Below are positions 1 through 64,000 of a DNA stretch of 64,000 bases, one piece after another. Under the pieces are notes generated by a model that saw nothing but the letters and a program-made list of their open reading frames with translations, was not told the origin of the DNA and did not search any database. Every line of letters starts with the position of its first letter. Position 1 is the stretch's first letter. Both the position numbers and the translations under genes were made by a program. This DNA comes from Allofournierella massiliensis (GTDB taxonomy: Bacteria; Bacillota; Clostridia; Oscillospirales; Ruminococcaceae), in NCBI RefSeq assembly GCF_021531255.1, contig NZ_JAFBIO010000001.1, positions 186,001 through 250,000 of the forward strand, written 5' to 3'.

Positions 1-1250
1 AGCCCGGCATGCTGCTGCTGGAGGCGGATGGGAATCCCCTCAATGACATGCTGGATTATGAATTCTACACGGCGGCCTCCCGCATCCGGCTGAAGGTGCG
101 CCCGCAGGAAGGGCAGGAGCAGGAGCTGTGGGTGGAGAAGGAGGAGTACCAGCCGCTGGGCTGTGACTTTGAAACCTACCTGATCGACGAAAAGCATTCC
201 TGCGCCAACCATTGCATGTTCTGCTTTATCGACCAGCTGCCCAAGGGGATGCGGCCTACCCTGTATTTCAAGGATGATGATGAGCGGCTCTCCTTTTTAT
301 ACGGCAACTATATCACCCTTACCAATCTGAGCCCCCATGAGGTGGAGCGCATCAAAAAGATGCATATTTCCCCCATCAATATCTCGGTGCATACCACCAA
401 CCCGGAACTGCGGGTGCGGATGACCGCCAACAAGAGGGCGGGGGAGGTGCTGGCCTACCTGAAGGATTTTGCCAAGGCCGGTATTTCCATGAACTTTCAG
501 CTGGTGGTCTGCCGGGGAATCAACGACGGGCAGGAGCTGAGAAATACCCTGCGGGATCTGCTGGCGCTGGGGGATGAGGCGGTGGAAAGCATTGCCGCCG
601 TCCCCATCGGGCTCACCCGCTACCGGGAACATCTTTATCCCCTGATCACCTACGATGCCCCCACCGCTGCCGGGGTCCTGGAGATCCTGGAAGAGGCAGG
701 GGAGAAGTGCCTGGCGGACTGGGGCCGGCGGGTGGTGTTCCCCGCCGACGAATGGTATTTGCAGGCGGGCCGGCCTTTGCCGGACTATGATTTTTACGAG
801 GATTTCGTCCAGCTGGAAAATGGCGTGGGCATGTGGAGAAAGTACCGGGAAGAGTTTTTGTGGGAACTGGAATCGGCTCCGGCACCCCAAAAGCCCCTGG
901 AATGGGATCTGGTCACCGGTACCCTGGCAGCGCCCCTGATCCGGGAAATGATGGGCAGGGTGGAGGCCGAATGGCCGCAGGTGAAGATCCGGGTCCACCC
1001 GATCCAAAACGATTTCTTTGGCGGGAACGTGAGCGTGGCCGGTCTGGTCACCGGCCAGGATATCCTCAGCCAGTGCAGGGGCCGTTTGAGCGGCCGGCTG
1101 CTGGGCATCCCCGAAGTGATGCTGCGGGATGAGGGGGATATGTTCCTGGATGACATGCCCCTGACCCGGCTGGAAGAGGAGCTGGGGAGGCCGGTGCGTG
1201 TGCTGCCCTGCCAGGGTGCGGAAAATTTGCGCGCCTTACTGGAAGGATAA
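1..1250 (+). CDS. DUF512 radical-SAM protein, 5' end outside window
   Basis: This is the C-terminal part of a DUF512-family protein. The reading frame is open to the window edge. The residues before the first internal ATG (position 9) continue a PDZ-like stretch (a GD/ADGNPLNDMLDYEF-type segment), so the true start lies upstream. A radical-SAM-type cysteine cluster (CANHCMFC, CxxxCxxC spacing) lies about 65 codons after position 9, followed by a region typical of this family (ISVHTTNPELR). The family is widespread in Clostridia, often just upstream of der, as here. Its reaction is unknown. The C-terminal third is the DUF512 domain. Family assignment is confident; function is not. Confidence 0.9.
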   Translation, partial: PGMLLLEADGNPLNDMLDYEFYTAASRIRLKVRPQEGQEQELWVEKEEYQPLGCDFETYLIDEKHSCANHCMFCFIDQLPKGMRPTLYFKDDDERLSFLYGNYITLTNLSPHEVERIKKMHISPINISVHTTNPELRVRMTANKRAGEVLAYLKDFAKAGISMNFQLVVCRGINDGQELRNTLRDLLALGDEAVESIAAVPIGLTRYREHLYPLITYDAPTAAGVLEILEEAGEKCLADWGRRVVFPADEWYLQAGRPLPDYDFYEDFVQLENGVGMWRKYREEFLWELESAPAPQKPLEWDLVTGTLAAPLIREMMGRVEAEWPQVKIRVHPIQNDFFGGNVSVAGLVTGQDILSQCRGRLSGRLLGIPEVMLRDEGDMFLDDMPLTRLEEELGRPVRVLPCQGAENLRALLEG

Positions 1251-1303
1251 GGCTTCCGGGCGTATAATAGAAAACAAGGAAACAGTGAAGGAGGGCGAGC
1301 CCT

Positions 1304-2635
1304 ATGGCAAAACCCATTGTAGCGGTGATTGGCCGGCCCAATGTGGGCAAATCAACGCTTTTTAACAAATTGATCGGCCAGCGCCTTGCCATTGTGGAAG
1401 ATACCCCCGGCGTTACCCGGGACCGGATCTTCGGCGACTGCGAGTGGCGGGGCCATAAAATGCTGCTGGTGGATACCGGCGGCATCGAACCCAGCATTGA
1501 TGACGGCCTGCTGGCCCATATGCGGCAGCAGGCCCAGCTGGCCATCGATTCGGCGGACTGCATCATCATGGTCTGTGACCTGAACAGCGGAGTGACTCCC
1601 CAGGATCAGGATGTGGCCGCCCTGCTGATGCGCAGCGGCAAGCCGGTGGTGCTGGCGGTAAACAAGTGCGACAAGGTGGGCGAGCCTCCTATGGAGCTGT
1701 ATGATTTTTACAGCCTGGGCCTGGGCGAGCTGATCCCGGTATCCAGCATCCACGGCCATGGCACCGGTGATCTGCTGGACGCGGTGTGCGAGCACCTGGA
1801 TTTTTCCGGGGAGGAAAACCCGGAGGAGGACCGGATCTCGGTGGCGGTGATCGGCCGGCCCAATGTGGGCAAGTCCAGCCTGGTGAACTATATCCTGGGC
1901 GAGGACCGGATGATCGTGGCCAACGAGGCAGGCACCACCCGGGACGCCATCGACAGCCCCATCGACAACGCCTTCGGCAAATTCATCTTTACCGACACGG
2001 CGGGCCTGCGCAAAAAAGGCAAGGTGGAAAGCGGCGTGGAGCGCTTCAGCGTGCTGCGCAGCCTGGCCGCTGTGGAGCGCAGTACCGTCTGCGTCATCCT
2101 GATCGATGCCACCGAGGGCTTTACCGAGCAGGACAGCAAGGTGGCGGGATATGCCCATGAGCAGGGCAAGGCCTGCATCATTGCGGTGAACAAATGGGAC
2201 CTGGTGGAAAAGGACGGCCGCACCATGGATTCCTACCGCAAAAAGCTGCAGGATGACTTCAGCTTTATGTCCTATGCGCCCATCCTGTTCATCAGCGCCA
2301 AGACCGGCCAGCGGGTGGATAAGCTTTTTGAGATGATCCGCTATGTGGACGAGCAGAATGCCCTGCGGGTGCCCACCGGCGTTTTGAACGAGCTTCTGGC
2401 CCGGGCCACTGCCCGTGTGCAGCCCCCCAGCGACAAGGGCCGCCGGCTGAAGATCTTCTATATGACCCAGGCTTCTACCCGGCCGCCCACGTTTGTCTGC
2501 TTTGTGAACCGGAAGGATCTGTTCCATTTCTCCTACCAGAGATATCTGGAAAACCAGATCCGGGAGACCTTCGGGCTGGAAGGTACGCCGGTTCGCATTG
2601 TGGTGCGGGAACGGGGCGACGGAAGCACCCGGTAA
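1304..2635 (+). CDS. der: Ribosome-associated GTPase Der (EngA)
   Basis: A 443-residue tandem GTPase needed for 50S ribosomal subunit assembly. Two G domains are visible, each with a GRPNVGKS P-loop (residues about 8 and 180) and NKCD/NKWD base-recognition motifs. They are followed by a C-terminal KH-like domain, the order and length expected of Der. The start is supported by GAAGGAGGGC about 8 bases upstream. A TATAAT sits at 1263-1268, but its -35 partner is poor, so co-transcription with the DUF512 gene remains possible. plsY follows, a common arrangement in Firmicutes. Confidence 0.98.
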   Translation: MAKPIVAVIGRPNVGKSTLFNKLIGQRLAIVEDTPGVTRDRIFGDCEWRGHKMLLVDTGGIEPSIDDGLLAHMRQQAQLAIDSADCIIMVCDLNSGVTPQDQDVAALLMRSGKPVVLAVNKCDKVGEPPMELYDFYSLGLGELIPVSSIHGHGTGDLLDAVCEHLDFSGEENPEEDRISVAVIGRPNVGKSSLVNYILGEDRMIVANEAGTTRDAIDSPIDNAFGKFIFTDTAGLRKKGKVESGVERFSVLRSLAAVERSTVCVILIDATEGFTEQDSKVAGYAHEQGKACIIAVNKWDLVEKDGRTMDSYRKKLQDDFSFMSYAPILFISAKTGQRVDKLFEMIRYVDEQNALRVPTGVLNELLARATARVQPPSDKGRRLKIFYMTQASTRPPTFVCFVNRKDLFHFSYQRYLENQIRETFGLEGTPVRIVVRERGDGSTR

Positions 2636-2708
2636 AACCAAATATGCAGCGGCCCCCGCGGCGGAGATTGGGAGAGACGCAGGGCCGGATAAAAAAGGGA
2701 GTTGCCTT

Positions 2709-3431
2709 ATGCTTCATATCCTCACTACCCTTGGCGTGATCGGCGGCGCCGATGGCCCCACCGCCATCTATGTCACCGCAGGCGGAGTACCGATGGGCTT
2801 TTTGCTGGCCTGTCTGGTCGGTTATCTGCTGGGCAGTATCGATTTCGGCATTCTGGTAAGCAAGTACCTGTACCACGATGACATCCGTGCCCATGGTTCA
2901 GGCAGTGCCGGCATGACCAACATGCTGCGCACCTTCGGCAAGAAGGCCGCGGCCCTCACGGCCCTGGGCGATGTGCTCAAGGGCGTGGCGGCAGCGCTGC
3001 TGGGCGAGTGGCTGTTTGTTTCCCTGGTGCCCCAGCTGGAGCCGGTGTGCGGCGCTTATCTGGGCGGCGTATTGGCGGTGATCGGTCACCTGTTCCCCGT
3101 GTTCTTCCACTTTAAAGGAGGCAAGGGGGTTCTGTGTGCCGCGGGCGCCATCATTGCCACCGAGCCCCTGACCGTGCTGATCCTGTTTGTGGTCTTCTGT
3201 GTGCCTTTCCTGGCCACCCGGATCGTCAGCCTGGGCAGCATCTCGGCGGCGGTGGCGTACCCCATCTGCACTCTGCTGCTGGATCTGTACTTTGGCTACA
3301 ACATCCAGACGGTGGTGGTGTCCACGGCAGGAGCCATAGCCATGGCGGCGCTGGTGATCTGGATGCACCGCAGCAATATCAAGCGGCTGCGGGAGGGTAC
3401 CGAATATCGGTTTGGGCAAAAGAAAAAGTAA
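2709..3431 (+). CDS. plsY: Glycerol-3-phosphate acyltransferase PlsY with N-terminal extension
   Basis: Integral membrane acyl-phosphate:glycerol-3-phosphate acyltransferase, the first acylation step of phospholipid synthesis using the acyl-phosphate made by PlsX. About 240 residues, against about 200 for the family. The conserved PlsY blocks are present: LLGSIDFGIL, DIRAHGSGSAGMTN and HLFPVFFHFKGGKG. The usual GSGNxGATN is GSGSAGMTN here. About 30 residues precede the first PlsY helix and contain IGGADGPTAIYVT (residues 11-23), which resembles the conserved ADGPT region of Na+-translocating decarboxylase beta subunits. ATG 2709 was chosen because GGGAG lies 5-8 bases upstream; the frame stays open to 2598 without a better site. 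Confidence 0.93.
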   Translation: MLHILTTLGVIGGADGPTAIYVTAGGVPMGFLLACLVGYLLGSIDFGILVSKYLYHDDIRAHGSGSAGMTNMLRTFGKKAAALTALGDVLKGVAAALLGEWLFVSLVPQLEPVCGAYLGGVLAVIGHLFPVFFHFKGGKGVLCAAGAIIATEPLTVLILFVVFCVPFLATRIVSLGSISAAVAYPICTLLLDLYFGYNIQTVVVSTAGAIAMAALVIWMHRSNIKRLREGTEYRFGQKKK

Positions 3432-3462
3432 CGGCGGGGCCGGTAGGCGGCCCTGCGGCAAA

Positions 3463-3515
3463 AGCTCCCCCTTCGGCCTGCGGACAGACGCCGGCTGCTG
3501 CGGGGGGCTTTTTTC
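3463..3515 (+). terminator. Rho-independent terminator after plsY
   Basis: AGCTCCCC pairs with GGGGGGCT and is followed by a run of six T. It separates plsY from the ABC-transporter operon. Confidence 0.6.
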
Positions 3516-3611
3516 AGCTTTTGGGAGGATTTCCTCACAATCTTCACATTTAAGAGATACAATACATACATTCTACATACATTCTGCAAATCAGTTAGGA
3601 GTGTGGCTTTC

Positions 3612-4613
3612 TTGATCAAGGTAGAGCACCTGACAAAGCGCTACGGCAACCATTATGCCATCGAGGATCTTTCTTTCACGGTGGAAGAGGGAAAAATCTA
3701 CGGGCTTCTGGGCCCCAACGGCGCGGGCAAATCCACCACCATGAACATCATCACAGGGTATATCTCGGCCACCAGCGGCACGGTAACGGTGGACGGGTAC
3801 GACATCCTGGAAGAGCCAAGCGCGGCAAGGGCCTGCATCGGATATCTGCCCGAGATCCCGCCCCTGTATATGGATATGACTCCCCGGGAATATCTGAATT
3901 TTGCCGGTGAGCTGAAGGGAATGAAAAAAGCCGCCCGGAAAGAGCAGATTCAGCGGGTCATGGACCGCACCGGCATTGCCGAGATGGCGGATCGGCTCAT
4001 CAAGCACCTTTCCAAGGGCTACAAACAGCGGGTGGGCCTGGCCGGCGCCCTGATGGGCAGCCCCAAGGTCATCATCCTGGACGAACCCACCGTGGGCCTG
4101 GACCCTGCCCAGGTGATCGGTATCCGGGAACTGATCCGGGATCTGGGCAAGACCCATACCGTGATCCTTTCCAGCCATATTCTGAGCGAAGTGCAGGCAG
4201 TCTGCGATCAGGTGCTGATCATTTCCGGCGGCCATCTTACGGCTCAGGGCACCCCGGAAGAACTGAGCCAGCGGCTCAGCGGCAAGACTGCCCTGAACCT
4301 GACTGCCCTGGGCAGCCTGGAAAAGGTGCGCGCTGTGGTGGAAGGCGTGGAGAAGATCGGCGGGATCCTGGAAGCCCATGAAGAAAACGGTGAGACCAGC
4401 CTGAAGGTGGAGATTCCCTCCGGGCAGGATCTGCGGGCCGAATTGAGCGCTGCCCTGGCAGGGGCCGGCTGCCCGGTGACCGCACTGGCCACCGAGACCC
4501 TCAGCCTGGAAGATATTTTCCTGCAGCTGACTGAAGGGGAGAACGCTGCCGGGCAGCAGGAAGAGGAGCCTGCGGCAGCTGACCAGGAGCAGGAGGAGGA
4601 AACGAAGGAATGA
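3612..4613 (+). CDS. ABC transporter ATP-binding protein (GldA/CcmA-like)
   Basis: ATPase subunit of an ABC-2 type exporter. Visible motifs: Walker A GPNGAGKST, signature LSKGYKQR, Walker B VIILDEPTVGLDP and H-loop SSHIL. The last 25 residues are Glu/Gln-rich. TTG 3612 is preferred over GTG 3603 because AGGAG (3597-3601) is 10 bases from the TTG but only one base from the GTG, and the resulting start (M/LIKVEHLTKRYG) matches the family. It overlaps the permease gene as ATGA, so the two are translationally coupled. Together with the next three genes it resembles the GldA-GldF-GldG module. The substrate is unknown. Confidence 0.9.
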   Translation: MIKVEHLTKRYGNHYAIEDLSFTVEEGKIYGLLGPNGAGKSTTMNIITGYISATSGTVTVDGYDILEEPSAARACIGYLPEIPPLYMDMTPREYLNFAGELKGMKKAARKEQIQRVMDRTGIAEMADRLIKHLSKGYKQRVGLAGALMGSPKVIILDEPTVGLDPAQVIGIRELIRDLGKTHTVILSSHILSEVQAVCDQVLIISGGHLTAQGTPEELSQRLSGKTALNLTALGSLEKVRAVVEGVEKIGGILEAHEENGETSLKVEIPSGQDLRAELSAALAGAGCPVTALATETLSLEDIFLQLTEGENAAGQQEEEPAAADQEQEEETKE

Positions 4614-5473
4614 TCGCGATTTATAAACGGGAGCTGAAAAGCTTTTACGGCGGCATGATGGGGTATCTGCTGGATGCCTTCTTTATCCTGGTGGGCGGGC
4701 TGTACTTCACTGCCGTCAACCTGCAGGGCGGGTATTCGTATTTCTCCTATACCCTGTATAACACCTGCTTTGTTTTTCTGATTTTTGTGCCGGTGCTCAC
4801 CATGCGCAGCTTTGCCGAGGAACGCCACAACAAGACCGACCAGCTGCTGCTCACCAGCCCGGTATCCCTGGGGCGGATCGTGATGGGCAAGTACCTGGCC
4901 CTGATGACCGTGTTTGTCCTGCCTTTGGCGGTGCTTTCGGTCTGCCCGCTGCTGCTGAGGATCGGGGGCGAATTCTCCAACCTGAGCAACTACTCGGCGA
5001 TTTTCGGGTATTTCCTGCTGGGCGCGGCCTGCATTGCCATCGGGATGTTTGTATCCAGCCTTACCGAAAACCAGATCATTGCGGTGCTGGGCACCTTTGC
5101 CATTCTGCTGCTCACCTACCTGATGAGCGGTATCCGCACCCTCTTCACCACCGGCAGCTCCCTGGCTCTCATTGTGTTTACGGTGCTGCTGCTGGTGATC
5201 AGCCTGCTGGTGGGCCTGAACAGCAAGAGCCTCAGTCTGGGCTGCATGGTCTTTGTCCTGGGCGGCGCAGTGCTTCTGGCGCTGTTCAAGCTCAAGAGCG
5301 CGGCCCTCACCACCGCTTTTTCCGGGCTGCTGGGCTATCTGTCCATCTTTGATCCCTTCCAGAACTTCGTGGGTGACCTGTTCAGCATCACCTCCATCGT
5401 GTATTATCTGTCGGTTGCAGGCCTGTTCCTGTTTTTGACCGGCCAGTCGCTGGAAAAGCGGCGCTGGAACTAA
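4610..5473 (+). CDS. ABC-2 type permease (GldF-like)
   Basis: A 287-residue membrane protein with about six hydrophobic helices, beginning YKRELKSFYGGMMGYLLDAFF. This is characteristic of ABC-2 permeases that pair with GldG-type auxiliary proteins. An intracellular segment, MRSFAEERHNKTDQLLLTSPV, is typical of the coupling region. The start codon overlaps the stop of the ATPase gene. The GldG-like gene starts 22 bases downstream. In gliding Bacteroidetes the homologous module is linked to motility, but in Clostridia its role is unestablished, so no substrate is proposed. Confidence 0.88.
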   Translation: MIAIYKRELKSFYGGMMGYLLDAFFILVGGLYFTAVNLQGGYSYFSYTLYNTCFVFLIFVPVLTMRSFAEERHNKTDQLLLTSPVSLGRIVMGKYLALMTVFVLPLAVLSVCPLLLRIGGEFSNLSNYSAIFGYFLLGAACIAIGMFVSSLTENQIIAVLGTFAILLLTYLMSGIRTLFTTGSSLALIVFTVLLLVISLLVGLNSKSLSLGCMVFVLGGAVLLALFKLKSAALTTAFSGLLGYLSIFDPFQNFVGDLFSITSIVYYLSVAGLFLFLTGQSLEKRRWN

Positions 5474-5494
5474 GGAAGGGAGCCTGGAACGATC

Positions 5495-6955
5495 ATGAAG
5501 AAATTTGATTTCCCTAAAAAATCCGCCGAAAACGGCGAAAAGGTCAAGAACACCAAAACCTTCCGGATCGGCGCGGCCAGCAGCCTGCTGACCATCTTCG
5601 CCATTGTGGCGGTGCTGCTGATCAACCTGGTGGTAGGGGCAATTCCGGCCCAGTACACCGAGCTGGATGTGAGCGCAAGCCGGCTGTTTGAGCTGAGCGA
5701 TACCACTCTGGAACTGCTGGATGGGCTGGACCAGGATGTGACCATCTACTATCTCTGCCAGACCGGGTCGGAAAACGATATCATCGTGAACATGCTGAAC
5801 CGGTACGCCGGCGCCAGCAGCCATGTGAAGTGGGAGCAGAAAGACCCGGCGGTCTATCCCACCTTTGCCAATCAGTATGGGGCCGAGACGGCTTCCATGG
5901 GCAGCACGGTGGTGGTGTGCGGCGACACCTATAAGGTGATCGACGCCACCGACTATTACAACTATGATTATGACTACAACTACGGGCAGTTCAAGGCCAC
6001 CAGCCTGGATGCGGAGAACCAGTTCAGCAGCGCCATCCAGTATGTGACCAGCAAGACCGGCGAGTTCCCCAAGATCTATCAGCTCACCGGCCATGGTGAG
6101 ACCAGCCTGTACGGCAGCCTGACCGCCGCCATGAACACCCAGAACATGGAAGTGGAGGAACTGGGGCTGCTCAGCGTCAGCGAGATCCCCGAGGATGCGG
6201 ACGCCATTGTGATCAACAGCCCGACGGTGGATTATACCGAGGCGGATATCGCCATTGTGCGGGATTACCTGGAACAGGGCGGCAGCCTGCTGGTGACCAC
6301 CAATGCCCGGGTATCTACCCCCAATCTGGAAGCTCTGCTGGCGGAATACGGGATGACCGGCATTGAGGGCCTGGTGGTGGAAGGGGATTCTTCCCACCAT
6401 ATGCGGGGCTATGCCCATTACCTGATGCCCACCATCACCTCCACCGATGTGACCCAGGACATTGCCGAGGGTACCTATCTGATGGTTCCCTTTGCCCGGG
6501 GCATCCAGCTGAACAATGAGCTGGAAAACGTGAAGGTCACGGCTCTGCTGGATACTTCCGATTCCGCCTACAACAAAGCCCAGGGCGTGAATGCCGCCAC
6601 CACCGAGAAGGAGGATGGTGACACCGACGGCCCCTTCACCCTGGCGGCTCAGTCGGTCAAGACCCTGGATGACGACACCCAGGCCAAGATCATCTGGATC
6701 AACAGCGGCGATATGCTGGCAGCGGATGCGGATACCATGGTAAGCGGCGCCAACGGCACCTTTGCCCTGGGCTGTGTCACCTGGCTCACCGATGCAGAAT
6801 CCACCGTTCTGGTGGGGGCCAAGAGCCTGGAAACCGAGACCCTGGTATTCACCGGCGGCCAGATCGCCACCATGGGCCTTACCTTCATCGTGGTGATCCC
6901 CCTGGTGATCCTGGTGGCCGGAGCGGTGGTAGTGATCCGCCGCCGGGCCCGGTAA
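5495..6955 (+). CDS. GldG-family auxiliary protein of ABC-2 transporter
   Basis: 486 residues. A basic cytoplasmic N terminus is followed by a transmembrane helix (about residues 28-50), then a large extracytoplasmic region with the GldG signature (SDTTLELLDGLDQDVTIYYL near the start, ITGHGE-like LTGHGETSLYG mid-protein). A second helix near the C terminus (GLTFIVVIPLVILVAGAVVV) ends in a basic RRRAR tail. This topology matches the family placed next to ABC-2 permeases. There is a Tyr/Asp-rich loop (YYNYDYDYNYG, about residues 151-161). Start ATG 5495 has GAAGGGAG upstream. Biochemical role unknown. Confidence 0.87.
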   Translation: MKKFDFPKKSAENGEKVKNTKTFRIGAASSLLTIFAIVAVLLINLVVGAIPAQYTELDVSASRLFELSDTTLELLDGLDQDVTIYYLCQTGSENDIIVNMLNRYAGASSHVKWEQKDPAVYPTFANQYGAETASMGSTVVVCGDTYKVIDATDYYNYDYDYNYGQFKATSLDAENQFSSAIQYVTSKTGEFPKIYQLTGHGETSLYGSLTAAMNTQNMEVEELGLLSVSEIPEDADAIVINSPTVDYTEADIAIVRDYLEQGGSLLVTTNARVSTPNLEALLAEYGMTGIEGLVVEGDSSHHMRGYAHYLMPTITSTDVTQDIAEGTYLMVPFARGIQLNNELENVKVTALLDTSDSAYNKAQGVNAATTEKEDGDTDGPFTLAAQSVKTLDDDTQAKIIWINSGDMLAADADTMVSGANGTFALGCVTWLTDAESTVLVGAKSLETETLVFTGGQIATMGLTFIVVIPLVILVAGAVVVIRRRAR

Positions 6956-6973
6956 GAAAGGAGGCCGGCGCGT

Positions 6974-7732
6974 ATGAAAGCCAAAAAAAGAGCCCTGATC
7001 GGCATGGCGGTATGTCTGGTGGTGCTGGCCGCCCTGCTGGCGCTGGTTACCTGGATGAACAGCCAGGAAAAGGACAGCGGGGAAGAGACCATCTATATCA
7101 CCGATTTTGAATCCTCGGCCCTTTCCACCATCACCTATACCTTTAACGGACACACGGTGGAGCTGGTGTATGATGCCGAGGCCCAGGCATGGCATTTGAA
7201 AGATCTGCCGGATCAGCCCCTGCAGGCCACCCTCACGGGCAACATGGCCTCGGCGGTGAGCGCCATGAAGGCGAAGCGCCAGCTGGAGGATGCGGGGAAT
7301 CTGAGCCAGTACGGGCTGGATGCGCCCTCCTTCACCGTCACTGCCACCGCCGGGGAGGAGACCCATACCTTCCTCTACGGGAACCAGAATCAGATGACCC
7401 AGGACCGGTACCTGATGCTGGAAGGCAGCGATGCCGTTTATACGGTGGATGAGACCATGTATTCCGCTTTCCAGTACGCCCCCGAAGACCTGTTTGAGGA
7501 AGAAGAGGAGGAGAGTACTTCCTCCGAGACTTCTGAGGAGCAGGAGACGGCTTCCTCGGCAGCGGATTCGGCGGCTTCTTCCGAGGCTGTTTCCTCGGAA
7601 AGTGCCTCCTTTGAGGCCGCTTCTTCCGGGAGCACCTCTTCTGAGGCGGTCTCCTCCGAGAGCGCTTCTTCCGAATCTGCTTCTTCCCAGAGCAGTTCTT
7701 CGGACGCGGCCTCTTCCGCAGCTTCCAACTGA
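6974..7732 (+). CDS. DUF4340 protein with Ser/Glu-rich C-terminal tail
   Basis: 252 residues. One N-terminal membrane anchor (about residues 7-28) is followed by a DUF4340-type domain (ITYTFNGHTVELVYDAEAQAWHL, LSQYGLDAPSFTVTA). From about residue 175 to the end there is a low-complexity tail of Glu then Ser/Ala/Glu repeats (SSEAVSSESAS type). DUF4340 proteins commonly follow GldG-like genes, as here (19-base gap, AAAGGAGG upstream of the ATG). The anchor suggests the domain and tail face outside. The tail's repeats make its length prone to slippage. Function unknown. Confidence 0.85.
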   Translation: MKAKKRALIGMAVCLVVLAALLALVTWMNSQEKDSGEETIYITDFESSALSTITYTFNGHTVELVYDAEAQAWHLKDLPDQPLQATLTGNMASAVSAMKAKRQLEDAGNLSQYGLDAPSFTVTATAGEETHTFLYGNQNQMTQDRYLMLEGSDAVYTVDETMYSAFQYAPEDLFEEEEEESTSSETSEEQETASSAADSAASSEAVSSESASFEAASSGSTSSEAVSSESASSESASSQSSSSDAASSAASN

Positions 7733-7740
7733 CAAAAGCA

Positions 7741-7771
7741 AAGAGCCGGCGAATTTTCGCCGGCTCTTTTT
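7741..7771 (+). terminator. Terminator after the ABC/DUF4340 operon, probably bidirectional
   Basis: AAGAGCCGGCGAA and its complement form a strong stem followed by TTTTTA. On the minus strand the same stem is followed by a T-rich tract, so it can also end comM transcription. Confidence 0.9.
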
Positions 7772-7804
7772 ATGCCAGAAAGCACCTGGGAGCAGGACCC
7801 CGGC

Positions 7805-9334
7805 TCAAAGGGTATATTCGATTTCCTTATCCAGGCAGCGATATTGCAGTGCCTCGGCGATCTGGCTCTCGCCAATCACGTCGGCGCCGGCCAGATCGGC
7901 AATGGTGCGGCTCACTTTCAGGATCCGGTCATAGGCCCGGGCCGAGAGTCCAAGGCTCTGGAAGGCGCTCCTCAGCAGGGTCTCCGCGCCCTTGGTGAGG
8001 GGGCAGAACCGGCGCAGCAGCCCGGCGGGAATATGGGCATTGCAGGAAAAGCCCAGCCCCTCATATCGCTTTTGCTGGATCAGGCGGGCCGCCGTCACCC
8101 GGCTTCGGATCGAGGCGCTGTCCTCGCCGCCCTGGCGGCTGGCCAGGGCTTCGTATTCCACCGGTTCCACCTGGATATGCAGGTCGATCCGGTCCAGCAG
8201 AGGGCCGCTGACCCGCTGCCGGTAGCGGGCCACCGCATTGGGCAGGCAGGTGCAGGGATGGGTGGGGTGCCCCAGATATCCGCAGCGGCAGGGGTTCATG
8301 GCCGCAATCAGCATGAACCGGCTGGGGTAGGTGACGCTCCCGCTCACCCGGCTCACCGTGACGCTGCCGTCCTCTAGGGGCTGGCGCAGCACTTCCAGCA
8401 CATCCGATTTGAATTCGGGCAGTTCGTCCAGGAACAGCACTCCGTTGTGGGCCAGGCTTACCTCACCCGGCCGCAGATTGGTCCCGCCGCCGGCAAGAGC
8501 GGCGGCGCTCACGGTATGGTGGGGACTGCGGAAGGGCCGGCGGCAGGCAAGGCCGCTGCCGGAGGGCAGCAGATGGGCCACCGAATAGATCTTGCTGGTC
8601 TCGATAGATTCTTCCAGGCTCAGGGGAGGCAGGATGGAGGGCAGCCGCTTGGCCAGCATGGATTTGCCGGTGCCCGGCGGGCCCACCATCAGGGCGTTGT
8701 GTCCCCCTGCGGCGGCAATCTCCAAGGCCCGGCGGGCCAGCAGCTGACCGTGCACGTCCCGGAAGTCGGGCAGATCTTCCCGGTATTGGGGCAGAAAAGG
8801 GGTGGGCGGCTGAGGCTGCAGAAGCTCCTGTCCCCGCAGGTGGGCCGCCAGCTGGGCCACACTGTCCAGCGGGTAGACGGTGAGCCCCTCGGCAGCCGCC
8901 GCCTCCGCCGCATTGGGCCGGGGGACAAAGAATTCAGTAACCCCGTTATCCCGGGCGGAGAGAGCCATGGAGAGCACCCCCGCCACCGGACGCAGGCTGC
9001 CGTCCAGGGAGAGCTCCCCCGCAAAAGCCTGGGAGAGGGGAGGGGTGGGCAGCTGGCCCCCGGCGGCCAGAATGGCCAGCAGCACCGGGAGGTCATAGAC
9101 CGGGCCGGTTTTGCGCACGTCGGCCGGGGCCAGGTTTACCGTGATCCGGCTGACCGGCCAGGTATATCCCAGATTTTTCAGGGCACTGCGCACCCGGTCG
9201 CCGGATTCTTTTACGGCACTGTCCGGCAGGCCCACCAGGGAAAAACTGGGCAGCCCGCCCGACAAATCCGCCTCGGCGTGTACCAGGAACCCGTCGATCC
9301 CCCGCACGCCGAAACTGGCTACCTTTGCGAACAT
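7805..9334 (-). CDS. comM: YifB/ComM-family Mg-chelatase-like AAA+ ATPase
   Basis: About 509 residues. The N-terminal domain (VRGIDGFLVHAEADLSGGLPSFSLVGLPD) is the usual ChlI-like fold of YifB. It is followed by a Walker A (GPPGTGKSMLAKR), Walker B/sensor (NGVLFLDELPEF) and a cysteine-containing segment (NPCRCGYLGHPTHPCTC). The C-terminal Mg-chelatase domain ends in a helical bundle. ComM is a branch-migration helicase in natural transformation of proteobacteria; the role of Clostridia members is inferred, and dprA elsewhere in this window fits. ATG 9334 was preferred because AAAGGAG lies 8 bases upstream. An in-frame ATG at 9355 lacks such a site. Confidence 0.95.
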   Translation of the reverse strand: MFAKVASFGVRGIDGFLVHAEADLSGGLPSFSLVGLPDSAVKESGDRVRSALKNLGYTWPVSRITVNLAPADVRKTGPVYDLPVLLAILAAGGQLPTPPLSQAFAGELSLDGSLRPVAGVLSMALSARDNGVTEFFVPRPNAAEAAAAEGLTVYPLDSVAQLAAHLRGQELLQPQPPTPFLPQYREDLPDFRDVHGQLLARRALEIAAAGGHNALMVGPPGTGKSMLAKRLPSILPPLSLEESIETSKIYSVAHLLPSGSGLACRRPFRSPHHTVSAAALAGGGTNLRPGEVSLAHNGVLFLDELPEFKSDVLEVLRQPLEDGSVTVSRVSGSVTYPSRFMLIAAMNPCRCGYLGHPTHPCTCLPNAVARYRQRVSGPLLDRIDLHIQVEPVEYEALASRQGGEDSASIRSRVTAARLIQQKRYEGLGFSCNAHIPAGLLRRFCPLTKGAETLLRSAFQSLGLSARAYDRILKVSRTIADLAGADVIGESQIAEALQYRCLDKEIEYTL

Positions 9335-9372
9335 CCGGCCCGCTCCTTTCTGCATAAAAATCCATTGTTTTC

Positions 9373-9401
9373 AGTATAGCCTTTGGGGCGCGTTTTCACA
9401 A
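9373..9401 (-). promoter_or_regulatory. SigA-type promoter for comM
   Basis: On the minus strand TTGTGA, 17 bases, then TATACT. It lies back to back with the forward promoter of the mutase gene; the two -35 boxes are 7 bases apart. Confidence 0.65.
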
Positions 9402-9408
9402 GTCGGAA

Positions 9409-9437
9409 TTGACAAGCAAAGGCGCATGAATTATCAT
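9409..9437 (+). promoter_or_regulatory. SigA-type promoter for the phosphohexomutase gene
   Basis: TTGACA, 17 bases, TATCAT; about 58 bases upstream of the start codon. Confidence 0.8.
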
Positions 9438-9494
9438 ATACCCATAGTGACCTTGCCCAATTTTGTGAGAAATTTTGAAAAGCAGGTGTAAAAT

Positions 9495-11177
9495 ATGTAT
9501 AAAAAAGAATATGAGCGTTGGTTGACTTCGAAACTTGACGACCCGGATCTGGCCCCTGAGCTGGAATCCATCCGGGACGATGAGGAAGCAATCAAGGACC
9601 GGTTTGCCGTCTCCCTCAAATTCGGCACCGCAGGCCTGCGCGGCGTGCTGGGGGCAGGAACCAACCGGATGAATGTGTATGTGGTGCGCCAGGCTACCCA
9701 GGGCCTGGCCAACTGGGTCAAGACCCAGGGCGGCAGCCAGTGCGTGGCCATCAGCTACGACAGCCGCATCAAGAGCGATCTGTTTGCCCGCAGCGCTGCC
9801 CAGGTGCTGGCCGCCAACGGCATCCAGGTGCGCATTTACAAGGCCCTGATGCCGGTGCCGGCCCTCAGCTTTGCCACCCGCTACTACCACTGCAACGCGG
9901 GCATTATGGTTACCGCCAGCCATAACCCGGCCAAGTACAACGGGTACAAGGCCTACGGGCCGGATGGCTGCCAGATGACCGACGAGGCCGCCGGGGTGGT
10001 GTATGCCGAGATCCAGAAGACCGATGTACTGAGCGGCGCCAAGCTCATGAGCTTTGAAGAGGGGATGACTGCCGGCCTGATCCGGTATGTGGAGGATGAC
10101 TGCATCGAGGCCCTGTACGACGCCATCAAGAGCCGCCAGGTGCGGCCGGGCCTTTGCGCCCAGGCGGGGCTCAAGCTGGTCTACAGCCCCCTGAACGGCA
10201 GCGGCCTTGTGCCGGTCACCCGGATTCTGAGTGACATCGGCATCACCGATGTGACCATCGTGCCCGAGCAGAAAGAGCCGGACGGCAATTTCCCCACCTG
10301 CCCCTATCCCAACCCGGAAATCTTTGAGGCCCTCCGCCTGGGGCTGGAGCTGGCCGAGAAGAACGGCGCCGACCTGATGCTGGCCACCGACCCGGATGCC
10401 GACCGGGTGGGCATTGCGGTGCGCTGCAAGGACGGCAGCTATCAGCTGCTCAGCGGCAATGAGGTGGGCGTATTGCTGCTGGATTACATCTGCGCCGGCC
10501 GGATCGAAAAGGGTACCATGCCCAAGGATCCCGTGATGTGCAAGTCCATCGTTTCCACCCCGCTGGCCGACGAGGTGGCCGCCCATTATGGGGTGGAGTG
10601 CCGCAACGTGCTCACCGGCTTCAAGTGGATCGGCGACCAGATCGCCAAGCTGGAAGAAAAAGGGGAGGAAGAGCGTTTCATCTTCGGCTTTGAGGAAAGC
10701 TACGGCTATCTGGCCGGCAGCTATGTGCGGGATAAGGACGCCATTGTGGGCAGCATGCTGATCTGCGAGATGGCCGCCTATTACCGCAGCATCGGTTCCT
10801 CTATCAAGGAAGAATTGGAGCGGATCTACCGGGAATATGGCCGTTACCTGAACCAGGTGGACAGCTTTGAGTTCCCCGGCCTTTCCGGTATGGACAAAAT
10901 GGCCGCCATTATGGCCAGGCTCCGGGCTGAGTCTCCCAAGGAGATCGCCGGCTGCCCGGTGATCAAGGTGACCGACTACCAGAAACCGGAGGAGACCGGT
11001 CTGCCGGCAGCCAATGTGCTGATCTTCACCCTGGAAGGCGGCGCCACGGTGGTGGTGCGGCCCAGCGGCACCGAGCCCAAGGTCAAGGCTTACTACACCA
11101 CCAAAGGCAAGGATCTGGCCGAGGCCCAGGCAAGAAAGGATGCTCTGGCCCAGGCCATGAAGCCCCTGCTGGATTGA
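9495..11177 (+). CDS. Phospho-sugar mutase (phosphoglucomutase/phosphomannomutase family)
   Basis: 560 residues, an alpha-D-phosphohexomutase interconverting hexose 1- and 6-phosphates. Visible motifs are the phosphoserine loop TASHNPAKYNGYK (catalytic Ser142), the Mg-binding DPDADR loop, the sugar-binding loop GFEESYGY and the C-terminal phosphate-binding RPSGTEPK. Length and motifs match the Firmicutes PgcA-type enzyme, which usually acts as phosphoglucomutase for UDP-glucose synthesis; sugar specificity cannot be read from the sequence. AGGTG lies upstream of ATG 9495. It has its own promoter and appears transcribed with the PH-like gene 34 bases downstream. Confidence 0.93.
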   Translation: MYKKEYERWLTSKLDDPDLAPELESIRDDEEAIKDRFAVSLKFGTAGLRGVLGAGTNRMNVYVVRQATQGLANWVKTQGGSQCVAISYDSRIKSDLFARSAAQVLAANGIQVRIYKALMPVPALSFATRYYHCNAGIMVTASHNPAKYNGYKAYGPDGCQMTDEAAGVVYAEIQKTDVLSGAKLMSFEEGMTAGLIRYVEDDCIEALYDAIKSRQVRPGLCAQAGLKLVYSPLNGSGLVPVTRILSDIGITDVTIVPEQKEPDGNFPTCPYPNPEIFEALRLGLELAEKNGADLMLATDPDADRVGIAVRCKDGSYQLLSGNEVGVLLLDYICAGRIEKGTMPKDPVMCKSIVSTPLADEVAAHYGVECRNVLTGFKWIGDQIAKLEEKGEEERFIFGFEESYGYLAGSYVRDKDAIVGSMLICEMAAYYRSIGSSIKEELERIYREYGRYLNQVDSFEFPGLSGMDKMAAIMARLRAESPKEIAGCPVIKVTDYQKPEETGLPAANVLIFTLEGGATVVVRPSGTEPKVKAYYTTKGKDLAEAQARKDALAQAMKPLLD

Positions 11178-11211
11178 GAAGAAAACCTACCCCGAACCAA
11201 GGAGGCAACCC

Positions 11212-11628
11212 ATGATCGAACTGTGCTGGAAGGACCGCAAGCGCCATTTCGGGCTTCCCCTCTCCTTCACCAAATACAGCCTCAGCCAGGACCGGCTGTT
11301 CTATGAGAGAGGCCTGCTCAGCACCACCCTGGATGAGATCCAGCTGTACCGGGTGCGGGATGTGCGGGTCATCCGTACCCTGGGCCAGAAGATTTTTGGG
11401 GTGGGCACGGTCTGCCTGATCTCCAGCGACAAATCCTGCCCGGAGATGAAGCTGGAAAATATCAAGGATCCGATCCAGACCAAGGAGATCATTGTGAATC
11501 TGGTGAATAAGGCCCGCCTGGCCAACCAGGTCCGTTCCAGCGAGCTGCTGGATGAGCTGGGCGGCGATGATGACACGGATGGGGACGGCCTGGCCGATGC
11601 CCTGAAGGATTCCCGGGATCTTTTATAA
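11212..11628 (+). CDS. PH-domain-like protein of unknown function
   Basis: 138 residues. It begins ELCWKDRKRHFGLPLSFTKYSL and contains a pattern of the bacterial PH (bPH) fold: an Arg-rich strand YRVRDVRVIRTLGQKIFGVGTVCLIS followed by a C-terminal helix (KDPIQTKEIIVNLVNKARLANQVRSSE). The C terminus is acidic (GGDDDTDGDG), and there is no membrane segment. AAGGAGG lies 7 bases before the ATG. It probably shares the mutase transcript. Family assignment is by pattern only; the function is unknown. Confidence 0.8.
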   Translation: MIELCWKDRKRHFGLPLSFTKYSLSQDRLFYERGLLSTTLDEIQLYRVRDVRVIRTLGQKIFGVGTVCLISSDKSCPEMKLENIKDPIQTKEIIVNLVNKARLANQVRSSELLDELGGDDDTDGDGLADALKDSRDLL

Positions 11629-11638
11629 AAAAGAATCC

Positions 11639-11667
11639 TTGACAAGCCCCCGCCGGGCTGGTATAAT
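11639..11667 (+). promoter_or_regulatory. Consensus SigA promoter for rpmE
   Basis: TTGACA, exactly 17 bases, TATAAT: a perfect consensus pair directly after the upstream stop codon. Confidence 0.93.
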
Positions 11668-11673
11668 CTTAGG

Positions 11674-11799
11674 GCAATCGTTCCCAAGGCTGCTCCGCGG
11701 GCGTATGAACCGCGCTGGTAGCTCATATTGAAGGTTGTGATTGGGCGCATGGTTTCGCATGGCCCCTTGCAGTCATGATCAGAAAGAGGTGAATGAACA
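11674..11799 (+). promoter_or_regulatory. Structured 5' leader of rpmE, candidate ribosomal-protein leader
   Basis: About 125 bases lie between the promoter and the rpmE start with no ORF. They contain a hairpin at about 11742-11765 (GGGC/GCCC outside, CATG/CATG inside) and a GC-rich stem around 11690-11720. Autogenous leaders occur upstream of L31 genes in Firmicutes. I have not matched this one to a covariance model, so the assignment is tentative. Confidence 0.45.
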
Positions 11800-12003
11800 A
11801 TGAAACAGGGTATCCATCCCAACTATGTGGATTGCACCATTACCTGTGCTTGCGGCAACGTGATTCAGACCCGTTCCACCAAGCCCACTATCCACGTGGA
11901 AATCTGCTCCAAGTGCCATCCCTTCTACACCGGCAAGCAGAAGCTGGTCGACACCGGCGGACGCGTTGATCGTTTCAACCGGCGTTTTGGTCTCAAGAAA
12001 TAA
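11800..12003 (+). CDS. rpmE: 50S ribosomal protein L31, zinc-binding type
   Basis: 67 residues. L31 of the C+ type, with Cys residues at 12, 16, 18, 36 and 39 (DCTITCAC and [11 protein letters not shown]). These allow a zinc ribbon and distinguish it from the zinc-independent paralogue. The C terminus [15 protein letters not shown] is typical. AGAGGTG precedes ATG 11800 by about 8 bases. It is monocistronic: its own promoter and leader upstream, and a strong terminator directly after. Confidence 0.98.
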
Positions 12004-12020
12004 GCTGTTTTGGCAACAGA

Positions 12021-12051
12021 AAGGCGGTTTGAGTTTCAAACCGCCTTTTTT
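12021..12051 (+). terminator. Terminator after rpmE
   Basis: AAGGCGGTTTGA, loop GTT, complementary TCAAACCGCCTT, then a T run. Confidence 0.95.
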
Positions 12052-12086
12052 CTGTTCCCTAAGAATAGATGGGAGGAGGAACCAGC

Positions 12087-12707
12087 ATGGAAGATTACCG
12101 CACGGTGGAAGGCAGGGCCCGGGCGGAGCTGGAAGAAAAGCGCAGCCGCTTTATTGCCAGCCTGGCCTTTGCGGATACCGAGCAGAAGGCGCTGGATTTT
12201 TTGGCCGAGATCCGGGAAGCCAACCGGACGGCCCGGCACAATGTGTACGCCTATATCCTTCGGGAGGGCAACCGCACCCGCTATTCCGATGACGGCGAGC
12301 CCCCCAAGACCGCCGGCCTGCCGGTGCTGGAGGTGCTGACCCATGCCGGCCTTACCGACTGCGTCCTGGTGGTGACCCGCTATTTCGGCGGGATATTGCT
12401 GGGCACCGGCGGCCTGGTGCGGGCCTATTCGGGGGCGGCGTCCCTGGCGGTAAAAAGCGCCCGGGTGGTGACGGTGCGCTCCTGCGTGCGGGTAGAGCTG
12501 CGGGTGGAGTATTCCCTGTATGAGCGGGCGGCCCTTTTGTTCAGTGAGGCAGGGGCCAGGATGGAAGAGCCGGAATTCACCGATCAGGTGACATTGCGGG
12601 GGATTCTGCCCGAAGGGGACGAGCTGCCGCTGCTGCCTAAACTCACGGAATTGACCCGGGGCGGCCGGACCCTCACAGTGTCCCAACCCTTCCATACGGC
12701 ATTTTGA
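12087..12707 (+). CDS. YigZ/IMPACT family protein
   Basis: 206 residues. An N-terminal UPF0029 (Impact-type) domain has the family block ARHNVYAYILREGNRTRYSDDGEPPKTAG and RYFGGILLGTGGLVRAYSGAA; a short C-terminal DUF1949-like domain follows. The family is conserved in bacteria and eukaryotes; the bacterial function is unclear. ATG 12087 is chosen because GGGAGGAGGA lies just upstream, whereas the in-frame ATG at 12069 has no site. Its stop codon overlaps a TTGACA (12704-12709), but no matching -10 was found. Confidence 0.93.
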   Translation: MEDYRTVEGRARAELEEKRSRFIASLAFADTEQKALDFLAEIREANRTARHNVYAYILREGNRTRYSDDGEPPKTAGLPVLEVLTHAGLTDCVLVVTRYFGGILLGTGGLVRAYSGAASLAVKSARVVTVRSCVRVELRVEYSLYERAALLFSEAGARMEEPEFTDQVTLRGILPEGDELPLLPKLTELTRGGRTLTVSQPFHTAF

Positions 12708-12792
12708 CAAAAATTTTTTTGACTTTTTAGAGGGTTTGACCTTGAAAAAGGCGTATAAAGAGGATGAAGAGCCAAAAAAAGGGGGCGAGGGC

Positions 12793-13791
12793 GTGACCAT
12801 ACGGGAAAGAACCGAGGAGATGGAGGAGGCCATCCTGTCTCCCCATGCGGCGCTCAGCCGCCGCAGCCGGGGCCGTCAGAGACCCGAGGAAGAGTGCCCG
12901 CTGCGGCCCTGCTTTCAGCGGGACCGGGACCGGATCATCCACTGCAAATCCTTCCGCCGGCTCAAACAGAAGACCCAGGTGTTCCTCTCCCCGGAAGGGG
13001 ATCACTACCGTACCCGGCTCACCCATACCCTGGAGGTGGCCCAGATCGCCCGGACCATCGCCCGGGCCCTGCGGCTGAACGAGGACCTGACCGAGGCCAT
13101 CAGCCTGGCCCACGACCTGGGGCATACCCCTTTCGGCCATGCGGGGGAGCGGGCCCTGAACGCCCTCAGCCCCGGCGGGTTTTCCCACTACTTCCAGAGC
13201 CTTCGGGTGGTGGACAGGCTGGAAAAGAATTTCCAGGGGCTGAACCTGTCCTGGGAGGTGCGCAACGGCATCGTCTGCCACACCAAGGGGGCCTGGGCCC
13301 AGACCTGGGAGGGGCGGGTGGTGCGCTATGCCGACCAGATCGCCTTTATGAACCACGATATTGAGGACGCCGTCACCGCCGGGGTGCTCCGGCCGGATCA
13401 GCTGCCCCGGGAGATCACCGATCTTTTGGGGAACACCAAATCCCGGCGGATCACCACCCTCATTACGGATCTGGTGGAGAACAGCCGGGAGGAGCTGGGG
13501 TTCAGCCCCGAGATCCTGGATGGCTTTCTGGCTCTGAAGGATTTCATGTATTCCACCGTCTATGTGGACGAGGTGGCCAAAAAGGAAGAAAACAAGGTAC
13601 AGAAGATGATCGGGGAGCTGTATGACCGGTTGGTGAGCCGGCCCCAGCTGCTGCCGGAAGGTTTTCTGCATATTGCCTATCAAGAAGGGATTGAGCGGGC
13701 CGTGGTGGACTACATCAGCGGCATGAGCGACGAGTTTGCCACCCGGATGTTTGTGGAGCAGTTCGTGCCCCAGAAGTGGCATGTGCTGTAA
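12793..13791 (+). CDS. dGTP triphosphohydrolase-like HD-domain protein
   Basis: 332 residues, COG0232-type deoxyguanosinetriphosphate triphosphohydrolase. Visible: the N-terminal block HCKSFRRLKQKTQVF, then the HD metal-binding motifs (RLTHTLEVAQIAR, AHDLGHTPFGHAGE). A Mg2+/Mn2+-dependent hydrolase of dGTP/dNTPs is expected. GTG 12793 was chosen: the sequence after it (VTIRERTEEMEEAILSPHAA) aligns with usual family starts, and a G-rich site (GGGGGCGAGG) precedes it. An in-frame TTG at 12736 would add 19 lysine/glutamate-rich residues. It sits directly upstream of dnaG and rpoD, a usual clostridial order. Confidence 0.9.
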   Translation: MTIRERTEEMEEAILSPHAALSRRSRGRQRPEEECPLRPCFQRDRDRIIHCKSFRRLKQKTQVFLSPEGDHYRTRLTHTLEVAQIARTIARALRLNEDLTEAISLAHDLGHTPFGHAGERALNALSPGGFSHYFQSLRVVDRLEKNFQGLNLSWEVRNGIVCHTKGAWAQTWEGRVVRYADQIAFMNHDIEDAVTAGVLRPDQLPREITDLLGNTKSRRITTLITDLVENSREELGFSPEILDGFLALKDFMYSTVYVDEVAKKEENKVQKMIGELYDRLVSRPQLLPEGFLHIAYQEGIERAVVDYISGMSDEFATRMFVEQFVPQKWHVL

Positions 13792-13827
13792 TGGGGCAGG
13801 GCCCCATGGGCAAGGAGGGAAGAACAG

Positions 13828-15591
13828 GTGATCCCGCAGGATTACATACAGGAAGTGATCCGCCGCACCGATATCACCGATCTGGTGGGCGGCTATGTGA
13901 ATCTGAAACACAGGGGACGCACCCATACCGGCCTGTGCCCCTTCCACAATGAAAAGACGCCCTCCTTTGTGGTATATCCCGAAACCCAGAGCTTTTACTG
14001 CTTTGGCTGCGGGGTGGGCGGGGACGCCATCACCTTTGTCAAAAGGATCAACAACCTGGACTATGTGGAGGCAGTGCGGTTTCTGGCATCCCGGGCGGGA
14101 ATGCCCATGCCCGAGGAGGACGACAAGGCCGGGCGGCTGCGCAGCCGCATTCTTTCTGCCAACAAGGACGCGGCCCGGTTTTATTACCAGCAGCTCAATG
14201 CCGATACGGAGGAGGCCAGGCTGGCCCGCCGCTATTGGCGGGGCCGGGGGCTGTCGGATGATACCATCCGCCGCTTCGGGCTGGGGTACGCGCCGGATGG
14301 ATTCTCCACCGGCTACAAGTTCCTGCGCAGCAAAGGGTATACCGACGAGGAACTTCTGGAAGCGGGGCTCATCAAGCGCAGCCAGAAGGGAAATTTGTAC
14401 GACGCCTTTTTCCATCGGGTCATGACCCCCATCTTTGATGTGAAGGGCAGCCTGATTGCTTTTGGCGGGCGGGTGCTGGACGATTCCAAGCCCAAATATG
14501 TCAACAGCCCCGAAACTCTGGTGTACAAGAAGAGCCGCACCATGTTTGCCCTGAACCTGGCCAAAAAGAGCGCCAGCAAGCGGTATATCCTCTGTGAGGG
14601 ATATATGGATGTGATCAGCATGCACCAGGCCGGCTTTGATACGGCAGTCTGCGCCTGCGGCACGGCCCTCACTCCCGAGCAGGTCAAGCTGCTCAGCGAG
14701 TACGCCGAAGAGGTGGTGCTCTGCTACGACTCGGACGAGGCGGGCCAGAAGGCCACCGCCCGGAGCCTGGAGCTTTTTGCCAGCAGCCCCCTGCGGGTGC
14801 GGGTCTTAAAGATCCCCGGAGCCAAAGACCCGGACGAGTTTATCAAGAAGTACGGAAAAGAACGGTTTGCCGCCCTGTTTGACAAGGCGGACAACGCACT
14901 GGAATACAAGCTTGCCAAGATACGGGATAAATACGACATCGCCCAGGATTCGGGCAGGGTGCAGTATATCAAGGAGGCCATCGGCCTGCTGGCCGGCCCC
15001 ATCAGCGAAACCGAGCGGGATGTGTATGCCGGCCGCCTGGCCGAAGAGACCGACGTGCGAAAGGAATCCATCCTGAACCAGCTGGACGGAGCCATCCGCC
15101 AGAACCGACGCCGGGCCAGCGCCGCCCGCAGCCGGGAACTGCTGCAGGAGGGGACGGCCGGGCAGATCCATCTGCCCTATGGCCCGGATGGGGCCAAGAC
15201 CCTGGGGGTCGCCAACGCCGAGCAGCAGCTGGTGGCGGCTCTGCTGAAAAGCCCGGAATTCCTGCCCCGGGTGATGCAGCGGATCCGTCCCGAGCAGTTC
15301 CTGATGGAGGATATGCGCCAGAGCTATGAGGCCATCTGCCGCTGTGCCCGGGAAGGGGCAGCGCCCAGCCTTTCGGCCCTGGCCCAGGAACTGGACGACA
15401 AGCTGATGAGCACCCTTTCTCAGATGCTGGCAAGAAACCATGATGTGAGCCCCAGCCCGGCGGACCTGGAAATGTATATGGATCGGATGGAGCAGAGCGT
15501 GCCCAAGAGCAGCCAGGCGGGGAAGATGAGCAACGATGAAATTGAAAATTACTTAACCAGTATTTTGAATAAAAAGCAGAAAAAGAATTGA
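13828..15591 (+). CDS. dnaG: DNA primase DnaG
   Basis: 587 residues; makes RNA primers at the replication fork. Domains in order: CHC2 zinc-binding domain (CPFHNEKTPSF...FYCFGCGVGGDAI, residues about 36-67), primase catalytic core, TOPRIM with ILCEGYMDVI and CYDSDEAG acidic motifs (about residues 250-310), and a C-terminal helicase-binding region. Starts at GTG 13828, supported by AAGGAGG 9 bases upstream. The next gene, rpoD, starts 27 bases later; the order dgt-like, dnaG, rpoD is the macromolecular-synthesis operon. Confidence 0.98.
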   Translation: MIPQDYIQEVIRRTDITDLVGGYVNLKHRGRTHTGLCPFHNEKTPSFVVYPETQSFYCFGCGVGGDAITFVKRINNLDYVEAVRFLASRAGMPMPEEDDKAGRLRSRILSANKDAARFYYQQLNADTEEARLARRYWRGRGLSDDTIRRFGLGYAPDGFSTGYKFLRSKGYTDEELLEAGLIKRSQKGNLYDAFFHRVMTPIFDVKGSLIAFGGRVLDDSKPKYVNSPETLVYKKSRTMFALNLAKKSASKRYILCEGYMDVISMHQAGFDTAVCACGTALTPEQVKLLSEYAEEVVLCYDSDEAGQKATARSLELFASSPLRVRVLKIPGAKDPDEFIKKYGKERFAALFDKADNALEYKLAKIRDKYDIAQDSGRVQYIKEAIGLLAGPISETERDVYAGRLAEETDVRKESILNQLDGAIRQNRRRASAARSRELLQEGTAGQIHLPYGPDGAKTLGVANAEQQLVAALLKSPEFLPRVMQRIRPEQFLMEDMRQSYEAICRCAREGAAPSLSALAQELDDKLMSTLSQMLARNHDVSPSPADLEMYMDRMEQSVPKSSQAGKMSNDEIENYLTSILNKKQKKN

Positions 15592-15618
15592 CCAGACAAA
15601 GCAAAGGAGACCGAAACT

Positions 15619-16785
15619 ATGGCAGAAAAGAAAAACGCTGTGCGGGAATTGGTGGAAACCGGCAAACGCAACGGCAACAAACTGACCGCCCGGGAGATCA
15701 ACGACGCCATTGAGGAAAAGGGCATCGAGCTGGAAGACGTGGACAAGCTCTATGAGCTGCTGGAGCGCAACGGCATTGAGATTGTGGATGAGCCGGACCC
15801 CGACGCCGACAGCTTCACCCTTACCGAGGACAGCGTGGATCAGTTCGAGAGCGCGCTTTCTGCCGAGGGCGTATCCATCGATGATCCGGTGAAGGTCTAC
15901 CTGAAAGAGATCGGCCGGGTGCCCCTGCTCACCAGCGAGGAGGAGATCCAGCTGGCCAAGGATATCCTTCTGGGGTCGGAGGCGGCCGCTTCCCTGAAAG
16001 AGGGCGGCGATTCCCTGGATGCGGATACGGCTGCCGAGCTGAAAAAGGCCGTGGCGGCGGGCGACAAGGCCAAGCGCCGGCTGTCCGAAGCCAACCTGCG
16101 TCTGGTGGTAAGCATCGCCAAGCGGTATGTGGGCCGGGGCATGCAGTTCCTGGATCTGATCCAGGAAGGCAACCTGGGTCTGATCAAGGCGGTAGACAAG
16201 TTCGACCATACCAAGGGCTTTAAGTTCAGTACTTACGCCACCTGGTGGATCCGCCAGGCCATCACCCGCGCTATTGCCGACCAGGCCCGTACTATCCGTA
16301 TTCCGGTGCATATGGTGGAGACCATCAACAAGGTCAAGAAGGTGTCCAGCCAGCTGCTGCACGAAAATGGCCATGAGCCCACCGCCGACGAGATCGCCCA
16401 GGAGCTGGATATGCCGGTGGATAAGGTGCGGGAGATCATGCGGGTAGCCCAGGAGCCCGTGAGCCTGGAGACCCCCATCGGTGAGGAGGAAGACAGCCAT
16501 CTGGGGGATTTCATCCCGGATGAGGACGCCCCCGTGCCCGCCGAGGCTGCCAGCCACACCCTGCTGAAAGAGCAGCTGGGCAGCGTACTCAAGACCCTGA
16601 CCCCCCGGGAGGCCAAGGTGCTCAGCCTGCGCTTTGGGCTGGATGACGGCCGCCCCCGCACGTTGGAGGAAGTGGGCAAGGAGTTCAACGTGACCCGTGA
16701 ACGGATTCGCCAGATCGAGGCCAAGGCCCTGCGCAAGCTGCGCCACCCCAGCCGCAGCAAGAAGCTGCGGGATTTCCTGGATTGA
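15619..16785 (+). CDS. rpoD: RNA polymerase primary sigma factor RpoD/SigA
   Basis: 388 residues. Region 1.1-like N terminus, region 1.2 ([18 protein letters not shown]), regions 2.1-2.4 ([55 protein letters not shown]), region 3, and region 4 with the -35-recognition helix ([28 protein letters not shown]). It recognises the TTGACA/TATAAT promoters seen throughout this window. AAGGAG lies upstream of the ATG. It is the last gene of the operon; a long stem terminator follows at 16925. Confidence 0.99.
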
Positions 16786-16823
16786 TCGGCCTTGTATGTT
16801 AAGTAAAAAATTTTTTTCTGGAC

Positions 16824-16889
16824 TTTTGTCGTTTTCAGCGTGATTTTTTCAAGTAAGTGAAAAAGTCAAAAACAAGCTTTTGTCGTTTT
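16824..16889. repeat. Two TTTTGTCGTTTT motif copies (left group)
   Basis: Perfect 12-base copies at 16824-16835 and 16878-16889 in the same orientation. A related GTCGAAAC follows at about 16895. The same motif recurs at 22482-22607. Confidence 0.7.
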
Positions 16890-16924
16890 CTTTCAGTCGA
16901 AACGGCTATGTTCCAAAAATAAAC

Positions 16925-16974
16925 ACCTCCTCTTCGTGAAAGTATTGCCACCTTCACGAAGGGGAGGTTTTATT
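16925..16974 (+). terminator. Terminator of the dnaG-rpoD operon
   Basis: A 16-bp stem (one G-U pair), ACCTCCTCTTCGTGAA against TTCACGAAGGGGAGGT, with a 12-base loop and a TTTTATTAT tail. Confidence 0.85.
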
Positions 16975-17282
16975 ATGTTCAAATCAGCCTTCTATGTCCT
17001 CTGAATCGCTTGGGACCGTATGGACATCCGCTGCCTGCCGTATGACTGGAAATGGCGCTGTTCCACCCGTGTCCTTTCAGGCACCTCCACCATGTGCAGG
17101 CATGGGAATAAGGTACGTATTCATTGGCTCTTGCTCCCGCTTTTTTACAGGCGGGCGTATTGCGGAACCGTCAAGGCATATTCATCGCGATCTCCTTCAG
17201 ACGGATTTCCCCGGCAGCGGAAACCAGCTTGGGATGATTATTTTATTTTATGTTGAGATAATCAATGATACAAGTGGGAAAA

Positions 17283-17331
17283 CGTCAAAAAGACTCCCCC
17301 GGACAGCGGCCCTTCCGCCGTCCGGGGGAGT
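17283..17331 (-). terminator. Terminator after the c-di-GMP protein gene (minus strand)
   Basis: ACTCCCCCGGAC/GTCCGGGGGAGT stem; read on the minus strand it is followed by CTTTTTG. Confidence 0.85.
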
Positions 17332-17372
17332 TGTGTACTTTCTGCTGTGATCGGTCTGCCCGGGATGCCGGC

Positions 17373-20363
17373 CTACAGCACAGCCAGCCTGCCCCGGCCG
17401 TGATCCTTCGCATGATAAAGCGCCTTGTCCGCCGCTTCATACAGCTGGTTGAAGGTCACTTCCGAGTCCACGATAACCATGCCCATGGAGATGCCCGCTC
17501 CGCCCTCCACCGATTTCAGGGTGATATTGACCTTATCGAAGATCTGCTGCGCCCGCTCCTGCAGCTGCGCGTCCGGCGTGTCCTTGTCAAAAAACAGCGC
17601 CGCCGCGAACTCGTCTCCGCCCATGCGGCAGGCACGGTCCTCCTTTCGCAGGGACATCATCAGCGTCTGCGCGGCCAGGATCAGAAATTTATCCCCGTTA
17701 TGATGTCCGAAGGTGTCATTGTACTCCTTGAATCGGTCCACGTCGATCATCAGCATCATAATCTTGGACGTCCCCTCCAGAATCTTCAATTCCACATCAC
17801 TGCGGAAGGCCGCGTGGTTCAGCAGGCCTGTCAGGGAATCCCTGCGATAGGTGCGCTCCCAGTACCGCAGCCGGACCTGCGCCTTGTTCTGCTCTGCAGC
17901 CGCCATCATCCGCATGGAATAAGTGTTGGTGATGTCAGCGATGATGATCTCCGAGCGTTCGGCACGCACAGCGGAATCGAAATACATTCTGCCGCAGCAC
18001 AGCACGTAAATATCGGAGCCGTCTTTCCTCCGCAGCTTATGCTCCTGAAAGACCAGCGGGTCCTTTGCCAGGCTGGCGTCGGTCTGACACAGGTATTCTA
18101 TGCGGTCCTCATCGGGGATCAGATCCGCCTGGATTATGGATCGCTGCCGAATATCCTCTGCCGAATACCCCGTCAGCTTTTCAAAATTCTCATCCACGGA
18201 GATAATGTGCATGGAATCATCCAGCAGATAGCGGCTGTGGATGATCGGATGGACATTGTGCCCGGTTTCTATGGCTTCATGGCCGGTGCTGCCCGGGTAT
18301 TCCCGGAATGTCACCATGGCGGACTCCGGCTGCTCCCGGTCCTCCCGGACTTCCGGCGGCTCTTCTTTCAGGCTCTGAAGAAACTCCGAAACGATATAGG
18401 GATCAAACTGACTGCCCGCGCACCGCTTCAGCTCCTCCATGGCCTTCGGGACCGACATGGCCTGCCGGTAGGAGCGGTTGTTGATCATAGCGTCATAGGC
18501 GTCCACCACGGCGATGACTCTGGAGAGGAGCGGAATACTCTCCCCGCTGAGGCCGTCCGGATACCCCTTGCCGTCCCAGCGCTCGTGGTGGTGGAGGATG
18601 TCCTCCGCAATCCCTTTCAACTCCGTATTGCTGTTGGCAATATCGTAGCCCTTTCTCGTGTGGGAGCGCAGGATCGTCCACTCTTCTTCGGAGAGATTGC
18701 CCGGCTTGTTCAGAATTTCCAGGGGGATGCCGATCTTTCCAATGTCATGCAGCAGGCACAGAAGCGACAGGTTGCTCTGCTGGACGTCCGTCAGTTCGAT
18801 CCGCTTTCCCAGCTTCTCTCCCATCATCTGCGTGCGCCGCACGTGGTGCTCCGTGTCGCTGTCGCACTCCTGCAGGGCCCGGATCAGGGATGTCAGCATT
18901 TCGGAGTGGATGGATTCCCGGTCCAGCAGCTTCTTAGCCCGCATGGCCTGGGACGCCGCGGAGATCGTCTGTACAATATCTGTTGACTCTTTTGTGAATA
19001 GGCTGACTGCGTACTGGATCTTGCCGGAGAAGTTCTCTTTGACCCGCTCCATGCACGCCTGCATCTCCGCCTCGCTGCTGTGGCTGCACAGGGCGATGAG
19101 GTGGGCCTCCACGCCCCGCACATAGTAGGTGCGCTTCGGAAAGTATTGGCGCATGGCATCCGCCAGCAGCTTGATTTTCTGGTCTCCCACGTGGTTTCCC
19201 ATGGTACTGTTGACCACCGACAGGCTGTTGATGTCACAGATGGCAACCGCCGTAGGGCAGGGGAAAGTGCCCGGTTGGTCCCGGACGAGCATCCGGAAGC
19301 TGTCCATTGTCTGGAAGCCGGTCAGCAGGTCGGTCTCCAGCGCCGCGTCCGAAAACACGAACAGCTGCCCCAGCCGCTGGTCCTTCTCGTTTTTCAGGCT
19401 GCGGATATCGCACCGGAGGGGCCGGACCTCCCCGTCTTTTTTGACATAGCACTGCAGGGAAAAGCTGTCGTTCTCCGTCTCCGCATTCAGGGAAAGGTCA
19501 TAGCAGTTCAGAAAGTCCTTCAACTTCGCGCATTCTTCTATCTGAATGCCGCCCAGGAGGTCATCGGCTCTCTTGTTGTGGAGGATCAGCTGATCGCGGT
19601 AATCGAACAGGACGATCCCCTGGCCGATATTTTCGAAGATGCTGGTTTTCAGGCTGTTCAGCATGCCGTGGGTGGAGTATTCAAAGCAGCTCCAATACAG
19701 CAAAAAGGCGGTCAGGCTGTATCCGCAGATGGAGTAGTCCAGCAGGTTATAGATGCTCAGGCCCGGCCAGTAGAGAAACACGCCGTTCACCGCAACGATT
19801 GTCACGATCCCCAGGATCACATAGCGGTACTGGGACCGGTATTCCCGGGGGATCCTCCGCAGCTTTCGGATCAGCAGCGCCAGGATCACCACCACCAGCG
19901 AATAGGTGAAGAGGAGGTGCATCCAGTACAGCGGCTTCATCTGATAGCTGTATTTGGCAATGTAGGTCACTCTCCGGACATAATGGATGGCAATTTCGCA
20001 AAAGGGGTTGACGGCGAACACCACCGCCTCAAAGGCCGCGTACAAAACCGCAAAGCCAATGGCCTGTTTCCCCGGCTTCGTAAAGTTCCCCCTGGTAAAA
20101 TAGACGGTGAAGATGAGCAGGCAGATCAGCATGATGTCGATGTTGACAAAGTAAATGCTGGACATGACGGAGACGCAAAAATAGTCATTGTTCAGAATGC
20201 TGACCAGGTAACTGATGTCCACCACCGCCGCGCCTGCGCAGGCAAAGCCCAGATACCGCCCAATGGCGTTCTTCTTCAGGACGGATTTGACGGCCAGGAC
20301 CACGTCAGCCAGGGCGATCACAATGGAAATTTTGATGTAGATATCCAGAAATGCTGCATGCAT
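17373..20363 (-). CDS. Membrane c-di-GMP signalling protein: 7TM-PAS-GGDEF(degenerate)-HD-GYP-PAS-GGDEF
   Basis: 996 residues. Seven predicted helices in residues 1-235 (histidine-kinase-type 7TM sensor), then PAS-like (about 245-335). A first GGDEF-like domain follows (about 345-470), in which the motif reads RGVEAH and is therefore unlikely to be catalytic. Next is HD-GYP (about 500-680) with HDIGKIGIP and HHERWDGKGYPDGL intact, then a second PAS (about 720-830). A C-terminal GGDEF has MGGDEF intact near residue 916. The protein could both hydrolyse and make cyclic dinucleotide. It has its own promoter and terminator. It lies in a region flanked by repeats and an IS element, away from core operons. 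Confidence 0.93.
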   Translation of the reverse strand: MHAAFLDIYIKISIVIALADVVLAVKSVLKKNAIGRYLGFACAGAAVVDISYLVSILNNDYFCVSVMSSIYFVNIDIMLICLLIFTVYFTRGNFTKPGKQAIGFAVLYAAFEAVVFAVNPFCEIAIHYVRRVTYIAKYSYQMKPLYWMHLLFTYSLVVVILALLIRKLRRIPREYRSQYRYVILGIVTIVAVNGVFLYWPGLSIYNLLDYSICGYSLTAFLLYWSCFEYSTHGMLNSLKTSIFENIGQGIVLFDYRDQLILHNKRADDLLGGIQIEECAKLKDFLNCYDLSLNAETENDSFSLQCYVKKDGEVRPLRCDIRSLKNEKDQRLGQLFVFSDAALETDLLTGFQTMDSFRMLVRDQPGTFPCPTAVAICDINSLSVVNSTMGNHVGDQKIKLLADAMRQYFPKRTYYVRGVEAHLIALCSHSSEAEMQACMERVKENFSGKIQYAVSLFTKESTDIVQTISAASQAMRAKKLLDRESIHSEMLTSLIRALQECDSDTEHHVRRTQMMGEKLGKRIELTDVQQSNLSLLCLLHDIGKIGIPLEILNKPGNLSEEEWTILRSHTRKGYDIANSNTELKGIAEDILHHHERWDGKGYPDGLSGESIPLLSRVIAVVDAYDAMINNRSYRQAMSVPKAMEELKRCAGSQFDPYIVSEFLQSLKEEPPEVREDREQPESAMVTFREYPGSTGHEAIETGHNVHPIIHSRYLLDDSMHIISVDENFEKLTGYSAEDIRQRSIIQADLIPDEDRIEYLCQTDASLAKDPLVFQEHKLRRKDGSDIYVLCCGRMYFDSAVRAERSEIIIADITNTYSMRMMAAAEQNKAQVRLRYWERTYRRDSLTGLLNHAAFRSDVELKILEGTSKIMMLMIDVDRFKEYNDTFGHHNGDKFLILAAQTLMMSLRKEDRACRMGGDEFAAALFFDKDTPDAQLQERAQQIFDKVNITLKSVEGGAGISMGMVIVDSEVTFNQLYEAADKALYHAKDHGRGRLAVL

Positions 20364-20423
20364 CCAAGATCCCGCCCTTTCGATGGTGATATTTTTCTGT
20401 TACAAAAGCACTTTTCAGTTACA

Positions 20424-20452
20424 TTTATACAACAACTTTGTGAATTTATCAA
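20424..20452 (-). promoter_or_regulatory. SigA-type promoter for the c-di-GMP protein gene
   Basis: On the minus strand TTGATA, 17 bases, TATAAA. Two GTTACA repeats around AAAAGCACTTTT lie between it and the start codon and could be an operator. Confidence 0.6.
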
Positions 20453-20487
20453 TACGTGCATTGGTATTATCTTTTTTTAAATGCTGC

Positions 20488-20523
20488 AAAACGGACCGTC
20501 CGGCGTCCCGGAAGGTCCGTTTT
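20488..20523 (-). terminator. Terminator after the Cys-rich protein gene (minus strand)
   Basis: AAAACGGACC/GGTCCGTTTT stem three bases past the stop codon, with T-rich sequence after it on the minus strand. Confidence 0.7.
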
Positions 20524-20526
20524 CCC

Positions 20527-20892
20527 TCAGGGCTCCACACCCTGGATCTCCAGCAGCTCCACCGCCGCCTGTCCCCGCTCCGTCAGGGCCATGCTGCCAC
20601 GGCAGGGATAGGCCCCGTAGGCGGCGTAGTCGAAATTCACCAGCGGCAGGTCATAGTCCACCCGGATGAGCCGCTTCAGCTGCAGGCCAACGATGGCGGC
20701 ACTGAAGTCCGCCGCCTCCTCCAGATAGACCGGCGTCTCCGAGTCCCACCGCCGGGCCACCGGCAGAAAGGGGATCTGGGCGAAGCGGCCCAGCAGCTCC
20801 ACCTCCTGCTCCGTCAGCTCCAGCGCGCCGCCGCCGCAGCCGCCGCAGCTGCCGCAACTGCCGCAACTGCCGCAGTCATGTCCGCATCTCAT
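20527..20892 (-). CDS. Small cysteine-rich winged-helix-like protein
   Basis: 121 residues. The N terminus MRCGHDCGSCGSCGSCGGCGGG has six Cys, five of them spaced CxxC, which suggests metal or Fe-S binding. The rest resembles a winged helix: LELTEQEVELLGRFAQIPF, then LQLKRLIRVDYD and a C-terminal GSMALTERGQAAVELLE. The start was set at 20892 because AAAAGGAGG lies 9 bases upstream; the earlier ATG at 20901 abuts that site. The IS30 element ends only about 36 bases upstream and probably separates it from its original promoter. I do not recognise a named family; a metal-sensing regulator is a guess. Confidence 0.75.
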   Translation of the reverse strand: MRCGHDCGSCGSCGSCGGCGGGALELTEQEVELLGRFAQIPFLPVARRWDSETPVYLEEAADFSAAIVGLQLKRLIRVDYDLPLVNFDYAAYGAYPCRGSMALTERGQAAVELLEIQGVEP

Positions 20893-20927
20893 CGCCGTCA
20901 TCCTCCTTTTCCAGATCCTCGACGCAA

Positions 20928-22192
20928 ATTGCAAGTGCAAGTTGGACACGTGCACGGTAGAACTTAGTGAATCAGAGCGTCGGTCAGGATGGAAGCCGCA
21001 GGCTTCCGTCCTGGGCGATGCTGCCGCAGCCTTCGGCTGCGTAAACAGAGTCGAGGAACTCGTCAAACAGTTCCTCCGGGGTGCGGTAGCCAAGCTTTTT
21101 GCGAGGCCGTCCGTTCAATTCATCAGCTGCAGCCAAGATATACTCAGCAGAGAAAGCCTCAATGGACACACCCTTCGGAACAAAGGTTCGAAACAGCCCG
21201 TTGTGGCGTTCGTTTTGGGGACGTTCCCACGAGGTGTAGGGATGCGCAAAGTAGACTGCACAGCCCCAGCTCTCGACCTGACTGAACGCAGAGAACTCTG
21301 AGCCGTTGTCCACGGTAATGGTCTTGAAGACCTGTGAGAACTTTTCTCCGAATTCTTCCCTGAGTGACTGCATGGCGTTCAGAACGGAGTCTGCATCCTT
21401 GCCGGGAATCCGGATGGCAATATAGTTCTCCGTTTTCTTCTCCAACAGGGAAGGACAACAGCCTCTTTGCCGCCCCTTTTGCCGACCACGGTGTCACCTT
21501 CCCAATGACCTTCCTCGATGCGCAGAGCCGCAATCTCAGGCCTCTGGGAAATGTCTGTGCCGAAGCTCTTCTTGTGTTCACGGGGCTTGGAGCCCTTGTG
21601 CTGCTTGCGTTTCATGGCTTCGGGCAGTTCTATCACAGACAAGTCAAGGCTGCCTGCCCAGACCTCATTGTAAAGCGTGTGGGTGCAGACCATCTCCTCT
21701 GCTGAAAACAGCCCGTGCAGACGAGCATAGCCGACGCAGGCATCCAAAGACCACTTGTGTTCTTTGACCTGTTCCATTATCCAGCGAATGAAGCGAGTGC
21801 AGTGACAAATTCGGTGTGGTTTCCGAGAACGCTTCCTGTTCGCCCTGTAGGCCGCTTCTCCACGCCTTGCCGAGTATCCGGGCTTCCTGCCCTTGCTGCT
21901 CTTTCGGGGTGGTGTGCCGCGCTTTAGCTCGTTCCCAACGGTGGTTGGTGAACATCCGATTGCTCTGGCAATGGCTCTGTTCGTGTAGCCAGCGTTCTTG
22001 AGATGCTGGATTGCGCCTCGTTCCTCTCGCTGTAAGTGCTGTCCTTTCTTGCGTTCTACCAATTCTGTGATATAATCTTGGCAGTCCATAGTGATTGTCC
22101 TCCCTTGGAAGAAGTTGTGTGCTAACTTCATTCTACCATGTGGGGAAAATCACTATGGATTTTTTCTTAGGTGTCCAACTTCATTTTACAAT
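20928..22192 (-). mobile_element. IS30-family insertion sequence
   Basis: About 1265 bp. The ends form imperfect inverted repeats: ATTG...AAGTTGGACAC at the left against ATTG...AAGTTGGACAC (reverse complement) at the right, 17 of 22 bases matching, with the inner 11 identical. The transposase reads leftward. CGAC occurs just outside the right end and a few bases outside the left end; I cannot confirm it as a target duplication. Confidence 0.85.
20984..22131 (-). pseudogene. IS30-family transposase, frameshifted
   Basis: Two overlapping frames together make one IS30 transposase. The first (22131 down to about 21450) has the helix-turn-helix (NRAIARAIGCSPTTVGNELKRG) and the first catalytic Asp (GHWEGDTVVGK). 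The second (about 21445 to 20984) has the second Asp (TITVDNGSEF) and the Glu (PQNERHNGLFR). The join lies at about 21444-21455, where one base appears to be missing: EAVVL should continue into a ...LEKKTENYIAIRI segment. All DDE residues survive, so the loss could be recent; programmed frameshifting is less likely because no clear slippery heptamer is seen. Confidence 0.85.
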
Positions 22193-22252
22193 CGACCTTT
22201 GGAAATCTTTGTATGACTTTTAATGAAATTCATGGTGAATTGATGTTAAGAA

Positions 22253-22365
22253 CAGACTAACTGAACAACTTATGATTAGTCACGGGGAATAGCTAAACGA
22301 AGCAGAAATCATAGTGGTTCTTGCCTCGTTTTATCTCCCCTAATGAATAAATCTACATTAGTCTG
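22253..22365. other. Nested hairpin, possible structured RNA
   Basis: Successive pairings share one axis: CAGACTAA (22253) with TTAGTCTG (22358), ATTA with TAAT, GGGGA with TCCCC, AAACGA with TCGTTT and GCAGAA with TTC-TGC, around a loop ATCATAGTGG. No promoter was recognised, so strand and transcription are unknown. Confidence 0.4.
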
Positions 22366-22481
22366 CCCTAACCTATTCTCCAGGAACACAAAAGGGAACT
22401 TGTAGTATATTTATAATGGTTTTTTTCCAATTCGTTGAGTAGCCGACGATGTAGGTGGGTTTTCGTTGAGGTCATACTTTC

Positions 22482-22607
22482 AAAACGACAAAATTCTTCT
22501 CTCTATCTAAATTATATATTTGACTTTCCTTTTTCAAAAGCGACAAAATGTCACAAAACTTTTTGTCGTTTTACGTGTACTCGAAATGTTTTGTCGAAAC
22601 GACAAAA
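22482..22607. repeat. TTTTGTCG motif group (right), including a palindrome
   Basis: AAAACGACAAAA at 22482-22493, variant AAAGCGACAAAA at 22537-22548, TTTTGTCGTTTT at 22561-22572, and the perfect palindrome TTTTGTCGAAACGACAAAA at 22589-22607. A weaker TTGTCGCTTATTTT follows at about 22653. Confidence 0.75.
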
Positions 22608-22702
22608 GTGTGCCATCCATTATTTCTCAAGGGTTTCAATGGTTCCGAAGTATTGTCGCTTATTTTCCACTTAACGAAAAATTTTCTATTCAACAAACCA
22701 TA

Positions 22703-22735
22703 CCGGAAGGAAAAAATTTCCTTCCGGCATTTTTG
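22703..22735 (+). terminator. Terminator in the AT-rich intergenic region
   Basis: CCGGAAGGAAA and TTTCCTTCCGG stem, then CATTTTTG. There is no gene directly upstream, so it may end an unannotated transcript from 22.2-22.7 kb. Confidence 0.75.
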
Positions 22736-22846
22736 CTATTTAAAAAGGGAAAAAAGGATGCGCTTATAGTGGAAAGGGAGAAAAGAATGTGATAAAATGG
22801 TGAAAAAGAAAAGGGATCGGCCCTGGATCATCCGGAGGAACGAGAA

Positions 22847-24262
22847 ATGAAGAAAAAAACAGCGGTTGTTTCACTGATATTGGGTACAGCTGCGGCCCTG
22901 GCTTTGTCGGGCTGCGGCACCATGACACCGGAAAAGCTGGCTGATAAGGTCAAAAAGGCAGTGGAGGAGACTCCCTACAGCCAGGCAGACGTGGATATGA
23001 CCATGGATATATCGGCGACGGAGCCCACCACCGGGATCGAGATGGATCTGGGCATCCAGATAAACGGCCAGGTGCGGGTGAGCTATGAGCCGAATACGGT
23101 TTATGAAAACCTGGATCTTACCATGGAAATGATGGGCTTCCGGGTGCCCCTGAATGTGGAACTCTATGTTCTGGAAGAGGACGGGAAAACCGCGAGCTAC
23201 AGCAACACGGAAGGCAGCTGGCTGCGGTCGGAAATCGATGCCTCCGCCCAGCAGGACGGGAGCCTTTCCATTGACATCTGGGCTCTGGACCCGGAACAGC
23301 TTTCCATTGATGAGGAAGTGACCGAGCTGGAAGGAAGCCCGGCGACCTGCCTGAAGGCGAATGTCACCGGCGAGGATGTTGCCCAGGCAATGAGCTTTTT
23401 GTTCAGCAGCCTGGAAGAGAGCGGCAGTCTGCTGGACGAGGGCATGCTGATGGATGAGGATGTGCAGGGATCTCTGGATGAGATTGATTGGGAAAAAATC
23501 TCCGCTCAGGTGACCACTTATGTGGACACGGAGACCTATCTGCCCATGCGGGAAGAAATTTCCATCAGCGGCTTGGATGAAGCCCTGGCAGGTATGGTGG
23601 GGAACAGCGATGTTTCCATCAACATCCGGCAGGCAAATGCCACGGTGAACTATACCTCCTATGACCCGGTGGATCCCTGCGTGCTGCCGGAGGGGGCCAA
23701 GGAACAGGCCGCTCAGAACGAGCGTCTGCTGGCCGGCAACCCGGATAACGGCGATGGCACCTTCACCATTCAGGAAGGCGGCTACTATGCCAATATCCAG
23801 GCCCCGGAAGGCTATGTGCTGGACTACACCAATTACGATGAGGTGGATTTCTACAGCGAGGAGCTGGACCGGCTGGTCTGCTATCAGATGTGGACGAGTG
23901 ATGACCGCAACGATTTCTTCTTCTGGGATATGGTGGACCAGGCGGCCTACGAGTATACCGGAGATATGTTCGGCCCCGAACGGATGCCCAGCATCGAAAT
24001 CGTGGATACTGCGAATTTCAGCTTTGCGTTGGACGGTTTTTCCTACCAGGGGAACTATGCCGGCTACAATTACTATGCCTGGACCAATGTGGATGAGGAA
24101 TATTACAGCTGGGTACTGGTGAGCATCTACGACGGCGGTGATACCATGGATTCCTCCATCACCCAGGAGGAGATCCAGAGCCTGCTGGAGCAGGTGAACC
24201 CGTATCAGCTGCCGGCGGCGCAGGAGGAGATGGAAGACATTCTGGATCAGCTGGAGCTGTAA
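22847..24262 (+). CDS. Secreted lipoprotein, DUF6612-like
   Basis: 471 residues. Signal peptide with a lipobox LSGC (Cys23), so it is anchored to the outer face of the membrane. The mature N terminus (TPEKLADKVKKAVEETPYSQADVDMTMDI) and the beta-rich body (VSYEPNTVYENLDLTMEMMG, SYSNTEGSWLRSE) resemble the DUF6612/LolA-like lipoproteins of Clostridia. The C-terminal half is acidic and rich in aromatics. No catalytic motif is visible. CGGAGGA lies 7 bases before the ATG. It is followed by its own terminator and precedes the rpoBC promoter. Function unknown. Confidence 0.85.
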   Translation: MKKKTAVVSLILGTAAALALSGCGTMTPEKLADKVKKAVEETPYSQADVDMTMDISATEPTTGIEMDLGIQINGQVRVSYEPNTVYENLDLTMEMMGFRVPLNVELYVLEEDGKTASYSNTEGSWLRSEIDASAQQDGSLSIDIWALDPEQLSIDEEVTELEGSPATCLKANVTGEDVAQAMSFLFSSLEESGSLLDEGMLMDEDVQGSLDEIDWEKISAQVTTYVDTETYLPMREEISISGLDEALAGMVGNSDVSINIRQANATVNYTSYDPVDPCVLPEGAKEQAAQNERLLAGNPDNGDGTFTIQEGGYYANIQAPEGYVLDYTNYDEVDFYSEELDRLVCYQMWTSDDRNDFFFWDMVDQAAYEYTGDMFGPERMPSIEIVDTANFSFALDGFSYQGNYAGYNYYAWTNVDEEYYSWVLVSIYDGGDTMDSSITQEEIQSLLEQVNPYQLPAAQEEMEDILDQLEL

Positions 24263-24303
24263 GAAGGATGTGTTTCCCCAAAATGCTTTGAAAACCATAG
24301 AAG

Positions 24304-24338
24304 GCCGGGCGGAACTTGCCAGTTCCGCCCGGCTTTTT
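24304..24338 (+). terminator. Terminator after the lipoprotein gene
   Basis: GCCGGGCGGAAC, six-base loop, GTTCCGCCCGGC, TTTTT. Confidence 0.95.
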
Positions 24339-24684
24339 CCTATGGGCAAATTGCCCGCAAGGAATGTCGAGGGCGCCAAAAAGCCCGGTGGGCAGGAGGG
24401 GACAGGGGAGAAAACCACTGCAAAAATGCACACGACCCCGGGCGTATCGCACTCGGAAAAAATCGGAACAAAAAGCCGGAAAATGGCTTGACACAGCCGT
24501 TTTAGGGTGGTATACTGCCATAGTATAGCAAAATGGATAAGAGCGCCCTTAAACATACCATTTGCACAAAAGATTTTGCAAAGTTTGTTAAAACTGCACA
24601 AACAACAGGGGAGCCCCCCGGTGTGTTTCAAGCGCTTTTCTCAAGATGGCAGTAAAAATAGAAAGAATAGGAGTGGTCGCTTTT
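24339..24684 (+). promoter_or_regulatory. rpoB upstream region with promoter
   Basis: TTGACA (24488), 17 bases, TATACT (24511-24516) gives a transcript with about a 160-base untranslated leader. The leader is A-rich with no clear terminator. There is no rplJ-rplL or other ribosomal gene upstream. Confidence 0.85.
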
Positions 24685-28515
<3,831 letters not shown>

Positions 28516-28557
28516 ATCAGGCACATTCACCTCTTAAGAGATAAGGAAGGTTCGTTT

Positions 28558-32115
<3,558 letters not shown>

Positions 32116-32150
32116 TTTCTTTTCAGAGACTTCTGAAAGGCTCTGAACCG

Positions 32151-32180
32151 CTGCCGCGGGCTTTTGCCCGCGGCAGTTTT
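32151..32180 (+). terminator. Terminator of rpoBC
   Basis: CTGCCGCGGGC, TTTT loop, GCCCGCGGCAG, TTTT. Confidence 0.93.
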
Positions 32181-32272
32181 GTGTTTTTGGGGCAAAACAG
32201 GGGAAATCGGGCCCTCAAAACCGGAAAAAATGAAAATTCAGGGTTTTTGCCAAACAGTTTTGGGAAATACTG

Positions 32273-32301
32273 TTGACATCCACAAAAATTGTATGTAAAA
32301 T
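32273..32301 (+). promoter_or_regulatory. SigA promoter for the rpsL operon
   Basis: TTGACA, 17 bases, TAAAAT; about 94 bases before rpsL. Confidence 0.85.
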
Positions 32302-32394
32302 AAATCATGTTGCGCTCTGTACTTTTTCCCTGTGCCTTCGCGGTTGCGGAGGGCAAAGAAAGCGGCGCAAAATCACGAAAGAAAGGAGAAAACA

Positions 32395-32820
32395 ATGCCT
32401 ACTTTTAACCAGCTCGTACGCAAAGGCCGTGAGGTCCTGGTGAAGAAAAGTACTGCTCCCGCCCTTCTGAAGAGCTACAACTCCCAGAAGAAGGCCTACA
32501 GCGATCAGAACAGCCCCCAGAAGCGTGGTGTCTGCACTGCCGTTCGTACCATGACCCCCAAGAAGCCTAACTCTGCTCTGCGTAAAGTTGCCCGTGTCAA
32601 GCTCACGAATGGTATCGAGGTTACCTCTTACATTCCCGGCATCGGCCACAATCTGCAGGAGCACAGCGTCGTACTGATCCGCGGCGGCCGTGTAAAGGAC
32701 CTGCCCGGTGTGCGTTACCACATCATCCGTGGTACCTTGGATACCCAGGGCGTTGCCAATCGTGGCCAGGCCCGTTCCAAGTACGGTGCGAAGCGTCCCA
32801 AGGCCGGTGCTAAGAAGTAA
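32395..32820 (+). CDS. rpsL: 30S ribosomal protein S12
   Basis: 141 residues. The family blocks are present: [11 protein letters not shown] at the start, [20 protein letters not shown] and [16 protein letters not shown], including the Lys residues whose changes cause streptomycin resistance in other bacteria. ATG 32395 is chosen from AAAGGAG 6 bases upstream; an in-frame ATG at 32332 has no site. First gene of the str operon here: rpsL, rpsG, fusA, then tuf with its own promoter. Confidence 0.99.
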
Positions 32821-32938
32821 TGAAAATTTTACCCGCCATCAAAGGCTTTCCATATAGAAGGTTTGCTCTTTGTGGCACAACGGGAGTTTTTATGCTTTCG
32901 AGTACCGATGATATCATTCTGTGAAGGAGGGAAGAAAG

Positions 32939-33409
32939 ATGCCAAGAAGAGGCAATGTCGCGAAACGCGATGTTTTGGCTGATCCTATTTACAATTCCAA
33001 GCTGGTCACCCGTCTGGTGAACAGCATCATGCTGGACGGCAAGAAGGGCGTGGCCCAGAAAATCGTCTATGAGGCGTTCGAGACCGTGAAGGAAAAGACC
33101 GGCAATGATCCCCTGGAGACCTTCGAAAAGGCCATGGAGAACATCATGCCCAGCCTGGAAGTGAAGGCCCGCCGTGTGGGTGGCTCCACTTATCAGGTGC
33201 CCATCGAAGTGCGTGCCGAGCGTCGTCAGACCCTGGGCCTGCGCTGGCTCACCGCCTACAGCCGTACCCGCAGCGAGCGGACCATGGCTGCCCGTCTGGC
33301 CGCTGAGATCATGGATGCTGCCAACAACACCGGCAACGCCGTGAAGAAGCGCGAGGACACCCACAAGATGGCCGAGGCCAACAAGGCGTTCGCTCATTAT
33401 CGTTATTGA
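32939..33409 (+). CDS. rpsG: 30S ribosomal protein S7
   Basis: 156 residues. Starts [20 protein letters not shown] and carries [24 protein letters not shown] and the C-terminal [15 protein letters not shown], all characteristic of S7, the primary 16S rRNA-binding protein of the 30S head. ATG 32939 was chosen from GAAGGAGG upstream; a shorter-spaced ATG at 32921 precedes the site. The 118-base gap after rpsL has no terminator. Confidence 0.99.
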
Positions 33410-33439
33410 TCTGCTCTGCATTGTTAGGAGGTTTAAGAC

Positions 33440-35566
33440 ATGGCTACCCCAAGAGACGTTTCTCTGCAGATGACGAGAAATATCGGTATCATGGCTCATA
33501 TCGATGCAGGCAAAACCACCACCACCGAGCGTATTCTGTACTATACGGGCGTTAACCACAAAATCGGCGAGACCCACGATGGTGCAGCTACCATGGACTG
33601 GATGGCGCAGGAGCAGGAGCGTGGTATCACCATTACTTCTGCTGCTACCACCTGCTATTGGAGCCATACCGAGTATCAGAACGATCCCGCGGCGATGAAG
33701 AAGAACCGTCATCGGATCAACATCATCGATACCCCGGGTCACGTGGACTTCACCGTTGAGGTTCAGCGTTCCCTGCGCGTATTGGACGGTTCCGTGACCG
33801 TTCTGTGCGCCAAGGGCGGCGTGGAGCCCCAGTCCGAGACCGTGTGGCGTCAGGCCGACGATTATCATGTACCCCGTATGGTGTACGTGAACAAGATGGA
33901 CATCATGGGCGCCAACTTCTACCGCTGCGTGGATATGCTGCGCGACCGGCTGAAGTGTAACGCCGTGCCCATCCAGCTGCCCATCGGCGCCGAGGATACC
34001 TTCAAGGGTATCATCGACCTGCTGGAGATGAAGGCTGACGTCTACTACGACGACATGGGCAAGGACATGCGCGTGGAAGAGATTCCCGCCGACATGATGG
34101 ACAAGGCTCAGGAATACCATGACGCTCTCGTTGAGGCTGTTGCCGAGAACGACGAAGAGCTGATGGAGAAGTACCTGAACGGCGAAGAGCTCACCATTGC
34201 TGAGCTGAAGAAGGCCATCCGCAAGGAGACCATCGCCAACACTCTGGTGCCCGTGGTCTGCGGTACTTCCTACCGCAACAAGGGCGTTCAGAAGCTGCTG
34301 GATGCCATCGTGGACTATATGCCCGCCCCCACCGATATCGAAGACATCAAGGGCGTGAACCCTGAGACCGGTGAAGAGGAGAGCCGTCCTTCCGACGACA
34401 AGGCTCCCTTCGCTGCTCTGGCCTTCAAGATTGCCACCGACCCCTTCGTGGGCAAGCTGGCGTTCTTCCGTGTCTACTCCGGCACGGTTGAGGCCGGCAC
34501 CTCGGTTTACAACTCCGTGAAGGACAACGACGAGCGTATCGGCCGCATCCTGCAGATGCACGCCAACCACCGGAAGGATATCGATATCTGCTACGCCGGT
34601 GATATCGCTGCCGCCGTGGGCCTGAAGAACACCACCACTGGTGATACCCTGTGCGACCCCAAGCACCCCATCGTGCTGGAGTCCATGAACTTCCCCGAGC
34701 CCGTTATCCGCGTTGCCATCGAGCCCAAGACCAAGGCCGGCAACGAGAAGATGGGCATCGCGCTGGCCAAGCTGGCTGAAGAGGACCCCACCTTCCGTAC
34801 CTGGACGGATGAGGAAACCGGTCAGACCATCATCGCTGGCATGGGCGAGCTGCACCTGGAGATCATCGTGGACCGCCTGCTGCGTGAGTTCAAGGTAGAG
34901 GCCAACGTGGGCGCTCCCCAGGTTGCTTACCGTGAGACCATCCGCAAGGAGGCCAACCAGGATACCAAGTATGCCCGTCAGTCCGGCGGTAAGGGCCAGT
35001 ATGGTCATGTCAAGATCAAGATCGAGCCCAACGAGCCCGGCAAGGGTTACGAGTTCATCAACGCCGTTGTGGGCGGCGCCATTCCCAAGGAGTATATTCC
35101 TGCGGTTGACGCTGGTATCCAGGGCGCGATGAAGGCCGGCGTGCTGGCCGGTTACCCGGTTGTGGACGTGAAGGTTACCCTGTGGGACGGCTCTTATCAC
35201 GAGGTCGACTCTTCCGAAATGGCTTTCTCCATCGCCGGTTCTATGGCGTTCAAGGAGGCTATGCGGAAGGCTGATCCTGTGATCACCGAGCCCATCATGA
35301 AGGTTGCTGTTATTGTGCCTGATGACTACATGGGCGACGTTATCGGCGACCTGAACAGCCGTCGCGGCCAGATCCTGGGCATGGAGGCTATGAATGGTAC
35401 TCAGCGTATCAACGCTATGGTGCCTCTGGCCCAGATGTTCGGCTACGCCACCGACCTGCGTTCCAAGACTCAGGGCCGTGGTCAGTATGTCATGGAGCCC
35501 AGCCATTACGAGCAGGTTCCCAAGAGCATCAGCGACAACATCATCGCCGGCCGGCAGAAGGGCTAA
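33440..35566 (+). CDS. fusA: Translation elongation factor G
   Basis: 708 residues. G domain with [12 protein letters not shown] and DTPGHVDFT; the switch region carries the family sequence [15 protein letters not shown]. Domains II to V follow in order. Compared with typical EF-G, about 15 extra residues ([15 protein letters not shown], about residues 75-89) sit between the switch-I part and the DTPGH motif. AGGAGG lies 8 bases before the ATG. Co-transcribed with rpsL and rpsG. Confidence 0.99.
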
Positions 35567-35608
35567 GTCCCTTTATCCGGCTGCGGGCTGAAAATTTCCC
35601 CGAAGAAC

Positions 35609-35637
35609 TTGATTTTTCGGGTAGGTTTTAGTATGAT
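35609..35637 (+). promoter_or_regulatory. SigA promoter for tuf
   Basis: TTGATT, 17 bases, TATGAT, about 40 bases upstream of tuf. Confidence 0.75.
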
Positions 35638-35676
35638 AGCCTTAAACTGATTCGGATTAAAAAGGAGGATATTCCC

Positions 35677-36879
35677 ATGGCTAAAGAGAAATTTAACCGT
35701 TCTAAGCCTCATGTCAACATCGGCACCATCGGCCACGTTGACCACGGCAAAACCACCCTGACTGCCGCCATCACCAAGGTGCTGGCCATGAAGGGCGACG
35801 CTGCTTTCGTTGATTACGCCAACATTGATAAGGCTCCCGAGGAGCGCGAGCGCGGCATCACCATCAACACCGCTCACGTTGAGTACGAGACCGACAACCG
35901 TCACTACGCTCACGTTGACTGCCCGGGCCATGCTGACTACGTCAAGAACATGATCACCGGTGCTGCTCAGATGGACGGCGCTATCCTGGTTGTGTCCGCT
36001 TCCGACGGCCCCATGCCCCAGACCCGTGAGCACATCCTGCTTTCCCGTCAGGTTGGCGTGCCCTATATCGTTGTCTTCATGAACAAGTGCGATCAGGTGG
36101 ACGACGACGAGTTGCTGGACCTGGTTGAGATGGAGATCCGTGAGCTGCTGGATGAGTACGAGTTCCCCGGCGATGACACCCCCATCATTCGTGGTTCCGC
36201 TCTGAAGGTGCTGGAGAGCACCAGCACCGACGTCAACGCTCCCGAGTACAAGTGCATCCTGGACCTGATGGACGCTGTTGACAGCTATATCCCCACTCCC
36301 GACCGTATGGCCGACCTGCCCTTCCTGATGCCCGTTGAGGACGTTATGACCATCTCTGGCCGTGGCACCGTGGCTACCGGCCGTGTGGAGCGTGGTACCG
36401 TTAAGCTGGGCGAGGAAGTTGAGATCGTTGGTCTGAAGGACGAGAAGAGCAAGACCACCATCACCGGTCTGGAAATGTTCCGCAAGTCTCTGGACTTCGC
36501 TCAGGCTGGCGACAACATCGGCGCTCTGCTGCGTGGTGTGCAGCGCAACGAGATCGAGCGTGGCCAGGTTCTGGCTAAGCCCGGTTCCGTGCATCCCCAC
36601 ACCAAGTTTGAGGGCCAGGTGTACGTCCTGAAGAAGGAAGAGGGCGGCCGTCATACTCCCTTCTTCAAGAACTATCGTCCTCAGTTCTACTTCCGTACCA
36701 CCGACGTGACCGGCGTCATCGAGCTGCCCGAGGGCACCGAGATGTGCATGCCCGGCGACCATGTTACCATGACCGTCGAGCTGATCACCCCGATCGCTAT
36801 GGAAGAGGGCCTGCGTTTCGCTATCCGTGAGGGTGGCCGTACCGTTGGTTCCGGCGTTGTTTCCAAGATCTTCGAGTAA
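35677..36879 (+). CDS. tuf: Translation elongation factor Tu
   Basis: 400 residues. [12 protein letters not shown]-loop, [32 protein letters not shown] base motif, and domains II/III ending [19 protein letters not shown]. The codon choice (CTG, CGT, GGC, GCT) is typical of highly expressed genes. AAAGGAGG sits 8 bases before the ATG. It has its own promoter and a strong terminator, so it can be expressed apart from fusA. Confidence 0.99.
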
Positions 36880-36894
36880 TTCGAAATCTGCTTT

Positions 36895-36923
36895 GGCCCC
36901 TGCCGAAAGGCAGGGGCCTTTTT
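36895..36923 (+). terminator. Terminator after tuf
   Basis: GGCCCCTGCC, GAAA tetraloop, GGCAGGGGCC, TTTTT. Confidence 0.97.
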
Positions 36924-37100
36924 GTGCGCTTCTGCGGTTTTTTCCTGTTTGTTTTGACGCTTTTTTTCACGGAAAAGGCCTTCTGTATGTCGCAATTTAT
37001 CCGCCGTTGTGATATACTATTTCTACATATTCAAAATCATGCCAGTAATACAGATTGTTTTTACAAAACTGGTGGACCAAAAGGAATGGGAGGACAAACT

Positions 37101-38645
37101 GTGCAGAGAGAAACCGTCATTGTGATCGACTTCGGCGGCCAGTATAATCAGCTGATTGCCCGCCGGGTGCGCGAGTGCAACGTATATTGTGAGATCTATT
37201 CCTATAAAACGGATCTGGCCCAGATCAAGGCCAAGAATCCCAAGGGCATCATTCTGACCGGCGGCCCCAGCAGCGTGTATGTGGAGAATGCGGCCCTGTG
37301 CGGCAAGGAGCTTTTTGAGTGGGGGATCCCGGTTCTGGGCATCTGCTACGGCAGCCAGCTGATGGCTCATCTGATGGGCGGTCATGTATGCCAGGCCCCG
37401 GAAAAGGAATATGGCAAAACGTTGGTCCATCTGGATACCAGTTCCAAGCTGTTCAATGGGCTGGAAAAGGATACCATCTGCTGGATGAGCCATAACGATT
37501 ACATTGAAAAAATTCCTGCGGATTTCCGGATTACGGCCCACACCGACAACTGCCCGGCTGCAGCCATGGAATGCGCGGAAAAGAACCTCTATGCAGTCCA
37601 GTTCCATCCCGAAGTGCTGCATACCCAGCAGGGCAAGGAAATGCTCCACAACTTTGTGTACCAGGTGTGCGGTTGTGCCGGCGACTGGAAGATGGACAGC
37701 TTTGTAGAAAGCACGGTGCAGGCTCTGCGCCAGGAAATTGGCCAGGGCAAGGTGCTCTGCGCCCTTTCCGGCGGTGTGGATTCCTCGGTTCTGGCAGCTC
37801 TGCTGGCCAAGGCCGTAGGCAAACAGCTCACCTGTGTTTTTGTGGATCACGGCCTGCTGCGGAAGAACGAGAAGGAAGAAGTCTGCCAGGTGTTTGGCGC
37901 GGACGGTCCTTTTGAGATGAACTTTATCTGTGTGGATGCCCGCCAGCGTTTTTACGACAAGCTGGCCGGCGTGATCGAGCCGGAGAAAAAGCGCAAGATT
38001 ATCGGCGAGGAGTTCATCCGGGTCTTTGAGGAAGAGGCCAAGAAGATTGGCCAGGTGGATTATCTGGCTCAGGGTACCATCTACCCTGACGTGGTGGAAA
38101 GCGGCCTGGGCGGCGAAAGCGCCGTGATCAAGAGCCACCACAATGTGGGCGGCCTGCCGGATCATGTGGACTTCAAGGATCTGGTGGAACCCCTGCGCAA
38201 TCTCTTTAAGGATGAAGTCCGTCAGGCCGGGCGGGAGTTGGGCCTGCCGGAATATCTGGTAAGCCGTCAGCCCTTCCCCGGCCCGGGTCTTGCTATCCGT
38301 ATTATCGGTGAAGTGACCCCCGAGAAGGTGGCCATCGTACAGGATGCGGATTATATCTGGAGAGAGGAAATTACCAAGGCTGGCTGGGATAAGAAGGTCA
38401 ACCAGTACTATGCGGCCCTTACCAATATGCGCAGTGTGGGTGTTATGGGTGATGAGCGCACCTATGACTATGCAGTAGCGCTGCGCGCAGTGACCACCAC
38501 CGACTTTATGACGGCCGAGGCTGCGGAGATTCCCTGGTCGGTGCTGAATGTGGTAACCAGCCGGATTGTCAACGAGGTCAAACATGTAAACCGCGTGCTT
38601 TATGACTGCACCGGGAAGCCGCCTGCCACCATCGAATTTGAATAA
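37101..38645 (+). CDS. guaA: GMP synthase (glutamine-hydrolysing)
   Basis: 514 residues; converts XMP to GMP with glutamine and ATP. N-terminal class-I glutaminase ([12 protein letters not shown] catalytic Cys; QFHPEV His) and C-terminal ATP-pyrophosphatase domain (SGGVDSS). GTG 37101 is preferred because GGGAGG lies 7 bases upstream and the protein then begins [18 protein letters not shown]; the in-frame ATG at 37086 abuts AAAAGGA. I searched the 180-base upstream region for a purine riboswitch and did not find its conserved core. Confidence 0.97.
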
Positions 38646-38720
38646 TGTAAGAAGCCCCGGGCTGCAGCCTGAGAAAATGGAGCCGTTGGATCGGAGCCCA
38701 TTTTAGTGACTTGCTCTGCA

Positions 38721-38760
38721 GGGGGCCAGCGGATCTTTACAAATCCGCCGGCCCCCTTTT
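38721..38760 (+). terminator. Terminator after guaA
   Basis: GGGGGCC(A)GCGGAT and ATCCGC(C)GGCCCCC stem with TTTT. Confidence 0.93.
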
Positions 38761-38832
38761 CTGTATTGCCATCGGTATGCGTCTTTGCAAGTGAGTGATG
38801 GGATAACAGCTTGGGAAAGGAGCCTGAAGAGT

Positions 38833-39382
38833 ATGAAAAATCGCGTGATCACCATCAGCCGTTGAGTTTGGCAGCGGAGGAAGGACCATTGGGAAAAAAG
38901 TAGCCGAAGCGCTGGGAATACCCTGCTATGACAGTGAGCTGCTGCAGAAAATTGCGGAGGAAAGCGGATTCCATGTGAGCTACATTCAGGATGCGGGTGA
39001 GTATGCGCCGGGCGGATTCCTGGCTTCGGCCTTTACCCATCGGGATGGCGGCCCCAACAATGCGGATTACCTCTGGAAGATTCAGTACCGGATCATATCG
39101 GAACTGGCGCGGAAAGGTCCTTGTGTGATTGTGGGCAGATGTGCCGACTATATCCTCAGGGATAAGGCAGATTGCCTGCGGGTTTTTATCCATGCGGATA
39201 TGAAATTCCGCGCCGAGCGCATCGTGAAGGAGTACGGCAAACGGGAAGACTCTCCGGAACAGCGCCTGCGGGATAAGGACAAGCGCCGGGCCGCTTATCA
39301 CCGTTTCTATACGGATATGAAGCGGGGGCATGCTACCAGGCAAAAGTGCCTGGGTATGTTGAGAGAGAAAAGGAGATACAGA
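38833..39382 (+). pseudogene. Cytidylate-kinase-like gene, frameshifted and truncated
   Basis: Starts MKNRVITISR with AAAGGAG upstream, then hits TGA at 38863. One inserted T shifts the frame; the other frame continues with EFGSGGRTIGKKVAEALGIPCYD, the P-loop block of the cytidylate-kinase-like (AAA_26) family. GPCVIVGRCADYILRD and RAERIVKEYGKRE follow. After YHRFYTDMKRGHA the family C-terminal part is missing and the frame runs into the MarR gene. It has both a frameshift and a C-terminal loss, so it is very unlikely to be active. The family itself is poorly understood. Confidence 0.8.
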
Positions 39383-39838
39383 ATGTACGACAGTGCGGAA
39401 AATCCGCTGAACTCCATCTCGATCCTGTATCGAAAATCCCATATCTGGCTGAACAACAGCTGTGCCGGCCATCAGCTGACAGCCGCCCAGGCCTCTGTGA
39501 TTCTGATCCTCTGTGATTTCGGGGCGATGACCCAGGATGAGATGACCAAGTGCCTGTCTCTGGATAAGAGTGTGATCGCCAAAACTGTGACCAAACTGGA
39601 AGAACAGGGCTTTTTGATCAGGGAGACCCACGCAAAAGACAAGCGGACCTATGATATCCGCCCCACCCGGAAGGCGCTGGACGTGTATCCCTTTATCAAG
39701 GATCAGGTCCAGGAATGCTTTGAGCATATGACGCATCGTATGACAGAACAGGAAAAAGCGGAGTTTCGCCGCCTTTTGCGTCTGGCCGCACAGGCATCAT
39801 TGGGGCAGGAGGAAGAAAACAGGGAAGAACAACCTTGA
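39383..39838 (+). CDS. MarR-family transcriptional regulator
   Basis: 151 residues. Winged helix: HQLTAAQASVILILC, QDEMTKCLSLDKSVIAKTVTKLEEQGFLIRETHAKDKRTYDIRPTRKA, the MarR pattern with the D-R wing. ATG 39383 has AAGGAG 8 bases upstream and marks the real start, although the same frame continues upstream into the decayed kinase gene. No obvious target gene is adjacent; the small membrane protein at 40030 is the nearest downstream gene, past a terminator. Confidence 0.9.
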   Translation: MYDSAENPLNSISILYRKSHIWLNNSCAGHQLTAAQASVILILCDFGAMTQDEMTKCLSLDKSVIAKTVTKLEEQGFLIRETHAKDKRTYDIRPTRKALDVYPFIKDQVQECFEHMTHRMTEQEKAEFRRLLRLAAQASLGQEEENREEQP

Positions 39839-39843
39839 AAAAG

Positions 39844-39881
39844 CTCCCCGGCAGTAAATCCGCTGCCGGGGAGTTCTTTTT
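39844..39881 (+). terminator. Terminator after the MarR gene
   Basis: CTCCCCGGCAG, CTGCCGGGGAG, then TTCTTTTT. Confidence 0.95.
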
Positions 39882-40029
39882 GTCGGAATGTTGGTCACAG
39901 CTCTGCAACAAATTGTTTACGAATAGAGGAAGATCCTTTTTTATCTGGCTGGTATAGTAATAGATAAATGATAGATACATCTGCCTGAGGAAGAATAGCA
40001 CAGACAAAGGGAAGGGGGCGGCAGGTACC

Positions 40030-40356
40030 ATGCGCAGCATACGGGTCTTTATCCGAAACAATCTCATCTTAAAGGGGATTTTTCTGGCCCTGAGCTATGT
40101 GTTTCCCTTTGCCTTCTGGTGTTATCTCACCGGATTCAAAAATCTGGACCCCACCGATTTTGTGTGGGCAGGCGTATACAGCTGCCTGTTGCTCTGCCTT
40201 TCGGTGCGGAGCATGGTGATTCGGGCAGGCATGGTCAGCCTGAACCTGTGCTGTTTTCTGATGCTGCTGAGTATTCTGGCCCTGGAGGAACAGCCGACGG
40301 CGGTGTCGGTGGTTCTGAAAGCGTTTTGTCCCTTCCTGGCAGGCCTGTGGGTGTAG
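40030..40356 (+). CDS. Small integral membrane protein of unknown function
   Basis: 108 residues with a basic N terminus (MRSIRVFIRNN) and about four hydrophobic helices (GIFLALSYVFPFAFWCYL, FVWAGVYSCLLLCLSV, MVSLNLCCFLMLLSILAL, LKAFCPFLAGLWV). No recognised family. The site before the ATG (GGGGCGGCAGG) is weak. The 3' end overlaps a possible minus-strand gene (40235-40498). Reality of the gene is likely but not certain. Confidence 0.6.
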   Translation: MRSIRVFIRNNLILKGIFLALSYVFPFAFWCYLTGFKNLDPTDFVWAGVYSCLLLCLSVRSMVIRAGMVSLNLCCFLMLLSILALEEQPTAVSVVLKAFCPFLAGLWV

Positions 40357-40498
40357 AAATATCTTGGGCGGGAACCGGCATTCCCTGACTGGCCGAAAAG
40401 ACGCGAAGAAGCTTCTGCCAGAGCCGTACGATCAAAACAGAGAGTGCTGCGCTGTATACAAAGCCGAACAGCACCATCCAGAAATATTTTTCAAACAT
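40235..40498 (-). CDS. Possible small membrane protein, convergent overlap
   Basis: 87 residues. AAAGGAGG lies 6-7 bases before ATG 40498, a strong site that makes translation plausible. The first 35 residues (MFEKYFWMVLFGFVYSAALSVLIVRLWQKLL) form a single hydrophobic segment with a basic flank; the rest is Pro/Ser-rich and may be incidental. Its last 120 bases overlap the 3' end of the forward gene ending at 40356, so one of the two may be shorter than drawn or absent. Confidence 0.45.
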   Translation of the reverse strand: MFEKYFWMVLFGFVYSAALSVLIVRLWQKLLRVFSASQGMPVPAQDISTPTGLPGRDKTLSEPPTPPSAVPPGPEYSAASENSTGSG

Positions 40499-40663
40499 GG
40501 AAAAACCTCCTTTGCGTTTCCTTCTCCTATCATAAAAAGAGAGAAGGGGAGATTTTGCCGAAAAAAGCCAGAGCTTTTGATTCTGGCTGGTTCTGCCGGT
40601 CAATGAATAGCCGGCAAAGAATCGGGGCAGAATATGCACCAAAGAAAGGAGGCGAGTGCAGCT

Positions 40664-40876
40664 TTGGAAACTGTAAACAAAATCTGTGTTGCCTTGCTGA
40701 TTGTGGGAGGTCTGAACTGGGGGCTGATCGGGCTCTTTAATTTTGACGCGGTGGGCTGGCTGTTTGGCGGCACCACGGCGCTGATCTCCCGGATCATCTT
40801 TGCCATTATGGGTATCGCAGCAATTTGCGCTATTCCCGGCCTGTTCACTTCCAATCCCCGCAGGGAAAACACCTGA
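40664..40876 (+). CDS. DUF378 family small membrane protein
   Basis: 70 residues. Core VNKICVALLIVGGLNWGLIGLFNFDAVGWLFGG matches the DUF378 pattern (GxLNWGLIG), with two hydrophobic helices. TTG 40664 is chosen because AGGAGG (40647-40652) lies 11 bases upstream; the in-frame ATG at 40634 lies before that site. Function unknown. Confidence 0.82.
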   Translation: METVNKICVALLIVGGLNWGLIGLFNFDAVGWLFGGTTALISRIIFAIMGIAAICAIPGLFTSNPRRENT

Positions 40877-40885
40877 GTTCCCTTT

Positions 40886-40923
40886 AAAGACGTCGCTTTT
40901 GCAAAAAAGCGGCGTCTTTTTTT
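40886..40923 (+). terminator. Terminator after the DUF378 gene
   Basis: AAAGACG(T)CGCTTTT and AAAAAGCG(G)CGTCTTT stem with a T run. Confidence 0.85.
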
Positions 40924-40932
40924 ATTTTATGC

Positions 40933-40961
40933 TTGCTTTTTTCTCCGCACTCTGCTATAAT
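40933..40961 (+). promoter_or_regulatory. SigA promoter for tRNA-Val
   Basis: TTGCTT, 17 bases, TATAAT, 20 bases before the tRNA. Confidence 0.75.
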
Positions 40962-40980
40962 AATCAAGCAGTCGAAAAAT

Positions 40981-41056
40981 GGACGGTTAGCTCAGCTGGT
41001 AGAGCATCTGCTTGACGTGCAGGAGGTCACAGGTTCGAGTCCTGTACCGTCCACCA
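40981..41056 (+). tRNA. tRNA-Val (anticodon GAC)
   Basis: A 76-base cloverleaf with encoded CCA: acceptor GGACGGT/ACCGTCC, D arm with AGCTCAGCTGGTAGAGC, anticodon arm with loop TTGACGT (anticodon GAC, reads GUC/GUU), and T arm GGTTCGAGTCC. It stands alone between its own promoter and terminator. Confidence 0.97.
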
Positions 41057-41057
41057 T

Positions 41058-41096
41058 AAAAGGCGCTGAAACGCGAGTTTCAGCGCCTTTTCTTTT
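41058..41096 (+). terminator. Terminator after tRNA-Val
   Basis: AAGGCGCTGAAAC and GTTTCAGCGCCTT stem, TTCTTTT. Confidence 0.93.
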
Positions 41097-41253
41097 GTGT
41101 GTTGAGCTGGATGGGTGGAAATAAAGGCAGATAAACCAACAAACAAACGAACAACACCGCTAACCCAGAAGAATCTAGGTGTTTTGGCCTTTTGGATTTT
41201 CGCTGTATGAAAAATATGAGATTGGCCGGCCCTGTTTTATAAAAGCTATGAGA

Positions 41254-41281
41254 AAAGCCCCGGAAAAATCCGGGGCTTTTT
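41254..41281 (-). terminator. Terminator after the UPF0210 gene, bidirectional
   Basis: AAAAGCCCCGGA/TCCGGGGCTTTT stem directly after the minus-strand stop; T runs on both sides. Confidence 0.9.
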
Positions 41282-41284
41282 GCT

Positions 41285-42652
41285 TTAGTTTTTCAATGCC
41301 TGCATGGGTGCGGGGATGCGGCCGCCCCGATGTACAAATACATCCGACTTATAGGTGCTGATAGGCATGATAGGTGCCCGGCCCAGCAGGCCGCCAAAAT
41401 CCAACACATCGCCGGCCTGATGGCCGATGGCGGGGATGACCCGCACGGCGGTGGTCTTGGAGTTGACCATGCCGATGGCTGCCTCGTCGGCAATCAAGGC
41501 GCTGATGACCTCGGCGGAGGTATCGCCGGGGATGACGACCATGTCAATACCCACACTGCAGACAGCGGTCATGGCCTCCAGTTTTTCAATGGTCAGGCTG
41601 CCGCAGGTGGCTGCCTTGATCATGCCATCATCCTCACTGACAGGGATGAAGGCGCCGGAAAGGCCGCCCACATGGTTGGAAGCCATCACGCCGCCCTTTT
41701 TGACTGCGTCGTTCAGAAGGGCCAGACAGGCGGTGGTGCCACAGCAGCCGCAGCTTTCCAGGCCCATCTCTTCCAGAATATTGGCCACACTGTCGCCCAC
41801 GGCCGGGGTGGGGGCCAGGCTCAGGTCGATGATGCCGGCAGGCACTCCCAGCCGCTCACTGGCCAGATTGGCCACCAGTTGGCCCAGACGGGTGATCTTG
41901 AAGGCCGTGCGCTTTACCAGTTCGGCCACCTCATCCATGGGGGCATCCTTGGGAAGCTCAGCCAGGGCAGCCCGCACTGCGCCGGGGCCGGAAACACCCA
42001 CATGAATCTCACAATCCGGCTCGCCGGGGCCGTGAAAGGCGCCGGCCATGAAGGGGTTATCTTCCGGCGCATTGCAGAAGACCACCAATTTGGCGTCGCC
42101 CATGCACATATTATCCTGGGTGGCTTCGGCAGTCTGGCGGACGATCTGCCCCATCAGGCGGATGGCGTCCATATTCAGGCCGCTTTTGGTGCTGCCCACA
42201 TTGATGCTGCTGCAGACCAGTTCGGTTTCAGCCAGAGCGCGGGGCAGGGAGCGGATCAGCCGCTCATCTCCGGGCGAAAAGCCCTTGTGCACCAGCGCAC
42301 CAAAGCCGCCAATGAAATTGACACCCACCTTATGGGCGGCGGCGTCCAGGGTTTTGGCGTATTCCACCGGGTCGGCCTGGGGCGCGGCACCCAGCAGCAT
42401 GGCGATGGGGGTTACGCTGATCCGCTTGTTTACAATGGGGATCCCGTATTCTTCGCTGATGGCGTTTACGGTGGGGACCAGAGCAGAGGCCTTGCTTACA
42501 ATCTTATTATAGATCTTCTCACAGGCCTTGGCCGGGTCGGAATCAATGCAGTCCAGCAGGCTGATACCCATGGTTACGGTGCGCACGTCCAGGTTTTCTG
42601 CGGTCAGCATTTCAATGGTTTCCAGAATATCTCTGGAATTGATCATACTCAT
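41285..42652 (-). CDS. UPF0210/PFL-family (DUF711) protein
   Basis: 455 residues. Starts [35 protein letters not shown] and includes [16 protein letters not shown] and SIGNVG-like [15 protein letters not shown], the family pattern. GGAGG lies 7 bases before ATG 42652, with an alternative ATG six bases further in. An extension to 42736 lacks support. It is transcribed behind the ACT-domain gene, an arrangement conserved in many Firmicutes; the function is not established. Confidence 0.92.
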
Positions 42653-42692
42653 AGTGTTTCCTCCAGAGGGCAGGGCACAGGGCCGGGCTGCC

Positions 42693-42962
42693 TCAGATCT
42701 TGTGCATGGCGTCAAAAACTTCCTGGCGGGTGACATTCACCTGCATACCCAGTTCGGCGCCGGCCTGGGCAAAACGGCTGCGCAGCTCTTCATGGCTGAC
42801 CGTGCATTTGCTCAGGTCCACCAGCATGATCATACAGAACATTTCCTGCAGGATGCTCTGGGTCACATCCTGGATGTTGATGTTCAGTTCGCTGCAGACG
42901 GTGCTGATCCGGGCAATGACGCCCACAGTATCCCGCCCGATAACGGTGATGAATGCTCTCAT
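42693..42962 (-). CDS. ACT-domain protein (UPF0237)
   Basis: 89 residues, a single ACT domain: [36 protein letters not shown], a ligand-binding regulatory fold that usually binds amino acids. GGGAG upstream of the ATG. It is the first gene of the two-gene operon with the UPF0210 protein (40-base gap). It may sense a ligand for that partner, but this is inference from gene pairing only. Confidence 0.93.
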
Positions 42963-43320
42963 ACTTCTTTACTCCCTTGTTCTGGCCCTTTGGCGCTTCT
43001 TTTGAGGGATGGCCGGTATTTTTATCAGGCAATACCTGACAAATCGATACCATTATAGCAGAATTTTTTGTAAAATTTTTGGCTGACCGGTTTTTTGAAC
43101 AAAAAGGCGCATAAAAGAAAGTCAGCAGGGGGTCAGGTCTTGTTTTGAAATGCGTAAGGGAAGAAAACCATGCACAAAGGAAAGAAAGGGAAAAGGAGGG
43201 GGAGAAAAGCTTTGTTTACATTGGTTTCGGGATGTTTTATAATAGATGCAACTTACCCGCTGCGACAGGATGCGGCGAAGTTAAAGAAGAGAAAGCCCTT
43301 CGGGGCGGAAAGGGTAAATT
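42963..43320. promoter_or_regulatory. Divergent control region between ACT/UPF0210 and Lrp/aminotransferase
   Basis: 358 bases with no gene. A minus-strand TATAAT (43052-43057) has no good -35. A short inverted repeat TCAGGCAATACCTGA (43025-43039) lies between it and the ACT gene. A forward promoter is at 43215-43243. Confidence 0.5.
43215..43243 (+). promoter_or_regulatory. SigA promoter for the Lrp/aminotransferase pair
   Basis: TTTACA, 17 bases, TATAAT; 78 bases before the Lrp start. Confidence 0.8.
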
Positions 43321-43806
43321 ATGGAAACGTTGTTGAGCTTGCTGGAAAAGAATGCCCGGCTCAGTACGGCGGAGCTGGGGGCAATGCTGGAGAAAAGCCC
43401 GGAAGAGATTGAGCAGATGATGGAACTGGCCAAGGAGAAGGGCTATCTGCGGGGCTACAGGGCATTGGTGGACTGGGCCCGGGTGAACGGCGGGGCCGAC
43501 CATGTGCAGGCCATGATCGAGCTGAAGGTGAGCCCCAAAAAGAACCGGGGCTTTGACGAGATTGCCAGCACCATCGCAGACTTCGATGAGGTGCAGAATC
43601 TGCTTTTGATGAGCGGCGGCTTTGACCTGATGCTGATCATCGCAGGCAAGAGTTTCCAGGAAGTGGCCCAGTTCGTGGCCATGCGTCTGGCCCCGCTGGA
43701 CGATGTGCTTTCCACCGCCACCCATTTTGTGCTGCGTACCTATAAGAAGGACGGCGCGCTTTATGAGGATGAAGAAGCTGATGAAAGAGAGTGTACAGTG
43801 CAGTGA
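43321..43806 (+). CDS. Lrp/AsnC-family transcriptional regulator
   Basis: 161 residues. N-terminal helix-turn-helix (LLEKNARLSTAELGAMLEKSPEEIEQMMELAKEKGYLRGY) and C-terminal RAM domain (HVQAMIELKVSP...FDEVQNLLLMSGGFDLMLIIAG). It is directly followed by an aminotransferase gene with a one-base TGATG overlap. The same pairing exists in Bacillus subtilis for alaR/alaT, so it likely regulates that gene in response to an amino acid, perhaps alanine (inference). Start ATG 43321 follows GGAAAGGG. Confidence 0.92.
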   Translation: METLLSLLEKNARLSTAELGAMLEKSPEEIEQMMELAKEKGYLRGYRALVDWARVNGGADHVQAMIELKVSPKKNRGFDEIASTIADFDEVQNLLLMSGGFDLMLIIAGKSFQEVAQFVAMRLAPLDDVLSTATHFVLRTYKKDGALYEDEEADERECTVQ

Positions 43807-44978
43807 TGGACTATGAAAAACTCCTTGCGCCTGCCGCTCAGAGTATGCGCCCTTCCGGCATCCGCAAGTTTTTTGACCTGGCTGCCGATATGCCAGACTG
43901 CATCAGCCTGGGCGTAGGCGAGCCTGATTTTAAAACCCCTTGGGCGATCCGGGATGCGGGCATCCGCAGCCTGGAGCGGGGGCATACCCGCTATACTGCC
44001 AACGCCGGTTTGAAGGAGCTGCGGGTGGAGATCTCCCGTTATCTCCAGCGCCGGATGAATCTGGAATATGATCCCCAGGATCAGCTGCTGGTTACGGTGG
44101 GCGGCAGCGAGGCCATTGACCTTTGCATCCGGGCCCTGGTGCAGCCGGGGGATGAGGTGATCATCCCGGAACCCTGCTTTGTCTGCTATGAGCCCATCAC
44201 CGCCCTTACCGGCGGTGTGCCGGTACATCTGGCCACCCGGCCGGAGGACGGCTTCCGCCTTACGGCCGAAAGCCTGAAGCAGGCCATTACCCCCAAAACC
44301 AAGCTGCTGATCCTGCCCTTCCCCAATAACCCCACCGGCGCGGTGATGCGCCGGCAGGATCTGGAAGAGATTGCCCAGGTGCTGCGGGGTACCGATGTGA
44401 TGGTGCTGAGCGATGAGATTTATTCCGAACTCACCTATGGCACCGAACGCCATATCAGCATTGCCACCCTGCCCGGTATGTATGAGCGCACCGTGGTGGT
44501 GAACGGCTTCTCCAAAGCTTACGCCATGACCGGCTGGCGGCTGGGCTATGCGGCCGGGCCGGCCCCGGTGATCCGGATCATGACCAAGATCCATCAGAGC
44601 TGCATCATGAGCGCCCCCACCACCAGCCAGTATGCGGCCATTGTGGCCATGCGGGAATGCGATGATCAGATCGAGATCATGCGCCGGGAATATGACCACC
44701 GCCGTAAGCTGCTGGTAAACAGCTTCAACGAGATGGGCATGAGCTGCTTTGAGCCCCAGGGCGCTTTCTATGTCTTCCCCAGCATCCAGTGCAGCGGCCT
44801 TTCCAGCCAGGAGTTCTGCCAGCGGCTTCTGCAGGAAAAAAGGGTGGCCATCGTGCCGGGCGACGCCTTCGGCGCCTGCGGCGAGGGCCATGCCCGGGTG
44901 AGCTACGCCTATTCGGTGGATCATCTCACCGAGGCGCTGCGGCGCATCCGCGCGTTTTTGGCGGAACTGAAGGGATAA
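43806..44978 (+). CDS. PLP-dependent class I/II aminotransferase
   Basis: 390 residues. PLP lysine in NGFSKAYAMTGWRLGY (Lys237), plus LPFPNNPTGAV and LSDEIYSELTY, the fold-type I signature. The N-terminal block SGIRKFFDLAADMPDCISLGVGEPDF resembles AlaT/MalY-like members. The ATG overlaps the Lrp stop codon (TGATG). An in-frame GTG at 43791 would add five residues. Alanine transaminase is the best guess from the Lrp pairing; substrate not proven. Confidence 0.9.
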   Translation: MDYEKLLAPAAQSMRPSGIRKFFDLAADMPDCISLGVGEPDFKTPWAIRDAGIRSLERGHTRYTANAGLKELRVEISRYLQRRMNLEYDPQDQLLVTVGGSEAIDLCIRALVQPGDEVIIPEPCFVCYEPITALTGGVPVHLATRPEDGFRLTAESLKQAITPKTKLLILPFPNNPTGAVMRRQDLEEIAQVLRGTDVMVLSDEIYSELTYGTERHISIATLPGMYERTVVVNGFSKAYAMTGWRLGYAAGPAPVIRIMTKIHQSCIMSAPTTSQYAAIVAMRECDDQIEIMRREYDHRRKLLVNSFNEMGMSCFEPQGAFYVFPSIQCSGLSSQEFCQRLLQEKRVAIVPGDAFGACGEGHARVSYAYSVDHLTEALRRIRAFLAELKG

Positions 44979-44987
44979 GAGAAACTG

Positions 44988-45024
44988 GGCCTGTGCCACC
45001 CCGGCGGGGGGGGCACAGGCCTTC
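44988..45024 (+). terminator. Weak hairpin after the aminotransferase gene
   Basis: GGCCTGTGCC and GGCACAGGCC form a strong stem, but the tail (TTCTG) is short. It may only attenuate transcription into the next gene. Confidence 0.4.
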
Positions 45025-45046
45025 TGAGAAAAAAGAGGTGGATTTT

Positions 45047-46198
45047 TTGGACAAAACCGTCCTGCTTTGCCGTGCGCAGAGCTACGACCAGGCCCTGGTA
45101 GATCAGCAGGTGGAGTTTCTTTTTGGTCAGCTGGAAGCGGCCCGGGAACTGAACCAGAACAGCCGGGTCCTGCTCAAGCCCAATCTTCTGGCCAAACACC
45201 CGCCCGAAGCGGCAGTTACCACCCACCCGGCGGTGGTCCGGGCGGTGATTCGGGCGCTGAAAAAAAGAGGGGTGACTCATATCACCCTGGCGGATTCCTG
45301 CGGGGGACTTTACAACCCGGCTGTGATGAAAAGCCTGTATAAGGTGAGCGGCCTTTGGCAAGTATGCCAGGAAGAAGGGGTGGAATGCTATACCGAGTGC
45401 CGGTATGGCGCCCGCCCGGCGCCAGAGGGCAGGGTGGTGAAGGAATTCACCCTGATCCAGCCGGTGCTGGATTCGGATTTTATCATCGACCTGGCCAAAT
45501 TCAAGACCCATGTGATGGCCGGCTGCACGGCAGCCACCAAAAACCTTTTTGGCTGCATCCCCGGGCTGCAAAAGGCGGAATGGCATATGCGCTTCCCCGA
45601 CAAGGAGCGGTTCGGGGATATGCTCATCGACCTGCTGGAGATAGTGCGACCCCGAATCTCCCTGGTGGACGGCATCCTGGGCCTGGAAGGGGACGGCCCG
45701 GCCGGCGGTACGCCCCGGCAGATTGGCCTTCTGCTGGCCGGGGAGGACCCTCTCACGGTGGACCTGGCTGTGTGCGGGCTGATGGGGCTGGACCCCATGC
45801 GGGTGCCCTATTTGGCCGCTGCCCAGAGGCGGGACCTCTGCGATCAGAGCCTGGACCCGGCCTTGCTGCGGGGGGACACGGATGCTTTCTGTCCCATCCC
45901 GGGCTTTGCCCTGCCCCAGAGTTATCAGGGGGGCGATACGGACTTTGCCCACCATGTTCCCGGCCTCCTGCAAAAGCCGGTGCAGGCGCTGGAGCGGGTA
46001 CTGGCACCCCACCCGGTGGTGATGGCTTCCCGCTGTATCGGCTGCGGCAAGTGTGCCGAAATCTGCCCCCAGCATACCATCCGGCTGGATAAGAAGGCAA
46101 AGATCCGGCAGGAGAAGTGCATCCGCTGCTTCTGCTGCCATGAGATGTGCCCGGTCAAGGCCATCCAGGTGAAAAAATTCTCGCTGTTCAGGCTGTAA
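45047..46198 (+). CDS. DUF362 protein with C-terminal 2[4Fe-4S] ferredoxin domain
   Basis: 383 residues. DUF362 (residues about 1-290) with SRVLLKPNLLAKHPPE, DLAKFKTHVMAGCTAATKNLFGCIPG and LADSCGGL. A ferredoxin-like tail has two CxxCxxCxxxC clusters (CIGCGKCAEICPQH and CIRCFCCHEMCPVKA). TTG 45047 was chosen because AGAGGTGG lies 5 bases upstream; GTG 45038 falls inside that site. Expected to bind iron-sulfur clusters and carry electrons; partner unknown. ispE starts 13 bases downstream. Confidence 0.92.
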   Translation: MDKTVLLCRAQSYDQALVDQQVEFLFGQLEAARELNQNSRVLLKPNLLAKHPPEAAVTTHPAVVRAVIRALKKRGVTHITLADSCGGLYNPAVMKSLYKVSGLWQVCQEEGVECYTECRYGARPAPEGRVVKEFTLIQPVLDSDFIIDLAKFKTHVMAGCTAATKNLFGCIPGLQKAEWHMRFPDKERFGDMLIDLLEIVRPRISLVDGILGLEGDGPAGGTPRQIGLLLAGEDPLTVDLAVCGLMGLDPMRVPYLAAAQRRDLCDQSLDPALLRGDTDAFCPIPGFALPQSYQGGDTDFAHHVPGLLQKPVQALERVLAPHPVVMASRCIGCGKCAEICPQHTIRLDKKAKIRQEKCIRCFCCHEMCPVKAIQVKKFSLFRL

Positions 46199-46211
46199 AG
46201 GGGAAAGGAAA

Positions 46212-47084
46212 ATGGACAAGGTAACGGTTTTGGCGCCGGCCAAGCTGAATCTCTCGCTGGATATCGTGGGGCTTTTGCCCGGCGGCTACCATGCGCTGGA
46301 TATGGTGATGCAGGCGGTGACCCTGTATGAGAAGATAGAGCTGGAAAAAAGCCGGGAGATCACCCTGGAACTGCCCGGTTCTCCCTTGAAGGCAGACGAA
46401 AAAAATACCGCCTGGCAGGCAGCCCGGCGCTTTTTGGAAGCGGCGGGCATCCGGGGCGGGGCCCGGATCACGGTGCACAAGGCCATCCCGGCCCAGGCAG
46501 GCATGGCCGGGGGCAGTGCCGACGCGGCAGCTGTGCTGGTGGGGCTGAACCGGCTGTACGGCGGCCCGCTTTCCTTCTGCCGGCTGCTGGAGCTGGGAGC
46601 CCAGGTGGGGGCGGACGTCCCCTTTTCCCTGATGGGAGGGACCTGCCGGGTACAGGGCAAGGGGGATATTCTCAAGGCCCTGCCACCCTGCCCGGATTGC
46701 CGCTTCGTGATCGTGATGCCCGAAGAGGGGGTATCCACCCCTGCGGCTTTTGCCCGCTATGACCGGATGCCGGCGGCCTACCACCCGGATGTGGAGGCGC
46801 TGGAAGAGGCTGTGCGGAAAAAAGATCTGTCTGCCCTTTGCGGGGCGGCCGGCAACGCCCTGCAGCCCTGCAGCGGCACCGAGGAGACGGAGCATATCTG
46901 CCGGCGACTCCGGCAGGAGGGGGCGATAACGGCCCTTATGACCGGCAGCGGCGCGGCGGTGTTCGGAATCTTTGCCGATGAGGCCGGGGCCGAACAGGCC
47001 CGCCGGACTCTCCAGGGGGAATACCGTCAGGTATATCTGACAGCGCCGGATACCTTCGGGGCACGGGTCACCGAGGAAGCATAA
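46212..47084 (+). CDS. ispE: 4-diphosphocytidyl-2-C-methyl-D-erythritol kinase
   Basis: 290 residues; phosphorylates CDP-ME in the non-mevalonate (MEP) isoprenoid pathway. GHMP kinase features: APAKLNL near the start, the ATP-binding loop AQAGMAGGSADAAAVLVGLN (about residues 93-112) and a C-terminal TGSGAAVFGIF. GGAAAGGAAA lies before the ATG. Follows the DUF362 gene closely and is probably co-transcribed with the TVP38 gene. Confidence 0.96.
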   Translation: MDKVTVLAPAKLNLSLDIVGLLPGGYHALDMVMQAVTLYEKIELEKSREITLELPGSPLKADEKNTAWQAARRFLEAAGIRGGARITVHKAIPAQAGMAGGSADAAAVLVGLNRLYGGPLSFCRLLELGAQVGADVPFSLMGGTCRVQGKGDILKALPPCPDCRFVIVMPEEGVSTPAAFARYDRMPAAYHPDVEALEEAVRKKDLSALCGAAGNALQPCSGTEETEHICRRLRQEGAITALMTGSGAAVFGIFADEAGAEQARRTLQGEYRQVYLTAPDTFGARVTEEA

Positions 47085-47121
47085 GACCGGAATACCTTCA
47101 TGGCTGCCATGAGGAAAGAAT

Positions 47122-47841
47122 ATGGAAAAGAAAAAAAGAATTCTGCGAATCGCCTTTTCCTGCCTTTTGTTGGCGGGGGTCCTTACCGCCCTGACGGTGC
47201 TGGCCCTGCCCTATGTGCGCCGCCTTTCCGACCCGGAGACCCAGCGGTTTATCCAGAACTGGATCGGGGAGCGGGGCCTTTGGGGAATATTCATCCTGCT
47301 GGGGCTCCAGGTGCTTCAGGTGATCATCGCTTTTATCCCCGGCGAGCCCATGGAACTGCTGGCCGGCGCCCTGTGTGGGGCCCTGGGGGGCACGGTGCTC
47401 TGTCTCACCGGCACGGTGCTGGCCTCTGCCTGCATTTTTGCCCTCTCCCGCCGGTATGGCCGGCGGCTGCTGGCCCTGCTGGGCTTTGGGGAAAAGCAGG
47501 TGGCCCAGTGGAAATGGCTGCAGCGGGATGAACAGAGCGAAAAGGCGGATCTGGTCATTTTCCTGGTTTTCCTGATCCCTGGTACCCCCAAGGATATGCT
47601 TACCTATGTGGTGGGAATGACCCGGGTAAGCCTGAAGCGGTTCCTCTGGCTTTCCACTCTGGCCCGGGTCCCGTCAGTGCTTTCCTCCACCCTCATCGGG
47701 TCCTCGGTGATCCAGGGGGAAGGAGAAACAGCCCTGATCCTGATGCTGGTTACTGGCCTGCTGGGCATACTGGGGATCGAGGCAAGGGAGAAGATCCTGG
47801 CCTTCTGCCGCCGGGTGCGGGAAAAACGAAAGCAAGATTAA
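47122..47841 (+). CDS. TVP38/TMEM64-family (VTT domain) membrane protein
   Basis: 239 residues with about five membrane helices. The VTT/DedA-like core contains FIPGEPMELLAGALCGALGGTVLCLTG and a later IPGTPKDMLTYVVGM, the re-entrant Pro-containing motifs of this family. In other organisms such proteins act in lipid transport or scrambling; the role here is unknown. Start by ATG 47122 with a GAGGAAAG site. Followed by a hairpin that overlaps the next gene's ribosome-binding site. Confidence 0.9.
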   Translation: MEKKKRILRIAFSCLLLAGVLTALTVLALPYVRRLSDPETQRFIQNWIGERGLWGIFILLGLQVLQVIIAFIPGEPMELLAGALCGALGGTVLCLTGTVLASACIFALSRRYGRRLLALLGFGEKQVAQWKWLQRDEQSEKADLVIFLVFLIPGTPKDMLTYVVGMTRVSLKRFLWLSTLARVPSVLSSTLIGSSVIQGEGETALILMLVTGLLGILGIEAREKILAFCRRVREKRKQD

Positions 47842-47922
47842 AGCGCCCTGCCGGCGGCGTACGGCCAAATGATTGGACCGCTTGCCGGAAATTCCGAAAA
47901 GCCGCATAAAAAACAAGAAAAC

Positions 47923-47962
47923 GCCCATCCTTAAAAGGAAAGCTTTTCCTTTTAAGGGGGCG
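47923..47962 (+). promoter_or_regulatory. Hairpin covering the spoIIR ribosome-binding site
   Basis: CCTTAAAAGGAAA, loop GCT, TTTCCTTTTAAGG, extended by CGCCC/GGGCG. The right arm contains AAGGGGGCG, the Shine-Dalgarno sequence of spoIIR. The tail TATTTTG is a poor terminator T-run, so both attenuation and translational masking are possible. Confidence 0.55.
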
Positions 47963-47968
47963 TATTTT

Positions 47969-48640
47969 GTGGGTACATTTTTAAAACGGCTGGCAGGTTC
48001 CCGCCGGGCCAGGCTGGAGATTGCCATGGCGGTGGGGTTGGTGCTGGCCCTCTGGCTGGCCGGCAGCATGAGCCGCTTTGAAACGGTCTGCGGTCAGGTG
48101 CGGGCGGATACCCTGCGGCTGCATGTGGTGGCGGCCTCCGACTCCCTACAGGATCAGTACATCAAGCTGCAGGTGCGGGATGAGCTGGTACAGACGGCGG
48201 GGGAGCTGTTTGCCGGCTGCCAGGGGGTGGAGCAGGCAAAACAGCGGGCCGCGGCCAGTCTGGGCAGGCTGGAACTCACGGCGGCCCAGGCAGCGGCCCG
48301 GGCCGGTTTTGAGGGGCCGGTGCGGGTGTACCTGACCCGGATGTATTTCGAGACCCGGGAATATGAAGAATTCACCCTGCCTGCCGGTTGGTATGACGCG
48401 CTGCGGGTGGAACTGGGGGACCATCAGGGGCGGAACTGGTGGTGCGTACTCTACCCGGCCCTCTGTCTGCCCGGCTGCGAGGCTGAATACAGCCAGCCCG
48501 GGGAGCAGGCCCTGATCGTAGGAGAGTATGAGGTGCGCTTTGCCCTGCTGGAAGCCTGGCAGCGCTTGACCGGCCGGGATGAAAAAGACCCGGCTCCAAA
48601 GGTGCCTACGGCTGTTCCAGACAGCTCAGAAGCGGCGTGA
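47969..48640 (+). CDS. spoIIR: Stage II sporulation protein R
   Basis: 223 residues. An N-terminal membrane segment (AMAVGLVLALWLAG, about residues 20-35) is followed by the SpoIIR domain (TLRLHVVAASDSLQDQYIKLQVRDELV, GRNWWCVLYPALCLP). In sporulators it is exported from the forespore and triggers SpoIIGA processing of pro-sigma-E. GTG 47969 follows AAGGGGGCG by 7 bases; the frame extends to 47873 without a site. No clear sigma-F promoter was found. Its 3' end overlaps the convergent flavodoxin gene by 35 bases. Confidence 0.88.
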   Translation: MGTFLKRLAGSRRARLEIAMAVGLVLALWLAGSMSRFETVCGQVRADTLRLHVVAASDSLQDQYIKLQVRDELVQTAGELFAGCQGVEQAKQRAAASLGRLELTAAQAAARAGFEGPVRVYLTRMYFETREYEEFTLPAGWYDALRVELGDHQGRNWWCVLYPALCLPGCEAEYSQPGEQALIVGEYEVRFALLEAWQRLTGRDEKDPAPKVPTAVPDSSEAA

Positions 48641-49151
48641 GGGTACCCAGGTTTACAAAATCCACCCGGCTGCCGTAGGTATCCAGGATCTGGCGGTCCT
48701 CTTCGGCGAGGGAGCGGGGATCCTTGCGCTTCAGCATCCGGCACAGCGCCGCCATCATCATCCGGTGCAGAGGGCTCAGTTGGCTGTAGTCCAGCCGGCC
48801 CCGCAGGCAGAACAGGTGCAGCCGGTCAAGGGCCTGGGCCCCCAGGGCCTTTTCCAGCCCCCGGCGGACGGCGGCCACCGTTTCGGGCAGGGCCGGGTCG
48901 GCCACGCCGCAGGTGAACAGGACAAACTCTTTTTGAGGGTAATTTTCCATCGCCTGCTTCAGGGTGCGGATACCGGCCACCCCGCCGGCATACAGCCCGC
49001 CGCCGTATACCAGAATCGAGCAGCTTTCCAGCTGCCCGGCGGGCAGTTCCTTGCGGGAATATACCGGGCAGCCCAGGGCCCGGCCAATGGCCTGGGCGTA
49101 CTGGCGGGTGGCGCCATAGCGGGATTCGTATACAATCAGGATCTTTTCCAT
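48606..49151 (-). CDS. Flavodoxin-domain protein
   Basis: 181 residues. The N terminus KILIVYESRYGATRQYAQAIG is a flavodoxin FMN phosphate loop, and VYGGGLYAGG is the second FMN-contact region, as in the Flavodoxin_5/HemG-like group. A redox or electron-carrier role is likely; the partner is unknown. GGGAGG is 6 bases before the ATG. Convergent with spoIIR (35-base overlap). Confidence 0.88.
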   Translation of the reverse strand: MEKILIVYESRYGATRQYAQAIGRALGCPVYSRKELPAGQLESCSILVYGGGLYAGGVAGIRTLKQAMENYPQKEFVLFTCGVADPALPETVAAVRRGLEKALGAQALDRLHLFCLRGRLDYSQLSPLHRMMMAALCRMLKRKDPRSLAEEDRQILDTYGSRVDFVNLGTLTPLLSCLEQP

Positions 49152-49181
49152 TCCTGCCTCCCTGAATCATGATTTATCCGG

Positions 49182-49210
49182 ATTATACCACAGCAGCCAT
49201 TCCTGAAAAA
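49182..49210 (-). promoter_or_regulatory. Promoter for the flavodoxin gene
   Basis: On the minus strand an extended -10, TGGTATAAT; the -35 at the expected spacing (TTTTTC) is poor. Confidence 0.5.
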
Positions 49211-49246
49211 AGAGAAAATTGCCGAGGAAAAACCGCCACCTTTCCT

Positions 49247-49275
49247 TTGAAGTGGAGGGCCGGGGATGGTATACT
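49247..49275 (+). promoter_or_regulatory. SigA-type promoter for addBA
   Basis: TTGAAG, 17 bases, TATACT; 30 bases before addB. Confidence 0.75.
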
Positions 49276-49304
49276 GGTAGCGGTAAAGAAACGGGAGGTG
49301 CGGT

Positions 49305-52300
49305 ATGCTGCAGCTTGTCCTGGGTGTGTCCGGTACGGGCAAATCCACCTATATTTTTGAGGAGATCCGCCGCCGGGCCCGGCAGGGGCAGTACAGCATC
49401 CTGCTGGTGCCTGAGCAGTTCACCTCCTCCACCGAAAGCAGAATCTACCATTGGCTGGGGGACGAGCTGTCCGGCTATGTGGCCAGCTACAGCTTCACCA
49501 GCCTGAGCGAAAAGCTGCTGGGTCTGTACGGCGGGGCGGCCATCCGCACGGTGACCGATGCCACCCGGGTGGTGATGGTGCGCCGGGCCATTGAGGCCCT
49601 GGGGGACGGGGTGCGATATTACACAAAGCACCGGCGCAACCCGGCTTTTCTGCAGCTCTGTGCCGAGACCCTGAATGAACTGAAAAGCGCCGGCCTGACC
49701 GGCCAGCAGCTGGAACAGCTGGCCCGGGCGGCCGGCCAGGAAAAGCTGCTGGAGCTGGCCTCCATCTTTTCCGCCTATGAGGCGGTGCTGGGCAATACCT
49801 CCATGGACCCGGCCGACCGGGTGGAGCTGAGCGCCCGGAAGGCCCAGGAGCACCCGGAATTTTTTGCGGGCAGAGCCGTCTACCTGGACGAATTTGATAC
49901 CTTTGATTCCCCCAAGCAGAAGCTGCTGCGGGCCATCCTGCCGGCAGCCGAATCGGTGACGGTGACCCTGTGCGCCGACGGCGAGGAGGATTGGGAGGCC
50001 GGTCTGGGCCTGTTCAGCGGCGCAAAGCAGGTGGCGGCCCGGCTTCGCCGGCTGGCCCGTTCGGTGGGCTGCCCGGTGGCGGCCACCCAAACCCTGGAAG
50101 AAGATCGCCGCCATGCCCCGGCCCTGGCACGGGCCGCGGCCCTGCTGGCAGGGCAGGAACCGGAGGGCCCAGCGCCCGAGCCGGACGGCTCCATCACCCT
50201 GTACCGGGCATCCGACCGGGCCCAGGAAGTCAAGGCTGCGGCAGCTGCCATCCAGAAGCTGGCCCGTCAGGGGGCAAGCTATCGGGATATGGCGGTGATC
50301 TGCCGCCAGAGCGATGAATACCTGCGGCTGGTGCGCAGCGAGTTCCGCCAGGCCGGCATCCCCTTGTATCAGGATGAGGCTACCACCGCCGAATTCAGCC
50401 CGCCGGCCCTGCTGGCCCGGGCCCTTTTACAGCTGCTGCGGGGCGGCCTGACCAGCGACCGGGTGCTGGCAGCGGCCAAAACCGGCCTGTGCGGCCTCAG
50501 CCAGGCCCAGCTCAGCGCCCTGGAAAACTATGCCTTTACCTGGAAACTGCGGGCGGAGGATTGGCGCGCCCCCTTTACCCGCAATCCCTCCGGCTTCGGC
50601 AGCCGGGAGATGACCCGCAGTGAGTCGGCCCAGCGGGAACTGGCCGAAACCGCCCGTGTCCGCCTGATGGGCCCCATTCAGGAGTTTTTGCGGCAGGCCA
50701 AAGACCAGGACGCCACCCAGCTCACCCGGCTTTTGTACCAGACCATGGATGGTTTTGGCGCAGGGCAGGCAACCTTTGCCCTTTCCCGCCAGCTGGAGGA
50801 GGAAGGCCAGGTGGCCCAGGCCGCCGAGACCCGCCGCCTCTGGAATGTGGTGGTGCAGCTGATGGACCAGATGACCCTGCTTTTGGGCACCGAGAAACTG
50901 GAAGCCGCCGAATATGACGAGCTGCTCACCCTGCTGCTGCGCTCCCAGGAGCTGGAGCATGTGCCCCAGACCCTGGACGCGGTGATATTCACCTCGGCCG
51001 GCAAGATGCGGCTGGACAGCCCTGCCCACTGTTTTGTGCTGGGGCTGGGGGAGGGGGAGTTTCCCCGTACTCCCCAGGAGACCGGCCTGCTCACCCATGC
51101 CGACCGGGAACTGCTCATGGAGCAGACCGCCGGCGCAAAGCCGGAAGAACAGCTGTTTTTGCCGGATCGGTTTGAAAACCGGGTACTGCGGGAAAAAATG
51201 GCTTTTTACAAGGCCCTCACCGCCCCTTCCCGGACCCTCTGGCTCAGCTGGGCCGAGGGTTCGGCGGGCCTGCCCCTTACCAGCGGGCTGGATGTCCTTT
51301 CCCCGGAAAATCTGCCGGCCCCGGAACTGGAAGAGAGCGACCTGGCCCTGACCCCCGCCATGGCCCTGGACCGGCTGGGGGCTCTCTGGGAGGAAGATAC
51401 CCCCCGCCGGGCGGCCCTGTGGCAGGCTCTGCGGGAGCAGGGCGGGGATCTGCCCGGGAAGATGGAACAGATCAGCCGGGGCGAGGAGTATCAGGTGGAG
51501 GACCGGGAAGCCCTGGGCCGGCTGCTGGGGCAGGAGCTGAAGATCTCGGCCAGCCAGCTCAAAACCTTTGCCCAGTGTCCCTTTGCCTATTACATGCAGT
51601 ATGTGCTGCGGGCCAAGCCCCGGCAGAAAGCGGTTCTGGACCCGGCCCAAAGCGGCACGCTGGTCCACTTTGTGCTGGAAAAAGCCCTACAGGAGCCGGA
51701 CTTCCTGGCACTCAACGAGAAAGAGCTGGAAGCGCTGGCCCAGCGGCTTACCCAGCAGTACATGAAGGAAAATCTGTACAGCCCCGACCCCCAGCTTTTG
51801 TATCTGGCCAGCCGTCTGGCCCGCAGTTTCCGGGGGCTTTTGCTGTTCCTGCAGCAGGAGCAGCGCCAGGGCGGGTTTGCCCCGGTGGCCTTTGAGCTGG
51901 AGATCGGCCAGGGGGAGGGCAAGGTGCCGCCCCGCAGCCAGACCCTGCCCGGCGGGGTGACGGTGCAGGCGGTGGGCAAGATCGACCGGGTAGACCTGTA
52001 CCTGCCGCCACAGGAAAACGCCGCTTGGGTGCGGGTGGTGGATTACAAGACCGGCACCCAGACCTTTGCCCTGGAGGACGTGCTCAGCGGGATCGACTGC
52101 CAGATGCTGCTGTATCTGTTTACCCTCACGGCCCAGTGGCACCCGGCGCCGGGGCTCGGCCTGAAGCCGGCCGGGGTGCAGTACCTGCTCACCGACCCGG
52201 CCCCCCAGACCCTCAGCCGGGAAAAAGCCCGGCAGAGCGGCCAGGGCCCCGGGTATACGGTGGACGGGCTGGTCTGTGCCGATCAGGATGTGCAGCGGGC

Positions 52301-52622
52301 CATGGATGCGGAGCTGGCCGGGGAGTATATGCCCACCGGGTACTATAAAAACGGCGAGCCCAAAAAGCCCTGGAAGATCGCCGGCGAGGAGAAACTCCGG
52401 AATATCGAGGAATATCTGGACCGGCTGCTGGCCGGTATGGCCCGGCGGCTCTGCGAGGGGCAGGTGCCGGCCCGGCCCCTGCAGGATGAAAAAGGGGAGA
52501 ACAAGTGCGCCTGGTGCCCCTACCGGCCGGTCTGCGGCCATCTGGACGGGGAGAACGAACGCCCCCGCCCCCAGGGCGAGCATCTGTTTGAAGAGAGCGA
52601 GGAAGTGGTATGGGACAGGTAG
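49305..52622 (+). CDS. addB: ATP-dependent helicase/nuclease AddB
   Basis: 1105 residues; second subunit of the AddAB recombination-repair enzyme that processes double-strand ends. Starts MLQLVLGVSGTGKSTYIFEEI (P-loop); a helicase-like body is followed by a C-terminal PD-(D/E)XK nuclease (GTLVHFVLEK, VVDYKTG). The Fe-S cysteines are seen in FAQCPFAYYMQ and CAWCPYRPVC, giving the four-Cys cluster of AddB. GGAGGTG precedes the ATG. addA starts 12 bases before its end. Confidence 0.96.
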   Translation: MLQLVLGVSGTGKSTYIFEEIRRRARQGQYSILLVPEQFTSSTESRIYHWLGDELSGYVASYSFTSLSEKLLGLYGGAAIRTVTDATRVVMVRRAIEALGDGVRYYTKHRRNPAFLQLCAETLNELKSAGLTGQQLEQLARAAGQEKLLELASIFSAYEAVLGNTSMDPADRVELSARKAQEHPEFFAGRAVYLDEFDTFDSPKQKLLRAILPAAESVTVTLCADGEEDWEAGLGLFSGAKQVAARLRRLARSVGCPVAATQTLEEDRRHAPALARAAALLAGQEPEGPAPEPDGSITLYRASDRAQEVKAAAAAIQKLARQGASYRDMAVICRQSDEYLRLVRSEFRQAGIPLYQDEATTAEFSPPALLARALLQLLRGGLTSDRVLAAAKTGLCGLSQAQLSALENYAFTWKLRAEDWRAPFTRNPSGFGSREMTRSESAQRELAETARVRLMGPIQEFLRQAKDQDATQLTRLLYQTMDGFGAGQATFALSRQLEEEGQVAQAAETRRLWNVVVQLMDQMTLLLGTEKLEAAEYDELLTLLLRSQELEHVPQTLDAVIFTSAGKMRLDSPAHCFVLGLGEGEFPRTPQETGLLTHADRELLMEQTAGAKPEEQLFLPDRFENRVLREKMAFYKALTAPSRTLWLSWAEGSAGLPLTSGLDVLSPENLPAPELEESDLALTPAMALDRLGALWEEDTPRRAALWQALREQGGDLPGKMEQISRGEEYQVEDREALGRLLGQELKISASQLKTFAQCPFAYYMQYVLRAKPRQKAVLDPAQSGTLVHFVLEKALQEPDFLALNEKELEALAQRLTQQYMKENLYSPDPQLLYLASRLARSFRGLLLFLQQEQRQGGFAPVAFELEIGQGEGKVPPRSQTLPGGVTVQAVGKIDRVDLYLPPQENAAWVRVVDYKTGTQTFALEDVLSGIDCQMLLYLFTLTAQWHPAPGLGLKPAGVQYLLTDPAPQTLSREKARQSGQGPGYTVDGLVCADQDVQRAMDAELAGEYMPTGYYKNGEPKKPWKIAGEEKLRNIEEYLDRLLAGMARRLCEGQVPARPLQDEKGENKCAWCPYRPVCGHLDGENERPRPQGEHLFEESEEVVWDR

Positions 52623-55600
52623 GAAAAGCCCCCAAGTGGACGCCGGCCCAGCAGCGGGCCATCGAGGATGAGGGCGGCACCCTGCTGGTGAGCGCCGCCG
52701 CCGGCAGCGGCAAGACCGCCGTGCTGGTCAATCGGGCACTGAGGCTCATCTGCCGCCGGGAGGACCCCATCCCTGCCGAGCAGCTTCTCATCGTCACCTT
52801 TACCAATGCGGCGGCGGCCGAGCTGCGCAGCCGGCTGGCCAAGGGGCTGAGCCAGGCAGTGCGGGAGGCCAGCGGCCAGGGGGCCGGCCGGCAGAATTTC
52901 CTGCGCCGTCAGCAGATGATGCTGGGCCGGGCCTCCATCGGCACCATTGACGCCTTCTGTCTGGGGCTGCTGCAGCAGAATTTCCGGGCGCTGGAGATCC
53001 CGCCCGATTTCACCACCGCCGACGAGGGCGCGCTGTATGCCCTGCGCCGTCAGGCTCTGGACGAGGTGCTGGCCCAGGCCTACCAGACCCCCGAGTTCTG
53101 CGCCTTTGCCGATCTGTATGGCAAAAGCCGCAGCGATGCCCGGGCCGGCGAGACGATTCTTCGGCTGTATGATTTTCTCCGCAGCCTGCCCGAATACCGG
53201 GCCTGGCTGCGCCGGAGCCTGCAAAGCTGGCAGGAGCCCTGCCCGGTGGGTAGCACCCCCTGGGCAAGATTCCTCACCGAACAGGCGGCCCTTTTGCTGG
53301 AAGAGGCCCTTCTGTATGAGAAGGGCATTCTGGAAGCCTGCGCGGGGGCCCCGGGGATGGAAAAGCTCACCGGCAGCTATCTGCCCTTTTTTGAAGCGGA
53401 GCAGGCCGGGCTGCGGCAGTTGCTGGAACTGGCCCGGGCCGGGGACTACGAGGGCCTGGGCGGGGCCCTGGCCGGCTTTGGCTTTGCCCCTCTGCCCCGG
53501 GTGAACACCCGCCCCAAAAAGGATGCCCAGCCCGCCGAGGTGCTTCTCTGCGCCCGGATGGAGCAGGTGAAGGAGCAGATCAAGGACCTGCGCCAGAAGG
53601 CCAAGGACCTGACCGGGGAGGTGCAGGGCTTTTGGGAAAACCAGCCGGATTTTGAGGAGGATCGGGCTGCCGCCGCCCCCCTCCTGGAAGCACTGGTGCG
53701 CCAGGTGGAGGCCTTTGACGACCGGTATTATGCCCTCAAGCTGGAGCGGAAGGTGCTGGAATTCAGCGATTTTGAACACCTGTCCCTTCGCCTTCTGTGG
53801 GACGGAGAAAAGGGGGAGCGCACCGAGCTGGCCCGCCGGGTGAGCCGGAATTATCGGGTGGTGATGGTGGATGAGTACCAGGATACCAACCGATTGCAGG
53901 ATCTTCTCTATCACTGCCTTGCCAACGAGGAGGGTTCCAACCTCTTTTTTGTGGGGGATATGAAGCAGGGTATTTACAGCTTCCGTCAGGCCGACCCGGA
54001 AATATTTTGGGAAAAGCGGCGGAGTTTTGCCCCCATGGACCCGGCAGTGAAGGACGAGGCCCAGACCTACCCGGCCCAGCTTGCCCTGGACCGGAACTTC
54101 CGCAGCGCGGCGGGGGTGATCGGCAGCATCAACGGATTGTGCGATGCGGTGATGAGCCGCCGGCTGGGCGGAGTGGATTACGCCGATTCGGCCGGCGAGC
54201 GGCTCTGCCTGCCGGAAAACGCCGGCAGCTACCCCGGCGGGTGTGAGATGCACCTGGTAAGCGGCAGCGGGCAGGACGCCAGCGCCGCGGCGGCCCGGAT
54301 CCGCCGGCTGCTGGAAGAGGGCTTCCCGGTGCGGGAAGGGGAGGGCACCCGTCCCTGCCGTCCGGAGGATTTCTGCATCCTTCTGCGCACCCGCAAAAGT
54401 TTTGGCGCCTATGTGCAGGCGCTGGAAGCCCAGGGGCTGGAAGTCTACGCCGATGTGAGCGAAAACCTGCTGGAAGCCCCGGCGGTCCGCCCGCTGGTAA
54501 GCCTGCTGCGGGTGCTGGATAATCCGGCCCAGGATGTGCCCCTGGCCAGCGTGCTGCTCAGCCCCCTGGTGGGCATGAGCCTGGGAGAACTCACCTGGCT
54601 GCGGGCCGAACACCCCGGCGGCAGCCTGTATACGGCCCTGCTGCCCCGGCACGAGGCCGGGCAGGAGGAGCCGGCCCCCGCCCGGCAGAAGGCGGAAGCC
54701 TTCCGGGCACGGCTGGAGGCCCTGCGCCGACTCTCCCGCACCCTGCCGGTGGACCGGCTGCTGGAAGAGATCTATGCGGATACCGGCTACCCGGCTCTGG
54801 TGGGCGCCATGCCGGGCGGTGCGGCCCGGCGGGATGAGCTGCGTCGGTTCACCGAGTTTGCCTCAGCCATGGGGGAAGGGGGGCTTTCCTCCCTGATCCG
54901 GGCGCTGGACGCCATGGAGGAATCCGGCCAGGTGGTTTCTCCCGGCGCCGGGGCCCTGGCCCGGCCCGGCCATGTGTCAGTGATGACCATCCACCGCTCC
55001 AAGGGGCTGGAATTCCCCATTGTATTGCTGGCCGATACCGGCCGGGCCTTCAATCTTTCTGACCAGAGGGACCCGGTGCTTTTCCACCGGCAGCTGGGGC
55101 TGGGCCTCAAGCTGCGGGGGGAAAGCGGCCTGTACCCCACCCTGGCCCAGACGGCCATCCTGCGGGCCAAGAAGGCCGAGGCCCTCAGCGAGGAGATGCG
55201 GGTCTTTTATGTGGCCCTTACCCGGGCAAGGGACCGGCTGATCCTCTTTGTGCCCTACAAGCAGAAAGAAGGGGCGGACGCCCTGCCCCGGCTGCTGGAA
55301 AAACCGGCCCGGGCCCTGCAGTGCGCCGCAGGCCGGGAGAGCGCGGCCCATGCCCAGAACATGGGACAATGGCTCCTGCTGGGGGCATTGCAGAATACCG
55401 CCGGCGCTTTTTTGTGGCAGAAGGCGGGGCTGGAACCGCCCGACAAGGGGGAAAGCTGGCCCATGGAACTGTTTATGGAGGATGACCAGCCCCCCGCCGC
55501 CCGGCCCGCGGCGCCCCGGCATACCGCCCGGCCCGACCCGGAGCTGCTGGAAAAGCTGCGGCAGGGGATGGCCTGGCGCTATCCCCACGAGGCCCGCACC

Positions 55601-56269
55601 CGGGTAGCCGCCAAGGTGAGCGTAACCTCGGTGGTGCACCGGGAAGAAAAAGAAGTTCTGATGGAGCGGCCCGCCTTTATGATGAAGGACGGGCTCACCG
55701 GGGCCGAGCGGGGCACCGCCCTGCATGCGTTTATGGAGCATGCGGATTTTGAGCTGGCACAAAAGGACCTGCAGGCAGAAGCCCGGCGCCAGAAGGAAAA
55801 CGACCTTCTGGAGGAAGGGCTCTTTGAAAAGCTGGATTTTGCGGGCCTTGAACGCTTTTTCGCAAGCGATTTGTTCGGGCGGATCCGAAAAGCCAAAAGG
55901 CTTTTGCGGGAATATGACTTCATCAGCGCCATCCCGGCCCGGCAGCTGGCCGCTTTGCCGGAAGATCAGCAGATCCTGAGCCGGGAGGGGGAGCAAGTGC
56001 TTTTGCAGGGCGTGGCCGACCTGATCCTGATTTTTGAGGATCATGCGGAGATTGTGGACTACAAGACCGACCGGGGCAAGACCGAGGAGGATTTTGTCCG
56101 GGCCTATGCGCCCCAGCTGGAATACTATGCCCGGGCCATCTCCCGGCGGCTGGCCCCCCTGCCCATTACCCGGTGCAGCCTGTACAGCTTTGCCTTGGGG
56201 CGGGAGATCTGCCTGCCGGTGGCCGAAAACGGCCAAAAAGAAGCGGAAAAAACCGGGAATATCCCTTGA
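52610..56269 (+). CDS. addA: ATP-dependent helicase/nuclease AddA
   Basis: 1219 residues. UvrD-type SF1 helicase with P-loop SAAAGSGKTAVLVNR (about residue 29), DEYQDTN Walker B and VSVMTIHRSKGLEFPIV motif V. The C-terminal RecB-type nuclease has VDYKTDRGKTEE. Works with AddB as exonuclease/helicase. ATG 52610 overlaps addB by 13 bases; the -35 box of the infC promoter overlaps its stop codon. Confidence 0.97.
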   Translation: MGQVGKAPKWTPAQQRAIEDEGGTLLVSAAAGSGKTAVLVNRALRLICRREDPIPAEQLLIVTFTNAAAAELRSRLAKGLSQAVREASGQGAGRQNFLRRQQMMLGRASIGTIDAFCLGLLQQNFRALEIPPDFTTADEGALYALRRQALDEVLAQAYQTPEFCAFADLYGKSRSDARAGETILRLYDFLRSLPEYRAWLRRSLQSWQEPCPVGSTPWARFLTEQAALLLEEALLYEKGILEACAGAPGMEKLTGSYLPFFEAEQAGLRQLLELARAGDYEGLGGALAGFGFAPLPRVNTRPKKDAQPAEVLLCARMEQVKEQIKDLRQKAKDLTGEVQGFWENQPDFEEDRAAAAPLLEALVRQVEAFDDRYYALKLERKVLEFSDFEHLSLRLLWDGEKGERTELARRVSRNYRVVMVDEYQDTNRLQDLLYHCLANEEGSNLFFVGDMKQGIYSFRQADPEIFWEKRRSFAPMDPAVKDEAQTYPAQLALDRNFRSAAGVIGSINGLCDAVMSRRLGGVDYADSAGERLCLPENAGSYPGGCEMHLVSGSGQDASAAAARIRRLLEEGFPVREGEGTRPCRPEDFCILLRTRKSFGAYVQALEAQGLEVYADVSENLLEAPAVRPLVSLLRVLDNPAQDVPLASVLLSPLVGMSLGELTWLRAEHPGGSLYTALLPRHEAGQEEPAPARQKAEAFRARLEALRRLSRTLPVDRLLEEIYADTGYPALVGAMPGGAARRDELRRFTEFASAMGEGGLSSLIRALDAMEESGQVVSPGAGALARPGHVSVMTIHRSKGLEFPIVLLADTGRAFNLSDQRDPVLFHRQLGLGLKLRGESGLYPTLAQTAILRAKKAEALSEEMRVFYVALTRARDRLILFVPYKQKEGADALPRLLEKPARALQCAAGRESAAHAQNMGQWLLLGALQNTAGAFLWQKAGLEPPDKGESWPMELFMEDDQPPAARPAAPRHTARPDPELLEKLRQGMAWRYPHEARTRVAAKVSVTSVVHREEKEVLMERPAFMMKDGLTGAERGTALHAFMEHADFELAQKDLQAEARRQKENDLLEEGLFEKLDFAGLERFFASDLFGRIRKAKRLLREYDFISAIPARQLAALPEDQQILSREGEQVLLQGVADLILIFEDHAEIVDYKTDRGKTEEDFVRAYAPQLEYYARAISRRLAPLPITRCSLYSFALGREICLPVAENGQKEAEKTGNIP

Positions 56270-56293
56270 CAAGGGGCGTTTTGGTGTTATAAT
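56266..56293 (+). promoter_or_regulatory. SigA promoter for infC-rpmI-rplT
   Basis: TTGACA, 16 bases, TATAAT; the TTGACA contains the addA stop codon. Confidence 0.88.
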
Positions 56294-56298
56294 TATTC

Positions 56299-56480
56299 CG
56301 GTAAAGAAAGTAGCAATCGGCTGGCCGCCTTGCTCGCCTTGAGGTCTTATCCCGACCCGGGCAATACAGCCTCAGCGCTCCTGCGCTGTGTTTTGTGTGC
56401 TTGCGCGGCTGTTCTTGCAAAGACAGCCGCGTTTTCTTTCCTGTTTATCCACACAGCTTTTGATTTGGAGGTGTTTCACA
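56299..56480 (+). promoter_or_regulatory. infC leader with attenuator hairpin (L20/IF3-type)
   Basis: About 180 untranslated bases before infC. CGCGGCTGT and ACAGCCGCG form a stem (56404-56431) followed by TTTTCTTT, a transcription terminator inside the leader. Several upstream segments could form alternative pairings. Autogenous control by L20 is known for this operon in Firmicutes; the match to that leader is by position only. Confidence 0.65.
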
Positions 56481-57050
56481 ATCGCTACGAATGGCAAAAA
56501 GGAACTGGAGATCAACGGCGGCATCCGTGACCGCGAGATCCGTCTGATCGGCGCCGACGGCAGCCAGCTGGGCGTGATGAGCGCCCGGGAAGCCCAGCGG
56601 ATGGCCGACGAGGCGAATTTAGACCTGGTGAAGATCGCACCCCAGGCGGTGCCCCCGGTCTGCAAGATCATGGATTACGGCAAGTATCGGTTCGAGCAGC
56701 AGAAGAAGGAAAAGGAAGCCAAGAAGAACCAGAAAGTGGTTGAGATCAAGGAAGTCCGCCTTTCGCTGAACATCGATACCAATGACTTCAACACCAAGGT
56801 GAACCAGGCCGCCAAGTTCCTGAAGGCAGGTCACAAACTGAAGGTCTCCATCCGGTTCCGCGGGCGTGAAATGGCCCATACCAATCTGGGCCTTGAGGTA
56901 CACAAGCGCTTTGCCGCTGCGTTGCCCGAGGCTGTGGTGGATAAACAGCCCAAGCTGGAAGGCCGCAGCATGCTCATGTTCATGAGCCCGGCCCCGGCGA
57001 AGACCCCAGCCAAAACAAGTAAAACTCAGGAGGAAAAGAAAAATGGCTAA
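56481..57050 (+). CDS. infC: Translation initiation factor IF-3, ATC start
   Basis: 189 residues. Starts I/M-ATNGKKELEINGGIRDREIRLIGADGSQLGV, with the IF3-C domain KEVRLSLNIDTNDFNTKVNQAAKFLKAGHKLKVSIRFRGREM. No ATG, GTG or TTG occurs near the homologous start, but GGAGGTG stands 7 bases before ATC 56481. infC uses rare AUU/AUC-type starts in other bacteria, as autoregulation. The frame upstream (from 56388) lies within the leader. It overlaps rpmI by 8 bases. Confidence 0.93.
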   Translation: MATNGKKELEINGGIRDREIRLIGADGSQLGVMSAREAQRMADEANLDLVKIAPQAVPPVCKIMDYGKYRFEQQKKEKEAKKNQKVVEIKEVRLSLNIDTNDFNTKVNQAAKFLKAGHKLKVSIRFRGREMAHTNLGLEVHKRFAAALPEAVVDKQPKLEGRSMLMFMSPAPAKTPAKTSKTQEEKKNG

Positions 57051-57246
57051 ACTGAAACTCAAGACTCACAGCGGCGCTAAAAAGCGTTTCAAGCTCACCA
57101 AGAACGGCAAGGTCAAGCGCGGCCACGCCTTCCGCAGCCACATCCTCACCAAGAAGACCACCAAGCTGACCCGCGGCTATCGTCAGCCCAGCTATGTGGA
57201 CAAGACCAACGAGGACGCTCTGAAAAAGATGCTGCCCTACGGCTGA
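57043..57246 (+). CDS. rpmI: 50S ribosomal protein L35
   Basis: 67 residues: KLKTHSGAKKRFKLTKNGKVKRGHAFRSHILTKKTTK, the complete L35 sequence pattern. The start overlaps the infC end; the AGGAGG before it is inside infC. Middle gene of infC-rpmI-rplT. Confidence 0.98.
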   Translation: MAKLKLKTHSGAKKRFKLTKNGKVKRGHAFRSHILTKKTTKLTRGYRQPSYVDKTNEDALKKMLPYG

Positions 57247-57301
57247 GTTTTGCCGCTACCAACAACTGATGAGTTTAGGACTGTAAAGGAGATTCAATAC
57301 T

Positions 57302-57655
57302 ATGGCTCGTATCAAAGGCGCGATGATGTCGCATAAACGCAGAAAGAAAACCCTCAAGCTGGCTAAGGGCTTCTACGGCAGCAAGTCCAAGCATTTCAAG
57401 ATGGCCAAGCAGCAGGTGATGAAGAGCGGTAACTACGCTTTCGCCGGCCGCAAGATGAAGAAGCGTCAGTTCCGCAACCTGTGGATTATGCGCATCAACA
57501 ATGCCGTTCGTCCCCTGGGCATCAACTACTCTACCTTCATGAACGGCCTGAAGAAGGCTGGCATCGAGCTGAACCGCAAGATGCTCAGCGAGATGGCCAT
57601 CCAGGATCCTCAGAGCTTTGCCGCTCTGGTGGAGACCGCCAAGAAGGCTCTGTAA
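57302..57655 (+). CDS. rplT: 50S ribosomal protein L20
   Basis: 117 residues: begins [43 protein letters not shown] and ends with the L20 helical pattern. It binds 23S rRNA and, in Firmicutes, its own operon leader. AAAGGAG before the ATG; a terminator follows. Confidence 0.98.
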
Positions 57656-57662
57656 AATAAGA

Positions 57663-57702
57663 AAAAGCAACGCCCACGCCCTCGCGCGGGCGTCGCTTTT
57701 GT
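57663..57702 (+). terminator. Terminator after rplT
   Basis: AAGC(A)ACGCCC and GGGCGT(C)GCTT arms with TTTT tail. Confidence 0.75.
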
Positions 57703-57736
57703 ATTTGCGGCTTTTTGCCGGATGGGGAGTGTGCCA

Positions 57737-58516
57737 ATGGTTCAGCAGATCACCAGCCGGGACAATGAAAAAATCAAATATGCCTGCAAACTGGGCACCA
57801 GCGCAGCCTTTCGTCAATCGGAGCAATCCTTTCTGGCGGAGGGCTTGAAGCTGTGTCTGGAACTGGCCAAGGATTGCCCGGTGCGGCAGGTCTTTTATAC
57901 CGCCAAAGCGCTGGAAAAATGCCCTGAGATCCCCGCATTGGGCGGGCAGCAATATGAGATCACCCCGCCGGTGGCCCAGAAGCTGGCAGGGGTGGAATCC
58001 AGCCAGGGACTGTTCTGCGTCTTTGGCTGGCCCAGGCAGCCCCAGGGCCTGCCGGCTGCAGGCGGGCGGTACCTGGCCCTGGAAGGGGTTCAGGACCCGG
58101 GCAATGTGGGGGCGCTGCTGCGCAGTGCCGCTGCCTTTGGGTTTGACCGGGTGCTGCTGGGCCCCGGCTGCGCCTCGCCTTTTGGCCCCAAGACCCTGCG
58201 GGCCAGCATGGGGGCGGCCGGGCGCATCCCTCTCCAGTTTGTGGAGGATCTGCCCGGCACCCTGGCCGGGATGCGGGCCCGGGGGATAGACTGCTATGCG
58301 GCCGCCCTTTACAACAGCCGCCCTCTGGATGAGGTGGACGGCAGTCATGCCGGCGGGGTCTGCCTGGTGATCGGCAGCGAGGGGCAGGGCCTTTCGCAAG
58401 AGGTGATCCGCAGCTGTACGGCGGCGGTGCGCATCCCCATTTCCAATCGGGTGGAAAGCCTGAACGCCGGTGTGGCCGGCGGGGTCCTGCTGTGGCATTT
58501 TCGGGGCAAGCTATGA
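57737..58516 (+). CDS. TrmH/SpoU-family 23S rRNA 2'-O-methyltransferase
   Basis: 259 residues. An N-terminal substrate-binding domain (TSRDNEKIKYACKLGTSAAFRQ, FLAEGLKL) is followed by the SPOUT fold: LEGVQDPGNVGALLRSAAAFG, VIGSEGQGLS and the knot sequence IPISNRVESLNAGVAGGVLLW. ATG 57737 has GGGGAG 7 bases upstream. It overlaps dprA as ATGA, so the two are coupled. The exact target nucleotide is unknown. Confidence 0.9.
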   Translation: MVQQITSRDNEKIKYACKLGTSAAFRQSEQSFLAEGLKLCLELAKDCPVRQVFYTAKALEKCPEIPALGGQQYEITPPVAQKLAGVESSQGLFCVFGWPRQPQGLPAAGGRYLALEGVQDPGNVGALLRSAAAFGFDRVLLGPGCASPFGPKTLRASMGAAGRIPLQFVEDLPGTLAGMRARGIDCYAAALYNSRPLDEVDGSHAGGVCLVIGSEGQGLSQEVIRSCTAAVRIPISNRVESLNAGVAGGVLLWHFRGKL

Positions 58517-59604
58517 GAGAAGAAGAGGTATACTGGATCTGGCTCTCCCGGGTGATCGGCCCGGCCAGCCCCCGGGGCAGGGAACTATTAGAGGTATACG
58601 GCTCGGCCCAAAATGTATATGAGGCCCGGCTCAAGGAGGACTTTTCTCCCTACCTCACCGAGACCCAGGCGGGCCGGCTTCGGCAGCTGAGCCTGGAGGA
58701 TTGCCTGCCGGTCTGGGCAAAATGCCAGCGGGCCGGCATCCGTCTGCTCCCTTTCGGCAGTGAAGACTATCCCGCCCGCCTGGCCGATATCCAGGACCCT
58801 CCCGTCCTTCTCTACGCCACCGGCGCGGCCGGCGCTCTGAAGGACGCCCCCGTGGCGGCCATCATCGGCAGCCGGCGCCCCAGCGCCTACGGGGCCCAGG
58901 CGGCCCGGGTCCTGGCCGATGCCCTGGCAAGGGCCGGAGCGGTGGTGGTCAGCGGCCTGGCCGACGGGCTGGACGGAGAGGCCCACAAGGCCGCCCTGGA
59001 AGCGGGCGGCAGGACAGTGGGCTTTTTGGGCTGTGCCATCGACCAGACCTACCCCGCCTCCAATCGGCCCCTGCGGGCCCGGATGGAGGTAGAGGGCCAG
59101 GTGTTCAGCGAATATGAGCCGGGAGAGGGCGGCAAGGCCAGCTGCTTTTTGCAGCGCAACCGGCTCATTGCGGCAGTCAGCGACCTGGTCTGTGTGGCCG
59201 AAGCCCGGCTGCAGAGCGGCACCATGAGCACGGTGCGCCATGCCCAGCGGTATGGCCGGCCGGTGTATGCGGTACCGGGGGAGATTTTCAGCCCCCAGAG
59301 CGAGGGCACCAATACCCTTATCGGCCAGGGCCAGGCACGGCCGGTGGTGGGGCCCGGGACTCTGCTGGAAGCCCTGGGCCTGGGCCAGCCCAAGCCCGCC
59401 CGCGCGGGCAAAAAGAAAAAGGCCCTGCCCCCGCCCGAAAGCGAGGAAGGCCGGGTTTTGCAGCTGCTGCGGCAGGGGCCCTGTACCCTGGGCCAGCTCA
59501 GCGACGCGGTGGGGGTACCTTCCCATGAGCTGCTGGTCAGCCTGACCCGGCTGGAGATGGAAAAACTGGTCAGCTGCTCCTGCGGGATGTATGTCCTGCG
59601 CTGA
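58513..59604 (+). CDS. dprA: DNA-processing protein DprA
   Basis: 363 residues. N-terminal SAM-like helices, then the Rossmann-like core: VAAIIGSRRPSAYG, VVVSGLADGLDGEAHKAAL and FLGCAIDQTYPASN, followed by LIAAVSDLVCVAEARLQSGTM. The C-terminal winged helix is QLLRQGPCTLGQLSDAVGVPSHELLVSLTRLEMEKL. Loads RecA on incoming single-stranded DNA during transformation. ATG overlaps the preceding stop; topA follows. Confidence 0.96.
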   Translation: MREEEVYWIWLSRVIGPASPRGRELLEVYGSAQNVYEARLKEDFSPYLTETQAGRLRQLSLEDCLPVWAKCQRAGIRLLPFGSEDYPARLADIQDPPVLLYATGAAGALKDAPVAAIIGSRRPSAYGAQAARVLADALARAGAVVVSGLADGLDGEAHKAALEAGGRTVGFLGCAIDQTYPASNRPLRARMEVEGQVFSEYEPGEGGKASCFLQRNRLIAAVSDLVCVAEARLQSGTMSTVRHAQRYGRPVYAVPGEIFSPQSEGTNTLIGQGQARPVVGPGTLLEALGLGQPKPARAGKKKKALPPPESEEGRVLQLLRQGPCTLGQLSDAVGVPSHELLVSLTRLEMEKLVSCSCGMYVLR

Positions 59605-59688
59605 GCCTGCACAGAGTAAAACCGGAGGAAGGCCTCTTTTCTGCCCCTTGGGGCGTGAGATTAGCATTGAGAACAGCGAGGAGAATCT

Positions 59689-61782
59689 ATGTCGAAGTTG
59701 GTCATCGTGGAGTCGCCCGCCAAAGCGAAGACGATCCGCAAATACCTGGGAGACGGTTACGAGGTGACCGCCTCCATGGGGCATATCCGCGACCTGCCCG
59801 CCAGTCAGCTGGGCGTTGATGTGGAGCACGGATATACTCCCCAGTATATCAACATCAAAGGCAAGGAAAAGCTGATCCGCGAGCTGAAAAGCGAAGCGAA
59901 GCAGGCAGACGGCGTGCTGCTGGCCACCGACCCGGACCGGGAAGGGGAGGCCATCAGCTGGCACCTGGCGAATCTCCTGGGGCTGGACCCCACCGAGCCC
60001 AACCGGGTGACCTTCGGGGAGATCACCCGCAAGGGCGTCACCGAGGGAATGTCCCACCCCCGGGCCATCAATCTGGATCTCTTCAATGCCCAGCAGGCCC
60101 GCCGTGTGCTGGACCGGCTGGTGGGTTATAAGCTCTCGCCCTTTTTGTGGCGCAAGGTGCGCCGGGGCCTGTCGGCCGGCCGTGTGCAGAGCGTCACCGT
60201 CCGGCTGATTATGGACCGGGAAAAGGAGATTGAGGCCTTCAAGCCGGAAGAATATTGGAACATGGACGCGGTGCTCCTGCCGCCGGGCAGCCAGAAAAAG
60301 TTTACCGCCCGGCTGTACGGCACCGCCGCCGGCGAAAAGTTCACCGTGCACAGCGGGGAAGAGGCAAAGAAGATCGAAGAGGCCCTCAAGGGCAAGGAAT
60401 ATCTGGTTTCGTCCCTGAAAAAAGGCCACCGGAAAAAGACCCCCGCCCCGCCCTTCATCACCTCTACCCTCCAGCAGGAGGCCAGCAGCCGGCTGAACTT
60501 TACCTCCACCCGCACCATGCGGGCGGCCCAGACCCTGTACGAAGGCGTGGATATCGAGGGCCGGGGTACCCTGGGCCTCATCACCTATATGCGTACCGAC
60601 AGTCTGCGGGTTTCCGACGAGGCAGTGGCCGGTGCCCAGAGTTTTATCCGGGAGACCTACGGGGAAAAGTATGTCTGCCCCTATAAGCGCACCTATAAAT
60701 CCCGCAGCGCCACTGCTGCGCAGGATGCCCACGAGGCCATCCGCCCCAGCGTGCCCGGCCTGACCCCCGACGAGGTGGAAAAGAGCATCTCGGGGGATAT
60801 TGCCAAGCTGTACCGACTGATCTGGAGCCGTTTTATTGCCAGCCAGATGAGCGACTGCGAGCAGGATACCGTGTCGGCCTCTATCACGGCAGGGGATTAT
60901 CTCTTCCGGGCCAGCGGTTATGTGGTCACCTTTGACGGTTTCTCGGCCCTGTATGAGGAGAGCGCCGAGGATAAGGAGAAAAAGGAAGGGGCCCTGCCTG
61001 CCCTCAGCGAGGGGCAGACCCTCAAGCTGAAGGAACTCAAGAGCGAGCAGAAGTTCACCCAGCCCCCCTCCCGCTACACCGAGGCTACCCTGATCCGCTG
61101 CCTGGAGGAAAACGGCATCGGCCGGCCCTCCACCTATGCCCCCACCATCACCACCATCATCGACCGGGGCTATGTGGAGCGGGAAGCCAAAAAGCTCAAG
61201 CCCACCCTGCTGGGCCGCACCATCAACGAGCTGATGATGGAGCAGTTTCCCAACATTGTGGACGTGACCTTCTCGGCGGATATGGAGCGCAAGCTGGATA
61301 AGGTGGAAAACGGTGAGGTGGACTGGCGCAGCACGGTGGACGATTTCTACCAGGATTTTGACAAGGAACTCAAGCAGGCAGAAACCAATATGGAGGGCAA
61401 AAAGATCAAGGTGCCCGACGAGGAGACCGACGAGATCTGCGAGAAGTGCGGCCGGCATATGGTCATCAAGATCGGCCGGTACGGCAAGTTCCTGGCCTGC
61501 CCCGGCTTCCCGGAATGCACCAACACCCGCCGTCTGGTGAAGGATACCGGCGGCAAGTGCCCCAAGTGCGGCGGCCGGATGCTGGTGCGGCGCAGCGCCA
61601 AGGGACGTGTATATTATGGCTGCGAAAACTACCCCAACTGTGATTTTATGACCTGGGACGAGCCGGTGCCCACCCTGTGCGAAAAGTGCGGCGCCACCCT
61701 CTTCAAGAAGGGCGGCAAGCTGTACTGCGCCAAGGAGGGCTGCGGCTTTGAGAAACCCTATGTGAAGGGCGAGGGCCAATGA
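59689..61782 (+). CDS. topA: DNA topoisomerase I
   Basis: 697 residues; relaxes negative supercoils. TOPRIM at the N terminus (KLVIVESPAKAKTI, ATDPDREGEAISWH), the catalytic Tyr in GLITYMRTDS (Tyr300) and three C-terminal zinc ribbons: CEKCGRHMV, CPKCGGRML and CEKCGATLF. ATG 59689 has GAGGAG 5 bases upstream. It overlaps trmFO as ATGA. Confidence 0.99.
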   Translation: MSKLVIVESPAKAKTIRKYLGDGYEVTASMGHIRDLPASQLGVDVEHGYTPQYINIKGKEKLIRELKSEAKQADGVLLATDPDREGEAISWHLANLLGLDPTEPNRVTFGEITRKGVTEGMSHPRAINLDLFNAQQARRVLDRLVGYKLSPFLWRKVRRGLSAGRVQSVTVRLIMDREKEIEAFKPEEYWNMDAVLLPPGSQKKFTARLYGTAAGEKFTVHSGEEAKKIEEALKGKEYLVSSLKKGHRKKTPAPPFITSTLQQEASSRLNFTSTRTMRAAQTLYEGVDIEGRGTLGLITYMRTDSLRVSDEAVAGAQSFIRETYGEKYVCPYKRTYKSRSATAAQDAHEAIRPSVPGLTPDEVEKSISGDIAKLYRLIWSRFIASQMSDCEQDTVSASITAGDYLFRASGYVVTFDGFSALYEESAEDKEKKEGALPALSEGQTLKLKELKSEQKFTQPPSRYTEATLIRCLEENGIGRPSTYAPTITTIIDRGYVEREAKKLKPTLLGRTINELMMEQFPNIVDVTFSADMERKLDKVENGEVDWRSTVDDFYQDFDKELKQAETNMEGKKIKVPDEETDEICEKCGRHMVIKIGRYGKFLACPGFPECTNTRRLVKDTGGKCPKCGGRMLVRRSAKGRVYYGCENYPNCDFMTWDEPVPTLCEKCGATLFKKGGKLYCAKEGCGFEKPYVKGEGQ

Positions 61783-63086
61783 GCGAGAAAATAACCATTT
61801 TGGGCGCCGGTCTGGCGGGCTGCGAAGCGGCCCTCTGGCTGGAAAGCCAGGGCGTGGAGGTGGAGCTGTACGAGCAAAAGCCGGTACACTTCAGCCCTGC
61901 CCACAAAAAAGCCGGCTTTGCCGAGCTGATCTGTTCCAACAGCCTGAAGGCCGAGCGGCTGGATTCGGCCTCCGGCCTGCTGAAAGCGGAAATGCGCCTG
62001 ATGGGCAGCAGCCTGCTGCAGGCCGCCGAGACGGCCCGGGTGGCTGCCGGCGGGGCGCTGGCGGTGGACCGGGACCTTTTCAGCGAGGAGGTTACCCGGA
62101 TGGTGGAGAGCCGTCCGGGCATCCATCTGCACCGGCAGGAGGTCACCCAGGTGCCCGGGGAGGGGCTCACCCTGGTGGCCACCGGCCCCCTCACCGAGGG
62201 CGGGCTTGCCGGGAGTATCTCGGAGCTGACCGGCGGGGATCACCTGAGCTTCTTTGACGCGGTGGCCCCCATCGTCACCGCCGAAAGCCTGGACCGGGAG
62301 AAGGTGTTTGCCGCTTCCCGCTATGGCCGGGGCGAGGCGGATTACCTGAACTGCCCTTTCAATAAGGAAGAATACGAGGCCTTCCATGCCGCCCTGGTGG
62401 GGGCCGAGCGGGCGGAACTCCACGAGGTGGATAAACTCACCGTCTATGAGGGATGCATGCCCATCGAGGTGATGGCAGGCCGGGGCGCCGACACCATGCG
62501 CTTTGGGCCCCTGCGGCCGGTGGGGCTCACCGACCCCCGCACCGGCCACCGGCCCTGGGCCAATGTGCAGCTGCGCAGCGAAAACAAGGAAAACACCCTG
62601 TACAACCTGGTGGGCTTTCAGACCAACCTGAAATGGGGCGAGCAGAAGCGGGTCTTTTCCATGATCCCCGGCCTGGAAAACGCCGAATTTGTGCGCTACG
62701 GGGTCATGCACCGGAATACCTTCCTGGACAGCCCCCGCCTGCTGCTGCCCACCCTGAACCTGCGCCAACACCCCCACATCTATTTTGCCGGCCAGATCAC
62801 CGGCTTTGAGGGCTATATGGAAAGCGCCGCCTGCGGCCTGCTGGCGGCCCGGGCCATGCTGGCCGCCCTGCGGGGCAAGGCCTGCCCGCCCCCGCCGGAG
62901 GATACCATGTGTGGGGCTCTCATCCGCTACATCACCGCCGAAAACAAGAACTTCCAGCCCATGGGCGCCAATATGGGCATCCTCCCCCCGCTGGCCGAGC
63001 CGGTGCGGGATAAGCGCCAGCGGTACATGGCCCTGGCCGAGAGGGCCGTGGCCTCCATGAAGGGCTGGGCAGAGAGTACGCTGTAA
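61779..63086 (+). CDS. trmFO: tRNA (uracil-54,C5)-methyltransferase TrmFO
   Basis: 435 residues. FAD/folate-dependent enzyme making T54 in tRNA. FAD motif ITILGAGLAGCEAALWL at the N terminus, CSNSLKAERLDSASGLLKAEMRLMGSS, and GRGEADYLNCPFNKEEYEAFHAAL and FAGQITGFEGYMESAACGLLA near the C terminus. It overlaps the topA stop codon; the topA-trmFO order is common in Firmicutes. plsX begins 42 bases later. Confidence 0.98.
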   Translation: MSEKITILGAGLAGCEAALWLESQGVEVELYEQKPVHFSPAHKKAGFAELICSNSLKAERLDSASGLLKAEMRLMGSSLLQAAETARVAAGGALAVDRDLFSEEVTRMVESRPGIHLHRQEVTQVPGEGLTLVATGPLTEGGLAGSISELTGGDHLSFFDAVAPIVTAESLDREKVFAASRYGRGEADYLNCPFNKEEYEAFHAALVGAERAELHEVDKLTVYEGCMPIEVMAGRGADTMRFGPLRPVGLTDPRTGHRPWANVQLRSENKENTLYNLVGFQTNLKWGEQKRVFSMIPGLENAEFVRYGVMHRNTFLDSPRLLLPTLNLRQHPHIYFAGQITGFEGYMESAACGLLAARAMLAALRGKACPPPPEDTMCGALIRYITAENKNFQPMGANMGILPPLAEPVRDKRQRYMALAERAVASMKGWAESTL

Positions 63087-63128
63087 CCTTTGGTTTGCCG
63101 CTTGGAACGGCAGAAAGGAAAAAACGCC

Positions 63129-64000
63129 ATGAAGATCATTCTGGACGCCATGGGCGGCGATAACGCCCCGGAGGAGATCGTAAAGGGGGCGGCCCAGGCT
63201 CTGGCTGCTTACGGGCCGGAGCTCTCCATCCTTGCGGTGGGCGATGAGGAAAAAGTGCGGGCAGCCGCTCAGAAGGCGGGCATTCGGCCGGATGAACCCC
63301 GCTTCGAGATCGTCCACGCCAGCCAGGTTATCGAGATGTGCGACGAGCCCGCCCAGGCCATTCGCCGTAAAAAGGATTCCAGCATCGTGGTAGGTTTGAA
63401 CCTTCTCAAGGAAGGCAAGGGTGATGCCTTTGTTTCGGCCGGTTCCACCGGGGCGCTTCATGTGGGGGCCTCCCTCATCATCCGTACCGTGCCGGGGGTT
63501 AAGCGGCCTGCCCTGGCCACCATCATCCCGGGCAGCAAAAAGCCCTATATGCTCATGGACAGCGGCGCCAATGTGGAGTGCCGGGCTTCCATGCTGGAGG
63601 CCTTCGGGGTCATGGGCTCCGCTTACATGAACCGGGTCATGGGCATCCCCACCCCGGACGTGGCCCTGGTGAATAACGGCGCCGAGGAGAGCAAGGGTAC
63701 CCCCCTCTACCGGGAGGCCCACCAGCTGCTCAAGGCCAACCCCCACATCCATTTCATCGGCAACATCGAGCCCCGGGACGTGCCTGCGGGCGGCGCTGAC
63801 GTGGTGGTCTGCGACGGGTTCACCGGCAATGTGATCCTCAAACTCACCGAGGGCCTGGCCAAGAGCCTGATGGGGATGGTCAAGGGCGTCTTTTATAAAA
63901 ACACCCTCACCAAGCTGTCGGCCCTGATGGTGAAGGGCGGCCTGAGTGAACTAAAAAAATCTCTGGACAGCGAAGAATACGGCGGCGCGCCCCTGCTGGG
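63129..64000 (+). CDS. plsX: Phosphate acyltransferase PlsX, 3' end outside window
   Basis: At least 290 residues visible. Starts MKIILDAMGGDNAPEEIVKG and includes GNLLK-like VVGLNLLKEGKGDAFVSAGSTGALHVGA and VVVCDGFTGNVILKLTEGLA, the PlsX blocks. It makes acyl-phosphate from acyl-ACP for PlsY (whose gene is at 2.7 kb). AAAGGA lies 9 bases before the ATG. The frame is open to the window end, so it is partial. Confidence 0.97.
   Translation, partial: MKIILDAMGGDNAPEEIVKGAAQALAAYGPELSILAVGDEEKVRAAAQKAGIRPDEPRFEIVHASQVIEMCDEPAQAIRRKKDSSIVVGLNLLKEGKGDAFVSAGSTGALHVGASLIIRTVPGVKRPALATIIPGSKKPYMLMDSGANVECRASMLEAFGVMGSAYMNRVMGIPTPDVALVNNGAEESKGTPLYREAHQLLKANPHIHFIGNIEPRDVPAGGADVVVCDGFTGNVILKLTEGLAKSLMGMVKGVFYKNTLTKLSALMVKGGLSELKKSLDSEEYGGAPLL

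Follow-up and report, generated by a model that had tools for sequence, protein, structure and literature searches.

Organization of the Locus

The hairpin that occasioned this analysis lies at positions 22253–22365 of the window, by which we mean the whole analyzed stretch of 64,000 nucleotides of Allofournierella massiliensis DNA. To its left lies an insertion element, which we take to be of the IS30 type, and right of position 22405 an AT-rich spacer leads to a lipoprotein gene (22847–24262; DUF6612 just under its cut-off) and to a long open reading frame (ORF) at 24646, presumably rpoB (Table 1). The ends of the insertion element are fixed by a second copy in the same genome (G000:C11:96504-97780), which carries 2 differences and is flanked by a long, 11-bp target duplication, AAAAGTTAAAG. 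The element holds two overlapping transposase-like ORFs: The first (21379–22131) contains an HTH_38 domain and gives two weaker helix-turn-helix matches besides, and the second (20984–21445) matches no Pfam family. The window copy sits exactly at the break of the cassette remnant described below and has no target duplication, so a single simple insertion does not account for its two flanks, and this points to a deletion at the element. The frame that opens at the junction is very short, and its assignment to a lost cargo gene is possible.

Two features in the neighborhood are recorded in their own right. A small ORF on the minus strand (20527–20892), which starts 29 bp from the insertion element, encodes a Cys-Gly repeat (CGSCGSCGSCGGCGGG) and matches no Pfam family. 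Upstream of the lipoprotein gene, at 22486–22607, three direct CGACAAAA boxes, spaced at 55 and 59 bp, occur together with two inverted TTTTGTCG boxes and a promoter-like TTGACT...CAAAAT; the arrangement looks like an operator array.

Table 1. Features assigned at the relic and its borders (positions in the window).
Feature	Position	Strand	Basis or remark
Insertion element	20921–22197	−	Right end abuts the cassette remnant; ends fixed by second copy
Possible last 20 codons and stop of a lost cargo gene (FGNLCMTFNEIHGELMLRTD*)	22198–22260	+	Open frame from insertion element junction to TAA
Decayed intrinsic terminator of the cassette, stable core of the hairpin	22294–22334	+	Alignment with six right ends; covariation
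Conserved right-end module (CTAATGAATAAATCTACATTAG ... to element tip)	22335–22405	+	71–86% identity to parts in six genomes; 27-sequence alignment
Right terminal inverted repeat CTCCAGGAACACAAAAGGGAACTTGTAG	22378–22405	+	Tip mutated from consensus ...GGGAATTGGGAG
Separate terminator-like palindrome, outside the element	22700–22730		Between remnant and lipoprotein gene; near-perfect, no obvious gene directly upstream

Folding of the Hairpin and Conservation of its Inner Stem

The preliminary description had reported nested complementary blocks in excess of chance expectation, and the observation holds: The blocks nest as described, and the predicted folding energy of 22253–22365 amounts to −29.4 kcal/mol on the plus strand (z −4.06; z −3.63 in a repeat run) and −35.7 kcal/mol on the minus strand (z −4.76), with none of 200 shuffles as good on either. 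Most of this significance originates from the inner stem at 22294–22334, which alone reaches a z of −3.56, while the remainder of the conserved end, 22335–22405, gives −0.24. The outer helix, CAGACTAA/TTAGTCTG, has a duplex energy of −11.3 in the window against a shuffle mean of −10.1 and is equaled by 30% of 300 shuffles; in six relatives, 2, 8, 55, 57, 78, and 81% of shuffles pair equally well. The helix was rejected as a conserved feature, as it beats 95% of shuffles in only one of the six (L098). A covariance-model search, which had been proposed as a check, found no Rfam family at the hairpin at curated thresholds; the sole match in the whole window is a tRNA at 40981.

The core at 22294–22334 can be aligned to terminators from six related right ends, and the compensatory changes for which the preliminary description had called are present in this inner stem. 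Over the seven sequences on which the comparison is based, the covariation score is 0.50 against 0.304 ± 0.054 after shuffling (1 of 500 as high), with a partner strand slid by +1 still scoring 0.425; pairs changed on both sides number 7 versus 4.7 in shuffles (35 of 500 as high). An alignment of 27 right ends yields no consensus stem at the terminator, and, inspected by eye, its two groups of terminators show no base-to-base correspondence. The stem in the window is also weaker than in the relative L090 (−11.8 versus −32.0 kcal/mol), relative to which G to A changes disrupt two pairs, while another two have become the weaker G-U.

A terminator at 22703 had been proposed as the end of a non-coding transcript comprising the hairpin. 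It exists as a sequence, with 11 pairs and the tail CATTTTTGCT, although nothing ties it to the hairpin, and it lies 298 bp past the element; a 4.3-kb scan contained seven terminator-like sites where shuffles led us to expect 5.2. Within its own genome the hairpin region has one good match, which is itself. A weak second match (E 0.46) located 55 bp from the second insertion element copy was set aside as probably due to chance.

A Conserved Right End in Other Genomes

When the region 22193–22720 was compared with 297 family genomes, 65 of them matched at E ≤ 0.1, mostly in short pieces, and six genomes besides its own (G166, G078, G020, G104, G116, G045) matched within 22323–22418 at 71–86% identity. 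A 26-base pattern from this end, allowing ≤3 mismatches, occurred in 5 of 396 family genomes, the own one included, whereas the reversed control occurred in none of the 396 and shuffles of the window gave no chance match. Among the GTDB species genomes, a 21-base pattern retrieved 54 loci, with about 2 expected by chance according to an arithmetic estimate; going by record titles, 31 belong to Oscillospiraceae and 3 to Lachnospiraceae, and by eye three (L043, L072, L092) resemble chance hits, with L045 uncertain. At most loci the similarity stops after ...GGGAATTGGGAG, and the downstream flanks are rarely alike. The right end in the window attains a local-alignment score of 40 and differs from the consensus mainly at its tip.

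A search for the ends in 21 genomes found them in 20, all of which had been picked as carriers, with up to 13 ends in a single genome (G412) and no hit of the reversed control throughout; at ≤2 mismatches, the genome of the window contained none. Phage and plasmid collections gave no match to 22193–22846, a 141-base stretch over a right end retrieved four plasmid records, all at E 5, and four exact repeat patterns had 0 matches in 2.9 million viral contigs. In two genera (L020/L101 of G116, and L058) we noted ORFs immediately preceding right ends that, named by eye, are putative sigma-factor and anti-sigma-like genes.

Complete Cassettes and Their Target Duplications

Upstream of the right ends, at a distance of 187–2309 bases in the first set, a second shared end, GTCCCAATTCGACTTTGTGTTCCCGG, was found, which repeats the right end in inverted orientation. 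The terminal inverted repeats are imperfect and about 25 bp long (GTCCCAATTCGACTTTGTGTTCCCGG / CTCCCAATTCCCTTTTGTGTTCCCGG). Pairing left with right ends over all loci produced 52 pairs, of which six were dropped as chance, nested, or decayed (L084, 307 bp; L050, 375; L114, 823; L079, 2025; L151, 495; L068, 1480); the 46 elements kept, mostly from draft assemblies, measure 143–3539 bp. Here, identical sequences under several locus identifiers were counted once and near-identical ones (L047, L075) separately.

The 8 bp on either side of these elements agree at all eight positions in 21 cases, at seven in 13, and at six or fewer in 12, so that 34 of 46 agree at seven or more positions, compared with a mean of 0.51 and a maximum of 4 in 1000 permutations of the flanks. 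The insertion sites are scattered and the target duplications AT-rich. In 22 of the 46 elements a terminator-like hairpin lies no more than 55 bases from an end (10 at the left, 13 at the right), whereas each of 18 control offsets gave 0–4 of 21–46; proximity to terminators is enriched, with a general preference for intergenic gaps as a confounding factor.

Near-identical cassettes occupy different positions: L047 and L075, which lie at different sites with the duplications ATAACCAA and TAAACTAT, respectively, share a 608-bp cassette at 99.5% identity. L089, a third copy, matches L047 at 99.7% over 608 bases, and its left flank is a different one.

Cargo Genes and Shared Modules

An ORF of at least 70 amino acids is present in 41 of the 46 elements, and the longest one reads from the left to the right end in 37 of these 41, a near-uniform orientation. 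For the cargo scan, up to three left-to-right ORFs of at least 70 amino acids were taken from each element, which gave 50 proteins from 39 elements, the other seven containing no such ORF. A Pfam match at E ≤ 0.001, in some cases under Pfam's own cut-off, was obtained for 25 of the 50, and no transposase family was among the 50 scanned proteins. GNAT acetyltransferases occur in seven elements (L049, L088, L134, L136, L144, L154, L155), HTH_3 regulators in L006, L084, and L133, VanZ-like proteins in L093 and L162, DUF3781 in L087 and L183, and a NUDIX protein, a GyrI-like protein, a PRK-like kinase, and an ABC transporter once each. Expression signals flank this cargo: A strong terminator-like hairpin is found near the right end in 26 of 43 elements versus 10 of 43 mid-element controls, and a promoter-like site (≥10/12) within the first 300 bases in 8 of 40 leaders, with 2.4 expected.

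Cassettes with unrelated genes have their outer parts in common. The first approximately 150 bases are shared by L046, L050, L076, and L134 (80–88% identity), and the last 230–268 bases by L076, L088, L114, and L115 (77–89%). At one chromosomal site in the genomes G397, G400, and G415 (L137, L151, L152), flanks, leader, and trailer are kept, and two genomes have one gene and the third another, the boundaries of the exchange lying at about the start and stop codons. This evidence for a swap comes from one site in three genomes with decayed ends, outside the 46 elements, and the replacement in place could be due to recombination between the constant modules.

In addition, cassettes seem to fuse, since the 3' ends of L051 and L168 are the 482–483 bases that end L054 (91–94% identity), and the terminal piece of L133 shares 85% identity with L138. 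In L068 the layout is left end, gene, right end, gene, right end. The largest cassette, L133 (474–4013, 3.5 kb), comprises an XRE regulator, an ABC transporter, and a small protein that stands alone as cassette L138; from its composition, L133 is evidently a composite cassette.

Proposed Mechanism and Candidate Mover

Intact relatives consist of a left inverted repeat, a leader in which a promoter can sometimes be recognized, one to a few genes, in many cases a terminator, and a right inverted repeat, all enclosed by an 8-bp duplication. Inverted repeats together with duplications of a fixed 8 bp imply a DDE transposase. As no scanned cassette carries a transposase, this enzyme would be encoded elsewhere, recognize both ends, and move the cassette in trans; genes may be exchanged by homologous recombination between the constant modules, and the cassette's own terminator may insulate the expression of the cargo. 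For the copy in the window, we picture that the insertion element landed in or beside the cassette and that a deletion at this element then took the left end and most of the cargo.

The search for the mover covered two transposase families. PF12762 (IS1595-type) was found in none of 12 carrier genomes, and PF00872 (IS256-type) in two overlapping sets of carriers (5 of 16 and 6 of 21), with no cassette repeat at ≤7 mismatches at any of 20 PF00872 loci. Multicopy insertion sequences are often lost from draft assemblies, and for this reason a missing transposase weighs little. Three IS256 copies in G404 have 8-bp duplications, and their TTTGTGT core is preceded by 15 bases compared with 13 in the cassette ends. 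The duplication length and the nearly equal depth of this core led us to consider an IS256/Mutator-like enzyme as the mover, a guess by analogy of repeat layout that we regard as rather doubtful.

Interpretation of the Window Copy and Alternative Readings

The hairpin is very probably the decayed terminator together with the right end (22294–22405) of a mobile gene cassette whose left end and most of whose cargo were lost by deletion at the insertion element. The window copy consists of a right end only and has no target duplication of its own. Its left end was sought on both sides of the insertion element, where the best scores were 13 and 16, matched by 76% and 27% of shuffles, compared with 38–64 for true ends. 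A left end suspected from CAATCGACCTTTG beside the insertion element was rejected, as the second copy of that element shows that most of these bases are its own sequence. With no left end and a terminator stem weaker than that of L090, the copy at 22198–22405, its left part missing, is by these sequence features an immobile relic.

Four other explanations were weighed against this one. In the first, the hairpin would be an independent structured non-coding RNA, transcribed as far as the 22703 terminator; this would accommodate a fold that beats all shuffles, the covarying inner stem, and the terminator sequence itself, and the hairpin does bear on a transcript end. A separate RNA gene is nevertheless very improbable: The conserved unit is a terminator plus about 70 downstream bases, conservation halts at the element tip at 22405, corresponding right ends stand behind unrelated genes elsewhere and are flanked by 8-bp target duplications, Rfam has no match at the hairpin, and the outer helix is at chance level in the window and exceeds 95% of shuffles in one of six relatives. 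An ordinary terminator of a lost host gene, its likeness to a mobile element being incidental, would explain why a decayed terminator is present; this reading is contradicted by the 27-sequence and six-terminator alignments, by the next 71 bases, whose match to mobile right ends extends to an exact boundary, and by the 26-base pattern, absent from window shuffles and from the reversed control in 396 genomes, and we consider it extremely unlikely.

The two remaining readings both accept a mobile element and are very unlikely in our judgment. The family does include complete elements of 143, 187, and 231 bp, so the remnant might be a complete short non-coding miniature inverted-repeat transposable element (MITE) of about 210 bp with both ends, located beside an unrelated insertion element, yet its best left-repeat score of 16 falls short of the range of the 46 true elements, 27% of shuffles are as good, and the matching letters lie mostly inside the insertion element. 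Integron-like cassettes, mobilized through a 3' recombination site by a site-specific recombinase, would be in line with gene cassettes in nearly fixed orientation, with the shared 3' module, and with the repeated gene and right end in L068, whereas inverted repeats at both ends and 8-bp direct duplications are the mark of transposition, and the sites are scattered with AT-rich duplications. Read as a decayed terminator and right end of a cassette, the hairpin itself is ordinary, and the family found through it is worth following.

A Proposed Family of Expression Cassettes and Its Relation to Known Elements

For the family as a whole we tentatively propose, at slightly less than even chances, a widespread and undescribed group of transposable expression cassettes in gut Clostridia, in which constant 5' (repeat plus leader) and 3' (terminator plus repeat) sockets hold unrelated genes that are swapped in place, fused into multi-gene cassettes, inserted preferentially beside terminators, and moved by a transposase that they do not carry. 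If true, this would amount to an integron-like exchange of genes built on a DDE transposon, and it would offer gut Oscillospiraceae and Lachnospiraceae a route for passing on regulators, acetyltransferases, hydrolases, and transporters that needs no phages, plasmids, or integrons. With its conserved repeats, the family could easily be counted and the transposase found. The window copy, a dead remnant, has value only as a pointer to this family.

Integron gene cassettes likewise move genes as units, in a fixed orientation and with a constant 3' site; their attC site is recombined by an integrase and no target duplication arises. The present cassettes differ from them in having two transposon-like ends, target duplications, and scattered sites. 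They resemble IS256/Mutator-type elements in their 8-bp duplications and in a TTTGTGT core near the same depth, and differ from IS256 in that no PF00872 transposase was found in the scanned cassettes or between matching ends in the carriers searched; IS1595 is likewise set apart, PF12762 being absent from all 12 carrier genomes.

The closest counterparts are mobile insertion cassettes such as MIC231 of Bacillus cereus and mic-qnrD, which are described as inverted repeats around passenger genes with no internal transposase gene, with a target-site duplication (2 bp in mic-qnrD) and with their own expression signals (PMC3913671). Like these, the 46 elements combine two inverted repeats, passenger genes, and a target duplication with the lack of a transposase inside; unlike them, they have other repeats and a duplication of 8 bp (against the 2 bp of mic-qnrD), and they add constant leaders and trailers with exchanged genes, composites, and a frequent position beside terminators. 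By repeats, duplication, passenger gene, and transposase absence, the family as read from its sequences qualifies as mobile insertion cassettes, for which the cognate transposase would be the missing proof; the window copy, with its right end only, lacks the second repeat that belongs to this definition. Among openly licensed papers we found no published description of these repeats, nor of cassettes of this kind in Oscillospiraceae, and the family looks undescribed so far.

Bacterial MITEs, finally, the subject of a review (PMC10969869), are usually defined as short non-autonomous elements that have terminal repeats and lack coding capacity. Measured by this definition, the smallest cassettes (143–231 bp) are MITE-like, whereas the family at large departs from it with an ORF of at least 70 amino acids in 41 of 46 cassettes and lengths of up to 3.5 kb.
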